Source: Bacteroidales bacterium
GTDB lineage: Bacteria; Bacteroidota; Bacteroidia; Bacteroidales; PUMT01
Assembly: GCA_007132225.1 (NCBI GenBank)
Contig: SLPB01000061.1
Location: 1-61,000, forward strand
Direction: 5' to 3'
Length of the DNA stretch: 61,000 bases
The position numbers were made by a program, and so were the translations under genes. The notes beneath the pieces are model-generated. The model did no database searches. It saw only the letters and a program-made list of their open reading frames with translations, and was not told where the DNA came from. Shown here in pieces: positions 1 to 61,000 of this stretch (the first letter of the stretch is position 1; every line of letters begins with the position of its first letter).

Positions 1-744
1 CCCTTCCGCTCACCCCACAGCACCATAAGTTCAGTTGCAATGGTTGGTGGCGGCAGTGTACCACAGCCCGGAGAAATTTCACTTTCACATAACGGAGTGT
101 TGTTCCTGGATGAGCTGCCCGAGTTTCAGCGTTCTGTTCTTGAGGTTTTAAGACAACCTCTGGAGGACAGGGAGATAGATATTTCACGTTCAAAATATTC
201 AGTCCGCTATCCCGCCGGTTTCATGCTTGTTGCCTCTATGAATCCATGTCCATGCGGATACTATAGTAACCCTGAAAAGGAATGTGTTTGTCCGCCCGGC
301 ATGGTTCAGAAATATATTAACCGGATTTCCGGACCTCTTATGGACAGGATTGATATACATATTGAAGTAATACCGGTGCCATTCGAAAAACTTTCGGAAA
401 AAAGAAATGCTGAAAGTTCTGCAGCTGTCAGGGAGAGGGTTGCGAGCGCCAGAAAAGTGCAGGAAAGACGCTTCAGTAAATACAGTAATGTTCACTCTAA
501 TGCACAGATGAACACAAAAATGATCCACGAGTATTGCCCGATTGACAAAACAGGTCAGCTTTTACTTAAAAATGCCATGCACAAACTTGGATTATCCGCC
601 AGGGCATATGACCGCATACTTAAGTTAGCCCGTACAATATCCGATCTGGAGAGAACCACTGAAATAGAGAGTATACATCTGGCTGAAGCCATTCAGTACC
701 GGAGTCTTGACAGGGAGACATGGACAGTTCAATCAAGGGCATAA
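1..744 (+). CDS. comM: YifB/ComM-family Mg-chelatase-like AAA+ ATPase, 3' part
   Basis: The frame is open from base 1, so the gene starts outside the window; the ATG at 40 is internal. The visible 247 residues begin with PFRSPH, followed by a VGGG motif and the Walker B stretch GVLFLDELPEF. A CPCGYY cysteine motif and the Mg_chelatase_C helical region follow. This is roughly the C-terminal half of a family usually near 510 residues. ComM proteins are hexameric helicases that promote branch migration during natural transformation in the organisms where they have been studied; in Bacteroidota the role is by homology only. Nothing looks broken. Confidence 0.93.
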   Translation, partial: PFRSPHSTISSVAMVGGGSVPQPGEISLSHNGVLFLDELPEFQRSVLEVLRQPLEDREIDISRSKYSVRYPAGFMLVASMNPCPCGYYSNPEKECVCPPGMVQKYINRISGPLMDRIDIHIEVIPVPFEKLSEKRNAESSAAVRERVASARKVQERRFSKYSNVHSNAQMNTKMIHEYCPIDKTGQLLLKNAMHKLGLSARAYDRILKLARTISDLERTTEIESIHLAEAIQYRSLDRETWTVQSRA

Positions 745-1035
745 TGGATCATCCATGCTGTATGCAGTTCTTTTTGTGTAACCTGGCAAAAAAAATAATC
801 CATGCTTTATTGACCTGCAGTCGGGTATACATACTATTTTGTGTTACCTGGCTGATGGCGGGGCATTTTTCAATATATTTTACACTTATAATAGGAGAGA
901 TTGTCTAATTTTTTTTAAATTTGTGACTGTTTTTTTTGATACTTTAGTAAAGTGCTGTGGAGTAAATACTTACGATAAATTTTTATCATACTATTATAAA
1001 TTATATTTATTAACTTTTAAAAAGGAGGAATTGTT
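745..1035. other. AT-rich leader region upstream of the pyrophosphatase gene
   Basis: About 290 bases with no convincing gene. Two short ORFs (720-908 and 839-1057) overlap comM or hppA out of frame and have no recognisable protein character. A TAAATTTG octamer at 916-923 fits the Bacteroidota -7 consensus TAnnTTTG, but I find no TTTG at the proper distance upstream, so the promoter call is weak. Confidence 0.4.
1023..1028 (+). promoter_or_regulatory. Strong Shine-Dalgarno sequence AGGAGG before hppA
   Basis: AGGAGG lies seven bases before the ATG at 1036 and fixes that start. Bacteroidota genes usually initiate without Shine-Dalgarno pairing and prefer A-rich leaders, and most starts in this window follow that pattern, so this site stands out. 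Confidence 0.8.
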
Positions 1036-3228
1036 ATGCCTGGAATATTTTGGTTAGTACCGTTAAGTTCTTTGTTTGCCCTGGGTTTTGCTTATTATTT
1101 CTTTAAGCAGATGATGGAGCATGATGAAGGAACTGACATGATGAAGAAAATTGCTGCCCATGTCCGTGAGGGAGCAGGTGCCTACCTGCGTCAGCAATAC
1201 AAAGTTGTAATTATTGTTTTCGCGGTGATCACAGTTATTTTTGCCATAATGGCTTATGGACTCGGAATTCAGAATCCATGGGTGCCATTTGCATTTCTTA
1301 CCGGCGGTGCCTTTTCCGGACTGGCCGGTTTTTTTGGAATGAAGGCTGCTACATTTGCATCGGCAAGGGTTGCCCATGCATGCCGCACATCGCTTGACGG
1401 CGGACTAAAGCTGGCTTTCCGCTCCGGTGCCGTAATGGGCCTTGTTGTGGTTGGTCTTGTACTGCTTGATGTTTCTGCATGGTTTCTGGTTCTCAATTGG
1501 GCCATTCCTGAAGCACAGCCAGGATTAAAACTGCTTACCATCACTGCCACTATGCTTACTTTTGGTATGGGTGCATCCACCCAGGCTCTCTTTGCACGTG
1601 TTGGCGGTGGTATATATACCAAGGCTGCTGACGTTGGTGCCGACCTTGTAGGTAAGGTTGAGGCCGGCATACCCGAGGATGACCCCAGAAACCCTGCCAC
1701 CATTGCCGATAATGTAGGTGATAATGTTGGTGATGTTGCCGGTATGGGAGCCGACCTGTTTGAATCGTTTGCCGGTTCAATCCTGGCTACTGCCCTGCTT
1801 GGTGCTGCTGCATTCATAGGATTCGGTTCGGAAATGCAGTTCAATGCAGTAATAGCTCCTATGCTGATTGCTGCAGTGGGTACATTGCTTTCAATTGCCG
1901 GTGTATTTTTTGTGCGGACCAAAGAGGGAGCAACCCAGAAGGAGTTGCTTAAATCCCTTGGCGTTGGTGTCAATACCAGCGCAGCTTTGATAGTTGTGTT
2001 TTCACTTGGGATATTGTACCTTTTAGGATTACCAAATTACCTGGGTATTTGGGCATCAATAGTTGTAGGCCTGCTGGCCGGTATTGGTATCGGACAGTCG
2101 ACGGAATACTTTACAGCTTCCGCCTATAAACCTACCCGCAAGATTGCTGAATCAGCCAGTACTGGTCCGGCAACATTAATTATCAGCGGTATCGGAACCG
2201 GACTCATCTCTGCCGCCGTTCCCCTTGGAATTATCTGCGTGGCCATTACACTGGCATTTGGATTTTCATCAGGATTTAACTTTGACGCTACCAGCCTTAA
2301 TATTGGCCTTTACGGTATAGGTGTAGCTGCAGTTGGTATGCTCTCCACTCTGGGCATAACCCTGGCTACAGATGCATACGGCCCCATAGCCGATAATGCG
2401 GGTGGCAACGCTGAGATGAGCAAGCTTGGAGACGAAGTGCGCGCCCGCACAGATGCTCTTGATGCACTTGGAAACACAACTGCCGCAACTGGTAAAGGAT
2501 TTGCCATAGGTAGTGCCGCACTGACTGCACTTGCTTTGCTTGCTGCATATTTCGAGGAAGTGAAGATCATGTTTGTTAAGTTCCTTGACCGTCCCGATGA
2601 ACTCATAAACAACATTCCCGCAATTGATGCGCAGTTTATTGATTTTATCCACCACTATGATATCCACCTTATGAACCCGCTGGTAATAGTTGGTATTTTT
2701 ATCGGTGTATTGTCGGTATTCCTTTTCAGCGGAATGACCATGACTGCAGTAGGCCGTGCGGCGCAGAAAATGGTTGACGAGGTTCGCCGGCAGTTCCGTG
2801 ACATTCCCGGAATCATGGAAGGAAAAGCTGAGCCCGATTATGCCCGTTGTGTTGCTATTTCAACTAAAGGTGCGCAACAGGAAATGATGGTGCCATCACT
2901 GATAGCTTTATTCATACCTGTTATCGTGGGACTTGTTTTTGGTGTAGCAGGGGTAACCGGATTGCTGGTTGGAACTATTTCCTCAGGCTTTGCCATGGCA
3001 ATCTTTATGGCTAATGCCGGCGGTGCCTGGGATAATGCCAAGAAATATATTGAAGAAGGCAACCTTGGAGGCAAAGGCTCCGAGAACCATAAAGCTGCCG
3101 TTGTTGGTGATATGCTTGGAGACCCGTTCAAGGATACCTCCGGGCCAAGTCTTAACATACTTATCAAACTGATGGTTATGGCTTCCGTTGTAACCGTTGG
3201 GGTTGCCGTGAGCTACAGTATATTCTAG
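1036..3228 (+). CDS. hppA: Membrane-bound, K+-dependent-type ion-translocating pyrophosphatase
   Basis: A 730-residue polytopic protein of the M-PPase family, which couples pyrophosphate hydrolysis to H+ and/or Na+ export across the inner membrane. The signature block runs from DVGADLVGKVEAG through EDDPRNPATIADN to GDNVGDVAGMGADLFES. The second Asp-rich site near the C-terminus reads GDMLGDPFKDTSGPS. The motif GNTTAATGKG carries Ala where K+-independent members have Lys (GNTTKA), which places it in the K+-requiring subfamily. Whether it pumps Na+, H+ or both cannot be told by eye. It sits alone, with a strong ribosome binding site and its own terminator. Length and motifs are complete. Confidence 0.97.
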   Translation: MPGIFWLVPLSSLFALGFAYYFFKQMMEHDEGTDMMKKIAAHVREGAGAYLRQQYKVVIIVFAVITVIFAIMAYGLGIQNPWVPFAFLTGGAFSGLAGFFGMKAATFASARVAHACRTSLDGGLKLAFRSGAVMGLVVVGLVLLDVSAWFLVLNWAIPEAQPGLKLLTITATMLTFGMGASTQALFARVGGGIYTKAADVGADLVGKVEAGIPEDDPRNPATIADNVGDNVGDVAGMGADLFESFAGSILATALLGAAAFIGFGSEMQFNAVIAPMLIAAVGTLLSIAGVFFVRTKEGATQKELLKSLGVGVNTSAALIVVFSLGILYLLGLPNYLGIWASIVVGLLAGIGIGQSTEYFTASAYKPTRKIAESASTGPATLIISGIGTGLISAAVPLGIICVAITLAFGFSSGFNFDATSLNIGLYGIGVAAVGMLSTLGITLATDAYGPIADNAGGNAEMSKLGDEVRARTDALDALGNTTAATGKGFAIGSAALTALALLAAYFEEVKIMFVKFLDRPDELINNIPAIDAQFIDFIHHYDIHLMNPLVIVGIFIGVLSVFLFSGMTMTAVGRAAQKMVDEVRRQFRDIPGIMEGKAEPDYARCVAISTKGAQQEMMVPSLIALFIPVIVGLVFGVAGVTGLLVGTISSGFAMAIFMANAGGAWDNAKKYIEEGNLGGKGSENHKAAVVGDMLGDPFKDTSGPSLNILIKLMVMASVVTVGVAVSYSIF

Positions 3229-3253
3229 ATTTCCCGGTTATCTCCAAAATTTT

Positions 3254-3285
3254 AAAAAGCCTGCAGAATTTTCTGCAGGCTTTTT
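3254..3285. terminator. Bidirectional intrinsic terminator between hppA and lpxH
   Basis: A perfect 15-base inverted repeat, AAAAAGCCTGCAGAA and its complement, around a two-base centre, with a T run at 3281-3285 on the plus strand and the matching A run at 3254-3258. It can end transcription of hppA and, read from the other strand, of the convergent lpxH gene. Confidence 0.88.
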
Positions 3286-3338
3286 AATTGTCTTTTTTTG
3301 ACTTCTTACCCGGTAACAGAAGCAAACGGGCGAGTGCC

Positions 3339-4088
3339 TCAGGCAGAATAATTTTTAATTTCCATCTTCTCACCGTCAAAAACAGCATAAGAGAAATGCC
3401 ATAGCCAGTCCCCGAGATTAATATAGCGGGAGCCGTGATCTCCAAGAGAAATGTCAAGAGGGACATGGCGGTGCCCGAAAACAAAATAATCAAAATGTTT
3501 ATTCTCCAGTATCCGGTTGGCAAATATAATCTGTTCCTCATTATCTGCACCCTTAAAAGGTGTAATCAGCTCTTTGGAGTACCTGCTTTTATGCGACCAT
3601 TTATGTCCGAACCATATTGCGAAATTGGGGTGAAGCCTTGCAAAAATCCATTGCAGTGCAGGATTCGTGAATATCTTTTTTAATATTTTGAATCCTGTAT
3701 CCCCATCATCCATCCCGTCACCATGTGCCATGTAGAATGTCTTACCGAAAAGATCGGTAATGTAAGGGCCCGTATGAATTATCATACCGGTTTCACCGGG
3801 GAGGTAATCAAAAACCCAGATGTCATGGTTGCCGGTAAAAAAGTGAACCGGGATTCCACTGTCTGTTAGTTCCGCTATCTTTCCCAGTACTCTTGTATAT
3901 CCTCTTGGTACAACACGTTTGTATTCAAACCAGAAATCAAATATATCGCCCAGGAGATATATTTCGCCAGCCTCTTCTTTTATGCTATCCAGCCATTTAA
4001 CAAAGAGGCGTTCACGAGTGAGGCTGTCTGTGCCTGATAATCCGAAATGAGCATCGGAGGCGAAGTAGATATTTTTATTATGATTCAA
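3339..4088 (-). CDS. lpxH: UDP-2,3-diacylglucosamine hydrolase (LpxH-like)
   Basis: A 249-residue calcineurin-like metallophosphoesterase. The metal-binding motifs appear in order: DAHFG (12-16), GDIFDFW (47-53), GNHD (86-89), HGDG (122-125) and GHRH near 205. The family cleaves UDP-2,3-diacylglucosamine to lipid X and UMP, the fourth step of lipid A synthesis, at the inner membrane surface. The ATG lies 15 bases after the stop of the upstream thioredoxin-like gene, so the two are probably co-transcribed and share the terminator beyond. Specificity is inferred from the GDIFDFW and HGDG context; another phosphoesterase activity is possible but less likely. Confidence 0.9.
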   Translation of the reverse strand: MNHNKNIYFASDAHFGLSGTDSLTRERLFVKWLDSIKEEAGEIYLLGDIFDFWFEYKRVVPRGYTRVLGKIAELTDSGIPVHFFTGNHDIWVFDYLPGETGMIIHTGPYITDLFGKTFYMAHGDGMDDGDTGFKILKKIFTNPALQWIFARLHPNFAIWFGHKWSHKSRYSKELITPFKGADNEEQIIFANRILENKHFDYFVFGHRHVPLDISLGDHGSRYINLGDWLWHFSYAVFDGEKMEIKNYSA

Positions 4089-4103
4089 TTTGAGTTTAGT
4101 AGG

Positions 4104-5273
4104 TTAATCCAGTGCTCTTGCCAATCTGCGCCGTAGCTCCCGGGCGGACAAATTTTTTGCCATGATGCCTGCATCCCGGTTTATTAGATAGTTGGAAGGA
4201 ATCGCCTGTACATTATAGTGTTGCGCTGCAGTAAAGCCACCTTCTCCAAACTCTGCAACATGAACCCAGGGAAGCTCTGAATATCTTATGCTTCTAAGCC
4301 ATTCCTCCCTGTCCCTTTCAACCGATACCTGATAGATCTGAAAGCCTTTATTCCGATATTCCTGATGTACTGGAATAAGATCATGGCTTAGCTCAACACT
4401 GCCCGGATTGAGGGATGAGCCAAAAAACACCAGTATATATTTCTCCTGAAGGGAGTGAAGCCTGACTGTATCTCCGTCAATGCCGGGCATTGCTATATCA
4501 GGATATAACGAATGCACATTTCCGCTTGCTTCTGCCATATTTAGAATCCTGAACCGGTCATATCCCCTCTCCTGAGCCTCTGCATCTGCAGCAAGGGCTT
4601 TTACATGCAAAGATTCAGGATATTTTTTCCTGAGCGATTGTGCCAATATTTTCATGTATTGTATGTCCCTTACCTGATTCAGCACATAGTAATCATCTTC
4701 AAGTTGCTGGTAAATCGCTGTAATTGAGGCAAGAGACTCCATGTTTTCCATTATGAAAGCTATTGAAAATTTTCGCTGGGCCTGGATAATTTCATTAATC
4801 TCTTCATAAATTCGTGCTTCCTCTTTTTCAAAATCCGGATCATCTTCCAGGGCAGCTATTTCCATTATAAGGGGTTGAATCTGTTTTTTGGTTACAGCAA
4901 GCCGGTCATTTAATTTTTTAATCGATTCAGATCCCTCTGACCCATAAACTTTGAAGGTCCCGGACAAGTTTGAGGCATCGGCCACGATCCTGACCGTTTC
5001 TCCCGGTTCAGCCAGTAGTGTTATGAAGTTATTATCGCTGAGCCTTAGGTTATAAAAAGAAGGATGAGAAATTTTTGCTGAGAAGGAAAAGGTGCCGTTT
5101 CTTTTTATTTTGGCCGAATCCAGAACTGCTGGCCCCTCTACATTAAGGCGATCCAGGTAGATCATTTTACCTCTTCCCTCTTCCAGTTCACCTTTTATAC
5201 TCACCCTGCCGGATTCTTTACAGGAAACCAAAAGCATCACAAAAGGTAGTAAGAGTAATAATAAATGCTTCAT
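4104..5273 (-). CDS. TlpA-like thioredoxin-fold lipoprotein lacking the CxxC active site
   Basis: A 389-residue lipoprotein with an LVSC lipobox near residue 18, then a beta-rich DUF4369-like domain (about 22-120), a helical linker, and a C-terminal thioredoxin fold (about 255-389). Its layout matches the neighbour at 5441-6649, including the linker phrases IMENMESLAS and the end motif ARELRRRL. Where the neighbour has WCGPC, this protein has LNPGS (near 286), so both catalytic cysteines are gone. The cis-proline loop AIPSN is kept. It therefore cannot do thiol-disulfide exchange by the usual mechanism and may act as a binding or scaffold protein in the periplasm. It is probably co-transcribed with lpxH. 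Confidence 0.85.
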   Translation of the reverse strand: MKHLLLLLLPFVMLLVSCKESGRVSIKGELEEGRGKMIYLDRLNVEGPAVLDSAKIKRNGTFSFSAKISHPSFYNLRLSDNNFITLLAEPGETVRIVADASNLSGTFKVYGSEGSESIKKLNDRLAVTKKQIQPLIMEIAALEDDPDFEKEEARIYEEINEIIQAQRKFSIAFIMENMESLASITAIYQQLEDDYYVLNQVRDIQYMKILAQSLRKKYPESLHVKALAADAEAQERGYDRFRILNMAEASGNVHSLYPDIAMPGIDGDTVRLHSLQEKYILVFFGSSLNPGSVELSHDLIPVHQEYRNKGFQIYQVSVERDREEWLRSIRYSELPWVHVAEFGEGGFTAAQHYNVQAIPSNYLINRDAGIMAKNLSARELRRRLARALD

Positions 5274-5440
5274 CTTTTAACTTAAATTAGTGGTTGACTA
5301 CCATGTCCGTATTGTTAACCCCTCAAAAAATGTTCTTATACCCGGTGTAAATTCCGTTTTTAGTATTCTCAAATTATGGGTCCGAACATTACTATTCCGG
5401 TAAACCCTTTATGGCGGAGTTAAATTATTTTTATAAAATG

Positions 5441-6649
5441 TCAATCAAATACTCCCGATAGAGCACGTTCCAGCTCTGCTCCCCTGAGATTCCTGGCAAT
5501 TATTCTTCCCTCAGGATCAAGGAGGAAGTTGGCAGGGATTCCCTGGATGCTATATAGAGGAACAACAACGGAGTTCCAGAACTGCAGATCGCTCACATGT
5601 GTCCATTTTTCCATGCCATCTTCTTCAATCCCCTTTATCCATGCATCCCTTGTCCGGTCCAGTGAAACCTGGTATATATCAAATCCCTTGCTATTATATT
5701 TGTTATATGATTCAACCAGGTAGGGGTTTTCCTCCCGGCAGGGACCACACCATGAGGCCCAGAAATCGAGCAAAACAAAATTGCCTCTCATCGAGTGGAG
5801 GCTGATGGTATCGCCCTGGGGATCGGGTAATGATATTTCAGGAGCAACTGCACCGTCTGAAAGGACGCTTTCCCTTTGCTTTCTCAGTTCAATTTGTTCC
5901 TTCATATCATTTACATTCTCATTAAGAGTGACAGTATGTTCCAGATCAGGATATTTATTAATCAGCACTGAGTCTACCAGCAGGTAATACTTAAAGTCTT
6001 CTTCCTTTCCAAGAACAAAGGTTGATGGGTCAGTTTGCTGGTAGAGTGCTATAAGGCTTGCCAGTGATCCCGGATTGCTTGTTATGAAATCAATAGTGAA
6101 CTGCCTTTGTTCTTCAGCTATTTCTTCATACTTTTCTCTTATTTCATTCCTGAATTCCTGTATGTCTACACCTGATTCGTCGCGGCCTGTACGGTAGCGT
6201 TCACCAAGTGAATCCATCTTCATTATTGTAGAGTGCATTTTTTTGTTCAGCTCGAGCGAAAGCCGGGATTCAGACGATCCTTCTATATTTGCGGAACTTT
6301 GCAGGTTGTTAATGTCTCCGGTAATTTTAATATCCTCGCCTGGAGAAACAATAAGCACCAGGTAGCTGGATTGATCCGACCTGAGTGACATGAATTTTAT
6401 TTGATCTGTCTCATCCTCAAACCTGAAATTTCCGTTATCATCGACAATAACCGAGTCCAGGGGAATAAGATCATAAGTGCTCATTTCATAAAGGTTTAGC
6501 TTTTTCCCGGCTGCATTATCCAATTTTCCGCTGATTGAATAGTTATTGTCACTCTTCGAGCACGAGAATAACAATAGTATAGCTATAGATATTAAGAGTG
6601 TATTTGTTGCAGGAAAAGTTAAGACAGTTTCTTTAAATAGTTTTTGCAT
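5441..6649 (-). CDS. TlpA/ResA-like thiol-disulfide oxidoreductase lipoprotein with DUF4369 domain
   Basis: A 402-residue protein with a hydrophobic N-terminus ending in the lipobox LLFSC, so it is probably a lipoprotein facing the periplasm. An N-terminal DUF4369-like beta domain begins at SISGKLDNAAG; a charged helical middle follows. The C-terminal AhpC/TSA-thioredoxin domain has FWASWCGPC near 295-302 and the cis-Pro segment GIPANF. Such proteins reduce or reshuffle disulfides in exported proteins; the substrate is unknown. Bacteroidota often carry several copies. The gene lies upstream of its cysteine-less paralogue with 167 bases between them, so the pair may be one operon or have separate promoters. 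Confidence 0.9.
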   Translation of the reverse strand: MQKLFKETVLTFPATNTLLISIAILLLFSCSKSDNNYSISGKLDNAAGKKLNLYEMSTYDLIPLDSVIVDDNGNFRFEDETDQIKFMSLRSDQSSYLVLIVSPGEDIKITGDINNLQSSANIEGSSESRLSLELNKKMHSTIMKMDSLGERYRTGRDESGVDIQEFRNEIREKYEEIAEEQRQFTIDFITSNPGSLASLIALYQQTDPSTFVLGKEEDFKYYLLVDSVLINKYPDLEHTVTLNENVNDMKEQIELRKQRESVLSDGAVAPEISLPDPQGDTISLHSMRGNFVLLDFWASWCGPCREENPYLVESYNKYNSKGFDIYQVSLDRTRDAWIKGIEEDGMEKWTHVSDLQFWNSVVVPLYSIQGIPANFLLDPEGRIIARNLRGAELERALSGVFD

Positions 6650-7265
6650 TTTCTTATTAGGTATTTTATTGAGATTTTGATTACCTGGTAATTATTTTTT
6701 GATTTTTAAGCTCCATTTAAAGAACATTGGATTTGCTTTTTTTATTATTGATGCAAATGAGTTATTTTTCTTTGCATGGTTTTTTAAATACAATCAGGGG
6801 GGATATTCTTATTGGATTGAATGGGAATGAAATTCATATCTATGGATGATCACATTTGCAGGTGTTAAAATATCTGGCATGGTTTGATATCTGATATAAA
6901 TTTAATATTGTAAAGATAATTATTTTTTATCTAATGAACAGACCATGTTGATCTGCCTCTCAAGTAAAGACATAACATCAGGTTTTGAACTCTCCTGTTT
7001 GATTATCGGTATATTAGGAAACATCCTGCCTTTACCTTCACCTTAATTAAGGAAAATTTATTTTGTAATTTTACAATATCAGCGGCAGGTAATAAATTAA
7101 TTCCTCTGACTTCGGTTTTAGGAATTAATCATATTTTATACTGATGAGTTACATTATTTTTGCAATAAGTCCACTAATATTTTTACCGGGCGATTATTGC
7201 ACAATCACTGCCGGCTTTAGAGGGAGGTATACTGATTTTATTTTTTTTACAAAACTTACAAAATT
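6650..7265. other. Long AT-rich divergent intergenic region
   Basis: About 616 bases between the divergent thioredoxin lipoprotein gene and the glycogen gene. It must hold promoters for both, but I found no full TTTG/TAnnTTTG pair in either direction. It contains the inverted repeat at 7096-7129. There is no plausible ORF and no recognisable RNA gene. Confidence 0.5.
7096..7129. repeat. 10-base perfect inverted repeat in the leader of the glycogen gene
   Basis: ATTAATTCCT at 7096-7105 is repeated as AGGAATTAAT at 7120-7129 with a 14-base spacer. It lies about 140 bases before the start codon of the synthase-phosphorylase gene. It could be an operator or a leader hairpin; in AT-rich DNA chance is possible. 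Confidence 0.45.
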
Positions 7266-10200
7266 ATGCAAGAAACACTGAATTTGCCGGATTATTTGTT
7301 TGAGGTTAGCTGGGAGGTATGTAACAAAGTCGGAAGCATACATACCCTTTTATCTACAAAGGCGGGTTTTCTGCAAAAGAAGCTGAATAACAATTATATT
7401 CTAATAGGCCCGGATGTATGGAGAGGGGAATCGGAACACCCTGAATTTATTGAAGACAAGGAATTATTTGCCGCATGGCGTCAGGCTGCGGCGATGGATG
7501 GGTTAAGAATACGTACGGGAAGATGGAATGTTGAAGGGCAACCTTTGGCTATCATAATCGATTTCACTCCTTTTATATCTCAAAAGGATCAGATATTCAG
7601 ACAAATGTGGGATAGATTTAAACTGGATTCCATCTCCGGTCAATGGAATTATGTAGAACCTGTTCTTTTTGGCTATGCTGTTGGCCTGCTTATTGAAAGC
7701 TTTGTAAAATTCAATGTTCCCAGCGGAGAGCGTGCCCTTGCCCATTTTCATGAATGGATGACAGGTTCCGGGATATTATACCTGAGGGACCAGGTTCCCG
7801 CCGTGACAACAGTTTTCACTGTCCATGCTACTGTAATGGGCCGGACTCTTGCCTGCAACTATCAACCTCTGTACAGGGATTTTGAGAAATTTGATGCCGA
7901 AGCAAGGGCCAGGGAATTTAATGTTGTTTCAAAGCTTTCCCTGGAAAAACTTTCCGCTGAAAATGCAGATTTATTTACTGCAGTAAGTGAACAAACAGTC
8001 CGTGAATGCAGGCACTTTTTAGGTAAGGAGGCAGATATTTTAACTCCCAACGGAATTGAGGATTATCTTCTGGTTGCCGGAGATCAGTTTGAAAGCAAAC
8101 GTTCTTCTTCCCGGGAAAAGTTGAAAAAAGTAAGTGCTGCCCTCCTGGACAAGGCTCCGGATGATGATGTTATGTTTGTAGCAAATAGCGGAAGGTATGA
8201 GATGAAGAATAAGGGAATTGATGTTTTTATTTATTCTCTTGCAGCCCTGAAGAATAACCCTGCATTAAAGAAAGAAGTGATTGCTTTTATAATGGTGCCT
8301 GCTAACCAGATTGGCCCGCGCAGGGATTTGATAGATTTCCTTGAGGGCAATACAGGTCATCCCGGGGCAGCCGGAAAGGTTCTAACGCATTACCTTCATG
8401 ATCAGGATTATGATCCTGTTGTTCAGAAACTTCAGGCAGCCGGATTAAACAACGATCCCGCAGACAAGGTGAAAGTAATATTTATACCCTGTTACCTTAA
8501 CGGTAATGACGGCATATTCAATGTTCCTTACCATGATTTGCTTGCGGGCATGGATATTACTGTATTTCCCTCCTATTATGAGCCGTGGGGGTATGCACCC
8601 ATGGAAAGCATTGCATTACGTATTCCAACCATCACCACCAGTCTTAACGGTTATGGATTATGGGTTAATGAGCATTTTCATGGTGAAAAGTCCTCTATTG
8701 ATATTATTACCAGAGATGAAGATAATTTTCAGCAGGTAGTGGATCTTATAAGTGAAAAACTTGCCGCCTTCTCAGCTTTGAATGATTCGGAAATTGATGT
8801 TATTAAACAAAATGCCGGAGAGATATCAAAAATAACACTATGGAAGAATTTTATCGTTCATTATTACTCAGCATATGAACTTGCACTGAAAAAGTCTGAA
8901 CCAAGAGTTACAGGGCTTCCTCCCACTGAAATTACAGAAGCTGTTGCCCCCGTTTACAAAGTAAGCAAGGTCCATGAGCCTAAATGGAAAACAATTCTGG
9001 TTCATAAAAACATACCTTCCAGATTAACTGCACTGGAGCAGATATCAGGAAATCTGTGGTGGAGCTGGAACGAAAGGGCCGCAGAGCTTTTTAGCAGTAT
9101 TGACCGGGAACTCTGGAATGAAACCGGTTGCAATCCCGTTTATTTTCTGGAGAAAGTAAGTTATACCAGGTTCATGGAACTTGAAAAGGATGAAGCTTTT
9201 CTTTCTGAGATGGATGAGGTTTATGATGTTTTTCAGAAATACCTCAAAGAACCCTTCAGGGAAGGATCTCAGGTCGCATATTTCAGTATGGAGTACGGAC
9301 TTCATTCAAGTATCCCGATATACAGCGGTGGACTTGGTGTACTGGCAGGTGACTATCTCAAGGAAGCCAGTGATTCGAAAGTAGATATGGTGGCTGTGGG
9401 ATTATTGTATAAATACGGGTATTTTAAGCAGCAACTGGCGGCAGGTGGTGAGCAGATAGCTACCTATGAACCCACAAATTTTGCTCATTTGCCGGCAAGG
9501 ATTGTAAGGAATGACGATGGCGATCCGCTGACAATCAGCATTGCCTTTCCCGGCCGGAAAGTCAAAGCCCGTATATGGAGGATCGATGTAGGAAGAATCC
9601 CCCTGTTTCTTCTTGATACTGATATTGAAGATAATCAGGATCATGACAGGAGTATCACTCACCATTTATATGGAGGTGACTGGGAAAACAGGTTCAAACA
9701 GGAGATGCTCCTTGGTATCGGAGGTATTAGAGCATTGAAGGTTATGGATGTTGATCCTCATCTTTTCCACTGTAATGAGGGTCATGCAGCTTTTATCGGG
9801 ATTGAAAGGCTAAACCAGTACATTAATGAACAAAAACTTATATTTTCCCAGGCTCTTGAAGTTGTAAGAGCCTCGACACTGTTTACCACTCATACTCCTG
9901 TGCCGGCAGGACATGACTCTTTTGACGAAAATTTACTGCGCACCTATATTGCTCATTATCCAGTAAGGCTCAATATTAGCTGGACCCAGTTTATGAATCT
10001 CGGGAAAATCCACCCTGAAGATCCAAATGAGAACTTTTCCATGTCCTACCTGGCCGCCAACCTTTCTCAGGAGATAAACGGGGTAAGCCGTCTGCACGGA
10101 AAGGTAAGCAGGCATATCTTCAATGATCTCTGGAAGGGATACCTGCCCGGAGAACTGCATATTGATTACGTAACCAATGGCATTCATCACGACACATGGA

Positions 10201-11513
10201 CATCAGGTGTTTGGAAGGATTTTTACCGCAAGGTCCTCGGAGAGGATTATGTGAAAACACAACACTTGTCCGCAACCTGGAAACCTGTTCTAAAAGCAGA
10301 TGATTCAGAAATCTGGAAGATCCGTCAATTACTTCGCAGGAACATGATTGATTATATAATGGAGCGAACCCGTGAAATATGGATAAAAAAACATGAAAGT
10401 CCGCGTTATTTTCTCAACATAAGGGAAAGGCTTAATCCTGAATACCTGACTATTGGGTTTGCCCGGCGTTTTGCTACATACAAAAGGGCCCAACTTCTTT
10501 TCAGGGATATCGAAAGACTCTCTGCCATAGTCAATCATTCCGAAAGACCGGTTCAATTCCTCTTTGCAGGCAAGGCCCATCCCAACGATAAACTGGGACA
10601 GGACCTTATGAAGTATATCGTGGGAATATCCAAAAGGCAGGAATTTTCCGGGAAGATAATTTTTCTTCAAAACTACGATATGGATTTGGCCAAGGTGCTG
10701 GTAAAGGGTGTGGATGTATGGCTAAATACACCTACACGTCCGCTCGAAGCCTCGGGAACAAGCGGCATAAAAGCTGTTATGAACGGCGTGCTTAATTTCA
10801 GTGTCCTTGACGGATGGTGGTTAGAAGGATACCGATCCGGTTCAGGCTGGGCACTTCCGGAAGAAAGGATATATGATAATCAGGAATTCCAGGATGAACT
10901 CGATGCAGATACCATCTATAATATAATTGAAGAAGAGATAGCTCCGGCCTTTTATAATCGAAATAGCAAGGGTGTGCCCGAAAAGTGGGTGCAGATGATT
11001 AAAAATTCGATAAGCGGCATTGCTCCCATGTTTACTATGCGGCGGATGCTGAACGATTATATTAAAAAGTTTTATAACAAACAGAGCAGGCGGTTACTTA
11101 GAATGAAGGAGAATGATTTTGCACTTGCCAGGCAGCTGTCATCCTGGAAAAGCCGGTTTTGCCTTAACTGGGATAGCATTGAAGTTGTTAGCCTGACCTA
11201 TCCTGAAACTGATGGTAAAGTTTTAATGATAGGACACGAACTCAGCGGTGAGCTTGTGCTTGATCTTAAGGATATTCACGCTGCTTCAGTCGGTGTGGAG
11301 CAGGTGGTGGCAGATATTCATCCCGTTAGTGGTGAGACAAATATTCAGGATGTACAGGAACTTCAGATAATTAGGAGCCATGGCAGTATTGTTCATTACC
11401 GGGTGCAGATATATCCTACACGTGCCGGGGCTTTTCATTATGGCATACGAATCTATCCAAAACATCCTGAACTGCCTCACAGGCAGGATATGGGTTTTGT
11501 GAAATGGATATAG
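7266..11513 (+). CDS. Fused glycogen synthase (GT3) and alpha-glucan phosphorylase (GT35)
   Basis: One continuous 1415-residue frame joins two enzymes. Residues 1 to about 555 resemble the eukaryote-type GT3 glycogen synthase: FEVSWEVCNKVGSIHTLLSTK near the start, and the E-x7-E block YYEPWGYAPME near 437. Residues from about 582 carry a DUF3417 segment (NLWWSWNERAAELF) and then a bacterial alpha-glucan phosphorylase. The PLP-lysine region ASGTSGIKAVMNG is near 1162, followed by LDGWWLEGY. GT3 enzymes extend alpha-1,4-glucan from a sugar nucleotide and GT35 enzymes release glucose-1-phosphate, so the polypeptide appears to both build and degrade glycogen. All motifs look intact. No branching or debranching gene is nearby. 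Cytoplasmic; no signal peptide. Confidence 0.93.
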   Translation: MQETLNLPDYLFEVSWEVCNKVGSIHTLLSTKAGFLQKKLNNNYILIGPDVWRGESEHPEFIEDKELFAAWRQAAAMDGLRIRTGRWNVEGQPLAIIIDFTPFISQKDQIFRQMWDRFKLDSISGQWNYVEPVLFGYAVGLLIESFVKFNVPSGERALAHFHEWMTGSGILYLRDQVPAVTTVFTVHATVMGRTLACNYQPLYRDFEKFDAEARAREFNVVSKLSLEKLSAENADLFTAVSEQTVRECRHFLGKEADILTPNGIEDYLLVAGDQFESKRSSSREKLKKVSAALLDKAPDDDVMFVANSGRYEMKNKGIDVFIYSLAALKNNPALKKEVIAFIMVPANQIGPRRDLIDFLEGNTGHPGAAGKVLTHYLHDQDYDPVVQKLQAAGLNNDPADKVKVIFIPCYLNGNDGIFNVPYHDLLAGMDITVFPSYYEPWGYAPMESIALRIPTITTSLNGYGLWVNEHFHGEKSSIDIITRDEDNFQQVVDLISEKLAAFSALNDSEIDVIKQNAGEISKITLWKNFIVHYYSAYELALKKSEPRVTGLPPTEITEAVAPVYKVSKVHEPKWKTILVHKNIPSRLTALEQISGNLWWSWNERAAELFSSIDRELWNETGCNPVYFLEKVSYTRFMELEKDEAFLSEMDEVYDVFQKYLKEPFREGSQVAYFSMEYGLHSSIPIYSGGLGVLAGDYLKEASDSKVDMVAVGLLYKYGYFKQQLAAGGEQIATYEPTNFAHLPARIVRNDDGDPLTISIAFPGRKVKARIWRIDVGRIPLFLLDTDIEDNQDHDRSITHHLYGGDWENRFKQEMLLGIGGIRALKVMDVDPHLFHCNEGHAAFIGIERLNQYINEQKLIFSQALEVVRASTLFTTHTPVPAGHDSFDENLLRTYIAHYPVRLNISWTQFMNLGKIHPEDPNENFSMSYLAANLSQEINGVSRLHGKVSRHIFNDLWKGYLPGELHIDYVTNGIHHDTWTSGVWKDFYRKVLGEDYVKTQHLSATWKPVLKADDSEIWKIRQLLRRNMIDYIMERTREIWIKKHESPRYFLNIRERLNPEYLTIGFARRFATYKRAQLLFRDIERLSAIVNHSERPVQFLFAGKAHPNDKLGQDLMKYIVGISKRQEFSGKIIFLQNYDMDLAKVLVKGVDVWLNTPTRPLEASGTSGIKAVMNGVLNFSVLDGWWLEGYRSGSGWALPEERIYDNQEFQDELDADTIYNIIEEEIAPAFYNRNSKGVPEKWVQMIKNSISGIAPMFTMRRMLNDYIKKFYNKQSRRLLRMKENDFALARQLSSWKSRFCLNWDSIEVVSLTYPETDGKVLMIGHELSGELVLDLKDIHAASVGVEQVVADIHPVSGETNIQDVQELQIIRSHGSIVHYRVQIYPTRAGAFHYGIRIYPKHPELPHRQDMGFVKWI

Positions 11514-11555
11514 ATTTAGATATAAATACATTACAACATAATAATAACAGGCTTT

Positions 11556-12836
11556 ATGGATAATAAATCTGACAAGAATAAAATAAAGATGTCACGAAAG
11601 CAATTTTTGGGACGTTCTTTTATTGCCACCGCAGGTCTTACGGTCCTGCCCGGGTATACACTAAATAACATTGGCTCTGAAGGTACAGCTGTCAAATCTC
11701 ATGCCGGAGGAATTGGTGCCGGAGCTAAAGGAGCAAGTGTAATAAGTGGATTGGAAAACATAAATATTTATCATGATCCAAAATATTATGCGGCTTTTCC
11801 ATCAGTCATAAAAAATTCAAACGGAGAGATCCTGGTTGCATTCCGGAGAGCTCCGGATCGTAGAATTTTTAAAGAAGACGGTAACAGCCATGTTGACCCT
11901 AATAGTTATTTAGTAATTGTACGGTCAGGTGATAATGGTTTGTCGTGGACTAAAGAACCGGAGTTATTATATGCCCATGCATTCGGTGGCTCTCAGGACC
12001 CCTGCCTGCTCAGGCTCAAAGATGGCACTCTTATTTGTACCAGCTATGGATGGGCATTCGTCCAGGAGGAGGCAATAGAAAAATTAAAGAAACCGGTGTT
12101 CACAAACAGAAGGGGATCCATATTTCTTGGAGGCTATTTTTTGAGATCAACAAATAACGGGTCCTCCTGGGACGGACCTTTTTATCCTCCTAATATCCCT
12201 CCTGAAGTTAAGTATTCTGCTACCGGGGATCCCTTACCTGCATATAATCGCGGAGCCCTCTGGGAGGGTCGTGACGGCCGCATATTTTGGGTCGTAGCAG
12301 CTGGTAATGATCCTGATAATATAGGGAAAACTGCCAATTATTTGTTAATTTCTGAGGATAAAGGTTCCAGCTGGCACTATTCCTGCCCTGTGGCAGAGGA
12401 TGATAATGCTTCATTTAACGAGACTTCAATTTATGAAACTCCAAAAGGAGACCTGGTCGCATTTATCCGCACAGCCGGCTTAGAGGATCAGGCTTGCATT
12501 GCACGGTCAACTGACGGAGGAAAGACTTTTAAGCCATGGCAAAAAATGGGATTCCAGGGCCATCCTCTACAAGCATTAAGACTGCCGGATGACCGCGTAT
12601 TTTTAGTTTATGGTTACCGTCATGTTCCCTATGGTATAAGGGCACGTATACTGAACCCTGAATGCACTGATTATAAGACAGCTCCGGAAATAATCATAAG
12701 AACTGATGGCGGATCCCGTGATATCGGTTATCCTTGGGCCGTTATGCTGAGTGAGGACAGAGTACTTGTTACATATTATTTCAATATAGAAAACGGAACC
12801 CGCCATATAGCCGGATCTATTCTGAAAATTGGGTAA
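11556..12836 (+). CDS. Sialidase-fold (BNR/Asp-box) secreted protein
   Basis: A 426-residue protein with a Tat-like leader (SRKQFLGRSF then a hydrophobic stretch), so it is probably exported; the second methionine at residue 12 starts the leader proper. Four Asp-box repeats are visible: SGDNGLSW, STNNGSSW, SEDKGSSW and STDGGKTF, the mark of a six-bladed sialidase propeller. An arginine in VAFRRAP sits where the FRIP arginine of sialidases lies. Family members include exo-alpha-sialidases but also hydrolases of unrelated specificity, so the substrate is not assigned. It starts 42 bases after the glycogen gene on the same strand and could be read through from it. Confidence 0.8.
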   Translation: MDNKSDKNKIKMSRKQFLGRSFIATAGLTVLPGYTLNNIGSEGTAVKSHAGGIGAGAKGASVISGLENINIYHDPKYYAAFPSVIKNSNGEILVAFRRAPDRRIFKEDGNSHVDPNSYLVIVRSGDNGLSWTKEPELLYAHAFGGSQDPCLLRLKDGTLICTSYGWAFVQEEAIEKLKKPVFTNRRGSIFLGGYFLRSTNNGSSWDGPFYPPNIPPEVKYSATGDPLPAYNRGALWEGRDGRIFWVVAAGNDPDNIGKTANYLLISEDKGSSWHYSCPVAEDDNASFNETSIYETPKGDLVAFIRTAGLEDQACIARSTDGGKTFKPWQKMGFQGHPLQALRLPDDRVFLVYGYRHVPYGIRARILNPECTDYKTAPEIIIRTDGGSRDIGYPWAVMLSEDRVLVTYYFNIENGTRHIAGSILKIG

Positions 12837-12852
12837 TAAAATAATAAACCCG

Positions 12853-12876
12853 TTAACCTGGCAACAGGGTTATTTT
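12853..12876 (+). terminator. Possible weak terminator after the sialidase-fold gene
   Basis: TTAACCTG, loop GCAA, CAGGGTTA with one bulged G, followed by four T residues. It lies 16 bases after the stop codon at 12836, between convergent genes. The stem is short, so the call is tentative. Confidence 0.35.
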
Positions 12877-13019
12877 GATGTAACAGTAATGTTGACCCAT
12901 GAGTTAACTATAATATTCTGACCTTGCATATACAATCCGGCAGTATATTCCAGATTAAAAGGGTGTATACCCGAACCTGCCATGATATACGGTTTTTAAT
13001 CGGAGAGCGGACTAACAGG

Positions 13020-16000
13020 TTAATTGTTGGTTATTTTACGAAATTCGCTCTCTATCTGGTTTAGCACGCTTTCAGGAACCATAAACTCCGGGGGGAGGTT
13101 ATGAATTCCCTGCTTCAGCGTGAAACCCATTACCTGGCTAAGCCAGGGTGAGCTGGTAAGTACAGGTAAATGGCGGTAAAGAATTTCACGTGATTCCCGG
13201 AATGCAAGGAGCTCACCTATAGTGTAATCAAGGCTGAAAATGGGTGAAGGTCCCTGGTCTTCTATGCCGGCAATGTCAACAAGCTCCTCAGAGTTATAGG
13301 CGAATGTATATATGCCAGAACCAAGACGAAGCAGTACATTTTCCCCCACCTTCACAATGTCTGTGATGGCCGGGTAACCTTCCGGGCTTTCACCGTTTAC
13401 AGTGATATCATCAATATTGGCATGGGGAAGGGTTACCCTGGCCGATGTGTTAGCCGGTATTTCAACAAGCAGGGTGAATTGATTTTCCTGGAACTCCCAG
13501 GATGATTCAATCCTGCCATGTATTGAATTAATTATGGATCTGGCATGGGACAATCCTCCCCCGGGCATAGGTTCTATAGCTATTTTCTTGTAAGCCGGGG
13601 AAAGGGGCTTGATCCCCGATACATTTTCATAGAGCCATTCTCCTATGGCTCCGTATGCATAGTGGTTAAAAGAGTTCATTCCTGCACTCTGGAATTCGCC
13701 GTCGGGTTTTATTCCGTCCCACCTCTCCCATATAGTTGTGGCTCCCATTGTAACAGGATAAAGCCATGAAGGGTGACTTTCCCTTATTAACAGTCCATAG
13801 GCTGTCTCATGATGACCGTAGCGGCTTAGAACAGGATTCAGCAGAGGTGTGCCCAGGAAACCTGTAGTGAGGTGCCGCCTGTTTTGCACGTCGGTAACAA
13901 GCCTTTCTACCGCTAACGGCTTAAGATCTTCGGGAAGAAGGTCAAAAGCCAGGGCAAGCAGGTATGATGTCTGGGTATCTGACATCACCCTTCCTCCCGG
14001 GGTAAGGTATTCATTACGGAAGGCGTATTTGATATTTTCAAACAGGCCGGTATATTCAATCACATCGTCTACTTTGCCAAGAATTCCTGCCGTTCTCCTG
14101 AGCAGATCGGTGGAATGGGCAAAGTACATTGTCCCTATCATATGAAAATCAGTGTATGCACCGGGATAGTGAGCGTTGCTTGATGTGCTGTATGAAAGCC
14201 AGTCGCCAAAGGAGTGATCAATATTCCATAAATAGGTTTTCTCATTGCTTGCTGCCCGCATTCTCATGTAGTTAACCCATGCTTTCATACTCTCATATTG
14301 TTTTTCCAGTATGCCTGTATCGCCATAATAACGGTAAAGGGACCAGGGAACGATCAGTGCCGCGTCAGCCCAGCCGGCAGATCCGTAGTGGTTTTTACCC
14401 AAAACATGTGGAACCACGTGGGGAACACTGCCAGCTTCATTCTGGTCAGCCTCCAGATCACCCAGCCATTTGGTAAGGAATGCGGCAGTATTCATGTTGA
14501 TATTTGCAGTATTGGCAAAAACCTGGATGTCGCCAGTCCACCCCATTCTTTCATCCCGTTGGGGACAGTCAGTGGGTACTTCAAGAAAGTTTCCCTTTTG
14601 TCCCCATACAATATTATGCTGAAGCTGGTTTACCAGCGAATGGGAACTCTGGAAATGGCCGGTAGGTTCCATTTCCGAATGTATAACCACGCCAGTGAGA
14701 TTATCCAGTGAAAGCTCACCCGGAAAACCTTCCACGGTGACATATCTGAAGCCTTGGAAAGTAAAGCGTGGCTCCCAGACTTCAACTTTCCCTCCCTTGA
14801 GTATATAGGTGTTTGTCTGATCCGCTGCTCTTAGATTATCGGTATAAAAATTGCCGTCCTTATCAAGCACTTCTGCATGCCTGAGGGTAACCCTGGTTCC
14901 TGACGGACCATGGACCTGCAGGCGTATCCATCCTATCATATTCTGCCCCATATCCACGACTCTGTCCCCTTCGGGAGTAGTAAAGATATCCACTGGTTTC
15001 AGCTCCTGTATTTTCAGCACAGAGGGCCCTTCCCGGGCAATAAGTTTATCTTTTCCATGATCTGTCAGAATAACTCCCTTCCAATTGCTGTCATCATACC
15101 CCGGCATTGTCCATCCTGTTTTTTCAAGCCTTGCATCATATGTCTCGCCATTATATATGTCTGATTTAAGTATAGGACCGGTTGATGATTTCCAGTGTTC
15201 ATCGGTTTTAAAGATCTCCTTGCTTCCGTCTTCATATGTAATTTCTATCTGTGCCAGAAGGGCAAGCTTATTGCCGTAATAGTTCCGCTGGTCACCCCAG
15301 CCTATAAACCCCCTGTACCATCCGTCTCCAAGGTAGACGGCAACAGCATTGATGCCTGATTTCAAATGACGGGTAATATCAAATGTCTGGTATTGCAATC
15401 TGTTATTATAACTGGTCCATCCGGGAGTGAATAACTCATTTCCTACACGGCGGTCGTTTATATACATTTCATATAATCCGTGAGAAGTAACATATGCCCT
15501 TGCAGATACTATTATTTTACTGGCTTCAAATTCAGACCTGAGCATTGGCGCGGGTCCCGACTTCTCAGGATCTTCATCCAGATCAGGCTCTATCCATAAT
15601 GCCTGCCAATCGTCAATTTCAAGTAATCCCATTTCCCAGAAGGAAATTTCACTCCAGGAAGAAACATTTTCATGATTATCCCAGATCCGGACTCTCCAGT
15701 AATATCGTTGTCCGGATTGCAGTTCAGGTCCACTGTAGGAATGATGAATTGAGATATCCGAATTCACTTTCTCTGTATCCCAAATCAGGTCACCGGCTTC
15801 AAGTGAATGCCTGCTAGAGGCAACTTGAATTTGCCAGGCTTTTTGAACTGTATTTTGCCTCCCTGCTTCAATAATCCAGGAAAATCGCGGACTTAAATTA
15901 TCTATACCTAAAGGATTGGTATAATAATCTGTTTTCAGGCTGGTAACAATTGTTGATTCCGGAGACTGGCCCGAAACAAAATAATTCCCCGTAACTGTTA

Positions 16001-16049
16001 GTGAAAAAAGTATCAGAATAAGATTCTGAATGGAGCGGCTAAGGATCAT
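13020..16049 (-). CDS. Alpha-L-rhamnosidase, GH78 family, exported
   Basis: A 1009-residue protein with an N-terminal signal peptide (hydrophobic LILILFSLTVTG, cleavage likely near SGQ). It follows the GH78 order: N-terminal fibronectin-like domain starting TDYYTNPLGID, beta-sandwich domains, then the (alpha/alpha)6 barrel with the catalytic-acid block DCPQRDERMGWTGD near 494. The closing domain holds SFNHYAYGAIGEWLY. These enzymes remove alpha-L-rhamnose from plant, algal or bacterial glycans, probably in the periplasm here. About 90 residues at the C-terminus, after the usual end of the family, look like a small helical addition of unknown role. It is divergent from the ribulokinase gene. 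Confidence 0.92.
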   Translation of the reverse strand: MILSRSIQNLILILFSLTVTGNYFVSGQSPESTIVTSLKTDYYTNPLGIDNLSPRFSWIIEAGRQNTVQKAWQIQVASSRHSLEAGDLIWDTEKVNSDISIHHSYSGPELQSGQRYYWRVRIWDNHENVSSWSEISFWEMGLLEIDDWQALWIEPDLDEDPEKSGPAPMLRSEFEASKIIVSARAYVTSHGLYEMYINDRRVGNELFTPGWTSYNNRLQYQTFDITRHLKSGINAVAVYLGDGWYRGFIGWGDQRNYYGNKLALLAQIEITYEDGSKEIFKTDEHWKSSTGPILKSDIYNGETYDARLEKTGWTMPGYDDSNWKGVILTDHGKDKLIAREGPSVLKIQELKPVDIFTTPEGDRVVDMGQNMIGWIRLQVHGPSGTRVTLRHAEVLDKDGNFYTDNLRAADQTNTYILKGGKVEVWEPRFTFQGFRYVTVEGFPGELSLDNLTGVVIHSEMEPTGHFQSSHSLVNQLQHNIVWGQKGNFLEVPTDCPQRDERMGWTGDIQVFANTANINMNTAAFLTKWLGDLEADQNEAGSVPHVVPHVLGKNHYGSAGWADAALIVPWSLYRYYGDTGILEKQYESMKAWVNYMRMRAASNEKTYLWNIDHSFGDWLSYSTSSNAHYPGAYTDFHMIGTMYFAHSTDLLRRTAGILGKVDDVIEYTGLFENIKYAFRNEYLTPGGRVMSDTQTSYLLALAFDLLPEDLKPLAVERLVTDVQNRRHLTTGFLGTPLLNPVLSRYGHHETAYGLLIRESHPSWLYPVTMGATTIWERWDGIKPDGEFQSAGMNSFNHYAYGAIGEWLYENVSGIKPLSPAYKKIAIEPMPGGGLSHARSIINSIHGRIESSWEFQENQFTLLVEIPANTSARVTLPHANIDDITVNGESPEGYPAITDIVKVGENVLLRLGSGIYTFAYNSEELVDIAGIEDQGPSPIFSLDYTIGELLAFRESREILYRHLPVLTSSPWLSQVMGFTLKQGIHNLPPEFMVPESVLNQIESEFRKITNN

Positions 16050-16256
16050 ATTAATTGATTTTTTACTTTATGCGTTTAAAGGCTATAAATATACCTGATA
16101 GAAATCAGAATATCAAAAAAGTTAAATTATTTTATGGAACCGGGTTAGCCGCAGGGGTTTACACTGAAATAATCAGATTCCGGGGGCAGTTCATCAGTAT
16201 TGGATAAATTGGAAGATTCCGGTAAAAGTTTTTATATAATAATCGAAGTTATTATT

Positions 16257-16285
16257 TTTGATTGTACTATTATAAAAGTATATTG
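16257..16285 (+). promoter_or_regulatory. Candidate Bacteroidota-type promoter for araB
   Basis: TTTG at 16257-16260, 18 bases, then TATATTG at 16279-16285. The consensus is TTTG, about 19-21 bases, TAnnTTTG; the -7 box here is imperfect. It is about 107 bases before the start codon. Confidence 0.28.
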
Positions 16286-16288
16286 TAA

Positions 16289-16303
16289 GCTTAAAATTTA
16301 AGC
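16289..16303. repeat. 15-base odd palindrome, possible operator of araB
   Basis: GCTTAAA-A-TTTAAGC has perfect seven-base arms and begins four bases after the candidate -7 box, where a repressor would cover the transcription start. The function is inferred from position only. Confidence 0.4.
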
Positions 16304-16392
16304 AGATGTTTTTTAAGTAATGCCTGAACCTGAGTTTATAAAGATGTTTTAAGTCAAAGGTTCAGTTATGAAAATTATAAATAATTGTTATT

Positions 16393-18060
16393 ATGGATAG
16401 ATATGTGATAGGGTTGGATTACGGGACCGATTCGGTCAGGGCTCTTGTGGTTAATGCCGATACGGGCCGGGAAGTTTCATCGGGAGTATGTTACTACCCC
16501 AGATGGAAAGAAAATCTGTATTGTGAACCTTCAAAAAATATGTTCCGTCAGCATCCGCTCGATTATGTTGAGGGTCTCGAGAATTCAGTCCGTGAAGCAT
16601 TAGCTGATCTTCCCGATAACGTAAGGCAGAATATCGTCGGCATATCGGTTGATACCACCGGGTCAACACCTGCAGCTGTAGATCGAACCGGAACACCATT
16701 GGCTCTGAAAGCCGAATTTGCGGATAATCCTAATGCGATGTTTGTATTGTGGAAGGATCATACTGCGGTAAAGGAGGCTGATGAAATAAATCGTCTTGCC
16801 AGAAATTGGGGTGGAACAGATTATACCAAATATGAAGGCGGGATCTATTCATCAGAATGGTTTTGGGCCAAATTGTTGCATGTTATGCGTGAGGATAATA
16901 AAGTGAGGGAGGCTGCATGGTCCTGGCTGGAACACTGTGACTGGATTCCTGCAATGCTTACCGGCAACCGTTCTGCCGATAAGATAAAACGGAGCCGGTG
17001 TGCTGCAGGACACAAGGCTATGTGGCATGCTGAATGGGACGGACTGCCTTCTGAGGAGTTCCTGGTAAAACTTGATCCTATGCTTGAAGGGTTACGCAGC
17101 AGATTATACAGGGAAACATATACAAGCGATACTGAAGTCGGTAAAATGGACAGGGAATGGGCGGAACGACTTGGCCTTCCTGAAAACATCAAAGTAGGAG
17201 CAGGCGCTTTTGATGCTCATCTCGGGGCAGTGGGAGGAGAGGTCAGACCTTATTATTTAAGCAAGGTAATGGGAACATCTACATGCGATATGGTTACAGC
17301 ACCTTCAGATGAGTTTGGGGATAAGCTTGTAGCGGGTATATGCGGACAGGTGGATGGATCAATTATTCCCGGGATGGTAGGACTTGAGGCTGGTCAGTCA
17401 GCTTTTGGAGATGTTTATGCATGGTTCAGGAACCTGCTTTTATGGCCTGTGAAAAATATATTGCAAAAGAGCAAAAACCTGACTTTCGAAGTAAAAAACA
17501 GGCTGCAGGATGAAATTACAGAAAACATGATTGAAGAGCTTTCAAAATCCGCAGCATCTATTGACCCTTCCGAATCCGGTTTGCTTGCTATTGATTGGCT
17601 TAACGGGAGGCGAACCCCCGATGCAAACCCACTGCTAAAAGGAGCTGTGACCGGAATAACACTGGGGACTGATGCACCTGCAATTTTCAGGGCACTTGTT
17701 GAGGCCACCGCCTTTGGCTCAAAAGTAATTATCGACAGGTTTATCGAAGAGGGTGTTAGAATAGATGGTGTTGTTGCCCTGGGTGGTGTGGCCAAAAAGT
17801 CTGAATTTGTCATGCAGATCGTTACTGATGTTTTAAATATGCCTGTTTCAGTTGTACGCAGTGAACAAACCTGTGCCCTGGGTTCAGCTATGGCTGCCTC
17901 TGTTGTTGCTGGTATACATGATAATTTTGAAACGGCACAGAATAAAATGGGCAGTGGTTTTGAGAAGGAATATCTTCCCCGGCCTGATTATGTTGCCAAA
18001 TATGAAGAACTTTACAAAAAGTACCTTCAGTTGGCCGAAAGTATTGAAAAAATGTATTAG
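16393..18060 (+). CDS. araB: L-ribulokinase (FGGY kinase family)
   Basis: A 555-residue protein opening with the FGGY-family phosphate motif GLDYGTDSVRALVV, then VDTTGSTPAAVD, and a C-terminal ATPase-fold domain with VALGGVAKKSEF and CALGSAMAASVVAG. Length and the order of blocks match the long ribulokinases (about 560 residues) rather than shorter xylulo- or glycerol kinases. The enzyme phosphorylates L-ribulose to L-ribulose-5-phosphate in arabinose use. The isomerase (araA), epimerase (araD) and a sugar transporter are not next to it, so the pathway must be completed from elsewhere or the kinase has another pentulose substrate. Confidence 0.9.
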   Translation: MDRYVIGLDYGTDSVRALVVNADTGREVSSGVCYYPRWKENLYCEPSKNMFRQHPLDYVEGLENSVREALADLPDNVRQNIVGISVDTTGSTPAAVDRTGTPLALKAEFADNPNAMFVLWKDHTAVKEADEINRLARNWGGTDYTKYEGGIYSSEWFWAKLLHVMREDNKVREAAWSWLEHCDWIPAMLTGNRSADKIKRSRCAAGHKAMWHAEWDGLPSEEFLVKLDPMLEGLRSRLYRETYTSDTEVGKMDREWAERLGLPENIKVGAGAFDAHLGAVGGEVRPYYLSKVMGTSTCDMVTAPSDEFGDKLVAGICGQVDGSIIPGMVGLEAGQSAFGDVYAWFRNLLLWPVKNILQKSKNLTFEVKNRLQDEITENMIEELSKSAASIDPSESGLLAIDWLNGRRTPDANPLLKGAVTGITLGTDAPAIFRALVEATAFGSKVIIDRFIEEGVRIDGVVALGGVAKKSEFVMQIVTDVLNMPVSVVRSEQTCALGSAMAASVVAGIHDNFETAQNKMGSGFEKEYLPRPDYVAKYEELYKKYLQLAESIEKMY

Positions 18061-18161
18061 AAGATTTTTATTTTCATTTTCCCGGCAATTTTTTTCAGTG
18101 TTTGAAATCTCACATGAATTCCATTCACTGATTGCTAAATTGATTAACCTGATTGTAACAC

Positions 18162-19103
18162 ATGGAAGTTCACTCTGGAACTCACCTCAAGCGATTGCAA
18201 AAACCTTCTGTTTCCATAGGGATCTTTGATGGTGTTCACAGGGGACATGCCGCACTTTTCAGCAAAGTTAACCAGAGGGCCACTGAAATGGGCGGAGAGT
18301 CTGCTATTGTCACCTTTTCGCCGCATCCCAGGATAGTTTTGGGCAAAAACAGTGATGACCTGAGATTTCTTACAACTCTTGAGGAAAAAATATCCCTTAT
18401 CCGCCTCAATGGTATCGATCACCTGTTTATAATTCCCTTCTCAAAGGAATTTGCGCAATTGCCTCCTTGCCGGTTCATTAAAATGTATCTGGTTGACCGG
18501 GTAGGATTAAGGCATCTTGTATTTGGCTTTGATCATCATTTCGGATACAGGCGTCAGGGTAGTTATGATAACCTTAGGAGTTGTGCAGACCTTTATGATT
18601 TTAGTATTGAACAGCTTGCTCCCGTTGTTGATGGGAAAACCCGGATCAGCTCAACAATTATACGTGAAGCACTTATACATGGAGATGTCCGGCTGGCAAA
18701 CCGGTTGTTATCATATCACTACAGCCTGGAGGGATTAGTTGTTGGAGGCAGCCAGGTTGGACGGGAGATAGGATTTCCTACTGCAAATGTTGAAACAGGT
18801 GATAAATTTAAACTAATACCCGCTGATGGTGTTTATGCGGTTAAGGTTACATTTGAAGAAACTGATTATATCGGGATGATGAACATAGGATTCAAACCGA
18901 CTGTAAACCAGAATGGCGGAGATAAGAGCCTGGAAGTTCATATAATTGATTTTGAAAAGGATATTTACAACAAGAATATTAAAATAAGCTTTGTCGATCG
19001 TATCCGGGAAGAAAGGCAGTTCAGCTCTGTTGAAAAATTAAGGAAACAGCTGGTTGAAGACAGAATTATTGCTGTGAAAATCCTTTCTCATAAATATTTC
19101 TGA
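18162..19103 (+). CDS. ribF: Bifunctional riboflavin kinase / FAD synthetase
   Basis: A 313-residue protein. The N-terminal nucleotidyltransferase domain has GIFDGVHRGH (near 20-29), TFSPHPR and an ISSTIIREAL motif. The C-terminal riboflavin kinase domain begins at EGLVVGGSQVGREIGFPTAN and keeps the PTAN flavin/ATP-binding turn. It makes FMN and then FAD from riboflavin in the cytoplasm. The ATG at 18162 leaves a short N-terminus of usual size for the family. About 100 bases separate it from araB, with no clear terminator between them. Confidence 0.96.
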   Translation: MEVHSGTHLKRLQKPSVSIGIFDGVHRGHAALFSKVNQRATEMGGESAIVTFSPHPRIVLGKNSDDLRFLTTLEEKISLIRLNGIDHLFIIPFSKEFAQLPPCRFIKMYLVDRVGLRHLVFGFDHHFGYRRQGSYDNLRSCADLYDFSIEQLAPVVDGKTRISSTIIREALIHGDVRLANRLLSYHYSLEGLVVGGSQVGREIGFPTANVETGDKFKLIPADGVYAVKVTFEETDYIGMMNIGFKPTVNQNGGDKSLEVHIIDFEKDIYNKNIKISFVDRIREERQFSSVEKLRKQLVEDRIIAVKILSHKYF

Positions 19104-19447
19104 ATTTTTTTATCCCTGAGTATATGATGTTTGATGAACCGCTTCTCTTTAACATAAAATTTTTTCCATCTATATAAAATAGGTTAATAAAATTAATAAT
19201 CAATTAATTATCGCTGTAAGGTTATTCATATACAGAATTTCAAAGCCGATGGATCCCCCTGTTTTATATATGTTATTTTGTGAGACTTTAGTATCATGGG
19301 GATTCATCCGTCTGAAAGTATCCGTCTGAAAATATTTTATGTAAATTTGAAATAACTACTTGCAGTTTTTGAATTAAATAATTAAAATGTTAACCGGGAT
19401 ATTTGAATCCGGCTGTTTGCCCTTTCCTTAGCATAAATACTTTTATT
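19104..19447. other. AT-rich intergenic region with a short tandem repeat
   Basis: About 344 bases between ribF and ldcA. It holds the 14-base tandem repeat at 19307-19334 and, eight bases later, a TAAATTTG box (19342-19349) that fits the -7 consensus without a spaced TTTG. No gene is seen. Confidence 0.45.
19307..19334 (+). repeat. 14-base tandem repeat, two copies
   Basis: TCCGTCTGAAAGTA is followed at once by TCCGTCTGAAAATA, 13 of 14 bases identical. It lies directly upstream of a TAAATTTG box and about 115 bases before the LD-carboxypeptidase start, so it could be a pair of regulator sites or a simple duplication. Confidence 0.6.
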
Positions 19448-20362
19448 ATGATTAGTCCACCACCACTTAAGCCATATGATGAAATTGGAATCGTTACCTG
19501 TGCCGGTAAAATTGAAAAAGGAAGCCTCGATGCTGCCATAGTTATTTTGGAAGGATGGGGATTAAAGGTCACTACCGGGAAACATGTTTATGGCAGGTAT
19601 AACCAGTTTGGAGGAACCGACCAGGAGAGAGCAGAGGATCTGCAGTTTATGCTCGATAATCCAGGTATTAAAGCAATATTGTGCTCACGTGGCGGATATG
19701 GAACGCTCAGGATCATTGACAGGATAGATTTTAGTTTGTTCAGGTCCTACCCTAAATGGGTTGTCGGTTACAGCGATATAACCGTCCTGCATAGCCATAT
19801 AAATCAAAACTGCGGCATCGAAACTTTGCATGCCCTTATGCCATCGGAATTATCTCCCAAAAGAGATAAGGTGCTAACCAAAAGATCTGTCGATTACCTG
19901 AGAGAAGCATTGTTTGGAACTCTTCCTGCCTATTACCAGTCAAATCATCACCTCTCAAGAGAAGGGAAGGCTGAAGGGCTTATTACAGGCGGTAATCTCT
20001 CGGTGTTATACAGTTTACTCGGGTCATCATCGTTTCCCGATACCAGGGGCCGGATATTATTTATTGAGGATGTCGACGAATATCATTATCATATTGACAG
20101 GATGATGATTGCCCTTCGCCGTGCCGGAGTTCTTGAGCATGTTGCCGGAATAATTGTGGGTGATATGACAGGCATGAAAGATAATAAGGATCCTTTTGGT
20201 AAAACGGCGCAGGAGATTATTGCTGAAGCAGTTGATGATTTTGACTATCCGGTTTTATTTGGGTTTTCCTCAGGTCATCAGCCTGAGAACCATCCTTTGT
20301 TTCTGGGAAGGGAGGTATCTCTTTTTGTCGGGGAGGCTTCCTGTAGTCTGGCATTTAAATAG
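19448..20362 (+). CDS. ldcA: LD-carboxypeptidase, peptidase family S66
   Basis: A 304-residue serine peptidase that removes the terminal D-Ala from murein tetrapeptides during cell-wall recycling. Visible family blocks are SRGGYGTLR, GYSDIT (which I take as the nucleophile elbow with the catalytic serine), GGNLSVL, IEDVDEYHYHIDRM (acidic member of the triad) and SGHQPENH (histidine). The ORF track starts 15 codons earlier at 19403, but those residues have no counterpart in the family; the second methionine, giving MISPPPLKPYDEIGIV, is the better start. There is no signal peptide, which fits a cytoplasmic enzyme. Confidence 0.92.
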   Translation: MISPPPLKPYDEIGIVTCAGKIEKGSLDAAIVILEGWGLKVTTGKHVYGRYNQFGGTDQERAEDLQFMLDNPGIKAILCSRGGYGTLRIIDRIDFSLFRSYPKWVVGYSDITVLHSHINQNCGIETLHALMPSELSPKRDKVLTKRSVDYLREALFGTLPAYYQSNHHLSREGKAEGLITGGNLSVLYSLLGSSSFPDTRGRILFIEDVDEYHYHIDRMMIALRRAGVLEHVAGIIVGDMTGMKDNKDPFGKTAQEIIAEAVDDFDYPVLFGFSSGHQPENHPLFLGREVSLFVGEASCSLAFK

Positions 20363-20390
20363 TTTAGTTTTCACTCTGAATCTGATATTT

Positions 20391-20762
20391 ATGGCTGAAC
20401 ATAATGAACTTGGAAGACGGGGTGAAGCAGTTGCGCTTAGATATTTAAAAGATAAAGCCTATACCATTCTTGAAAGTAACTGGAGAAGTGGCCATATGGA
20501 GATCGATATAATTGCCAGGAAACATGATGAGCTTATTATTGCTGAGGTAAAAACGCGGAGGAAGAATTCACTGGCAACGTTGGATGAAGTTGTAAATAAA
20601 AGAAAACAGAACCTGTTGATTAAAGCTGCCAATTCGTATATTGGGAAAAGCAACCTGAATCTCGATGTTCGTTTTGATATATTGATTGTTATCTTTTCTA
20701 ATATGTCCGGTGCCAGGGTTTATCATATTGAAAATGCTTTTTATCCAACCCTGAGGAGCTAG
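20391..20762 (+). CDS. YraN/UPF0102 family endonuclease-like protein
   Basis: A 123-residue protein of the restriction-endonuclease-like UPF0102 family. It has the opening GRRGEAVALRYL, then the putative metal-binding pattern EIDIIARK with EVKTR downstream (E, D, ExK). Its biochemical role is not firmly known. The ORF in the track begins at 20196 inside ldcA; the ATG at 20391 gives the usual family start MAEHNELGRRGE, 28 bases after the ldcA stop, so the two genes are probably an operon. Confidence 0.88.
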   Translation: MAEHNELGRRGEAVALRYLKDKAYTILESNWRSGHMEIDIIARKHDELIIAEVKTRRKNSLATLDEVVNKRKQNLLIKAANSYIGKSNLNLDVRFDILIVIFSNMSGARVYHIENAFYPTLRS

Positions 20763-20919
20763 GGAAGAAAAGTACCACCGTGGCTTCAACATTTTCAGGT
20801 GTTTGTTACTGACTGACGGAGCATTGCAAGCATATTTTATTTAAATCATTGGTTTTGCAAACCTTGACGTAACAATATTTTCATGGACGATTTATCCGCT
20901 AAATAAAGTAAATTTTTTT

Positions 20920-21273
20920 ATGGACATAGAAATGATCAGAGAATACTGTCTTTCAAAAAAAGGGGTGACCGAAGAGCTTCCATTCAATGAAACCACCCTT
21001 GCTTTCAAAGTTATGGGCAAAATATTTGTTTTAACCTCGCTGGAAGGTGCTTTAGCTCTAAATCTCAAATGTGACCCTGCCAAAGCTGTTGAGCTGCGGG
21101 AAAATTATCCAGCCGTGCAGCCCGGCTACCATATGAATAAAAAACATTGGAACACTGTATATGTAGATGGCAGCATGAGGGAAGAGCTGATCACCGGGCA
21201 AATTGACCACTCTTACGATCTGGTTGTAGCCGGACTGACCAAAAAGGCAAAAGTTCAATTAAGATCTCTCTGA
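20920..21273 (+). CDS. MmcQ/YjbR family protein
   Basis: A 117-residue protein with the typical order CLSKKGVTEELPF, a middle TLAFKVMGKIFVL, the LKCDP turn, and HMNKKHWNTVYVDG with the C-terminal SYDLVVAGL. The fold resembles CyaY and a DNA-binding role has been suggested for some members, but function is unsettled. It is a complete single-domain protein. It stands 157 bases after yraN and converges on the LuxE-like gene. Confidence 0.88.
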   Translation: MDIEMIREYCLSKKGVTEELPFNETTLAFKVMGKIFVLTSLEGALALNLKCDPAKAVELRENYPAVQPGYHMNKKHWNTVYVDGSMREELITGQIDHSYDLVVAGLTKKAKVQLRSL

Positions 21274-21396
21274 CCGGGCTTATCAGGGAGAGGGGTATTG
21301 TTACCCGGGACTTAAGGGTAAAATATCTGCCGGTAAAAAGATTGAAAATATTGCACGGACACTTTAATGGGGTAAAAACTAACGCCTAATTTACTG

Positions 21397-22413
21397 TTAA
21401 TCAATTAGTAAATTACAGCCTCTTATTTCAGAATTGTCAAAGCGGCCCAATATCTCAAATTTCCCGCAGGGAAGGTTCTTGCCAATATCTGCTGTTTCAA
21501 GGAAAGCACACGAGTCAATGTTTGCAAGGTCTATGATGTTCACCCCACCGCTTCTTCCGGTCTCAATACAGGTGAAAGGGTCATACAAATCCCTTATCAT
21601 TATCTTCATCCAGGGCGGTGAGCTGAATTTTCCTTCTGATTTTGAATAGGCCTGGGATAATAACTCGGTCATACCATATTCAGAATGTATCTTTTCTAAG
21701 CCCAGACCGGATTTTAATATGGAATGTAGCTCTTCTCTTATAATCTCCTTTCTTCTTCCTTTCATGCCCCCTGTTTCCATTATAATTGTGTTTTTTAATT
21801 TAAGGTTTTGTTTTTCCGCCAGATCAATCAGGGCAAAGCTTACCCCAAGTAAAAGGATTCTTTGGTTTTCTGATTCAAGCTTTTTTAAAGTTGAGCCAAG
21901 TTTGTTCAAATCATCAAGGTAAAAGCCACTTTGGGGGTGCCTGCTATCTGTGATAAGTTTCCCGGCCATATAAACCAGGGATGAATCTCCTCTTTCCAGG
22001 TAGGAGGGCAGCAGGGCGATAATGCAATAATCACCCGGCTCTCCGTAAAATAAATTAAAGCATTTTAAAAAGCTTGTTTTGTAAAGATTGATATCAGTTA
22101 AATAATGGCTTGATGGTACACCATAATCTGTACTGCTGCTTTTAAATACCATTTTGACCGGATCATGTGATGTAACGATTTTCTGTGTCTTAAAAAAAGA
22201 TACCGGGAGGCATGGTATATCCTCCAGTGAGGTTATACCCCGGGGATTAATTCCCAGAAGATCAATGTAGTGTTTGTAAATCCTGTTTTTTTGAGACTGG
22301 AAACAGAATATTTCCCAGGCCAGATCTTCAAATTCCCGGTTGGACGATATACGGAAAATTTTACTTTTCAGGGCCTCCCGCTTATCAGTACTCATCTTTT
22401 TATGGTTCATCAT
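21397..22413 (-). CDS. LuxE-like acyl-protein synthetase / adenylate-forming protein
   Basis: A 338-residue protein of the LuxE/acyl-protein synthetase family, a short branch of adenylate-forming enzymes. A glycine-poor phosphate-loop equivalent FKSSSTD lies near 90, ETGGMKGRR near 210 and HSEYGMTELLSQAY near 240, the last matching the YGxTE motif that closes over the adenylate. In luminous bacteria LuxE activates fatty acids, but no luxABCD genes are nearby. In Bacteroidota such genes are usually taken to activate an unknown acid, perhaps for cell-envelope lipid or exopolysaccharide synthesis. It is divergent from the cyclase-HD gene with 139 bases between. Confidence 0.8.
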   Translation of the reverse strand: MMNHKKMSTDKREALKSKIFRISSNREFEDLAWEIFCFQSQKNRIYKHYIDLLGINPRGITSLEDIPCLPVSFFKTQKIVTSHDPVKMVFKSSSTDYGVPSSHYLTDINLYKTSFLKCFNLFYGEPGDYCIIALLPSYLERGDSSLVYMAGKLITDSRHPQSGFYLDDLNKLGSTLKKLESENQRILLLGVSFALIDLAEKQNLKLKNTIIMETGGMKGRRKEIIREELHSILKSGLGLEKIHSEYGMTELLSQAYSKSEGKFSSPPWMKIMIRDLYDPFTCIETGRSGGVNIIDLANIDSCAFLETADIGKNLPCGKFEILGRFDNSEIRGCNLLID

Positions 22414-22552
22414 GTTGCAAATTAATATTAATCTTTCAGATTAATAATAGTTATTGAATGATTTCGTTTATTATATTTATGACCATAAACCAGTTTTAAT
22501 CCCTGTTTTATAAGCGAAAGCCACAGTTATTTGTAATACCAAAGCAATATAG

Positions 22553-23953
22553 ATGGAAAAATATCAAAAAAAGGAATTATTAAAAAGGATTGCCAGACTT
22601 GTAAAGCAAAATAAGGAACTTAATGAACAGTTGCGACAGCTTTCCGAGGGTAACAGGAAACTGGAAAGCCTGGTTGAAAATTATGAGCGTAAGCTTTCCC
22701 GTATTAAGTCCCCTGGTCATGAAGAGGATTCAAAGGCTGATGTTAGCGGTATACTCAAGTTTAAAATGGGAACGGTGCTGTTTGCCAACATTCATGGCTT
22801 TGCCAAGCTGACTGAAAATATGGACACACAGGGATTAATGGACGAACTTGATGAGCTGTTTTTTCATTTTGACCAGATAGTTAAGAAATTCAAACTGGAG
22901 AAGATAAAAACTATAGGTGACTCATATATGTGTGCAGGAGGGGTACCCCTAAAAAATAGCACTAACCCCATTGATGTGGTATTAGCCGCATTGGAGATGA
23001 ATAAATACCTTGGAGAACTGAAATCAGGATCAGACAAAAACAAGGTATGGGATATCCGCATAGGAATACATACAGGATCGGTTACAGCCATTGCAAGCGG
23101 AAAGAAAAAAATTTCCTGGGAGCTGAAAGGCGACACAGTCAATATTGCCAGCAGGCTGAGCTCTTCCTGTAGTAATGATAGAATAAATATTTCAGATAAT
23201 ACTTACGAGCTGATAAAGGAATTTTTTACATGTGAATATAACGGGAAAATACCGGTCAAATATCTGGGAAACCTTTCCATGTATTATGTGAAGGGGATCA
23301 TTCCCGATATTTCACTCGATGGTAAAGGCATATTTCCCAATAGTAAGTTTGGCACTAAGTTTAAACTCATTCAGTTTAGCGATATGCAGGAGTTAATTCT
23401 TGATAAGCTTGAAAAGGAATTACCCCGGCACCTTTACTATCATAATGTTAAGCACACCATTGATGTGGTTACCGAGGTTGAGCTATTAGGCTGGGCTGAA
23501 GGTGTGGATGAAGAAGATGTTTTATTGCTGAAAACTGCTGCACTTTTTCATGATGCCGGGCACACCGTGGGATATGATAATCATGAAGCTATTGGGTGCA
23601 GTATTGCAAGAGATTTTCTGCCTGGTTATAATTATACACCGGCTCAGATCGAACGGATTTGTGAGCTTATAATAGCTACCCGGATGCCACCCAGGCCAAA
23701 AAACCTGCTTGAAAAAATAATTTGCGATTCCGATCTTGATTACCTTGGCCGCAGCGATTTTATTCCCGTTTCAAATAATTTGTATGAAGAGCTGAAAGAA
23801 CAGAACAAAATAGGAACCCTTAATGACTGGAATAAATTACAGATCAAATTTATTTCCGGTCATCAATATTTTACTGAAACAGCCCGTAACCTTCGTGAAG
23901 TAAATAAACAAAACCAGATAGAGCGTATAAAACAACTTATTAAGCAGGATTAG
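22553..23953 (+). CDS. Class III nucleotide cyclase domain fused to an HD phosphohydrolase domain
   Basis: A 466-residue cytoplasmic protein. Residues 5-55 form a charged coiled coil; about 70-245 is a class III cyclase homology domain; about 290-440 is an HD domain with HNVKHTIDVV, ALFHDAGH and DSDLDYLGR. In the cyclase, the second metal aspartate (TIGDSYM, D123), the adenine-selecting lysine position (K119) and NIASR are present. The first metal aspartate of the usual FADIxGFT motif is Asn (LFANIHGF, N79). Catalysis is therefore doubtful and the domain may only bind nucleotide, while the HD domain looks intact and could hydrolyse a phosphoester signal. No sensor or membrane segment is seen. 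Confidence 0.85.
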   Translation: MEKYQKKELLKRIARLVKQNKELNEQLRQLSEGNRKLESLVENYERKLSRIKSPGHEEDSKADVSGILKFKMGTVLFANIHGFAKLTENMDTQGLMDELDELFFHFDQIVKKFKLEKIKTIGDSYMCAGGVPLKNSTNPIDVVLAALEMNKYLGELKSGSDKNKVWDIRIGIHTGSVTAIASGKKKISWELKGDTVNIASRLSSSCSNDRINISDNTYELIKEFFTCEYNGKIPVKYLGNLSMYYVKGIIPDISLDGKGIFPNSKFGTKFKLIQFSDMQELILDKLEKELPRHLYYHNVKHTIDVVTEVELLGWAEGVDEEDVLLLKTAALFHDAGHTVGYDNHEAIGCSIARDFLPGYNYTPAQIERICELIIATRMPPRPKNLLEKIICDSDLDYLGRSDFIPVSNNLYEELKEQNKIGTLNDWNKLQIKFISGHQYFTETARNLREVNKQNQIERIKQLIKQD

Positions 23954-23998
23954 GCCCTAAGCTTAAGCTCATCCTCAATACAATTTGAGGTAAATCAA

Positions 23999-24027
23999 GT
24001 GAGCCTGACCATCAGGGTCAAACTCAC
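23999..24027. terminator. Hairpin between convergent cyclase-HD and pgk genes
   Basis: GTGAGCCTGACC, loop, GGTCAAACTCAC: a 12-base stem with a two-base internal mismatch and a loop of about five bases. There is no clean T run on either side, so it may be a terminator or another RNA hairpin. It lies 45 bases past the cyclase stop. Confidence 0.35.
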
Positions 24028-24094
24028 CTTCAAATTAATCTGCCCCTTTATGCAGATTAAATGTCCCGGGAGAAAAGGTGACACTCTTCCGGAT

Positions 24095-25282
24095 CTAGCC
24101 TCTAATGGCAGTTATTCCGGGTAGCTCACGGCCCTCCATGTATTCAAGCATTGCACCGCCTCCTGTGGAAACAAAGCTTACCTGGTCTGCCAGTTTATAT
24201 TTATTAATTGCAGAAACCGAGTCTCCTCCTCCTATTAGGCTGAATGCTCCCTTATCTGTTGCTTCAGCAATTGCCAGGGCTACACTTTTTGTGCCGGCTT
24301 CAAATTTTTCCATTTCAAACACTCCCATAGGACCGTTCCAGAGGATGGTTTTGGATTCTCTTATAATATCCGCTATTTTATTAATGGATTCCTGGCCAAT
24401 ATCCAGTCCCATCCAGCCATCGGGCACCTCATCAATAGGTGTTTCCTTTGTTGATGCATTGGCATCAAACTTGTCGGCAACGATATTATCTGTGGGAAGT
24501 ATAAGATTAACGTTTTTTGCCTTTGCCTTTTCTATAAGATCACGTGCAATATCCAGCTTGTCTTCTTCAACAATAGATGCTCCTATCTTCCCTCCCTTAG
24601 CTTTAACAAATGTGTAGGTCATGCCCCCGCCAATAACAAGGTTATCTACCCGTTCCAGCAGGTTCTCAATGATAAGGATTTTGTCGGATACCTTTGCTCC
24701 TCCCATAATTGCTGTAAAAGGGGACTGAGGATCTTCAAGAATTTTGTCCATGCTGTTAAGTTCGCTTTCAATGAGATAGCCAAACATTTTATCTTCAGGA
24801 AAGAATTTGGCAATTATAGCAGTTGAAGCATGTGCGCGGTGGGCAGTTCCAAATGCATCATTAACATAAACATCTGCCAGTGATGCCAGTTCAGCAGCAA
24901 ATTCCTCGTTTCCCTTCTTCTCTTCTTTATGGAATCTCAGGTTTTCCAAAAGTAGAATCTCTCCGGACTTAAGATTTTTTGCCATCTCCAGGGGAACATT
25001 TCCAATACAGTCATTTGAAAATTTTACCGTGGTGCCGGCCAATTTTGAAACATGCTTAACAAGATGCTTGAGTGAAAACTTCTCTTCAAAACCTGTCTCC
25101 GGCCTTCCAAGATGAGACATAAGAATTACAGAACCTCCCGAAGAAAGAATTTTTTTTATGGTTGGCATGGCTCCCCTGATACGTGTATCATCTGTTATTT
25201 CAAGTTCACTGTTAAGGGGTACATTGAAATCCACCCTGACCAGTGCTTTTTTCTTCTTAAAGTTGTAATTTTCAATTTTCAT
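24095..25282 (-). CDS. pgk: Phosphoglycerate kinase
   Basis: A 395-residue glycolytic enzyme that transfers phosphate from 1,3-bisphosphoglycerate to ADP. The first block is [12 protein letters not shown], followed by LMSHLGRP (substrate binding), [11 protein letters not shown], and the C-terminal nucleotide-binding stretch [11 protein letters not shown] with a final glycine-rich STGGGAMLE. Length and all blocks are normal. It is a single gene, divergent from the DNA polymerase III delta' gene. Confidence 0.98.
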
Positions 25283-25356
25283 GATTTGTATAGGTTTAAG
25301 TAAAAATTTTATTTTGTCCGGATGTTAATATTTTAACGACTAACATTAAACTTATG

Positions 25357-25364
25357 CAAAAGTA
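25357..25364 (-). promoter_or_regulatory. Possible -7 box of the pgk promoter
   Basis: On the minus strand the sequence reads TACTTTTG, matching TAnnTTTG, about 75 bases before the pgk start. The nearest upstream TTTG is about 30 bases away, longer than the usual spacing, so the match could be chance. Confidence 0.3.
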
Positions 25365-25527
25365 AAAAACTATTTTTTATTTTACCTTTGTCTCCAAATG
25401 ATCTTGCAAATAATTAGTCGTTATTTTTTATTAAAAATGGCCAAGTTGGCTTAAAGCCTTGAAAAGTCAGGACTTCCCCGTTTAACTTACAGAAAATGTG
25501 TCTGATAACCATAATTTTTATATATAA

Positions 25528-26658
25528 ATGCAATTTAAAGATATAATAGGCCAGTCAGAAGTAAAAACCAGCTTATTACATATTGCAAATGAGCGAAGGG
25601 TCCCTCATGCACTCCTGTTTGCGGGAAATGAGGGTGCCGGTATGCTGGGCCTTGCTATAGCTTTTGCCAGGTACCTGAATTGTGAAAATCCGCAGGAAAC
25701 AGATTCATGCCAGGAGTGCAGTTCATGCAGAAAATATAGCAAAATAATTCATCCGGATTTACATTTTGTTTTTCCGGTCGCTTCAACAAAAAATTCCGGG
25801 AGTAATCCTGTTAGTGATGATTTTTTGACGGTTTGGCGTGAATCAGTACTTTCAAATCCATACATGGGACTTTTTCAATGGTATGAATATATGGGTGTTG
25901 AGAATAAGCAGGGAACAATAACCAGGAATGAGAGTATTCAAATAATAAGGAAACTATCTTTAAAGAATTTTGAAGCAACATATAAAGTAATGATCATATG
26001 GATGGCTGAAAAGATGAATATGTATTCTGCCAATAAATTACTTAAAATCCTTGAAGAACCTCCTGAAAATACGGTGTTTATCCTGATCGCCGAAAATACT
26101 GACCAGATCATTCCCACCATATTATCCCGTACCCAGCTTATAAGGATACCCAGGATTGATAAAATTAGTATGGCAAATGCATTAAAAGATAATTATGATA
26201 TAAGGGACCAGGATCAAATAGATGGTCTGGTGAGACTTGCCGAGGGTAATTTTCTTACGGCAATAGAAGCGGTTAAAGAAACAGAAGAGATTAGCTATCA
26301 TTTTGATATGTTTGTGAAGTTGATGCGGTTGTGTTTTTCGGTTGATATTGTGGGGATATCTTCCTGGATTGATGAAATGGCTAAACCGGGAAGGGAAGTC
26401 CAAAAGCAATTTTTTCAGTATGCTTTGCGTCTTATACGTGGAAACTTTATATTGAATGTAAAAGCAGGTGATATAGATCTTTTATCGGGTGAAGAGAAAA
26501 ATTTTTCATCCCGGTTTTCTAAATTTATTCATCCCGGGAATGTTTTTCTTATAAGTGATGAATTGAATAAGGCCTGTACTCACATTGAATATAATGGTTA
26601 CAGCCGGCTTGTTTTTTTTGACCTGGCATTGAAAATGGCCAGATTATTAAAGGCTTAG
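25528..26658 (+). CDS. holB: DNA polymerase III delta' subunit (clamp-loader AAA+ protein)
   Basis: A 376-residue protein starting MQFKDIIGQSEVKTSL, typical of clamp-loader subunits. The phosphate loop is degenerate (GNEGAGMLG, no GKT/S), as is normal for delta', which does not hydrolyse ATP. Four cysteines in NCEN..SCQECSSC form the zinc module. LLKILEEPPENTVFIL and ILSRTQLIRIP mark the arginine-finger region. It helps load the sliding clamp at replication forks. The gene heads a plus-strand run with ricT, gldH, trmB and an alkyltransferase-like gene. Confidence 0.9.
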   Translation: MQFKDIIGQSEVKTSLLHIANERRVPHALLFAGNEGAGMLGLAIAFARYLNCENPQETDSCQECSSCRKYSKIIHPDLHFVFPVASTKNSGSNPVSDDFLTVWRESVLSNPYMGLFQWYEYMGVENKQGTITRNESIQIIRKLSLKNFEATYKVMIIWMAEKMNMYSANKLLKILEEPPENTVFILIAENTDQIIPTILSRTQLIRIPRIDKISMANALKDNYDIRDQDQIDGLVRLAEGNFLTAIEAVKETEEISYHFDMFVKLMRLCFSVDIVGISSWIDEMAKPGREVQKQFFQYALRLIRGNFILNVKAGDIDLLSGEEKNFSSRFSKFIHPGNVFLISDELNKACTHIEYNGYSRLVFFDLALKMARLLKA

Positions 26659-26817
26659 CTTTTTTAGATTTTTGTACTTTTGCTGCTCACATATTCTAAT
26701 CATACTTTTTATATCCGGGTTATGAATCTCAGTAATCTCAGTAAAAATATTTGGCCCGGGAATTTTGTGGATATAAAAATTAAATGTTGGTTGCCAGCAA
26801 AAAATAATTAATTTGAT

Positions 26818-27981
26818 ATGACTACATATTTCAGAGGATGTCCTGCCATAATGACCGAATCGGGGCATGAACAAAAGAAAATATGTTCATGCAACAGCCT
26901 GGAGGTATTTGACTGGCTGGCTGATTTTAAAGATATGGCAGTTAGTCACGATATTATTGAGATAAGGTTTAAAAATACGAGAAAGGGGTTTTTTTTAAAT
27001 GGCAATCAGTTAGTGCTCAAGCAGGGTGATATTGTAGCAGTGGAGTCTTCGCCAGGCCATGATATAGGTGTTGTTTCGTTGCGCGGGGAGCTTGTTCTGG
27101 AACAAATGAAAAAATATAATGTTTCCCCTGACAGTGCAAACCTCAGGAAAATATACCGCAAGGCCAAACCGGCAGATCTGGAAAAATGGAAGGAATCTAT
27201 TCTGTTAGAGATGCCTACTATGCTTAAGGCCCGTGAGATTACCGAATCGATGAAACTTAATATGAAGATAAGTGATGTCGAATACCAGGGAGACAATACC
27301 AAAGCTATCTTTTATTATATTGCTGAAGAGAGAGTTGATTTCCGCGAGCTTATTAAAGTATTGGCCGAAGAGTTTCGTATTCGTATTGAGATGAAACAGG
27401 TTGGTGCCAGGCAGGAGGCCGGGCGCATCGGAGGCATTGGTGTTTGTGGACGGCAGTTGTGTTGCAGCTCATGGCTGGTGAATTTTAAATCGGTTACAAC
27501 AAATGCAGCAAGGATTCAGGATATTTCTCTTAATCCGCAGAAACTGGCCGGGCAATGCAGTAAATTAAAATGCTGCATCAATTATGAGGTCGTAACATAT
27601 AGTGACGCGAAAAGAGGGTTTCCTGAGCTGAACAAGGTGCTGGAAACCAACGAAGGGAAATATTACTTTCAAAAAGCTGAGATTTTTAAAAAATTAATCT
27701 GGTATTCCGACAATCCTGATTCAAATTTCAAGATGGTGCCCCTTACTATACAACGGGTCAAAGAGGTAATTACGCTAAATAAAGAAGGCAGGAAACCTGA
27801 TAAGCTTTTAGAGGACAATAACAATAATTACCCGGAAGTTACAAAAGAGAATGATTTTTTGATCAATGAAAGTATAACACGCTTTGATAATGCCGTGGAG
27901 TCAAGGGGAAGGAAAAAAAAGAAAAAAAGGAAAAAAAATAGTAAGTTCAAAGGACAAAATAATGGCAAGCAAAAGCTTTAA
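26818..27981 (+). CDS. ricT: PSP1-domain protein, RicT/YaaT-like
   Basis: A 387-residue protein with the PSP1 C-terminal domain (about 90-180) and a conserved cysteine cluster, CGRQLCCSSW and CSKLKCC, near 207-260. In Bacillus, RicT joins RicA and RicF in an iron-sulfur complex that affects RNase Y-dependent RNA processing; those partners are not in this window. The C-terminus is a strongly basic tail of lysine and arginine runs (RKKKKKRKK), perhaps for RNA or membrane contact. The start is uncertain between 26818 and a second ATG at 26851. The end overlaps gldH by 20 bases, so translation is probably coupled. Confidence 0.87.
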   Translation: MTTYFRGCPAIMTESGHEQKKICSCNSLEVFDWLADFKDMAVSHDIIEIRFKNTRKGFFLNGNQLVLKQGDIVAVESSPGHDIGVVSLRGELVLEQMKKYNVSPDSANLRKIYRKAKPADLEKWKESILLEMPTMLKAREITESMKLNMKISDVEYQGDNTKAIFYYIAEERVDFRELIKVLAEEFRIRIEMKQVGARQEAGRIGGIGVCGRQLCCSSWLVNFKSVTTNAARIQDISLNPQKLAGQCSKLKCCINYEVVTYSDAKRGFPELNKVLETNEGKYYFQKAEIFKKLIWYSDNPDSNFKMVPLTIQRVKEVITLNKEGRKPDKLLEDNNNNYPEVTKENDFLINESITRFDNAVESRGRKKKKKRKKNSKFKGQNNGKQKL

Positions 27982-28462
27982 AAGATTTTTCTTCCGGGTA
28001 TTTAAATACACCCTTGCAGGCTTATTCTTCGGAGTGCTTATTTCCTGTGACCAGGATCTTGTTTACGAGGAAAATGAACGTATCCCGGGCAATAAATGGA
28101 ACCGTTATCACATTCCCGTCTTTGAGGTCGGAATTTCTGATACCCTTGAAGCGCATGACCTTATTATAAATATTAGAAATACAGGCGAATACCCAATGGA
28201 GAATCTTTTTTTATTTATTTCGGTTAAAGCTCCGGGGGGAGCATCCACAAGGGACACCATTGAACTTTCTTTAGCTGAATCCTCCGGCAGATGGAAAGGC
28301 AGGGGGTTTGGCAGTATCTGGCAAAACAGGTTTTATTACAGGCAAAACGTCCGTTTTGCCGAAAAGGGTAAATTTATTTTCCAGGTGGAGCAGGCTATGA
28401 GGATTGAAGATTTGCCAGGGATTGTAGATGTGGGATTAAGGGTGGAAAAGTCGAAGCGTTAA
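27962..28462 (+). CDS. gldH: Gliding motility lipoprotein GldH
   Basis: A 166-residue lipoprotein. The ORF track begins at 27884, but the first 26 codons are the ricT tail read in another frame; the ATG at 27962 gives MASKSFKRFFF, a hydrophobic stretch and the lipobox GVLISC. The remainder is a single beta-rich GldH domain with IPVFEVGISDTLEAHDL and IRNTGEYPMENLFLF. GldH is required for gliding in Flavobacterium, yet is also conserved in many non-gliding Bacteroidota. Its overlap with ricT and the 23-base gap to trmB suggest one operon. Confidence 0.9.
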   Translation: MASKSFKRFFFRVFKYTLAGLFFGVLISCDQDLVYEENERIPGNKWNRYHIPVFEVGISDTLEAHDLIINIRNTGEYPMENLFLFISVKAPGGASTRDTIELSLAESSGRWKGRGFGSIWQNRFYYRQNVRFAEKGKFIFQVEQAMRIEDLPGIVDVGLRVEKSKR

Positions 28463-28485
28463 CATTGATTTAAGTAATTAAAGAA

Positions 28486-29181
28486 GTGGCAAAAAAGAAA
28501 CTGCAAAGATTTGCTGAAATTCCGAAATTCAATAATGTTGTACAGGCCGGTGTAGATGAGGTGCTTAACAATGAACATCGTTTGTGCGGGAAATGGGGCG
28601 AATTTTTTTTCTGTTCACCAAATCCAATTGTTATTGAACTTGGATGCGGGAAAGGTGAGTACACCGTAGGACTGGCAAATTTATTTCCGGAAAGGAATTT
28701 TTTGGGTGTGGATATTAAGGGATCAAGAATATGGTCCGGCGCCCGGCATGCATATGAGAATAAAATGCAGAATGTCGGATTTTTGCGGACCCGTATAGAA
28801 ATGATTTCTTCATTTTTTGAAAGAGAAGAGATAGATCAGATATGGCTTACATTTCCGGATCCTCAACTTAAAAAGGCCAGGAAGAGGCTTACATCACCAG
28901 CATTTTTGAATCGTTACCGCCGATTTCTCAGGAGCGGCGGACCGGTTCACCTGAAAACAGACAGTCTTGAGCTTCACAATTACACCCTTTCGGTTATCAG
29001 GGCAAACGGACTTGAATTGCTTGAAGCAACCACTGACCTCTATAGTTCTGTGCATGCCAGGGAGGAAAATTCCATAAAAACATATTATGAAACCAGGTAC
29101 CTTGAACAGGGAAAGTCTATCTGCTACCTTAAGTTCAAAGTTGATTGTTTAAAAGAAATTGAAGATCCTGATGAAAACTGA
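28486..29181 (+). CDS. trmB: tRNA (guanine-N7-)-methyltransferase
   Basis: A 231-residue SAM-dependent enzyme that makes m7G46 in tRNA. It shows the SAM-binding motif VIELGCGKGEYTVGLA, then FLGVDIKGSRIWSGA, the catalytic FPDPQLKKARKRL block, and a C-terminal YETRYLEQGKSI. Initiation is at GTG (28486), 23 bases after gldH. The length is normal for the family. Confidence 0.95.
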   Translation: MAKKKLQRFAEIPKFNNVVQAGVDEVLNNEHRLCGKWGEFFFCSPNPIVIELGCGKGEYTVGLANLFPERNFLGVDIKGSRIWSGARHAYENKMQNVGFLRTRIEMISSFFEREEIDQIWLTFPDPQLKKARKRLTSPAFLNRYRRFLRSGGPVHLKTDSLELHNYTLSVIRANGLELLEATTDLYSSVHAREENSIKTYYETRYLEQGKSICYLKFKVDCLKEIEDPDEN

Positions 29182-29214
29182 ATTTTTCGCCAGATTCTAT
29201 TAAACCTGATTTAT

Positions 29215-29550
29215 TTGATTGAAAACAAGGGGTTTTTTGAAAAGGTTTATTACGTAACATCGCTAATACCCCCGGGAAGAGTGAGTACCTACGGGGCTAT
29301 TGCCCGATATCTCGGGGCTGCCGGTTCTGCACGAATGGTCGGATGGGCGTTGAACAACTGCCATGATTCTGGTGAATTCATTCCTGCTCACAGGGTGGTA
29401 AACCGCAATGGTATTCTTACCGGGAAACATCATTTTGGCACAGCAAATGCCATGAAGCAACTCCTGGAAAATGAGAATGTTGAGGTTGAAGACGATAAAG
29501 TATTAAATTTTGCCCAAATATACTGGGATCCCTGCAGGGAACTTAAATAA
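29215..29550 (+). CDS. Alkyltransferase-like (ATL) protein, MGMT fold without the active cysteine
   Basis: A 111-residue protein with the DNA-binding fold of O6-alkylguanine-DNA alkyltransferases: PPGRVSTYGAIARYLG, the recognition helix around SARMVGWAL, and the active-site loop. That loop reads IPAHRVV, with Ala58 where methyltransferases have the acceptor Cys (PCHR). Such ATL proteins bind alkylated guanine and flag it for nucleotide excision repair rather than repairing it themselves. It starts with TTG, 33 bases after trmB, and is the last gene of the run. Confidence 0.9.
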   Translation: MIENKGFFEKVYYVTSLIPPGRVSTYGAIARYLGAAGSARMVGWALNNCHDSGEFIPAHRVVNRNGILTGKHHFGTANAMKQLLENENVEVEDDKVLNFAQIYWDPCRELK

Positions 29551-29558
29551 CCAGGATA

Positions 29559-30524
29559 TTAGTTCCCGGGTGATCCCTTTTTAAGAGGAAAAGGGATCAT
29601 ATCCTTTATATTCTCCAGTAGCTCTCTATTCCTGAAACCGACAAACCAGGGATTAAGATTATCTTTTTTATTATAGATAAGCTGCTGCCCGGTATTGGCA
29701 GCCTGAACAACCCCTCCCCCGGCAGCAAGCACTATTGCATGTCCTGCAGCAGTATCCCATTCCCAAATATTTGTAAACCTGGGATATATATCAGCTTCAC
29801 CCTCGGCAAGCATACACAGTTTAATGGAGCTGCCGGTGGTAACAATCCTGGTATCATGGTATCTTTTACTGAATTCATTAATAAAGCGGCGGGTCCGTTC
29901 ATCCGGGAAAGACCGGCTGGCCACTATTCCGTAACCCTTTTTGCTGGTGAAGGGAAGCTGAATGCCATTTTCAAGCCAATTTATATCAGAGGGCACATTT
30001 ACCCAGAACCTGTTATCCGTTCCGGGGCCCTGTTTGCCGGTTAAAATATTGTTAACAGCATCGCCAAAAGAGCCATAAGCTAAATTGTTCAAGGCAGAAG
30101 CGTTATTAAAACGCCATGAGCCGAAATTTTTAATTCCGGCATACAAAATATCCCTGACCGGCACATACACCACCCCGGACCAGGGCTGCTGATCAGCTAT
30201 AAGAGCTATATTAACGGTAAATTCGCCGGTGCCATCAATAAATTCCCTTGTCCCATCCAGGGGGTCAACAAGCCAGAAACGTTTCCATGATTTCCTTTTC
30301 CTGTAGGATACAGACCGTCCCTCTTCGCTTAAAACCGGCAGTCCGGTATCCTCAAGCAGGGAGGTTATTACTTTATCAGCCCTGATATCTGCAGTGGTAA
30401 CAGGAGATTCATCGGCCTTGGCATCAATATTATAATCGTTACTCCTGCCGATATCCATAATTTCCAGGCCTGCCTTTAGCGCAGCAAGGATGGAAATATT
30501 AAGCAATTTCCCGTAGTCATCCAT
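29559..30524 (-). CDS. cysQ: 3'(2'),5'-bisphosphate nucleotidase (CysQ-like)
   Basis: A 321-residue protein of the inositol monophosphatase fold. Metal-binding blocks are LSEEGRSV, then DPLDGTREF, and later WEWDTAAGHAI. The TREF ending of the second motif favours CysQ over true inositol monophosphatases. It hydrolyses 3'-phosphoadenosine-5'-phosphate to AMP and so controls a by-product of sulfate activation. No sulfate assimilation gene lies nearby. The stop is eight bases from that of the convergent ATL gene. Confidence 0.9.
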   Translation of the reverse strand: MDDYGKLLNISILAALKAGLEIMDIGRSNDYNIDAKADESPVTTADIRADKVITSLLEDTGLPVLSEEGRSVSYRKRKSWKRFWLVDPLDGTREFIDGTGEFTVNIALIADQQPWSGVVYVPVRDILYAGIKNFGSWRFNNASALNNLAYGSFGDAVNNILTGKQGPGTDNRFWVNVPSDINWLENGIQLPFTSKKGYGIVASRSFPDERTRRFINEFSKRYHDTRIVTTGSSIKLCMLAEGEADIYPRFTNIWEWDTAAGHAIVLAAGGGVVQAANTGQQLIYNKKDNLNPWFVGFRNRELLENIKDMIPFPLKKGSPGN

Positions 30525-30617
30525 CTTATAAAATTAATCCTGCCTGTTATGCCGGGAACATCCGGATATTTTATCATATTTACAGGCAGGAAATAGCATT
30601 GGCCGGATGAATTAAAC

Positions 30618-31664
30618 TCAGTTAATTATGGGGGTAAGCAACATATTTCGGAATGATACCGGCCCATGGTCCCCCTGCAGGAAAATCGGGCCGGGAGCAA
30701 ATACATCTGACTGAATGGCACCCCCGGTAGGTCCGTACACAGGCTGATTGTCGATGATAGTAATGTTGTTAAGAACAACTGTCACATGCCTGTCAACCAA
30801 TGTGATATCCATCGACTGCCATTCGCCGGCGGGCTTTTCCGCGGCAACCAGGGGAGATATACGGCTGTAAAGACCTCCCATATGATGGCTGCTGGGTTCC
30901 ATACCATATGAATCCAGAATCTGAATTTCGTACATGCCCCTCAGATAGACTCCCGAGTTACTGCCTTCTGGAACATTGACCTCAAGTGTGAGATTGAAAT
31001 CCTCAAACTCATCTGTTGTCCGCAAGTTTCCGTATCTGATACGGGGTTCCCCGGGAACCTGCATTGCATCATTAAGCAGAATGCCATCAACGGCCTTCCA
31101 TCCGTTTACACGGTCATCCCCGATTAGTTCCCAGCCTGTGAGATCAACTCCATTAAACAGCTCAACAGGCTCACCGAGCTCAAGAGCAGAAAGATCAGGT
31201 GCAGGAGGAACATCAGGCAGTTTTACACCCTGGAAAAAGGATGAATCAATTCCAATGCCACCGGCCCGCGGCACCATGAAGTAACCAGTGATACTTTCCC
31301 CGTCTGCTCTGGCCTCTATCCAGCTGGTAACTGTATGAACCCTTGGTGTATCATCAGTTGCTGTGTCCCTTCTCCGGTTTGAGGTGCGGGTAACATGCAA
31401 AACACCCTCCTCTGTAAGAAAAATGTGTGCAACAGGAGATACGCTGCCTCCCCTCCAAAGCAGGTCAGCATCAAGGTAACTATCTTCCTGGCGCACATCA
31501 AGCCATCCAACACCACTGCCATCGATATCAAAGCTCCAGTGGCCGGTAAATTTGCTAATATCGGCATTACTCTGAGGGTCATCATTTCCGGCAGTCTGAT
31601 CCTGGCAGGAAATAAACGGCATAAAAACAGCAATCACTAACAAACTGAAAAAAATTGTTCTCAT
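30618..31664 (-). CDS. DUF1080 lipoprotein, probable 3-keto-glycoside hydrolase
   Basis: A 348-residue lipoprotein with lipobox FISC near 20. About 35-150 forms an N-terminal beta domain; about 165-348 is the DUF1080 concanavalin-like domain with LFNGVDLTGWE, NSGVYLRGMYEIQI and GPIFLQGDHGPV. DUF1080 proteins of gut Bacteroides have been shown to hydrolyse 3-keto-glycosides, so a hydrolase role is likely, with an unknown substrate. It lies downstream of a Gfo/Idh/MocA oxidoreductase on the same strand. The 174-base gap contains a minus-strand TATATTTG (31751-31758) that could be a -7 box, so it may have its own promoter. Confidence 0.87.
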   Translation of the reverse strand: MRTIFFSLLVIAVFMPFISCQDQTAGNDDPQSNADISKFTGHWSFDIDGSGVGWLDVRQEDSYLDADLLWRGGSVSPVAHIFLTEEGVLHVTRTSNRRRDTATDDTPRVHTVTSWIEARADGESITGYFMVPRAGGIGIDSSFFQGVKLPDVPPAPDLSALELGEPVELFNGVDLTGWELIGDDRVNGWKAVDGILLNDAMQVPGEPRIRYGNLRTTDEFEDFNLTLEVNVPEGSNSGVYLRGMYEIQILDSYGMEPSSHHMGGLYSRISPLVAAEKPAGEWQSMDITLVDRHVTVVLNNITIIDNQPVYGPTGGAIQSDVFAPGPIFLQGDHGPVSFRNMLLTPIIN

Positions 31665-31838
31665 AATATATTCGGGATTAGGTTATAAAATTTCTGAAAA
31701 ATTCTGCTCTATCATAGAAATATCCGTTGTGATAACAGGGAAATATAATTCAAATATAAGGATTCTTTACAAATAGAAGTCCGCATTTATCTTTCCATAT
31801 TTGCAAATCTTTATCCGCAATCCTTATGATAAAAAGTC

Positions 31839-33185
31839 TTATGATGATGGAGCCCTGCCTGGAACGGGTGCTACAGGCTCAATCTCTACAGGTCCCATCC
31901 TGTATTCTTCAGGCCCAAGCCTTAAATTTGAGCTCATAATACTTTCAAGGGTAATATCCTCCCCGGTGTATGCTGATTCTCTCCCCATAATGCATGTCAG
32001 TGTTGAGGATGCAAGAGTATCAGCTTCATTAACAGGGTTATCGGTGCGGATGGCGGTCACAAGATTTATCATTTCCTGATCATAGGGAGACACTGGCACC
32101 CTGTCCATTGGCAGGCCGTCTTCATCCGTTGGATATTCATACTCCCATAATATATTACCCTCATAATCCATTATCCGGTTTTGGCAATTTGTATATCCCC
32201 TGGTTCCGTAAATTACCTGAGATACATTGTTGGTGCACCCGTCAATTTCACGGCACATTCCATGATAACTCTTCTGATCGTCAAATACATAATCCACACT
32301 GAAGAAATCGTACATGTTGCCAGAAGGCCTGTGATGCCGTCCTCCCATTCCGGTTGCCCGTATGGGGTATTTTTCAAAGAACCAGTTTAAAATATCAATC
32401 TGATGAATAAGCAGATTAACAATTGAATCGCCTGTGAGCCAGGCCCAGTTTGGCCGGTTCCTTATCATGGCCTCCATGTCGCTCCACCCTTCCTGTCTTC
32501 TGATGACAGGTGGTGCACCCCTGTTATAATAACAATTGGCTGATATGAGGTCTCCTATGGCCCCGTTTTTTATCTTGCTGAAAGTTTTGACATAATCGTG
32601 CTGATGCCGGTATTGGGTGCCTGCAACAACACACAGCCTGGCTGATTCAGCCATTTTACCTGTTGCCATTACTGATCTGGCACCGACAGGGTCAACACCG
32701 GCAGGCTTTTCAATAAAGGCATGTTTTCTTGCCTGTATAGCTGCTTCGAAGTGCCTGGGCCTGAAATGTGAAGGGGCAGCTTCAAGGATTATATCAATAT
32801 CGGAATCTATTACCTGCTTGTATGCATCAAATCCCAAAAAACAATTTTGATCGGGGATATCGACATTATGGCTTTTTTTCAGAGATTCCCTGCAATTGTC
32901 AAGACGATCCTGGAAAACATCTGCAAGTGCTGTTACCTGCAGATTGGGCCCTGAATTGAGAAAGTTAATTGCCGCCCCGGTACCTCTGCCCCCGCATCCT
33001 ATTAATCCCGCTTTTAAGGGTGGGCCGTCAGGTGCCTTTATAGGAAAATCAGGCGCTTCATAACGTTCACCTGATGGTGTACAGGCAGTAAAAAAAGATT
33101 TTGACAAGACGGCACCTATTAATCCAAGGGAAAAAGCATCCCCGATAAATTTTCTCCTACCCGGTGATTTAGCTTTATCATCCAT
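31839..33185 (-). CDS. Gfo/Idh/MocA-family oxidoreductase with Tat leader
   Basis: A 448-residue NAD(P)-dependent oxidoreductase. It begins with a Tat-type leader (GRRKFIG, hydrophobic region, FFTAC), so it is probably exported folded and may be lipid-anchored at that Cys. The Rossmann motif AGLIGCGGRGTGAA, the EKP catalytic lysine motif (FIEKPAG), and the HQIDILNWF histidine follow. The family oxidises sugars or cyclitols; exported members in Bacteroidota are often linked to oxidation of glycosides at C3. It is upstream of the DUF1080 gene, fitting a two-step oxidise-then-cleave route. Confidence 0.9.
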   Translation of the reverse strand: MDDKAKSPGRRKFIGDAFSLGLIGAVLSKSFFTACTPSGERYEAPDFPIKAPDGPPLKAGLIGCGGRGTGAAINFLNSGPNLQVTALADVFQDRLDNCRESLKKSHNVDIPDQNCFLGFDAYKQVIDSDIDIILEAAPSHFRPRHFEAAIQARKHAFIEKPAGVDPVGARSVMATGKMAESARLCVVAGTQYRHQHDYVKTFSKIKNGAIGDLISANCYYNRGAPPVIRRQEGWSDMEAMIRNRPNWAWLTGDSIVNLLIHQIDILNWFFEKYPIRATGMGGRHHRPSGNMYDFFSVDYVFDDQKSYHGMCREIDGCTNNVSQVIYGTRGYTNCQNRIMDYEGNILWEYEYPTDEDGLPMDRVPVSPYDQEMINLVTAIRTDNPVNEADTLASSTLTCIMGRESAYTGEDITLESIMSSNLRLGPEEYRMGPVEIEPVAPVPGRAPSS

Positions 33186-33712
33186 AACAGTTTATTTAAT
33201 ATTGATTAATTAATAGATTTTTTTGATCCCTATCAAAATTAAAAAAATAATAGGAGAACTTTCACCCGGTTTAATGGCATTTAATAGCAGTTAAATATTT
33301 TCTCTTTTGTCATTAAAATATTGAATAAACTATTGTTTTCAAATTTAAATTCAGATATTTACTAAGGCATGGTATTCATATTCAGTATTTCACTCTCATG
33401 GAACCCGCATGTTTATTCATGCTATTTTGTTTGCCGAAGGCTGATGCGGGATTCATATTATTACATACCTGTTTTTTCCCTTTTCTAAACAGTTCATTGT
33501 CATGCATTTTTTCTGGTCATGAACCGACTATGTTTTATCTTCAATTATTTATTATTTATATTTGTAGCCAGATTAAATTTAGTTTAAATACTAATAGCTG
33601 GAATTTAATTGTGAAGATTCTTAAAACCGGGAGTATTATAAAATAAATTTATATATGTCAATTCTTTAGCTGGTTTTAATACTATAAAATATATCTTAAA
33701 ATAAGTTTAATT
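33186..33712. other. Long AT-rich divergent intergenic region before nfu
   Basis: About 527 bases. The 82-codon ORF at 33398-33646 has no protein-like features and I do not call it. A short hairpin TTTTGAT/ATCAAAA lies at 33221-33238 near the start of the oxidoreductase gene. TTAAAACC (33621-33628) and GGTTTTAA (33672-33679) form a wider inverted repeat. A candidate promoter is at 33533-33564. Confidence 0.45.
33533..33564 (+). promoter_or_regulatory. Candidate promoter upstream of nfu
   Basis: TTTT at 33533-33536, 20 bases, then TATATTTG at 33557-33564, a full match to TAnnTTTG. It would give a leader of about 140 bases. The region is so AT-rich that chance cannot be excluded. Confidence 0.3.
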
Positions 33713-33958
33713 ATGGAAAATAGTGTGAAGGAAGAATTACTGGTAAGAGTTAATGAATCCCTTGAAAAGGTAAGACCCTATTTGCAGGCCGACGGGGGTG
33801 ATATTGAAATTGTCGAACTAACTGATGACAATGTGTTAAGGGTCAAATTAACCGGAGCATGTCATGGCTGTCCCTTTAGCATGCAAACACTTAAGGCTGG
33901 TGTGGAGCAGGCTGTTAAAAGCGATGTGCCTGAAATTAAGGAGGTTGTATCAGATTAG
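33713..33958 (+). CDS. nfu: NifU-like C-terminal domain protein (Nfu)
   Basis: An 81-residue single-domain protein with RPYLQADGGDIEIVEL and the cysteine pair CHGC at 50-53, which binds a bridging [4Fe-4S] cluster between two subunits. Nfu proteins carry Fe-S clusters to target enzymes. The size is typical of the minimal form. It stands alone in front of the secretion cluster with a 163-base gap. Confidence 0.94.
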   Translation: MENSVKEELLVRVNESLEKVRPYLQADGGDIEIVELTDDNVLRVKLTGACHGCPFSMQTLKAGVEQAVKSDVPEIKEVVSD

Positions 33959-34121
33959 CTTTCTTTTTTTTCCACTGCAACAAAATATGTTAAGAATTTT
34001 GCAGTTATTGTATTAAATTCATTAAAGCTCTCTGCCTGATTTGTTACTTATAAAATGAACTGATCTCAGTTGGAGGATCTATATTGATTGCTGAAGTATA
34101 AACCTTCAAATAACTGCAAAT

Positions 34122-36779
34122 ATGTGTGTAAGGCTGAAGATATTCTCTCTTTTCTCCCTTTTTCTGCTCATTACCTCATGCTCCACACAGAAGAACAATC
34201 TTTTCACCAGAACATATTTTCAGGTCACTTCCCGGTATAACACATTTTTCAACGGCAGGGAGAGTTTCAGGACTGGCGTGCAAAGGTTAGAAAATCAGTT
34301 TAGTTATGATTATAACAGAATACTGCCGGTTTTTCTGTATACCGATCCTGATATTGCCAGATCAATCGCCCCGGAGATGGACAGAGCTATTGAAAAGTCT
34401 TCCAAAATCATTACAAACAAATCCATTACAGTAAAGCCTAAAGAGGGTGGAGGATTGTTTGGAAGAGGAGACGGGGATTTCCATAAACAGAACGAATATA
34501 ACCGGTGGGTAAGAGAAAGCTATCTTCTTGCCGGTAAGGCTCATTTTTACAAACATGATTATATTCCTGCTGCCCAGGCCTTTCTTTTTATAATCCGGGA
34601 ATACCACATGAACCCCATCAGGCATGAGGCAAAGATTTGGCTGGCAAGAACATACAATGAAAGAGGGAGGTATAACGAGGCCAGATTACTTTTTGAGGAA
34701 ATGCTCAATGACCCTGAATTCAATTCTGACCTTAGGGTTGAACTATATTCTACCATAGCCGATTACCATCTTAAGCAGGATCAGCTGAAAGAGGCTTCGG
34801 TAAACCTGGAAAAGGCTCTTGAAAATACAAGGCGAAAAGAGAGGCGCATACGATATACCTATATTCTTGGCCAGTTGTATGAACGATCCGGCAATTATCA
34901 TAAAGCTTCCGAATATTACGGCCGCGTAGTCAGTATGAACCCTCCATATGAAATGGCTTTCAATGCACGGATTAGTCAGACAGGAGTTTTCCAGGAAGGT
35001 GAAGGGAATGTAACAAATATGATAAATGATCTTGAAAGTATGCTGAAAGATGATAAGAACCGTGACTATCAGGATCAGATTTATTATGCACTTGGAAATA
35101 TCTATCTGCGCAATAACGATGAGGCAAATGCACTCAGGTATTATGCCATGTCGGCAGCAGCGGCCGGACCGGCATCTTCTCAGAAAGCTGTTTCTTATCT
35201 TGCTCTTGCTGATATTTATTTCCAATACCCTGACTATATTACAGCTCAGGCATATTACGATTCTGCAGTAACCAATATGGGACAGGAGTTTCCTGATCAG
35301 AGGGCTATCCGGGAGAAAAGCATTATTCTCAGAGAGCTGGTAAGTAATATAAGTCTTTATGAATTAGAGGACAGCCTGCAATTTCTCGCACAAATGAACG
35401 AAGCCGGGCGCAATAGTAAAATAGACGATATTATAGCACGGGCAAAGCAGGAGGAAGCAGATGCCCTCGAGCAGGAACGGATTACTCAGCAAACCCCGCA
35501 ATACCAGGCGGCACGGATATCTCAGGCTGCCCGCCGGCAGGCGGAGCGTTCCGGTGGGGGCAACTGGTATTTTTATAACCAGTCCGCTGTTAATTTTGGT
35601 CAGAATGAATTTGAATCACTATGGGGCAACCGTCAACTGGAAGATAACTGGAGACGGTCGAACAGGCAGGTCATTTCTACTGATGAGTTTGCCTTGACCG
35701 ATGCAGAAGATTTAATTGACGGTACGGAGGATGAAGAAATTACAGACACAGAAAGCCGGGATTATTATTTGAGAAACATACCCCTCACCGAAGAAGATTT
35801 GCAAGCTTCACACAGAAGGATACAGGATGCGCTGTTCAATATGGGAGTTATATACAGGGACGATTTTCAGGATTATGAACGATCCATTGAGGCCTATGAA
35901 TTACTCGTCAGTCGTTATCCGGAGGGGATATATACCCTGTCAGCATATTATGACCTTTATTCAGTTCATCTTCTTAATAATGATCAACGTGGAGCAGAGT
36001 TTTACAAAAACCTTATAGTTTCCCGATATCCCGGTTCTTCTTACTCCGCCATGCTTACCAATCCTGATTATTTTAAAGAGCATAAGCAGAAAATGCTGGA
36101 AGCAGAACTTTATTATGAGAATACATTTAATCTTTTCCGGGAACATAAATATGCGGAGGTAGAAGAGAGGGCTGTTTACGCTTCAGCAACATGGCCGGAA
36201 AGTGATCTTATTCCCAGGTTCGAGTATCTCCGGACACTCTCTTATGGTTCACGCGGAAACATTCCCCTTTTCAGGGAGAAGCTGGAGAATTATATAAACA
36301 CCTATCCTGAAACAGAAATGGCTGAAAATGCAATCCAGTTTGTTGCTTATCTTGAAGAGGACTACCCTGAAACAATAAGTAAGAGCGGTCTTCCTGTTAT
36401 AAGTGATATATACAAACCCGACCAGATAGGGGAGCATTATTTTGTAGTAGTTGTTGATAACATTCAGGATATGATAAACAGAATGGTTTTCAATATTGTA
36501 AATTTCAATGTGGACCAGTATGCCAGGCTAAATCTTAACATAAGCAGTATAGGGTTCAGCTCCAATTATCAGCTTTTAAGGGTGGATGGATTAACTGATA
36601 TACCTGCAGCACTTGATTATATGAACCGGTTTTCAGGTTCAAATCAGATTTTTTCAGAAACCGGAAGCGGTGACTTCCCTATGTTTATAATATCCCCTGA
36701 AAACTATAATTTGTTTATGCAGGATAAAAACATCCCTTCCTATCTGAATTTTTTTAATGATGAATATCTTAACCGGTAG
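34122..36779 (+). CDS. TPR lipoprotein of the type IX secretion system, SprE/PorW-like
   Basis: An 885-residue protein with a signal peptide and lipobox ITSC (near 20). The mature start, CSTQKNNLFTR followed by YNTFFNGRESF, matches the SprE/PorW style. Several TPR-like helical hairpins follow (about 120-420, 560-680), for example AKIWLARTYNERGRYNEARLLFEE and ALFNMGVIYRDDFQDYERSIEAYE, with acidic linkers near 530-570. SprE (Flavobacterium) and PorW (Porphyromonas) are needed for type IX secretion and link the outer-membrane ring to the inner-membrane motor. The next gene is porX. The exact family name is by pattern memory. Confidence 0.82.
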   Translation: MCVRLKIFSLFSLFLLITSCSTQKNNLFTRTYFQVTSRYNTFFNGRESFRTGVQRLENQFSYDYNRILPVFLYTDPDIARSIAPEMDRAIEKSSKIITNKSITVKPKEGGGLFGRGDGDFHKQNEYNRWVRESYLLAGKAHFYKHDYIPAAQAFLFIIREYHMNPIRHEAKIWLARTYNERGRYNEARLLFEEMLNDPEFNSDLRVELYSTIADYHLKQDQLKEASVNLEKALENTRRKERRIRYTYILGQLYERSGNYHKASEYYGRVVSMNPPYEMAFNARISQTGVFQEGEGNVTNMINDLESMLKDDKNRDYQDQIYYALGNIYLRNNDEANALRYYAMSAAAAGPASSQKAVSYLALADIYFQYPDYITAQAYYDSAVTNMGQEFPDQRAIREKSIILRELVSNISLYELEDSLQFLAQMNEAGRNSKIDDIIARAKQEEADALEQERITQQTPQYQAARISQAARRQAERSGGGNWYFYNQSAVNFGQNEFESLWGNRQLEDNWRRSNRQVISTDEFALTDAEDLIDGTEDEEITDTESRDYYLRNIPLTEEDLQASHRRIQDALFNMGVIYRDDFQDYERSIEAYELLVSRYPEGIYTLSAYYDLYSVHLLNNDQRGAEFYKNLIVSRYPGSSYSAMLTNPDYFKEHKQKMLEAELYYENTFNLFREHKYAEVEERAVYASATWPESDLIPRFEYLRTLSYGSRGNIPLFREKLENYINTYPETEMAENAIQFVAYLEEDYPETISKSGLPVISDIYKPDQIGEHYFVVVVDNIQDMINRMVFNIVNFNVDQYARLNLNISSIGFSSNYQLLRVDGLTDIPAALDYMNRFSGSNQIFSETGSGDFPMFIISPENYNLFMQDKNIPSYLNFFNDEYLNR

Positions 36780-36867
36780 TTGCCGTGTCTGAGGCTTTAT
36801 AAGGTTGCTGCACAGATTATTAGTCATTAATCAGATAGGTTGTCATTATCACAAATTAATTACGCCA

Positions 36868-38424
36868 ATGAAGCAAATAACGATATTGTGGGCTGATGAT
36901 GAAATAGATCTTCTCAAACCGAATATTATCTTTCTTGAGTCAAAAGGATATAAAGTTCTGACCTCAACAAACGGGCAGGATGCCATTGAGCTGGTGCAGT
37001 CACATAGACCTGACCTGGTTTTTCTTGATGAATACATGCCGGGTTTAAGCGGATTGGAGACCCTGGAAATAATAAAAAGCTCTTTTCCTTCACTTCCGGT
37101 GGTTATGATTACCAAAAGTGAAGAGGAGGATATAATGGAAGAAGCAATTGGTTCAAAAATTTCCGATTACCTTATTAAACCGGTGCACCCAAAACAAATA
37201 CTGCTGTCTATAAAGAAGAATATTGATACCCGCCGGCTTGTAACTCAAAAAATTACCTCTTCCTACCAGGTTGAGTTTGGGAATTTAACCATGGCAATAA
37301 ATACTGCCGCCTCTTTTGAGGACTGGGTGGATGTATACAGGAGGCTGGTTTATTGGGATATGGAGCTGGAAAACTCGGTAGATACCGGAATGAACGAGGT
37401 AATAGCCCAGCAGAAGCATGAGGCAAATAATGAATTTGCAAAATTTATTAAATCAAATTATTCTGACTGGTTTAAGGATAACCCGGACAGGCCCCTTCTT
37501 TCTCATAATATTTTACCACAAAGAATATTTCCTCTTCTCAAACAATCGGAGAAGGTTGTTTTCATAATGATTGACAATCTTAGATATGACCAGTTAAAGT
37601 CTATTCTTCCCGATATAAGGGAGTATTACCAGGTTGAAAGGGAAGAGCTTTACTGCAGCATTTTGCCAACTGTAACCCAGTTTGCCAGGAATGCAGTTTT
37701 CGGTGGGTTGATGCCACAGGATATTGAGAAACTTTATCCGCAGCTATGGAGCGATGAGGATGATGAAGGCAGTAAAAACCTGAATGAAAAAGAGCTGCTT
37801 GTTAAGCAGCTTAAAAGGACGGGAAATGATCCAAATATCTTTTATGAGAAGGTGGTTAACAGAAAAAGCGGGAAGAAACTCTCAGAGAATATTTCATCGG
37901 TCATTAATAATACTTTAACTGTCCTTGTTTATAATTTTGTTGACATGCTTTCCCATGCCCGTACTGAAATGGATGTAATAAAGGAGCTTGCCAGCGATGA
38001 TGCAGCTTACCGGTCCCTGACCCGTTCATGGTTCCGCCATTCATACCTGCTGGATTTGTTAAAAGAACTCTCTGATAAAGACGTAAAAGTAGTTATTACT
38101 TCAGATCATGGATCGGTAAAGGTGGATAATCCCATTAAAGTTATAGGCGACCGGCATACTACAACCAATTTACGATATAAGCAGGGTAAGAATCTTAATT
38201 ATAATCCCAGGCAGGTATTTGAAATACAAATTCCCTCGAGTATACATCTTCCGAGAACAAATGTTAGTTCCACCTACATTTTTGCTACTGGCGGTGATTT
38301 CTTTGTCTATCCAAATAATTATAACTATTATGCCAATTATTACAACAATACATTTCAGCATGGAGGAGTATCCCTGGAGGAGATGCTGGTGCCCTGTATT
38401 TTTCTTGAACCTCTGAAGAGATGA
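36868..38424 (+). CDS. porX: PorX: response regulator with PglZ phosphodiesterase domain
   Basis: A 518-residue protein, matching PorX in length. The receiver domain (1-125) opens ILWADDEIDLL, has the phospho-acceptor Asp54 in VFLDEYMPG and the conserved Thr-Lys in MITKS. A helical linker precedes the PglZ/alkaline-phosphatase-like domain (about 200-518) with metal-site motifs MIDNLRYD, TSDHGS and GDRHTTTNLRY. PorX regulates type IX secretion genes with the kinase PorY and sigma factor SigP; its PglZ domain has been reported to cleave oligonucleotides. The track start at 36805 adds 21 unrelated residues; MKQITILW is the family start. The stop overlaps tsaE by four bases. Confidence 0.95.
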   Translation: MKQITILWADDEIDLLKPNIIFLESKGYKVLTSTNGQDAIELVQSHRPDLVFLDEYMPGLSGLETLEIIKSSFPSLPVVMITKSEEEDIMEEAIGSKISDYLIKPVHPKQILLSIKKNIDTRRLVTQKITSSYQVEFGNLTMAINTAASFEDWVDVYRRLVYWDMELENSVDTGMNEVIAQQKHEANNEFAKFIKSNYSDWFKDNPDRPLLSHNILPQRIFPLLKQSEKVVFIMIDNLRYDQLKSILPDIREYYQVEREELYCSILPTVTQFARNAVFGGLMPQDIEKLYPQLWSDEDDEGSKNLNEKELLVKQLKRTGNDPNIFYEKVVNRKSGKKLSENISSVINNTLTVLVYNFVDMLSHARTEMDVIKELASDDAAYRSLTRSWFRHSYLLDLLKELSDKDVKVVITSDHGSVKVDNPIKVIGDRHTTTNLRYKQGKNLNYNPRQVFEIQIPSSIHLPRTNVSSTYIFATGGDFFVYPNNYNYYANYYNNTFQHGGVSLEEMLVPCIFLEPLKR

Positions 38425-38846
38425 GTGAGAATATGATCCGGAGCTTTGACCTGGGTAATATAGATGATATTGCCTGCGAGCTGCTCAATATGTTTCCAGA
38501 TGCAGGCATATTTGCATTTTATGGTGAAATGGGTGCAGGAAAAACCACCTTTATCAAAGCTTTATGCCGCTGCCTGGGAGTTGAGCAGATTGTAACAAGT
38601 CCCACTTTTGCCATTGTAAATGAATATAAGGATAAGCAGGGTAGAAAAAGTTATTTTCACTTTGATTTTTACAGGATAGAAAAAGTTGAAGAAGCTCTTG
38701 ATATGGGTTACGAAGATTATTTTTACAGCGATAATCTTTGTTTTATAGAATGGCCCGGGAAGATCGATGAACTTTTACCTGAAGGTACCGTAAGGCTCAT
38801 GATTGATATAGTGGATGAGGAAAAGCGTCGGCTGCGACTGCTTTAG
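38421..38846 (+). CDS. tsaE: tRNA threonylcarbamoyladenosine biosynthesis ATPase TsaE
   Basis: A 141-residue P-loop ATPase with Walker A GEMGAGKTTF (35-44), SPTFAIVNEY and the FIEWPGK motif. It supports the TsaB-TsaD complex that makes t6A37 in tRNAs reading ANN codons. The ATG overlaps the porX stop (ATGA), so the two are translationally coupled. Confidence 0.95.
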   Translation: MSENMIRSFDLGNIDDIACELLNMFPDAGIFAFYGEMGAGKTTFIKALCRCLGVEQIVTSPTFAIVNEYKDKQGRKSYFHFDFYRIEKVEEALDMGYEDYFYSDNLCFIEWPGKIDELLPEGTVRLMIDIVDEEKRRLRLL

Positions 38847-38951
38847 GCTGCTTTTTTCCAGATATTAATAAAGGATAGCGAAATATTTGAACATCTTTCT
38901 CTTTTTCCTTAACTTGCTGTTTGTTTTTTAGAATTTATTAATAAACTGTAA

Positions 38952-40175
38952 ATGACACATCAGAATTTGCCACATTCATGGGCCCTGGGTAAGGGTAGTC
39001 TTTTACCACAGGAAGAGGTGCTTGAGACAGGCAGAAAACGCAAACAACTGGTAATTGGTATTCCCAGGGAACTGCAGGAGGATGAGGGCCGCATATGCCT
39101 CACCCCCGAAGCAGTTGAATTTATTGTGGGCAACGGGCATCAGGTAATGATTGAGACAAAAGCCGGAGCCGGGGCTAATTACAGCGATACTGATTACAGT
39201 GAATGCGGCGGTTATATTGTAAATGATCATAAGGAGATATTTTCCAGGAGCGATATCATAATGAAGGTTTCCCCCCCGGTTATCGGGGAAATTGAGTATA
39301 TGAGCGGACATCAGCTACTTATATCTGCACTCAGGTATAAAATTCAGGAGAAGAATTTTTTTCAGCAGCTTATGAAGAAAAAGATCACTGCAATATCTTT
39401 TGAGCATTTAAGAAGCAATGACAATTCCTTTCCCGTTATTCGCTCAATGAGTGAGATTGCCGGTGGTGCTGCCATTCTTATAGCTGCTGAGTACCTTTCC
39501 AACCGAAATAAAGGTAAGGGAGTAATGCTGGGAGGAATTTCCGGAATTACTCCAACAGAAGTAGTTATTATTGGAGCAGGTGCTGCTGCCGAATCAGCTG
39601 CCAGGGCAGCACTGGGGCTCGGTGCTTTTTTAAAGGTGTTCGATCATTCCATTGACCGGCTTCGCAGACTGCAGATTAACCTGGGGCAAAGACTGCATAC
39701 CTCTATTTTCCATCCAAGGGTAATAACCAGATCTCTCAAATCGGCTGATGTGGTGATCGGTGCACTCCACCTGGGAAGTGAATCACCAAACTTTTTTATC
39801 ACTGAAGAGATGGTAAAAGTGATGAAAAAAGGATCTGTAATAGTTGATTTGAGCATAGATTATGGAGGATGTATTGAAACATCGGAGTGCAGGTCCCTCT
39901 CTTCTCCCGTGTTTACAAAACACGGGGTAATTCATTACTGCGTTCCCAATATTACTTCAAGAGTTTCCAGGACGGCTACCATTGCTTTGAGCAATATTTT
40001 TGCTCCCCTGATACTCTCTATTGGTGAATCCGGGGGTATAAAGGCTTCTCTTATTGAGGATATGGGATTACGCAGCGGGACTTATCTATATAATGGATTA
40101 CTTACTAATGCGTTGATAGGTAGCTTGTTTGACATTCCCTCCAAGGATATAGATTTGCTGATGGCCGCTTTTTAA
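38952..40175 (+). CDS. ald: Alanine dehydrogenase family protein, divergent subtype
   Basis: A 407-residue protein with about 30 extra residues before IGIPRELQEDEGRICLTP. The Rossmann motif VVIIGAGAAAESAARAALG and the block VIVDLSIDYGGCIETS are typical of alanine dehydrogenase. Against the Bacillus enzyme, the substrate Arg (EGRICLTP) and Lys (MKVSPP, K105) and the nicotinamide-side Asp are kept. The catalytic His of TYLHLA is replaced: the segment reads SALRYK, with Arg128 at that place. It may be an Ald branch with changed chemistry or substrate. It starts 105 bases after tsaE, and its stop overlaps the convergent outer-membrane gene by four bases. Confidence 0.8.
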   Translation: MTHQNLPHSWALGKGSLLPQEEVLETGRKRKQLVIGIPRELQEDEGRICLTPEAVEFIVGNGHQVMIETKAGAGANYSDTDYSECGGYIVNDHKEIFSRSDIIMKVSPPVIGEIEYMSGHQLLISALRYKIQEKNFFQQLMKKKITAISFEHLRSNDNSFPVIRSMSEIAGGAAILIAAEYLSNRNKGKGVMLGGISGITPTEVVIIGAGAAAESAARAALGLGAFLKVFDHSIDRLRRLQINLGQRLHTSIFHPRVITRSLKSADVVIGALHLGSESPNFFITEEMVKVMKKGSVIVDLSIDYGGCIETSECRSLSSPVFTKHGVIHYCVPNITSRVSRTATIALSNIFAPLILSIGESGGIKASLIEDMGLRSGTYLYNGLLTNALIGSLFDIPSKDIDLLMAAF

Positions 40176-43100
40176 AAAAATGCTCTCATTTGTATTCCGC
40201 CGGTATGAATAAACCTGGCGCCCTGAGCTGTCCTGCCGTTGTAGTTAAGGCTCATTTGAAGGCTGCCGGTTAGGTTTTGCTGGTATTGGACCGTCATGAC
40301 TATATTGCTTCCCGGTTTCAATCCTTGCAGCATCTCCCATGCCACCGGCGAATTTGGAGGAGCATTGAACTTTATATAATAATAGTCTGCCTTTGCAGTT
40401 ATGCTTCCTTTCGAGGGTATAATGTATCTGAATTCTGTTCCTGTATTGCGTTGTTCAGCTTTTTCTTTTCCCGGATTATTTTCCTGACTGGTCCATTTCA
40501 TATGCATGGATGTTTGTAATGAATGGCCGGTTTGTAATGAAATGTCCAGTTCTGCGGATAATATGTCTATATCAAAGTTCTTCCCGGGGAAGAACCCGGA
40601 GGTATATGACTTGATGCCTTTTTCCAACTGGCTGCTCAGGATCATGGATTGTGTTACATTAAAACTGGTATGCAAACCATCTGAGCGCATTTGCCTAATG
40701 TCAAAACCGTTTACCAGGAGATTCTTGGACATATTGTTCTGATGAAGATAATCGATGGAGAGCGGTATGCTAGCGGGCTGAAACGACAGGGTGTTTCTCA
40801 GGGAGGATGAAAGGTTTATCAGGTTAGTGTCGTTAATATTGGTGAAGAAAGGATTAATGCCATTAAGTATATTAGTATGTCCGGTCTTTTTCCCCGATCT
40901 GAATGCTGCCTGGTTGGAAAAGAATGAAAGCACCCTTCTCCAGTCCCCGCTATTTTGCCAGCTTGCAGGGGAATTGAGACGGATAATCTGGTTAAACTGG
41001 TTTGACCGGACCCTGACAAAGTCATTCCCGGGAATCATTACACGGACATAGTTGGCCTGATCGGGAAATGCAGCAGGTTCAAATTCATCAAGTTCTTTTA
41101 TGCCGTTTTCATTGTAGTCAGTCCATGTATGTGTTCCTTGTCCGCGCGCAACTTCAATAAACATATAATCTTTTTTTACTTCAAGTCCTGAACCAGTTTC
41201 ATAAAAACCTGAGCCCTCAATAATGCCTTTTAAAATCCTCAGGCTGTTCTCCAGTCTGCCGTTAATTGAATTTTCAGGTACGGCCGGCTGCCCGTTGCCG
41301 CTCTCAATTTTAAGTTGCCGGTGATGCAATGTTCCGGATAGCCTGTTGCCCGGCTGTAGTTCTGATCTGAAGCCTGTTGAAAATTCCCTGGCAAATGAGG
41401 ATGGTTCAAATTGATTCAACAGGGGGAGCTTATCCTCTCTTTCCCTGTACGATGTGAAAAAATGAAATTTTGAGGTGTCATCGTTTTCAATGAAAACCTC
41501 TTTCTGATGAAAAGTAAAACTTAGAGCTGAAAACTGTCCGCTTCCCTTTTCCACTATTTTATTATTTTCTCCTTCTGACCGTATGCCCAGCCTGATAAGC
41601 CACAGGGGCCTGCTCACCTCCGCCATGTGCCTGAGAAATTCCGTGCCAATAGCCTCGCTTCCGGAATGAAGGTAACTAAACGACAATTTGCTGTCAAAAC
41701 CGGCAGCCCCTGTACTGGCTTCGACAATGTTTTTGATTCCTGAATAATTGCCTGAAAGATTGAGGTATTCTCCCCTGTAATGCATAAAATCGCCTGATCT
41801 CCTTTTGTAACCGGCAAACCAGTTTATTTTCCGTTCATCATCATTACCGTTAATTTCCGTAAGGTTCCAGTCCCTTTCAAACTCTACTGGTCTGAACCGC
41901 TCAGTAGAGTTAAAATTACTGCCAAGATGTTCAAAGTCAACCCCCCCTTCCAGAAGATCCCCGTCCTTACCCAGCGGGAAACTGCTCTTTAGACCGGCTC
42001 TTAAAGCCAGGCCGACGTTATCTTCATTGTTCAGGTCTGAGAAGGTGTTCCTGTCTGAATTACTGATTGCAAGCTCTATTGATGCTTCAGTATTACCGGT
42101 GAGGGCATTATTTCCACCCATACTTACAACCTGGTGTTTTTTAGGGGTAACAAGCAGCCTTATGGGTTCGTGGCTACCCCCGGGAATTCCGTTAACCGGA
42201 GGCACCCAGCTGAAAACACGTCCATTTGCAGTACTTTCAGCTGGTTTGTAGTTCCCACGGGCCTCTCCCACATAAGAAAATGCCAGCCTGTAATGTGCTT
42301 TTTCCGGGTCAATGGATTGCTGGTATATGCTGTGGGTTATCCCATCGACAATGGTATCGGTTTTTTTATATATCACCATATCATTACGAAACTCAACGCT
42401 GTCCACGGCAGGAACCCAGGCCTGATGCAGGCTGTCGCCAGTCCTGGAAAGCAGTTCTTTCTCCCCTTCCTTCAGCTCCTGCATCAGGGGCTGGTTCCTT
42501 GCATCATGTTCGGAGAATAAATTGACAAAATAATTCCCGTTCTCAGTTGATATTTCAGCAGTATTGGAAAGCAGGAATCTGGTATAGTTCCTGTCTGAAT
42601 ATTCAAATTCGACAACTATCCTGCGGTCTTTGGTAATTGGGGTATTGGAGGTAAAGGTTATTTCTGCCAGGTTATAATCAATGGTATAATCCCTGTCTGT
42701 GCCTCTTGACAGAAGCCTGCCGTCAACAAAAACCCTTTCCGATCCTGCCAAAACTATTATGAATACCTCATTATTGGACCCCGTTAACTTGTATGGTCCC
42801 TGTATACCCTCTTTACCGGTGAAACTGTTACGGTGGAAACGTCCCCTGGAAATTGCTGCACTGGCGGTATTCCTTATATTGTTAACTGAACCTGATCCGG
42901 GTTCAGTTACTGATGCAAATTGAATGCCCTGCCCTTTCTTATCAAGAGGCAAAAAAATTCCTCTTCCCCCTTTTACTTCGAAATCGCCAGCCGTGAGGCG
43001 GTGGTCATCATTATAAAGCTGTATGAACACCTTGTCAAATTCATGTATCTGGCGGGAATAGCCCTCTGGTTGGAGTGGTATGTTCTGGTCGGAGATAGTG

Positions 43101-43681
43101 GCGATAATATTGATATTATCATCAAGTTTTCCCGATAACTGCAGGTTAAGGTTAGAATTGACTATTACATCCTGGTTATTCCCGAAGCTTACACCCCGGG
43201 AAATACTTCCGCTTCGGGTCAGGGTTTCTTCTTTCCATATATCATCACTTACTGGGCGGTATGTATACCGTTGCAGATCCTCAGTGCCTGCCTTTCTCTG
43301 CCAGGGGATTATAAGGTTACTTTTTTTTCTGCTAAGGCTTAAATCCGGATCAACCTTAAAAACACGGTAGCTGACCAGTATCTCTCTTCCAAAATAAGGG
43401 AAATTTTCATTAAGGATAAGAAGAGAGTTCAGGGGACATGTTAGGTAAAATGAGTCATCAATTTTTTCCTTCCCGGGTATGTGCAAAATGATTGTCCCGG
43501 GAACAATCCGGAGAGTGTCCAGCCGGATGGTATCACTATCTGCAATGATGCTCTTTTCCCTTAACCCTGAAAGATCCTGGGGAAAAAGACCTGCCGGCAG
43601 CAGGAGAACCGAAATTATTATAATAAGCTCTTTCAAAAAAGGTGGCAGCTTAGGTAGTTGTAAGAACGAAAATAATAACAA
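40172..43681 (-). CDS. Large uncharacterised outer-membrane protein of Bacteroidota
   Basis: A 1169-residue exported protein with a hydrophobic leader (IIIISVLLLPAG) and a C-terminus ending MRAFF; a terminal Phe is typical of outer-membrane barrels. Blocks seen: RSGSISRGVSFGNNQDV, LNLQLSGKL and GDFEVKGG near 190-260; a repeat-like VFVDGRLLSRGTDRDYTIDY near 320; and an EF-hand-like acidic loop DYNENGIKELDEFEPA near 857, followed by alternating strands to the end. I recognise this as a conserved Bacteroidota-type surface protein but know no name or function. It is convergent with ald and divergent from waaA. Confidence 0.7.
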   Translation of the reverse strand: MLLFSFLQLPKLPPFLKELIIIISVLLLPAGLFPQDLSGLREKSIIADSDTIRLDTLRIVPGTIILHIPGKEKIDDSFYLTCPLNSLLILNENFPYFGREILVSYRVFKVDPDLSLSRKKSNLIIPWQRKAGTEDLQRYTYRPVSDDIWKEETLTRSGSISRGVSFGNNQDVIVNSNLNLQLSGKLDDNINIIATISDQNIPLQPEGYSRQIHEFDKVFIQLYNDDHRLTAGDFEVKGGRGIFLPLDKKGQGIQFASVTEPGSGSVNNIRNTASAAISRGRFHRNSFTGKEGIQGPYKLTGSNNEVFIIVLAGSERVFVDGRLLSRGTDRDYTIDYNLAEITFTSNTPITKDRRIVVEFEYSDRNYTRFLLSNTAEISTENGNYFVNLFSEHDARNQPLMQELKEGEKELLSRTGDSLHQAWVPAVDSVEFRNDMVIYKKTDTIVDGITHSIYQQSIDPEKAHYRLAFSYVGEARGNYKPAESTANGRVFSWVPPVNGIPGGSHEPIRLLVTPKKHQVVSMGGNNALTGNTEASIELAISNSDRNTFSDLNNEDNVGLALRAGLKSSFPLGKDGDLLEGGVDFEHLGSNFNSTERFRPVEFERDWNLTEINGNDDERKINWFAGYKRRSGDFMHYRGEYLNLSGNYSGIKNIVEASTGAAGFDSKLSFSYLHSGSEAIGTEFLRHMAEVSRPLWLIRLGIRSEGENNKIVEKGSGQFSALSFTFHQKEVFIENDDTSKFHFFTSYREREDKLPLLNQFEPSSFAREFSTGFRSELQPGNRLSGTLHHRQLKIESGNGQPAVPENSINGRLENSLRILKGIIEGSGFYETGSGLEVKKDYMFIEVARGQGTHTWTDYNENGIKELDEFEPAAFPDQANYVRVMIPGNDFVRVRSNQFNQIIRLNSPASWQNSGDWRRVLSFFSNQAAFRSGKKTGHTNILNGINPFFTNINDTNLINLSSSLRNTLSFQPASIPLSIDYLHQNNMSKNLLVNGFDIRQMRSDGLHTSFNVTQSMILSSQLEKGIKSYTSGFFPGKNFDIDILSAELDISLQTGHSLQTSMHMKWTSQENNPGKEKAEQRNTGTEFRYIIPSKGSITAKADYYYIKFNAPPNSPVAWEMLQGLKPGSNIVMTVQYQQNLTGSLQMSLNYNGRTAQGARFIHTGGIQMRAFF

Positions 43682-43800
43682 TTCGGTACATGTCTTAATG
43701 AGTTTATATTTTGTCTTATATTTGTTACGCCGGACCCCTTATGATAATCATATATCAGTACTGACTTTGCTACCGTTACAGCTATTTCAATTTTCTCCTC

Positions 43801-45048
43801 ATGCACATTGGTTATAATCTTTTCATAGCTTTTTATTCCATGGCATTATGCCTGTTGTCTCCTTTTCATTCCAAGGCTGCATTGTGGTACAGGGGAAGAA
43901 AAGGGTTTTTCCGCCGTTGGGCCGGATTTGATTCGGGCGGACGTAAACTTTTATGGTTTCATTGTGCATCGCTGGGAGAGTTTGAGCAGGGCAGGCCTGT
44001 GATTGAGGAGATAAAAAAAAGGGACGGGAATATTTTTATATTACTCACTTTCTTCTCACCCTCGGGCCTGGAGATCAGAAAGAACTATCCCCTGGCCGAT
44101 GCTGTATGTTACCTTCCTGCCGACACGACATCAAATGTCCGAAAATTCCTGGATACCTTTAAGCCTGATATTGCTGTTTTTGTGAAGTACGAGTTCTGGT
44201 TTAATTATATTGCCGGACTAAAAAGGAGAAATATACCCTTATATCTTATTTCTGCAAACTTCAGACCCGACCAGGTATTCTTTAAATGGTACGGCAGATG
44301 GTTTAAAAACATGTTGCATATGTTCAGCCATATTTTTGTGCAAAGTGATAGTTCCCGGAATCTGTTAGAGTCTTCTGGTGTAAAAAATGTTTCCGTCGCC
44401 GGAGATACCCGCTTTGACCGGGTCCGTGCCCTTGCCGGGAAAAGTGTTGAAATTCCTGCTGCAGCAGCTTTTTCGGGGGACTGCTTTACGATAGTTGCCG
44501 GCAGCACCTGGCAGCCTGATCATTCATTATGGGTAAGGTTCATGAATGAGACCGGGCATGATGTCCGGCTTATCATTGCACCACATGAGATAGACGAAAA
44601 TGAGATTGACAAACTCCTGGGCCGTTTCAGGAAAAGGGCAGTGAGGTATTCCCGTGCCCTAACAACTGATCCTGGAAGTGCCTCTGTATTGTTAATTGAC
44701 AATATAGGCTTATTATCCTCACTGTATCGTTATGGCCAACTGGCATATATAGGGGGAGGATTTGGCAAAGGTATTCATAATGTGCTGGAGGCATGCGCCT
44801 ACGGACTTCCGGTAATCTTCGGGCCGAATTACAGGAAATTTCGGGAGGCAAGGGAACTCATTGAGGCAGGAGGCGCTTTTACCGTCAGCAACTACAAGGA
44901 CCTTGTTACCTGTGTGGATGATCTGATTGCAACTCCCGATAAATTAAACAGGAGAGGGGAAATAGCAGGTAATTATGTAAAAAACGGCACTGGTGCAAGC
45001 AGCCTTATTGCTGACCGGATCTTATTTACCCTTATCAGTCAGCGATAG
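43801..45048 (+). CDS. waaA: 3-deoxy-D-manno-octulosonic-acid (Kdo) transferase
   Basis: A 415-residue GT30 enzyme. It has an N-terminal membrane anchor (LFIAFYSMALCLLSPF), then LLWFHCASLGEFEQG, whose Glu is the catalytic base, FFSPSGLE, and the C-terminal nucleotide-sugar domain with YIGGGFGKGIHNVLEACAYGLPV. It adds Kdo to the lipid A precursor at the cytoplasmic face of the inner membrane. With lpxH elsewhere in the window it shows a normal LPS pathway. The length is normal. Confidence 0.95.
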   Translation: MHIGYNLFIAFYSMALCLLSPFHSKAALWYRGRKGFFRRWAGFDSGGRKLLWFHCASLGEFEQGRPVIEEIKKRDGNIFILLTFFSPSGLEIRKNYPLADAVCYLPADTTSNVRKFLDTFKPDIAVFVKYEFWFNYIAGLKRRNIPLYLISANFRPDQVFFKWYGRWFKNMLHMFSHIFVQSDSSRNLLESSGVKNVSVAGDTRFDRVRALAGKSVEIPAAAAFSGDCFTIVAGSTWQPDHSLWVRFMNETGHDVRLIIAPHEIDENEIDKLLGRFRKRAVRYSRALTTDPGSASVLLIDNIGLLSSLYRYGQLAYIGGGFGKGIHNVLEACAYGLPVIFGPNYRKFREARELIEAGGAFTVSNYKDLVTCVDDLIATPDKLNRRGEIAGNYVKNGTGASSLIADRILFTLISQR

Positions 45049-45061
45049 CCATTTCCCCCTG

Positions 45062-45089
45062 GTTAACCTTTATCATTGCAAAGGGTAAC
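45062..45089 (+). terminator. Hairpin after waaA, possible terminator
   Basis: GTTAACCTTT and AAAGGGTAAC form a ten-base stem with one mismatch around an eight-base loop, 14 bases after the waaA stop. It is not followed by a T run, so termination is not certain. Confidence 0.4.
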
Positions 45090-45226
45090 AAATAGCTGGT
45101 GGCTGCTAACTCTTACTGTTGTGTCTGTCAGGCCTTCAATTATCTTCAGTCAGGCTGGGCCAACCTCTCAGTGCCCCCGATAATGTTTATGGTAATGTGA
45201 ATATAAATTCGCAACTGAAAACAACC

Positions 45227-45243
45227 TGTGTATTAAATACACA
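45227..45243. repeat. 17-base odd palindrome upstream of the Oar-like receptor
   Basis: TGTGTATT-A-AATACACA has perfect eight-base arms. It lies 230 bases before the receptor start, in the size range of a dimeric regulator's operator. Confidence 0.5.
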
Positions 45244-45472
45244 ATGAAACTGACAGTGTCTGTTTAGCATCATAGTTATAAACCCTCCGATATTTCTGTG
45301 TCGCCAGCTATAAATGATTGCCCTGTTTAAGTTTGAGGCAATCGGGTACGGATTTTGATTTAAGTATTTGTAAGAGCACGCAGTCATGGTTATGTTTCGG
45401 TAACAGATACCAGCTCCAGGGACAGACTCCGGGTAGTGATTGTGAACACTCAAACCATGCTTTCAGTTAATC

Positions 45473-48400
45473 ATGAAAATATTAGCTTTTATATTGGCTT
45501 TTACAACCATTGTTACAGGATCTTTTTCCAGGGACCCTGCCACGGCAGCCATTCATGGCCGGGTTGTGGATGCACAGGGGCAAGACCTTCCTGGTGTCAC
45601 CATCTTTGCCATACACACCCCAACTGGTGCTGCATGGGAGACCATCTCACGGGTGGATGGAAGGTTTAACCTTTCCGGCCTGCACACAGGAGGCCCCTAT
45701 AGCCTGACTTTTACTTCTGTGGATTACCGGCCGGAAGAGATTACCGGTATCCGGTTAACCCCTGGTGAGGAAAGATATCTTAGTATCATTCTGATTGAAA
45801 AGGAGGATGCACTTGCCGAGATTGTTATTGCGGAGTTCACGGATGGAACTTTTAATATAGGACGTACAGGTGCCACTACAAATATTGATGCCGGGATAAT
45901 TGGTTCATCACCTTCGATATCCAGAAGCCCTGATGACCTTACCCGACTGACACCGCAGAGCAGGGGTGCCAGTTTTGCCGGTCGTGACAACCGGTTCAAC
46001 AATTATACCCTGGACGGTATAATTTATAATAATAGTTTCGGACTTTCCGGCTTTCAGCTTCCAGGTGGTAATCCGTTAAGCCTTGAGTCCATAGAAGGGA
46101 TTAGGGTTAATCTTGCTCCTTATGATGTACGCCAGGGGGGATTTACCGGAGCCGGCGTAAATATAATCAGCAAAAGGGGTGATAATCAATTCCGGGGAGC
46201 TGTTTATGCTTACTACAATGACGAGCATTTTTCCGGCACAAAAGCGGGTACCTGGGAGCTTCTAGCTGATGAAATCTTTACCCGTATTACTGGGGCATCG
46301 GTGAGCGGACCGGTTTTGGGTGACAGGCTTTTTTTCTTTTTCAGTATTGAGCAGGAAAAAGGTTCAGGCCCCGGACTGCAAAAAGTGTCATCACGTCCGG
46401 GGCTGGCTCCCGACGGACTGCGGGTTTCCAGGGTCCCTGCCAGCGAGCTGGACTTTGTACGGGAAAAAATGATGCAGCTTTATGGATATGAAACAGGAGG
46501 TTACCAGGGATATGGTTTTCTGGATGAAGGATTGCGTATTAATGCACGGCTGGATTTTAATATAAACCCCAGCAACAAGATGATGGTTCGGGTTAACCAC
46601 TATACGGCATTTCGTGATGCTCCGGTTAACGCAAACAGTCTGCACTATAATCCCGAAGCATTGAGATACCGCAATACCAGCCGGTCTGGAATAGAGGCGA
46701 TGAATTTCCGTAACAGCCACTATTCTGCAGATTATAATGTTACCTCTGTTGCCGGTGAGCTCAACACCTTTATAAGTCCTTCAATGGCAAATAATTTCCG
46801 CATTGGGTACAGCAAAGCAGAAGATCCTGTCAGAACCATTCCCGGCAGACAATCATTCCCGTTTATTGAGGTACTTGAATTTGAAGGCACAACACCATAT
46901 TATTATATGACAATGGGGAATGAGTTATTCTCTGCAGGCAACGAGCTTTTAAATAATACTTTAAATATTACCAACAACTTTTCTTTCCACGCCGGCCGGC
47001 ATAATTTAATTTTTGGGGTGAGTCTTGAATACTTGACTTTCTACAATGCCTTCAATCCTGTAATAAATGGTTTTTACCGGTTCAACTCCTTCGATAATTT
47101 TACTGCTGCGGTGATTGAAAGAGATTTTAATATAAGGCCTGACCTTTTCCTTCAGGGATACCCTCTTAATGAAGAGGATGATGGTCCGGTTGATGAAACG
47201 GCTTTCGGGCAGGTTGGTTTATATATCCAGAACAGGTTTGAAGCTTCTTCAAGGATCAACCTTACCCTTGGCATTAGAATCGACGTACCTTTTTACCCGG
47301 TTGATCTTCCAAAAAACCCTGCACTGGATGACATGAACCTCAGGTTCACAAATCCCCGCACCGGCGAAAATATTGTTCCTGACGTAAGTGAATTACCAGG
47401 GGTACATCCATTGTGGTCACCCAGGATCGGTGTAAATTATGACGTATTTGGCGACATGAGTTTGCAGGTAAGGGGTGGAACCGGTCTGTTCTCCGGCCGT
47501 GTGCCATTTGTGTGGATATCCAACCAGGTAAACAACAATGGCCTCGCCCGGGGAGGATATGGCATGACTCCCGGGCAATGGGGGATAGATGGCAATCCTC
47601 ACTGGCAAGGTTTTCAGGATGATGTTGCTTTCTATCGTCCCGATCCTGCAGCACAGCAAGGCGTGGTTTCGGAAAATCTTGCCATTACCGACAGGGAATT
47701 TAAGCTTCCACAGGTCTGGAGAACCAATATTGCTGCCGATTATGTGTTTCCCTATGATGTGGTAGCAACCCTGGAAGGAATCTATTCGCTTGACATAAAC
47801 AGTCCACTTGCTTTAAATGTGAACACCACCCGGCCTGCCCAAAGGTTGAATAATCCATATCCTTTTCCCTACTGGCCCTACGAAGAAAACTTTTATGACA
47901 ACCCGGAATTTACAAATGTGATAATGCTGACCAATATAAATGCCGGATTCTATGCTTCAGTCACTGCAGAGTTGTCAAGGGAGTTCGGGGAGTATGGTAA
48001 CGCATGGATTGCCTATACCAGGAGCATTTCAAGGGATTACGGACTTGAAGGTGGTTCACAGGCAGCATCGCTGTGGCCATTTACAGTGGTCGATGACCGG
48101 AATGATCCCCGAATGGGATTTTCACGTTTCGACCAACCAAACAGGCTGGTAGCCATGGTTACAATTAACACACGAGCATTGGGAAACCGTTTTAATACTG
48201 GTATCTCCCTGGTTTATGACGGAGGTGAGAGAGGTCGGTTCAGCTATACATATTCAGGCAGCTTTAATGATGGAGCTGATCGCCTTATGTATATTCCCGT
48301 TTCACAGCATGATTCCTATCTTGTTGACAAAATGGCTGACGGGGAGATTGTAATGACAGCCGAACAGCAGTGGGAAATACTTGATAAATTTATAAGCCAG

Positions 48401-48787
48401 GATGCTTACCTTGATAATAACAGGGGCAGGGTCGCTGAACGAAATGGTGCAAAATTTCCCTGGATGCATCATTTTGATCTGAGGGTTACCCAGGATTTAG
48501 TATTGCGCCCAGGAGAAAATCACTATAAGCTGCAAGGTTTTTTGGATATTATCAATTTTGGCAATTTGATAAATTCAAAATGGGGAGTCGGTAAAACCAG
48601 TGTTCAGAACAACCTGATGAATTTTGAAGGGGTCGACATTCACGGTAACGGAATGTTTACCATTAACACAGTTCCCGGTACCGGTGATTTCCCGAGATCC
48701 TCATACAGGAACCTTATAGGGCTTGACCGGACCTGGTCCGCACAAATTGGATTACGCTTATCTTTAAACCATGTTCCACGATTATAA
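45473..48787 (+). CDS. Oar-like TonB-dependent receptor / outer-membrane beta-barrel protein
   Basis: A 1104-residue protein with a signal peptide (ILAFILAFTTIVTG). Residues about 27-110 form a carboxypeptidase-regulatory-like beta sandwich (IHGRVVDAQGQDLPGV). A plug-like domain follows with LDGIIYNNSFG and a GAGVNIISKRGDNQFRG segment. The remainder alternates aromatic strands and loops of a large barrel, with a late NRLVAMVTIN block. The order and motifs match the OmpA-related/Oar-like receptors. No SusD partner gene follows, so it is not a standard SusCD pair; the ligand is unknown. Oar-like proteins have been tied to adhesion or secretion in some bacteria. Confidence 0.85.
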   Translation: MKILAFILAFTTIVTGSFSRDPATAAIHGRVVDAQGQDLPGVTIFAIHTPTGAAWETISRVDGRFNLSGLHTGGPYSLTFTSVDYRPEEITGIRLTPGEERYLSIILIEKEDALAEIVIAEFTDGTFNIGRTGATTNIDAGIIGSSPSISRSPDDLTRLTPQSRGASFAGRDNRFNNYTLDGIIYNNSFGLSGFQLPGGNPLSLESIEGIRVNLAPYDVRQGGFTGAGVNIISKRGDNQFRGAVYAYYNDEHFSGTKAGTWELLADEIFTRITGASVSGPVLGDRLFFFFSIEQEKGSGPGLQKVSSRPGLAPDGLRVSRVPASELDFVREKMMQLYGYETGGYQGYGFLDEGLRINARLDFNINPSNKMMVRVNHYTAFRDAPVNANSLHYNPEALRYRNTSRSGIEAMNFRNSHYSADYNVTSVAGELNTFISPSMANNFRIGYSKAEDPVRTIPGRQSFPFIEVLEFEGTTPYYYMTMGNELFSAGNELLNNTLNITNNFSFHAGRHNLIFGVSLEYLTFYNAFNPVINGFYRFNSFDNFTAAVIERDFNIRPDLFLQGYPLNEEDDGPVDETAFGQVGLYIQNRFEASSRINLTLGIRIDVPFYPVDLPKNPALDDMNLRFTNPRTGENIVPDVSELPGVHPLWSPRIGVNYDVFGDMSLQVRGGTGLFSGRVPFVWISNQVNNNGLARGGYGMTPGQWGIDGNPHWQGFQDDVAFYRPDPAAQQGVVSENLAITDREFKLPQVWRTNIAADYVFPYDVVATLEGIYSLDINSPLALNVNTTRPAQRLNNPYPFPYWPYEENFYDNPEFTNVIMLTNINAGFYASVTAELSREFGEYGNAWIAYTRSISRDYGLEGGSQAASLWPFTVVDDRNDPRMGFSRFDQPNRLVAMVTINTRALGNRFNTGISLVYDGGERGRFSYTYSGSFNDGADRLMYIPVSQHDSYLVDKMADGEIVMTAEQQWEILDKFISQDAYLDNNRGRVAERNGAKFPWMHHFDLRVTQDLVLRPGENHYKLQGFLDIINFGNLINSKWGVGKTSVQNNLMNFEGVDIHGNGMFTINTVPGTGDFPRSSYRNLIGLDRTWSAQIGLRLSLNHVPRL

Positions 48788-49162
48788 CCGGGGATACAAT
48801 ATCCGGAAATTTAATACTGCATATGTCTATTTGTATAACGTTCAAGCAAATAGAGTGCATAGTTAATAACCTTGATCCATTTGTTGATAACTACAAAGTG
48901 GGACATGATGTAAAAACAGCATGCATTATTTAATTTTGATATCCTACACAGGTCTCCACCTGACTTTTTATATAAACTGTTGTTATAAAGGCCATTAATA
49001 AGCTAATTTTCATATAGACTATGATGTTAAATTATTCGTTTAACAGATATAATCATCTGCACAAAAATATTGAATAGAAATAAAGTATGGATCCGCACCG
49101 GAATGTTACTCTTACTTACTATAAGACATTAAATTATTAATTTTACAAAGACTTGGATATAA
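48788..49162. other. AT-rich intergenic region before the class II reductase gene
   Basis: About 375 bases. I looked for a cobalamin riboswitch because the next gene is B12-dependent, but saw no B12-box-like GCCACTG sequence or clear helices. No ORF and no clear promoter pair. Confidence 0.45.
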
Positions 49163-51757
49163 ATGAAAACTACAGCGATGTCAGTGAAAAATAGAAAAGG
49201 CGATGACCCCATAAGTAATAAGCCTGAACCACATATTAATACATACACCGATGAGGAAGCATTCAGGCATTCCCGGGAATATTTCAGGGGTGATGAACTG
49301 GCAGCACGAGTATGGATTAACAAATATGCACTGAAAGATTCTCTCGGCCGTCTCTATGAACTTACTCCCGATTATATGCATCGCCGGCTTGCAGGCGAGA
49401 TTGCAAGAATTGAAAAAAATTATCCCAATCCCCTGGGAGAAGAAGATATTTATCAATTGATGAAGGAGTTTAAGTATATTGTTCCCCAGGGAGGACCAAT
49501 GAGCGGCATAGGAAATAATTTTCAGCTTGTTTCACTTTCCAACTGTTTCGTTATTGGAGATGATTCGGGTATTGATTCCTATGGCGGAATTATGAAAGTG
49601 GACCAGGAGCAGGTCCAGTTAATGAAGAGAAGAGGAGGGGTTGGCCATGACCTTTCACCTATCAGGCCTTCAGGAAGCCAGGTTTTAAATTCCGCACTTA
49701 CCTCAACCGGTGTTGTTCCGTTTATGGAAAGATATTCAAATTCAACCCGGGAAGTGGCCCAGGATGGGCGAAGGGGTGCTTTAATGCTGACTATTTCAAT
49801 AAAACATCCCGATGCTGAAAAATTTATAGATGCAAAGCTTCAGGCAGGCAAGGTTACCGGAGCCAATGTGTCGGTAAAGATTGATGATGAGTTTATGAAG
49901 GCTGTTACTGAAAAAAAACCTTATATCCAGCAGTTTCCTGTAAATTCCGATAATCCGGAAATAAAGAAAGAGATAGATGCAGGCAAGCTTTGGGAAAAGA
50001 TAGTGCATAATGCATGGAAATCGGCCGAACCCGGAATCCTTTTTTGGGATACTGTTTTACGGGAATCGGTGCCTGATTCATATGCGGATATGGGTTACAA
50101 AACTGTGTCAACCAATCCCTGCGGAGAGATACCTTTATGTCCGTATGACAGTTGCCGGCTACTGGCGATTAATCTATACAGCTATGTAAATGAGCCATTT
50201 ACCAAAGAGTCTAAATTTGATTTCGATAAGTTCAGGCAGCATGTGGGATATGCTCAGCGGATAATGGATGATATTATTGATCTGGAGCTTGAGAAAATTG
50301 ACCGGATACTTGAAAAGATTTCTAAAGACCCTGAGGATGATGAGATCAAGCGTGTAGAACGCAAGCTTTGGGAAAATATCAGGATCAAGGCTGAAGAGGG
50401 ACGACGCACAGGTGTCGGAATAACTGCCGAAGGTGATATGCTTGCTGCACTTGGTCTGACATACGGTACTGATAATGCCAATGATTTCTCAACTGAAATA
50501 CATAAAACCGTGGCACTTGAAGCCTACCGCTCATCCGTCAGCATGGCCAGGGAGAGGGGAGCTTTCGCCATTTACGATTCTCAGCGTGAGAAAGACAATC
50601 CTTTTATTAACCGGTTGAAAAAGGAAGATGAGCAATTGTACCGGGATATGGTCCGGTACGGACGGCGTAACATTGCACTGCTGACCATAGCTCCCACTGG
50701 CACCACCAGCCTTATGACCCAGACCACATCGGGAGTTGAACCCGTTTTCATGCCGGTTTACAAGAGAAGACGCAAGGTAAACCCGAATGACAAAAATTCA
50801 ACCGTCTCTTTTGTTGACGAGGTTGGTGATTCATGGGAAGAATATAACGTTTTTCATCATAAGTTCCTTACCTGGCTGGAGGTAAACGGTTACGACTCCA
50901 ACGAAGTAAAGAAGTATGATGATGATGCTGTTGATGAACTTGTTGCCAAATCACCTTACCATAAGGCCACATCAACTGATGTTGACTGGCTTAGCAAGGT
51001 AAGGATGCAGGGAGCAATTCAGAAATGGGTTGACCATTCAATAAGCGTTACCATCAACCTTCCTGAAGATGCAAAGGAAGATCTGGTTGGCGAATTATAC
51101 GTAACCGCCTGGAAGAGCGGATGCAAAGGAACCACAGTTTACCGTGAGGGATCCCGTGCAGGGGTGCTGGTATCAAACAGAAAGGAAAAGAAAGGGGAAG
51201 ATGTTCATGTACCCAAAAAACGGCCCGAAGTACTGGAGGCTGATGTGGTAAGGTTTATGAACAATGATGAGAAATGGATAGCTTTTGTGGGCAAGCTTGA
51301 TGGAAGACCTTATGAGATATTTACAGGGAAGGAGGATGATGATGTTTTCCCGGTACCAAAAACTATCAAGAAAGGCTATATCATTAAAAGGGTGCAGGAA
51401 GACGGGACCAAGCGCTATGATTTCAGATATATTGACAAATTTGGCTACGGGAACACTTTTGAGGGGTTGTCACGAATATTTGATGTTGAATTCTGGAATT
51501 ATGCCAAGCTTATTTCCGGAGTATTGCGGCACGGCATGCCCATCCCCGATGTTGTTGACCTGGTTTCCTCTCTCAGGCTTGACAGTGAAAATATAAACAC
51601 CTGGAAAAACGGGGTTGAACGTACACTTAGAAAGTATATTCCCAATGGTACCAAAGCCAAAAAGGGATCGCTCTGCCCAAGCTGTGATTCCGGTAATTTG
51701 ATGTTCCAGGAGGGATGCCTCACCTGTCAGGATTGCGGTAATTCAAAATGCGGTTAG
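49163..51757 (+). CDS. nrdJ: Adenosylcobalamin-dependent (class II) ribonucleotide reductase
   Basis: An 864-residue enzyme that reduces ribonucleotides using a B12-generated thiyl radical and needs neither oxygen nor a small subunit. It has the substrate Cys region SLSNCFVI, the finger-loop radical Cys motif NPCGE (near 318-322), and PTGTTSLMTQTTSGVEP. About residues 690-864 are a C-terminal extension ending in four paired cysteines (CPSCDSGNLMF..CLTCQDCG) that look like a zinc ribbon. The start may be Met1 or Met6. The gene stands alone. It fits an organism living at low or changing oxygen. Confidence 0.94.
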   Translation: MKTTAMSVKNRKGDDPISNKPEPHINTYTDEEAFRHSREYFRGDELAARVWINKYALKDSLGRLYELTPDYMHRRLAGEIARIEKNYPNPLGEEDIYQLMKEFKYIVPQGGPMSGIGNNFQLVSLSNCFVIGDDSGIDSYGGIMKVDQEQVQLMKRRGGVGHDLSPIRPSGSQVLNSALTSTGVVPFMERYSNSTREVAQDGRRGALMLTISIKHPDAEKFIDAKLQAGKVTGANVSVKIDDEFMKAVTEKKPYIQQFPVNSDNPEIKKEIDAGKLWEKIVHNAWKSAEPGILFWDTVLRESVPDSYADMGYKTVSTNPCGEIPLCPYDSCRLLAINLYSYVNEPFTKESKFDFDKFRQHVGYAQRIMDDIIDLELEKIDRILEKISKDPEDDEIKRVERKLWENIRIKAEEGRRTGVGITAEGDMLAALGLTYGTDNANDFSTEIHKTVALEAYRSSVSMARERGAFAIYDSQREKDNPFINRLKKEDEQLYRDMVRYGRRNIALLTIAPTGTTSLMTQTTSGVEPVFMPVYKRRRKVNPNDKNSTVSFVDEVGDSWEEYNVFHHKFLTWLEVNGYDSNEVKKYDDDAVDELVAKSPYHKATSTDVDWLSKVRMQGAIQKWVDHSISVTINLPEDAKEDLVGELYVTAWKSGCKGTTVYREGSRAGVLVSNRKEKKGEDVHVPKKRPEVLEADVVRFMNNDEKWIAFVGKLDGRPYEIFTGKEDDDVFPVPKTIKKGYIIKRVQEDGTKRYDFRYIDKFGYGNTFEGLSRIFDVEFWNYAKLISGVLRHGMPIPDVVDLVSSLRLDSENINTWKNGVERTLRKYIPNGTKAKKGSLCPSCDSGNLMFQEGCLTCQDCGNSKCG

Positions 51758-51803
51758 ACAACATTAATATTCAGGCCGCCTGAGGCTTTCAATTCCTTAT
51801 ACT

Positions 51804-51843
51804 TAAAAATAATCACCCGGTTCTCTTAAGATCGGGTGATTAT
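51804..51843 (-). terminator. Intrinsic terminator of kbl (minus strand)
   Basis: ATAATCACCCGGT pairs with ATCGGGTGATTAT over 13 bases (one G-T) around a nine-base loop. Read on the minus strand it is followed by TTTTTAAG, so it serves the kbl transcript; on the plus strand there is no T run, though it may still slow nrdJ transcription. Confidence 0.72.
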
Positions 51844-51907
51844 CCATATTCCGGACCTGACAGATAACCGGACTTAATAACTTTGCCGCAGGGTTTGTTG
51901 ACAGCCA

Positions 51908-53098
51908 TTAGCCTAAAACCCCAAGCTCCCTGCCAATCTTTGTAAAAGCAGCAATACATTTGTCGAGATGGTCAGTGCGGTGGGCTGCTGATACCTGAAC
52001 CCTTATCCGGGCCTGATCTTTTGGTACAACGGGGAAATAGAATCCAATTACAAATATTCCCTCATCCAGCAGCCTGGCAGCAAAATCCTGGGAAAGCTTT
52101 GCATCATAAAGCATTACAGCGATAATGGCAGATTGGGTGGGTTTGATATCAAAGCCTGCAGCTTTCATTTTCTCCATGAAATAGCTGGTGTTGATGTGTA
52201 GTTTATCCTGAAGCTCATGAGTTTCGGCCATCATATCGAACATTTTTATACCTGCATTCACAACTGATGGTGGCACCGAGTTAGAGAAAAGGTATGGCCT
52301 TGATCGTTGCCGTAAAATCTCAATTATCTCTTTCCTTCCTGTTGTGAAGCCTCCTATGGCTCCTCCAAAGGCTTTCCCAAGTGTCCCCGTAATTATGTCG
52401 ACCCTTCCACGCATATTGAAAAGTTCGGTTACGCCCCTTCCAGTTTTACCTACTACTCCGGCAGAATGACATTCGTCCACCATTACCATGGCATCGTATT
52501 TCTCAGCCAGTTCATTTATTTTATCCATTGGTGCCACGTTGCCGTCCATGGAGAACACGCCGTCGGTTACTATTATGCGAAATCGCTGCGCCTGCGCTTC
52601 TCTTAGTTTTTCTTCAAGGTCAGCCATATCTGCATTCTTATACCGGTAACGCTGTGCTTTGCAAAGCCTGACACCGTCAATTATGGACGCGTGATTCAGG
52701 GAATCGGAGATAATGGCATCCTCACTGGAAAATAATGGTTCAAAAACTCCGCCGTTTGCATCGAAACAGGCAGCATACAATATTGTCTCTTCGGTGCCGA
52801 AGTATTCAGCTATCCTGGCTTCCAGTTTTTTATGCAGGTCCTGCGTTCCGCAGATAAACCTTACTGAAGACATGCCGAACCCGCGGGAATCCATTCCCTC
52901 TTTTGCAGCCTCTATTAGTGCAGGGTGATTTGAAAGGCCAAGATAATTATTGGCACAGAAATTAAGAACCCTGTCCCCATTTTCGACTTCAATCTCAACA
53001 TCCTGGGGCGATGTTATGATCCGTTCCTTTTTAAAAAGTCCTTCAGACCGGATGCTCTCAAGCTCTTTATGTAGGTGTTCTTTAATTTTTCCGTACAT
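51908..53098 (-). CDS. kbl: Glycine C-acetyltransferase (2-amino-3-ketobutyrate CoA ligase)
   Basis: A 396-residue PLP enzyme of the alpha-oxoamine synthase family. It shows NFCANNYLGLSNHP, FGMSSVRFICGTQDLHKKLE, VDECHSAGVVGKTGRG and the PLP-lysine block TGTLGKAFGGA. The family splits 2-amino-3-oxobutyrate with CoA into glycine and acetyl-CoA. The track start at 53170 adds 24 residues of no family character; the ATG at 53098 (MYGKIKEHLHKELE) matches the known start and the 398-residue E. coli protein. Its pathway partner, the SDR-type threonine dehydrogenase, is the second gene upstream on the other strand. Confidence 0.94.
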   Translation of the reverse strand: MYGKIKEHLHKELESIRSEGLFKKERIITSPQDVEIEVENGDRVLNFCANNYLGLSNHPALIEAAKEGMDSRGFGMSSVRFICGTQDLHKKLEARIAEYFGTEETILYAACFDANGGVFEPLFSSEDAIISDSLNHASIIDGVRLCKAQRYRYKNADMADLEEKLREAQAQRFRIIVTDGVFSMDGNVAPMDKINELAEKYDAMVMVDECHSAGVVGKTGRGVTELFNMRGRVDIITGTLGKAFGGAIGGFTTGRKEIIEILRQRSRPYLFSNSVPPSVVNAGIKMFDMMAETHELQDKLHINTSYFMEKMKAAGFDIKPTQSAIIAVMLYDAKLSQDFAARLLDEGIFVIGFYFPVVPKDQARIRVQVSAAHRTDHLDKCIAAFTKIGRELGVLG

Positions 53099-53239
53099 TC
53101 GGTTATTATTATGGTTTGCACATAACTTCAGGTGATTTACCCTTAACAAAGATAACTTTTTAGCAGGCATTTTTGAGCAGTTGCCCCTATGTTGAATAAT
53201 AGTTGGTCCATTTTTATAATCTCAATGCCAAAAAAGCAC

Positions 53240-54784
53240 TTATTTTTTCAAAATCAGGGCTACCCACTTTTGTCCGGTTGAGGGGGCAGACAATGTTTGC
53301 TTTCCTCCTCCTGAAATTGTGAAAGTTGCACTCCATTCGGACTCCTCTATTTTGAGCCATTTCACTTCAAAATCACCGGATGCCTCACTCATATCAATCT
53401 CCACGCTTCCTCCGTCTCTAAAATACACAGCATATTGTTTACCAATCTCCGCAAGGCACCAGGCCTCATTATAGCTTCTGTTACTTAAAAGGGAGTTGTT
53501 TGGCTCACTGGTGAACACATTAAATTCATTGAAAAGCATTCTTGCACTTTTGATATGGGCCTGTGCATCCGCATTAATTCCTATACCTGATGGAGGCCTG
53601 TGAAACCTGGCAGAAGCGGCTCCGGCAAACAGGGAAACCCAGAAATGTGTTATTCCTCTAATTGACCCTCCTGTCCACCCTAACGAACCCCCATATAATT
53701 TAACTGCAGTGAGAGGCTTCATATCGGTTTCTGTTTTTTCATCTGCTATATCCTCTTTAGCTGCAAGCCAATTGTTATAATATGCATCATAATCAGAACC
53801 TTCCCAGTTTTGAGAAAAGTCATAAAAATCATATTTTGAAGAACGCCTGATTTCCTGTTGCCTTGGATTGTTTAATTCATTTTCTCTTGCCTGATTTGTG
53901 ACAAACACATTTTTTCCTTCACTTTCAGCTTTATCCTTTATATAATTAGTCCAGTAAGCACCGAATTCCAATGGTTCGAGGGTCTCGTTTTCTATTTGAT
54001 ATAAAACGTTGCCGTATTTAAAAGTGATATCAAGTACTTTATCAACGTAATTTTTTAATGTCTCAAGCACAACTGTCCCGGGTGCAGCCGGATCATGTGA
54101 CAATTCGGGAACACAATACCACAGGGGATGATCTCCTCCTGTATATGATCCGCCGGGTAATCCCGAGTCCTGAGAGGTATAGCTGGTATTTCTATCAGGA
54201 TTCCATGGATGACAATTCCAGCCGGTATTATATATTCCATCTTCAGGATGATGCGGATTGTCACCCCTTAGATCGAACCTGTCAAAAAATTCCAATTGTA
54301 CTATGATATCACGTTTTTCACATTCATCTAAAAAAGTATCCAAACGGTCAATCCATTCCTGATCCCATTGATCAAGGTCGTAAACATCTGTATCCACATT
54401 AACACCAGGTGTCCCGCTTGTTTTCAAATAAGGAAACCGGTTACCCTGATTCCGGGAGCTAAGACTTCCACGAACATAATTGCCCCCTATTTCCTGCAAT
54501 AGATCAAGGTGTTCTATAAGAGTCATTTGATCATCATAATATAAATGCAGTCTGCCATCAGCCGGATATTGATACAGATTATCTTCTTCAGAAGCTCCTA
54601 TTAACAGTATAGGTTCATCTTTATATTCCCAGTATCCCGGATTTTCAGAAGAGATTTTAATTTCAACTCTGCTTTTGGGCTTCTCTTCTACCGGGGGTAT
54701 GAGATCTATCCCTTCAGGTTCTGATATTTTGGTGCATCCGTGGATAAATAAAAGCAATGCAATCAGGTGTAATACTCTTTTCAT
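53240..54784 (-). CDS. Glycoside-hydrolase-like lipoprotein (TIM-barrel type)
   Basis: A 514-residue lipoprotein; the ATG at 54784 gives MKRVLHLIALLLFIHGC with a lipobox, whereas the track start is 21 codons earlier and buries the signal. Residues about 35-430 look like a clan GH-A style barrel: LLIGASEEDN, then EIGGNYVRGSL, IVQLEFFDRFD, and VLYQIENETLEP, where the Glu of the IENE motif is the likely acid/base. A short C-terminal beta domain follows (YAVYFRDGGSVEIDM to the end), like the collagen-binding-type modules of such proteins. Substrate unknown. It sits between kbl and tdh and may be unrelated to them. Confidence 0.7.
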   Translation of the reverse strand: MKRVLHLIALLLFIHGCTKISEPEGIDLIPPVEEKPKSRVEIKISSENPGYWEYKDEPILLIGASEEDNLYQYPADGRLHLYYDDQMTLIEHLDLLQEIGGNYVRGSLSSRNQGNRFPYLKTSGTPGVNVDTDVYDLDQWDQEWIDRLDTFLDECEKRDIIVQLEFFDRFDLRGDNPHHPEDGIYNTGWNCHPWNPDRNTSYTSQDSGLPGGSYTGGDHPLWYCVPELSHDPAAPGTVVLETLKNYVDKVLDITFKYGNVLYQIENETLEPLEFGAYWTNYIKDKAESEGKNVFVTNQARENELNNPRQQEIRRSSKYDFYDFSQNWEGSDYDAYYNNWLAAKEDIADEKTETDMKPLTAVKLYGGSLGWTGGSIRGITHFWVSLFAGAASARFHRPPSGIGINADAQAHIKSARMLFNEFNVFTSEPNNSLLSNRSYNEAWCLAEIGKQYAVYFRDGGSVEIDMSEASGDFEVKWLKIEESEWSATFTISGGGKQTLSAPSTGQKWVALILKK

Positions 54785-55122
54785 AATAGAAACATTTGTT
54801 TTAAAACCCTGAGACCCAAATAATTTTATAAAAAACCTGTCTGTCATTCAAACAGGAAAAAATTACAAGGATGATCTATAAAAAATTGTATAGAATTAAA
54901 ATTACAGTTCTCTGTTTTATTTAACAAATTTATTTAATAATTGTTTTTTTGCCCTGTAAACTAATAATAACAATGATATAAATAAGGTTTTTAATCAAAT
55001 AATATTATTATGTTTGGTATCTGCGGAGAATTAATACTTGCCAGTTATAAGTGCATTTTTTTTGATTGGAAAGAAGCCTGTGGATTTTAATATGCGTTTG
55101 TACAATTCAATAAAATACTGAA
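54785..55122. other. AT-rich divergent intergenic region before tdh
   Basis: About 338 bases between the divergent lipoprotein and threonine dehydrogenase genes. Long A and T runs; no complete promoter pair, repeat or ORF that I would defend. Confidence 0.4.
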
Positions 55123-56085
55123 ATGACCAAAATCCTGGTAATAGGATCTGCCGGACAGATAGGTTCCGAATTAACCCTTAATTTGCGGGAATTGTATGGC
55201 GATGATAATGTTATTGCGGGCATTATAACATCAAAGCCTCCTGAGATACTGAGTGAGACGGGACCATGGGAAATTGTTGATATACTGGACAGGCAAATGA
55301 TTGTCTCGGCAGTAAAAAGTCACAGGGTGGATACTATTGTCAATATGGCTGCAATACTCTCTGCCACGGGTGAGGGTAATCCCATGCTGGCATGGGATGT
55401 TAACATGAACGGGCTGATCAATGTTCTTGAGGTTGCAAGGGAGTTTAAAATGAAGCAGGTACTTGTGCCAAGTTCGATTGCGGTCTTCGGGCCTGCTACC
55501 CCGGTTAACCACACCCCACAGGAAACCGTTCTGAACCCCACCACTATTTATGGGGTCACAAAGGTTGCAGGTGAATTACTTGGTGATTATTATGTTAAGA
55601 GATACGGTCTGGATGTAAGGGGATTGAGATACCCCGGAATTATCAGCCATAAAACCCTTCCCGGTGGCGGCACTACCGATTATGCCGTGGCCATATATTA
55701 TGAAGCTGTTAAAAACAGGAAGTATACATGTTTTGTCAATGAAGAAACACGGCTTCCGATGATGTATATGCCGGATTGCCTCAAAGCCACGATAGAACTT
55801 ATGCAGGCCGATTTCAAAACCCTTGGGCACCATTGTAATTTCAATGTTGGTGCAATGAGTTTCACCGCAGGGGAGCTTGCCCTCTCGGTGAAAAAACATA
55901 TGCCGGATTTTGAAATCAATTATAAACCTGATGAACGTCAAAAAATAGCAGATTCCTGGCCTGATTCAGTTGATGATACAGCAGCTCGTGAAGAATGGGG
56001 ATGGAAGCATGAATATGATCTTGACAACATGACCCGGGACATGCTTAAGGCAATAAGTGAAAAACATGAAAAGGGGCTTATCTGA
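55123..56085 (+). CDS. L-threonine 3-dehydrogenase, short-chain (epimerase-like) type
   Basis: A 320-residue extended short-chain dehydrogenase. It begins with the NAD motif LVIGSAGQIGSE, keeps the catalytic Ser (VPSSIAVFGP) and Tyr-x3-Lys (YGVTKVAGE), and has the signature GLRYPGIISHKTLPGGGTTD and PMMYMPDCLKAT of threonine dehydrogenases that descend from UDP-galactose epimerases. It oxidises threonine to 2-amino-3-oxobutyrate, the substrate of Kbl. This type replaces the zinc-dependent Tdh in many Bacteroidota. It lies two genes from kbl on the opposite strand. Confidence 0.92.
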   Translation: MTKILVIGSAGQIGSELTLNLRELYGDDNVIAGIITSKPPEILSETGPWEIVDILDRQMIVSAVKSHRVDTIVNMAAILSATGEGNPMLAWDVNMNGLINVLEVAREFKMKQVLVPSSIAVFGPATPVNHTPQETVLNPTTIYGVTKVAGELLGDYYVKRYGLDVRGLRYPGIISHKTLPGGGTTDYAVAIYYEAVKNRKYTCFVNEETRLPMMYMPDCLKATIELMQADFKTLGHHCNFNVGAMSFTAGELALSVKKHMPDFEINYKPDERQKIADSWPDSVDDTAAREEWGWKHEYDLDNMTRDMLKAISEKHEKGLI

Positions 56086-56288
56086 TCCATTTGCTGCTGG
56101 TAAGTAATTACTGAAAGTCACTTTTCGGTGCCAATCCTGATTGAGGACGGACCGGCTGACTGTTCCGGTGCAGTTTATTATCGTTTTTTGCTGGTTTGTT
56201 TTTGAGGACCCTCTGGCAGATCAAAAATTATGATAAGCCGGTTGTGGTAATTTTTGTATTTTTACAGTAAACATAAAACCTGATCCAT

Positions 56289-57815
56289 ATGTCTGAAATA
56301 CCAGTAAGAGTAAGATTTGCACCAAGTCCCACCGGTCCGCTGCACATAGGCGGAGTGCGAACAGCTCTTTTCAACTATCTTTTTGCACGGAAAAATAATG
56401 GCACTTTTATTTTACGTATGGAAGATACCGACCAGCACAGGTATGTAACCGGAGCAGAGGAGTATATTATCGAGTCGCTCGAATGGTGCAAACTGGCAAT
56501 TGACGAAGGTGTTTCTGCGGGAGGCCCACATGCTCCATACAGACAATCTGAAAGAAAGGATATTTACCGCGATTATGCGACGCAGCTTGTGGACAGCGGT
56601 CATGCATACATTGCTTTTGACAGTTCCCCGGAGCTTGAAAGGCTCCGTGAAGAGAAAGAGAAGAGTGGCGGGGTTTTTCAGTATGATCATACAGTACGCG
56701 GATCACTGAATAATTCTTTATCACTTTCTCCTTCTGAAGTTGAAAAGATGCTCAGCAACGAAGTTCCCCATGTAATAAGGTTCAAAATGCCGGTGGACAG
56801 GGAAATTGTTATCCATGACATTATAAGGGGAGAGGTGCGGGTAAATACCTCCACGCTTGATGACAAAGTGCTGTTTAAGGCCGACGGCATGCCAACATAT
56901 CATCTTGCCAATGTAACGGATGATTATCTGATGGAAATATCCCATGTAATACGGGGAGAGGAATGGCTTCCTTCATTGCCTCTGCATATATTACTTTATG
57001 AAGCCCTGGGGTGGAAAGAAAACATGCCTGAATTTGCCCACCTGCCACTTTTACTTAAACCCAGCGGAAAAGGAAAATTAAGTAAAAGGGACGGCGACAA
57101 GCTTGGCTTTCCCGTATTCCCTTTACAGTGGACAGATCCTTCCAGCGGTGCAATATCTGCCGGTTACAGGGAATCAGGATATTTTCCTGAAGCATTTGTT
57201 AACCTGCTGGCGTTGCTGGGATGGAATCCCGGTACCGATAAGGAGATATTTTCACTCGATGAGCTCACTGAGTATTTTTCGCTGGAAAGGGTACACAAGT
57301 CCGGCGCCCGGTTTGACCCGGAGAAAGCAAAATGGTTCAATCATCAATACCTTGTATCCATGGATGATTCCAGGCTTGCCAAAGAGTTTAAAAAGATAGT
57401 CAGAGAAAAGGGGTTTGATGCCGACCATGAAAAACTGGAGAATATCTGTGGACTTGTTAAGGAGAGGGCTGGTTTCGTGAGCGAGATCTGGGATCAGGCT
57501 TCATTTTTCTTTGAAAGACCCCGGCAGTATGATGAAAAAGTAATCAGAAAGAAATGGAAGGAAGAAACACCGGCTTTACTTAGTGAAATTGCCGGGTTGC
57601 TTCATAAAACCGAACCTTTTAGTGCAGGTAATCTTTCTGCTGATATTAAGTACCATCTCGAAAAGACCGGAACGGGGATCGGAACCGTGATGACTCCACT
57701 CAGACTTGCTCTGGTAGGGGAAAGCAAGGGACCTGATCTTTTTAGTATTCTTGAACTTCTGGGAAAGGAGGAGAGCATTGCCCGTATTAATCTTGCCATT
57801 GAGAGAATCGGTTAG
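56289..57815 (+). CDS. gltX: Glutamyl-tRNA synthetase
   Basis: A 508-residue class I aminoacyl-tRNA synthetase. The HIGH motif appears as PLHIGG (17-22), the KMSKS equivalent as KLSKRDG (near 261), and the adenylate/tRNA acceptor region as MEDTDQHR. The length is normal for a discriminating or non-discriminating bacterial enzyme; which type cannot be told here. It has a 203-base upstream gap after tdh. Confidence 0.96.
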   Translation: MSEIPVRVRFAPSPTGPLHIGGVRTALFNYLFARKNNGTFILRMEDTDQHRYVTGAEEYIIESLEWCKLAIDEGVSAGGPHAPYRQSERKDIYRDYATQLVDSGHAYIAFDSSPELERLREEKEKSGGVFQYDHTVRGSLNNSLSLSPSEVEKMLSNEVPHVIRFKMPVDREIVIHDIIRGEVRVNTSTLDDKVLFKADGMPTYHLANVTDDYLMEISHVIRGEEWLPSLPLHILLYEALGWKENMPEFAHLPLLLKPSGKGKLSKRDGDKLGFPVFPLQWTDPSSGAISAGYRESGYFPEAFVNLLALLGWNPGTDKEIFSLDELTEYFSLERVHKSGARFDPEKAKWFNHQYLVSMDDSRLAKEFKKIVREKGFDADHEKLENICGLVKERAGFVSEIWDQASFFFERPRQYDEKVIRKKWKEETPALLSEIAGLLHKTEPFSAGNLSADIKYHLEKTGTGIGTVMTPLRLALVGESKGPDLFSILELLGKEESIARINLAIERIG

Positions 57816-57865
57816 AGAAACAGGATAGTCATAAGCAGGGTTTGCCGGGAAGGCTGTTTTATTAG

Positions 57866-58999
57866 TCAGAAGCGGGGACAGGGAACCTGTCCGATACCTT
57901 TAAGATCAGTCAGAAGCTTGCCAAACCTGTAATGAACTGCAATTTCATGGGCGCCGCCTGTACTCTGTATCATATTGGATATTGTAAGATCATAACTGTA
58001 GCTAAGCATGAACTGATCAAACAATACACCTGCCGATACGATCACCGCATCACGGTTCCATTCCGATCCGCCCTGAGGCATCCCGCGATACCATAACCCT
58101 ATCCGCAGGGGTGTCCTGAAATAATATGCTCCCAGATCAAGCTGGTTAACAGATGACTGCCTCCTGAACTGATAAGCCAGAGAAATGGTTTGGGCTTCCA
58201 TATTCCGGTATTGCCTTTTTATATTAAAGGTTGCTCCGCCAAATGCTGTTAATTTCAATGGCATATGACCGGGATCTTCTGCAAGTGTTGAGTTTAGCTG
58301 CATAAGGTGGCCGACAGTAACCCCTGTCCAGAACTTGCTGGTAAAGACCAGCAGTGAAGAGCTGAAATTCAGTTGTCCCCTGTTGAGTTCGGGTGGCGTC
58401 TGGATGCTTGAAGGAAGAATGGTTTCGCCATAGAACTGGTCGGCAAAAGTAAGTTTATCAAAATTTATTCTTCTCTGGAAATAGTATGTTTCCAGGCCCG
58501 GTTGAAAGAAAAGGTCCCTTCCTGCCTTTATCCTGTATGAATAGTTTATTCCCGCCTTAGTTGAGGTTAGCTTGCTGCTGCCGGCATTATCATGTATAAA
58601 ACTTACACCTATTCCGCTGTTATATTCTTCCACATACTGGTCAAAAGAAACGGCATATGTAATAAAGCGCCCCGATAACCTGGGCCACTGATCGCGGTAA
58701 TTCATTACAAGTCTTCCTTCGTTTGCCGATCCTGCCATGGATGGCCCGAGTTGCATTGGAGCGGAGTAGAATTGCGAAAACTGGGAATCCTGGGTGTAGG
58801 ATGAGGATATCGGCAAAAGTAATGCTATAATTGTCAGCCATGTTAAGTGTAAAGTTCTTTTACGGTTATAACCATTTTTATGAAGCAATCTATCCCTGCA
58901 ATCAGCCGCTCTACCTGTGCTGATCTGTACCCGGGAAGAGGGGTGCTTCTGTTTCACCCCTGCACTATTATATTTTACTTTGTTCATGTCTTTTTTCAA
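57866..58999 (-). CDS. PorP/SprF family type IX secretion outer-membrane protein
   Basis: A 377-residue barrel-type protein. After a hydrophobic leader (LTWLTIIALLLPISS) the mature part opens DSQFSQFYSAPMQLGPSMAG, the standard PorP/SprF start, and the C-terminus ends PCPRF, another family mark. The first 37 residues before the leader are atypical; a TTG at 58888 would give a normal signal peptide, so the true start may be there. Such proteins are anchors or export partners of type B cargo. It follows the large surface protein by 18 bases, so the two form an operon. Confidence 0.9.
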   Translation of the reverse strand: MKKDMNKVKYNSAGVKQKHPSSRVQISTGRAADCRDRLLHKNGYNRKRTLHLTWLTIIALLLPISSSYTQDSQFSQFYSAPMQLGPSMAGSANEGRLVMNYRDQWPRLSGRFITYAVSFDQYVEEYNSGIGVSFIHDNAGSSKLTSTKAGINYSYRIKAGRDLFFQPGLETYYFQRRINFDKLTFADQFYGETILPSSIQTPPELNRGQLNFSSSLLVFTSKFWTGVTVGHLMQLNSTLAEDPGHMPLKLTAFGGATFNIKRQYRNMEAQTISLAYQFRRQSSVNQLDLGAYYFRTPLRIGLWYRGMPQGGSEWNRDAVIVSAGVLFDQFMLSYSYDLTISNMIQSTGGAHEIAVHYRFGKLLTDLKGIGQVPCPRF

Positions 59000-59017
59000 T
59001 TTTCATCCATGTTGCTC

Positions 59018-61000
59018 CTAATCTCTTCTCATCAAAAGAAAATCCCCTGTTTCTGTAAATTTCCGTCCACTGTTCAATACTCCTGTTACCCGGAAAATAT
59101 AGACATCTTCAGCAGCTGTTTGACCCTTGTAATAGCCGTCCCAGCCTATCTCAATATCATTGCTTTCAAAAAGCTTAGTTCCCCAGCGGTTGAATATTTC
59201 AAGCCTGTAGTTATCAAGATTGCCATTTATGAGGATGGGATAGAATACATGGTTGCTGAAATCATTACGATCGTACCTTCCTCCGCCTGACCCGGCTTCA
59301 TTGGGTGTAAATGCAGAAGGGAATTTCACCCGGGTAGTTGTTTTTACACTGACAGCTTCATGATAAACTGTTGAGTCTGTGCAGCCTTCGGCCGACCATA
59401 CGTTCAGGTTGACCAAAAAAGAACCGGAGTCGCTATATATGTGTACCGGGTTAACCTCTGTCGAGGTTTTGCCATCACCAAAATCCCAAAGGTAGTTTGC
59501 ACCGTTTGTAGAATAGTTGTAGGTTCTCAGTTCACTTCCAGGAATATACAGTTCTGTTGGTGCCAGCTCAAAACTTGCCTGGGGGGGCTGGTGAACCGTG
59601 ATTACTCTTTCGCTCATTACCTCTTTACCATCTGGACCCATAACATATAGCCGCGAGATATAACTACCCGGTTCTTCATAGGTGTGCACCGGGTTTTCTT
59701 CAAGTGAGGTAATTCCATTATCTCCCAGTTCCCAGCGGAAAGGATAATTTTCGGTAGTAGTCTTTGTAAACCTGACATCCAGAGGCGGGCACCCTTCACT
59801 CAGGTTAACCGCATAGCTGGCAGTGGGTTGCCGGTAATATGTCACCACGACATCGTCCGATGAGATGCATCCACTTATATCAACCGACCATATAAAAGTG
59901 TTAGCCCCTTCATGCAATTCCTCTACAATGGTTTCAGCAGATGAGGGTGAGATAATGTTTCCCCCTCCTGCATCTACCGACCAGCGGCCCGTTCCCCTTG
60001 CCGGATTGTTTGCCGAGAGGTTTGTTGTGCCGGTGTATATTATCTGGTCGGGCCCGGCATAAACATCTGTAAGATTATTCCTGACTTCCACCTGATCTGA
60101 CAATGAACAATTATTATTTGTGATGGTCCACCGGATTACATTATTTCCCTGTCCGAGGCCTCTTATTGTTGTGTTATAACCTGACTCATTATCAAAAGAT
60201 CCCGATCCGCTGATCAGTGACCATTCTCCGGTACCCACTGCTGGCATATTGCCGTTCAGTGGTGATGAATTCCCGCAAACGATAATATCTGCACCTGCAT
60301 TCGGTATTGTTGGCATATCGTTTTGAATTATGACATCACTTGATGAAGAACAATTTTCTGTGGTAATTGTCCACCGTAAAATATTCCTGCCTCTTGACAG
60401 ACCGGTGACCGGTGAATTGTAGATGCCGGAATCTCCGAAAGTTCCCGATCCGCTGATTACGCTCCACATGCCTGTGCCCTGAAGGGGGATATTGCCCTCC
60501 AGGATAGTATGGTCATCACAAATAGTCCTGTCTGCACCTGCTGAGGCGGTTGTGGGTTTATTGTTAACCAGTTTTACATCGCTGTGTTCACTGCACTGTC
60601 CGTTGGTCACTGTCCATCTGAGAATATTGTCCCCCGGAGCGAGACTGGTGACCGGGGTTATGTTACTATACGCATCTTCCATAACACCGGCACCCTGGAT
60701 TATGTTCCATACACCTGACCCCACATCCGGTTCATTGGCTGTGAGAAGAGTCTGATCGTCGCATAAAACCTGATCGGCTCCGGCAAAAGTATTTCTGGGC
60801 TGGTCATTTCTTATTACCACTTCATCGGCTGACAAGCAGCCCTCATTTTCAACTGTCCACCTGTAAGTGTTTGTTCCGGGCGCTATTGAACCAACAATGG
60901 TATTATGCAGCTCTTCTGCAACAAACTGCCCTGAACCGTTTACAACTGACCATCTGCCATTGCCGATAAGGGGATCCCGGGCCTGCAGTTGTAAGTTATC
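59018..61000 (-). CDS. Large surface protein with Ig-like repeats, PKD domains and type B gliding C-terminal domain, 5' end missing
   Basis: The frame is open from the window edge; the TTG at 60835 in the track is internal. The 660 visible residues hold at least four copies of an about 88-residue repeat built around GTGxWSVISGSG and NxLRWTITxxxCSxSD. Two PKD-like domains follow (YPFRWELGDNG.., YLWDFGDGKTS). The last about 90 residues are the gliding/CHU_C type B sorting domain: FPSAFTPNE, YRLEIFNRWG, FESNDIEIGWDG. The domain sends cargo through the type IX system to the cell surface. It is followed by its probable anchor of the PorP/SprF family. An adhesin role is inferred from SprB-like logic. 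Confidence 0.88.
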   Translation of the reverse strand, partial: DNLQLQARDPLIGNGRWSVVNGSGQFVAEELHNTIVGSIAPGTNTYRWTVENEGCLSADEVVIRNDQPRNTFAGADQVLCDDQTLLTANEPDVGSGVWNIIQGAGVMEDAYSNITPVTSLAPGDNILRWTVTNGQCSEHSDVKLVNNKPTTASAGADRTICDDHTILEGNIPLQGTGMWSVISGSGTFGDSGIYNSPVTGLSRGRNILRWTITTENCSSSSDVIIQNDMPTIPNAGADIIVCGNSSPLNGNMPAVGTGEWSLISGSGSFDNESGYNTTIRGLGQGNNVIRWTITNNNCSLSDQVEVRNNLTDVYAGPDQIIYTGTTNLSANNPARGTGRWSVDAGGGNIISPSSAETIVEELHEGANTFIWSVDISGCISSDDVVVTYYRQPTASYAVNLSEGCPPLDVRFTKTTTENYPFRWELGDNGITSLEENPVHTYEEPGSYISRLYVMGPDGKEVMSERVITVHQPPQASFELAPTELYIPGSELRTYNYSTNGANYLWDFGDGKTSTEVNPVHIYSDSGSFLVNLNVWSAEGCTDSTVYHEAVSVKTTTRVKFPSAFTPNEAGSGGGRYDRNDFSNHVFYPILINGNLDNYRLEIFNRWGTKLFESNDIEIGWDGYYKGQTAAEDVYIFRVTGVLNSGRKFTETGDFLLMRRD

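Follow-up and report, generated by a model that had tools for sequence, protein, structure and literature searches.

A single protein with both glycogen phosphorylase and glycogen synthase activities is catalogued in KEGG as one entry, K16153 (glycogen phosphorylase/synthase, EC 2.4.1.1 and 2.4.1.11) (PMC8307300), and this number has been used elsewhere (PMC11093988, PMC10687571). Parts of a 2024 review describe the retention of a GlgA-GT5 fragment by Bacteroidetes and suggest that the GT3 synthase of this group derives from DPANN archaea; the fusion is unmentioned in those parts (PMC11046441). A review of gut bacteria states that Bacteroidetes are without GlgC and may use enzymes closer to the human ones (PMC10395257). 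An earlier note on the DNA examined here had mentioned long Bacteroidota proteins annotated as alpha-glucan phosphorylases and knew of no study of the combined enzyme. Its mention of such proteins agreed with K16153 and with the wide occurrence of the fusion in Bacteroidales, and no experimental study of the fusion was found in the literature searched, which excludes most subscription journals. The fusion is already named and catalogued.

The window is the whole stretch of Bacteroidales DNA that was analysed, 61,000 nucleotides in length. It contains a frame that starts with ATG and runs for 1415 codons with zero internal stops. The features of this frame are as follows.

7266-11513, + strand: fused gene for a 1415-aa protein, in which a GT3 glycogen synthase is followed by a GT35 alpha-glucan phosphorylase
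7293-8912, + strand: GT3 half, approximately residues 10-549 (boundary at about 550), from PF05693, alignments and structural matches
8580-8582 and 8604-8606, + strand: codons of the E-x7-E pair of the GT3 half, E439 and E447, respectively
8913-8996, + strand: linker, residues 550-577, with low conservation and a pLDDT below 50 at residues 558-577
9012-9314, + strand: DUF3417 (PF11897), residues 583-683, from Pfam (E 1.3e-32)
9273-11081, + strand: GT35 phosphorylase core, residues 670-1272, from TIGR02094 and the match to PDB 9l6i
10770-10772, + strand: codon of the PLP lysine, K1169
11082-11510, + strand: C-terminal remainder of the GT35 half (residues 1273-1415), aligned with 9l6i to its end

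Pfam analysis of the fused protein detected Glycogen_syn (PF05693) starting at residue 13 (E 2.2e-95; 321.1 bits against a curated cut-off of 27) and Phosphorylase at residues 833-1184 (E 6.8e-29). NCBIfam TIGR02094 matched residues 670-1272 with a score of 841.2 bits (cut-off, 191.7), and the full profile, 1-600, was covered. DUF3417 is the N-terminal part of TIGR02094-type phosphorylases, and with this domain the phosphorylase region spans approximately residues 580-1415. The GT3 half aligned with yeast Gsy2p, human GYS1 and the C. elegans synthase, and its predicted structure (pTM 0.91) had the human, worm and yeast GT3 synthases as best structural matches, with GT5 enzymes far behind. In the alignment, E163, H187, R193, R310, K316, E439, Y443 and E447 corresponded to E169, H193, R199, R320, K326, E509, Y513 and E517 of Gsy2p; the E-x7-E pair (E439/E447) and the H, R, R and K positions (H187, R193, R310 and K316) were all present. 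The C-terminal 849 residues gave an end-to-end match of 971 bits to 9l6i, the solved structure of an 'alpha-glucan family phosphorylase' that is a protein on its own. Residues R1068, K1073, H876, N971, E1161 and K1169 aligned with R569, K574, H377, N484, E672 and K680 of muscle phosphorylase, with the PLP lysine and the phosphate-site residues matching those of the animal enzyme. The functions attributed to the matched GT3 and GT35 residues, as well as some of the residue numbers, follow what is generally known of the solved enzymes. The profile matches and alignments bore out the proposal of the earlier note that one chain combines a GT3 synthase of eukaryotic type with a complete GT35 phosphorylase, the E-x7-E motif and PLP lysine being intact. 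The combination that defines K16153, GT3 and GT35 in one chain, was found in this protein.

The draft genome comprises 181 contigs and some Bacteroidales have the halves as adjacent genes in the same order, which could point to an artefact of assembly or annotation that joined neighbouring genes. A search of 41 genomes, with that of the window among them, recovered the same uninterrupted frame, however, from 29, representing 19 family groups, with four of these frames truncated at one end; the remaining genomes had two neighbouring genes (n = 5), the phosphorylase only (n = 1), a fragment (n = 1) or nothing (n = 5). Genomes with the uninterrupted frame include one that consists of a single contig (G692). 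The strongest matches listed from an order sample of 393 genomes were all single, stop-free frames of approximately 1400 codons. The best 80 loci from a named genome collection belonged to Bacteroidales or to unplaced Bacteroidetes/Bacteroidota, with one titled just 'uncultured bacterium', and included Alistipes, Rikenellaceae, Muribaculum, Odoribacteraceae and Lentimicrobium. Matches listed outside the order in a phylum-wide sample covered one half, chiefly the phosphorylase. An artefact has a negligible probability and was rejected on the basis of the same fusion in independently assembled relatives; the join at approximately 8.9-9.0 kb, where the earlier note had envisaged a possible assembly join, is real. 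The fusion is typical of Bacteroidales, an ancient trait that extends across the order.

In the two-gene genomes that were read, the halves occur in the same order with a stop and a short spacer between them. Classification of the stops in genomes G017 and G036 as pseudogene mutations was rejected, as the DNA contained ordinary two-gene forms in which the stop sits between the domains. A tree of the GT35 half placed the sampled two-gene forms in one clade with a support of 100/100, which argues for a single event, either a fusion or a fission. Repeated independent joining or splitting was rejected, since one change suffices for this clade. The two-gene clade was nested among fused forms in a quick tree, and the deep order was open in a careful tree. 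Forcing the fused forms together lowered the likelihood by 5.7 (AU p = 0.061), a value at which both fission and an ancestral two-gene state are tenable. A separate observation was made for the His beside the conserved Glu of the AHFHEW motif, which was Asn or Asp in 6 of 7 two-gene forms (L126-L128, L130, L131 and L133) and His in all of the fused forms aligned.

Examination of gene context indicated that, in more than half of the best 80 named loci, the fused gene shares its locus and strand with genes that encode GDE (glycogen debranching enzyme), a GT4 transferase and a GH57 protein, mostly just upstream of the fused gene and, in Alistipes-like loci, downstream. All five same-genus genomes with enough contig had two redoxin genes followed by GDE-GT4-GH57-fusion. 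The window keeps the redoxins and the fusion without the three intervening genes, and two features precede the fused gene.

6650-7265, no strand: spacer from the redoxin gene to the fused gene, where same-genus relatives have GDE, GT4 and GH57 (approximately 5 kb)
7060-7072, + strand: promoter-like ATTTTGTAATTTT, resembling ATTTTGTACTTTT, which three relatives carry 83-111 bases upstream of GDE

The short match between these sequences suggested that ATTTTGTAATTTT is possibly a retained operon promoter. No orthologues of GDE, GT4 or GH57 were detected in the window by tblastn, with weak GT4 matches falling within the fused gene, and the assembly (draft, 181 contigs), for which completeness is rated at 96%, yielded neither GDE nor GH57. 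A GDE match over the cut-off was present in 11 of the 13 genomes of the genus. A true deletion would be the simplest reading of this absence, with assembly loss a possible one. GalU is encoded on contig 93 of the genome, and GlgB and GlgX are encoded together on contig 138. Acquisition of GlgX as a replacement for the lost GDE was rejected, since GlgX exceeded the cut-off in 9 of the 13 genomes of the genus. No GlgC-type protein was detected among the PF00483 matches tested in the genome. Two loci of the same genome (G000) were recorded: the contig 138 cluster (L151), which encodes a maltokinase-like protein and TreZ besides GlgB and GlgX and forms part of another alpha-glucan/trehalose system, and an open frame on contig 98 (L152, 4574-5413) for a 279-aa protein that corresponds to the N-terminal half of a GT5 glycogen synthase and has no C-terminal domain. 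Within the window, positions 36805-38424 (+ strand) encode a response-regulator receiver domain joined with a PglZ domain in one protein.

Within the genus, purifying selection was evident for both halves. The close pair L011/L012 gave dN and dS values of 0.042 and 0.329 for GT3 and 0.022 and 0.299 for GT35, and the evolutionary rate was higher for GT3 than for GT35. The GT35 catalytic residues checked were invariant in 106 of 106 fused proteins, whereas GT3 catalytic residues had been lost in three lineages in which the GT35 half was intact. The changes were E439D, R193C and K316R in L008 (G001, from the window's own genus), R310P and K316R in L171 (G649) and E439Q in L081, L085 and L098. In L132 (G019), the GDE-GT4-GH57-GT35 order was retained, but the place of the fused gene was taken by a phosphorylase that has no GT3 half. 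These losses mark the synthase half, rather than the phosphorylase, as dispensable in some species. The unequal fate of the halves and the faster change of GT3 would also be expected of a protein that is mainly a phosphorylase, with a GT3 half of little or no activity serving as a glucan-binding or regulatory module. This is an unlikely description of the window protein, which is outside the decayed set and has both catalytic sets intact: the checked GT3 catalytic residues are retained, purifying selection acts on the GT3 half and the genome yielded no second glycogen synthase of full length, just the N-terminal GT5 fragment and sub-cut-off matches.

Eukaryotic GT3 synthases use an arginine cluster for activation by glucose-6-phosphate (G6P). 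This cluster was absent from the GT3 half in the alignment, the region reading FSALNDSEIDVIKQNAGEISK with zero arginines; the cluster was regarded as a subfamily trait that is unnecessary for GT3 membership. Segment 362-437 of Gsy2p, which includes helices used for the tetramer, was reduced from approximately 76 to 19 residues. As these eukaryotic regulatory parts are missing, control of the fused enzyme is probably exerted via substrate levels and transcription. The presence of GalU, the failure to find a GlgC-type protein and the restriction of the GT5 synthase to an N-terminal fragment point to UDP-glucose as the donor of the GT3 half.

Overall, one frame that holds two folds with complete catalytic sets, purifying selection on each half and a genomic association with alpha-glucan genes, debranching ones included, suggested that the fused protein is probably a bifunctional enzyme of alpha-glucan (glycogen) turnover. 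Against this reading are the decay or absence of the synthase half in some lineages and the absence of the usual GDE-GT4-GH57 partners from the window genome. From the sequences, we infer that the GT3 half most likely transfers glucose from UDP-glucose onto non-reducing ends of alpha-1,4-glucan and that the GT35 half most likely phosphorolyses glucose off non-reducing ends, yielding glucose-1-phosphate. A flexible linker between the halves would result in one-to-one production and would hold both on the same glycogen particle, which is the putative benefit of the tether.

The mean identity to the family was 23% for the linker, 50% for GT3 and 60% for the GT35 core, and the low-pLDDT residues of the linker are predicted to be disordered. 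A model of the fused protein, limited to 1200 residues (pTM 0.81), contained little information on the relative orientation of the halves. The poor conservation and predicted disorder of the linker are more in keeping with a flexible tether than with a rigid channel, and flexible tethering on one glycogen particle appears likelier than the substrate channelling that the earlier note had suggested. Neither half supplies a small-molecule substrate for the other, as conversion of glucose-1-phosphate to UDP-glucose requires GalU first. Functional coupling, whether by channelling of intermediates or by control of one active site through the other, akin to the mutual regulation also raised in the earlier note, could explain the long retention of the fusion across most of the order and the single change separating fused and two-gene forms on the tree, but is improbable for a weakly conserved and disordered linker, for opposite reactions with the polymer as the sole thing in common and in view of a whole clade that gets by with two proteins. 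A slightly smaller chance is given to the fusion being a self-contained switch of glycogen turnover. Each active site would then respond to the state of its partner, which would curb futile cycling in a way unlike control by phosphorylation and G6P, and the arrangement would have been undone once in the separate-gene clade.

With a bifunctional, flexibly tethered enzyme as the preferred reading, most of Bacteroidales appears to build and degrade glycogen with one uncharacterised protein. The two-gene clade and the lineages with a decayed or missing synthase half provide a natural experiment on the joining of opposite reactions in one chain. New in this analysis are the single two-gene clade, the unequal halves, the gene context and the missing eukaryotic GT3 regulatory parts.

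Comparison with known systems indicated that K16153 comprises the same activity pair in a single protein with no known difference, the two being equated via the entry name and EC numbers. The GT3 half has its family, fold and catalytic residues in common with the animal and fungal enzymes (Gsy2p and GYS1), but is without the arginine cluster and most of the insert and is fused to a phosphorylase. The GT35 half shares conserved active-site residues and an end-to-end match with TIGR02094-type phosphorylases that have DUF3417 (PDB 9l6i and 20yr); those proteins are stand-alone, with 852-872 residues as deposited, whereas the phosphorylase is here fused behind a synthase. TreS-maltokinase (TreS-Mak/Pep2) of the GlgE pathway, as presented in parts of the 2024 review, likewise has two alpha-glucan enzymes in one chain (PMC11046441), but its partners catalyse consecutive steps, while the GT3-GT35 fusion combines opposite reactions on one polymer.
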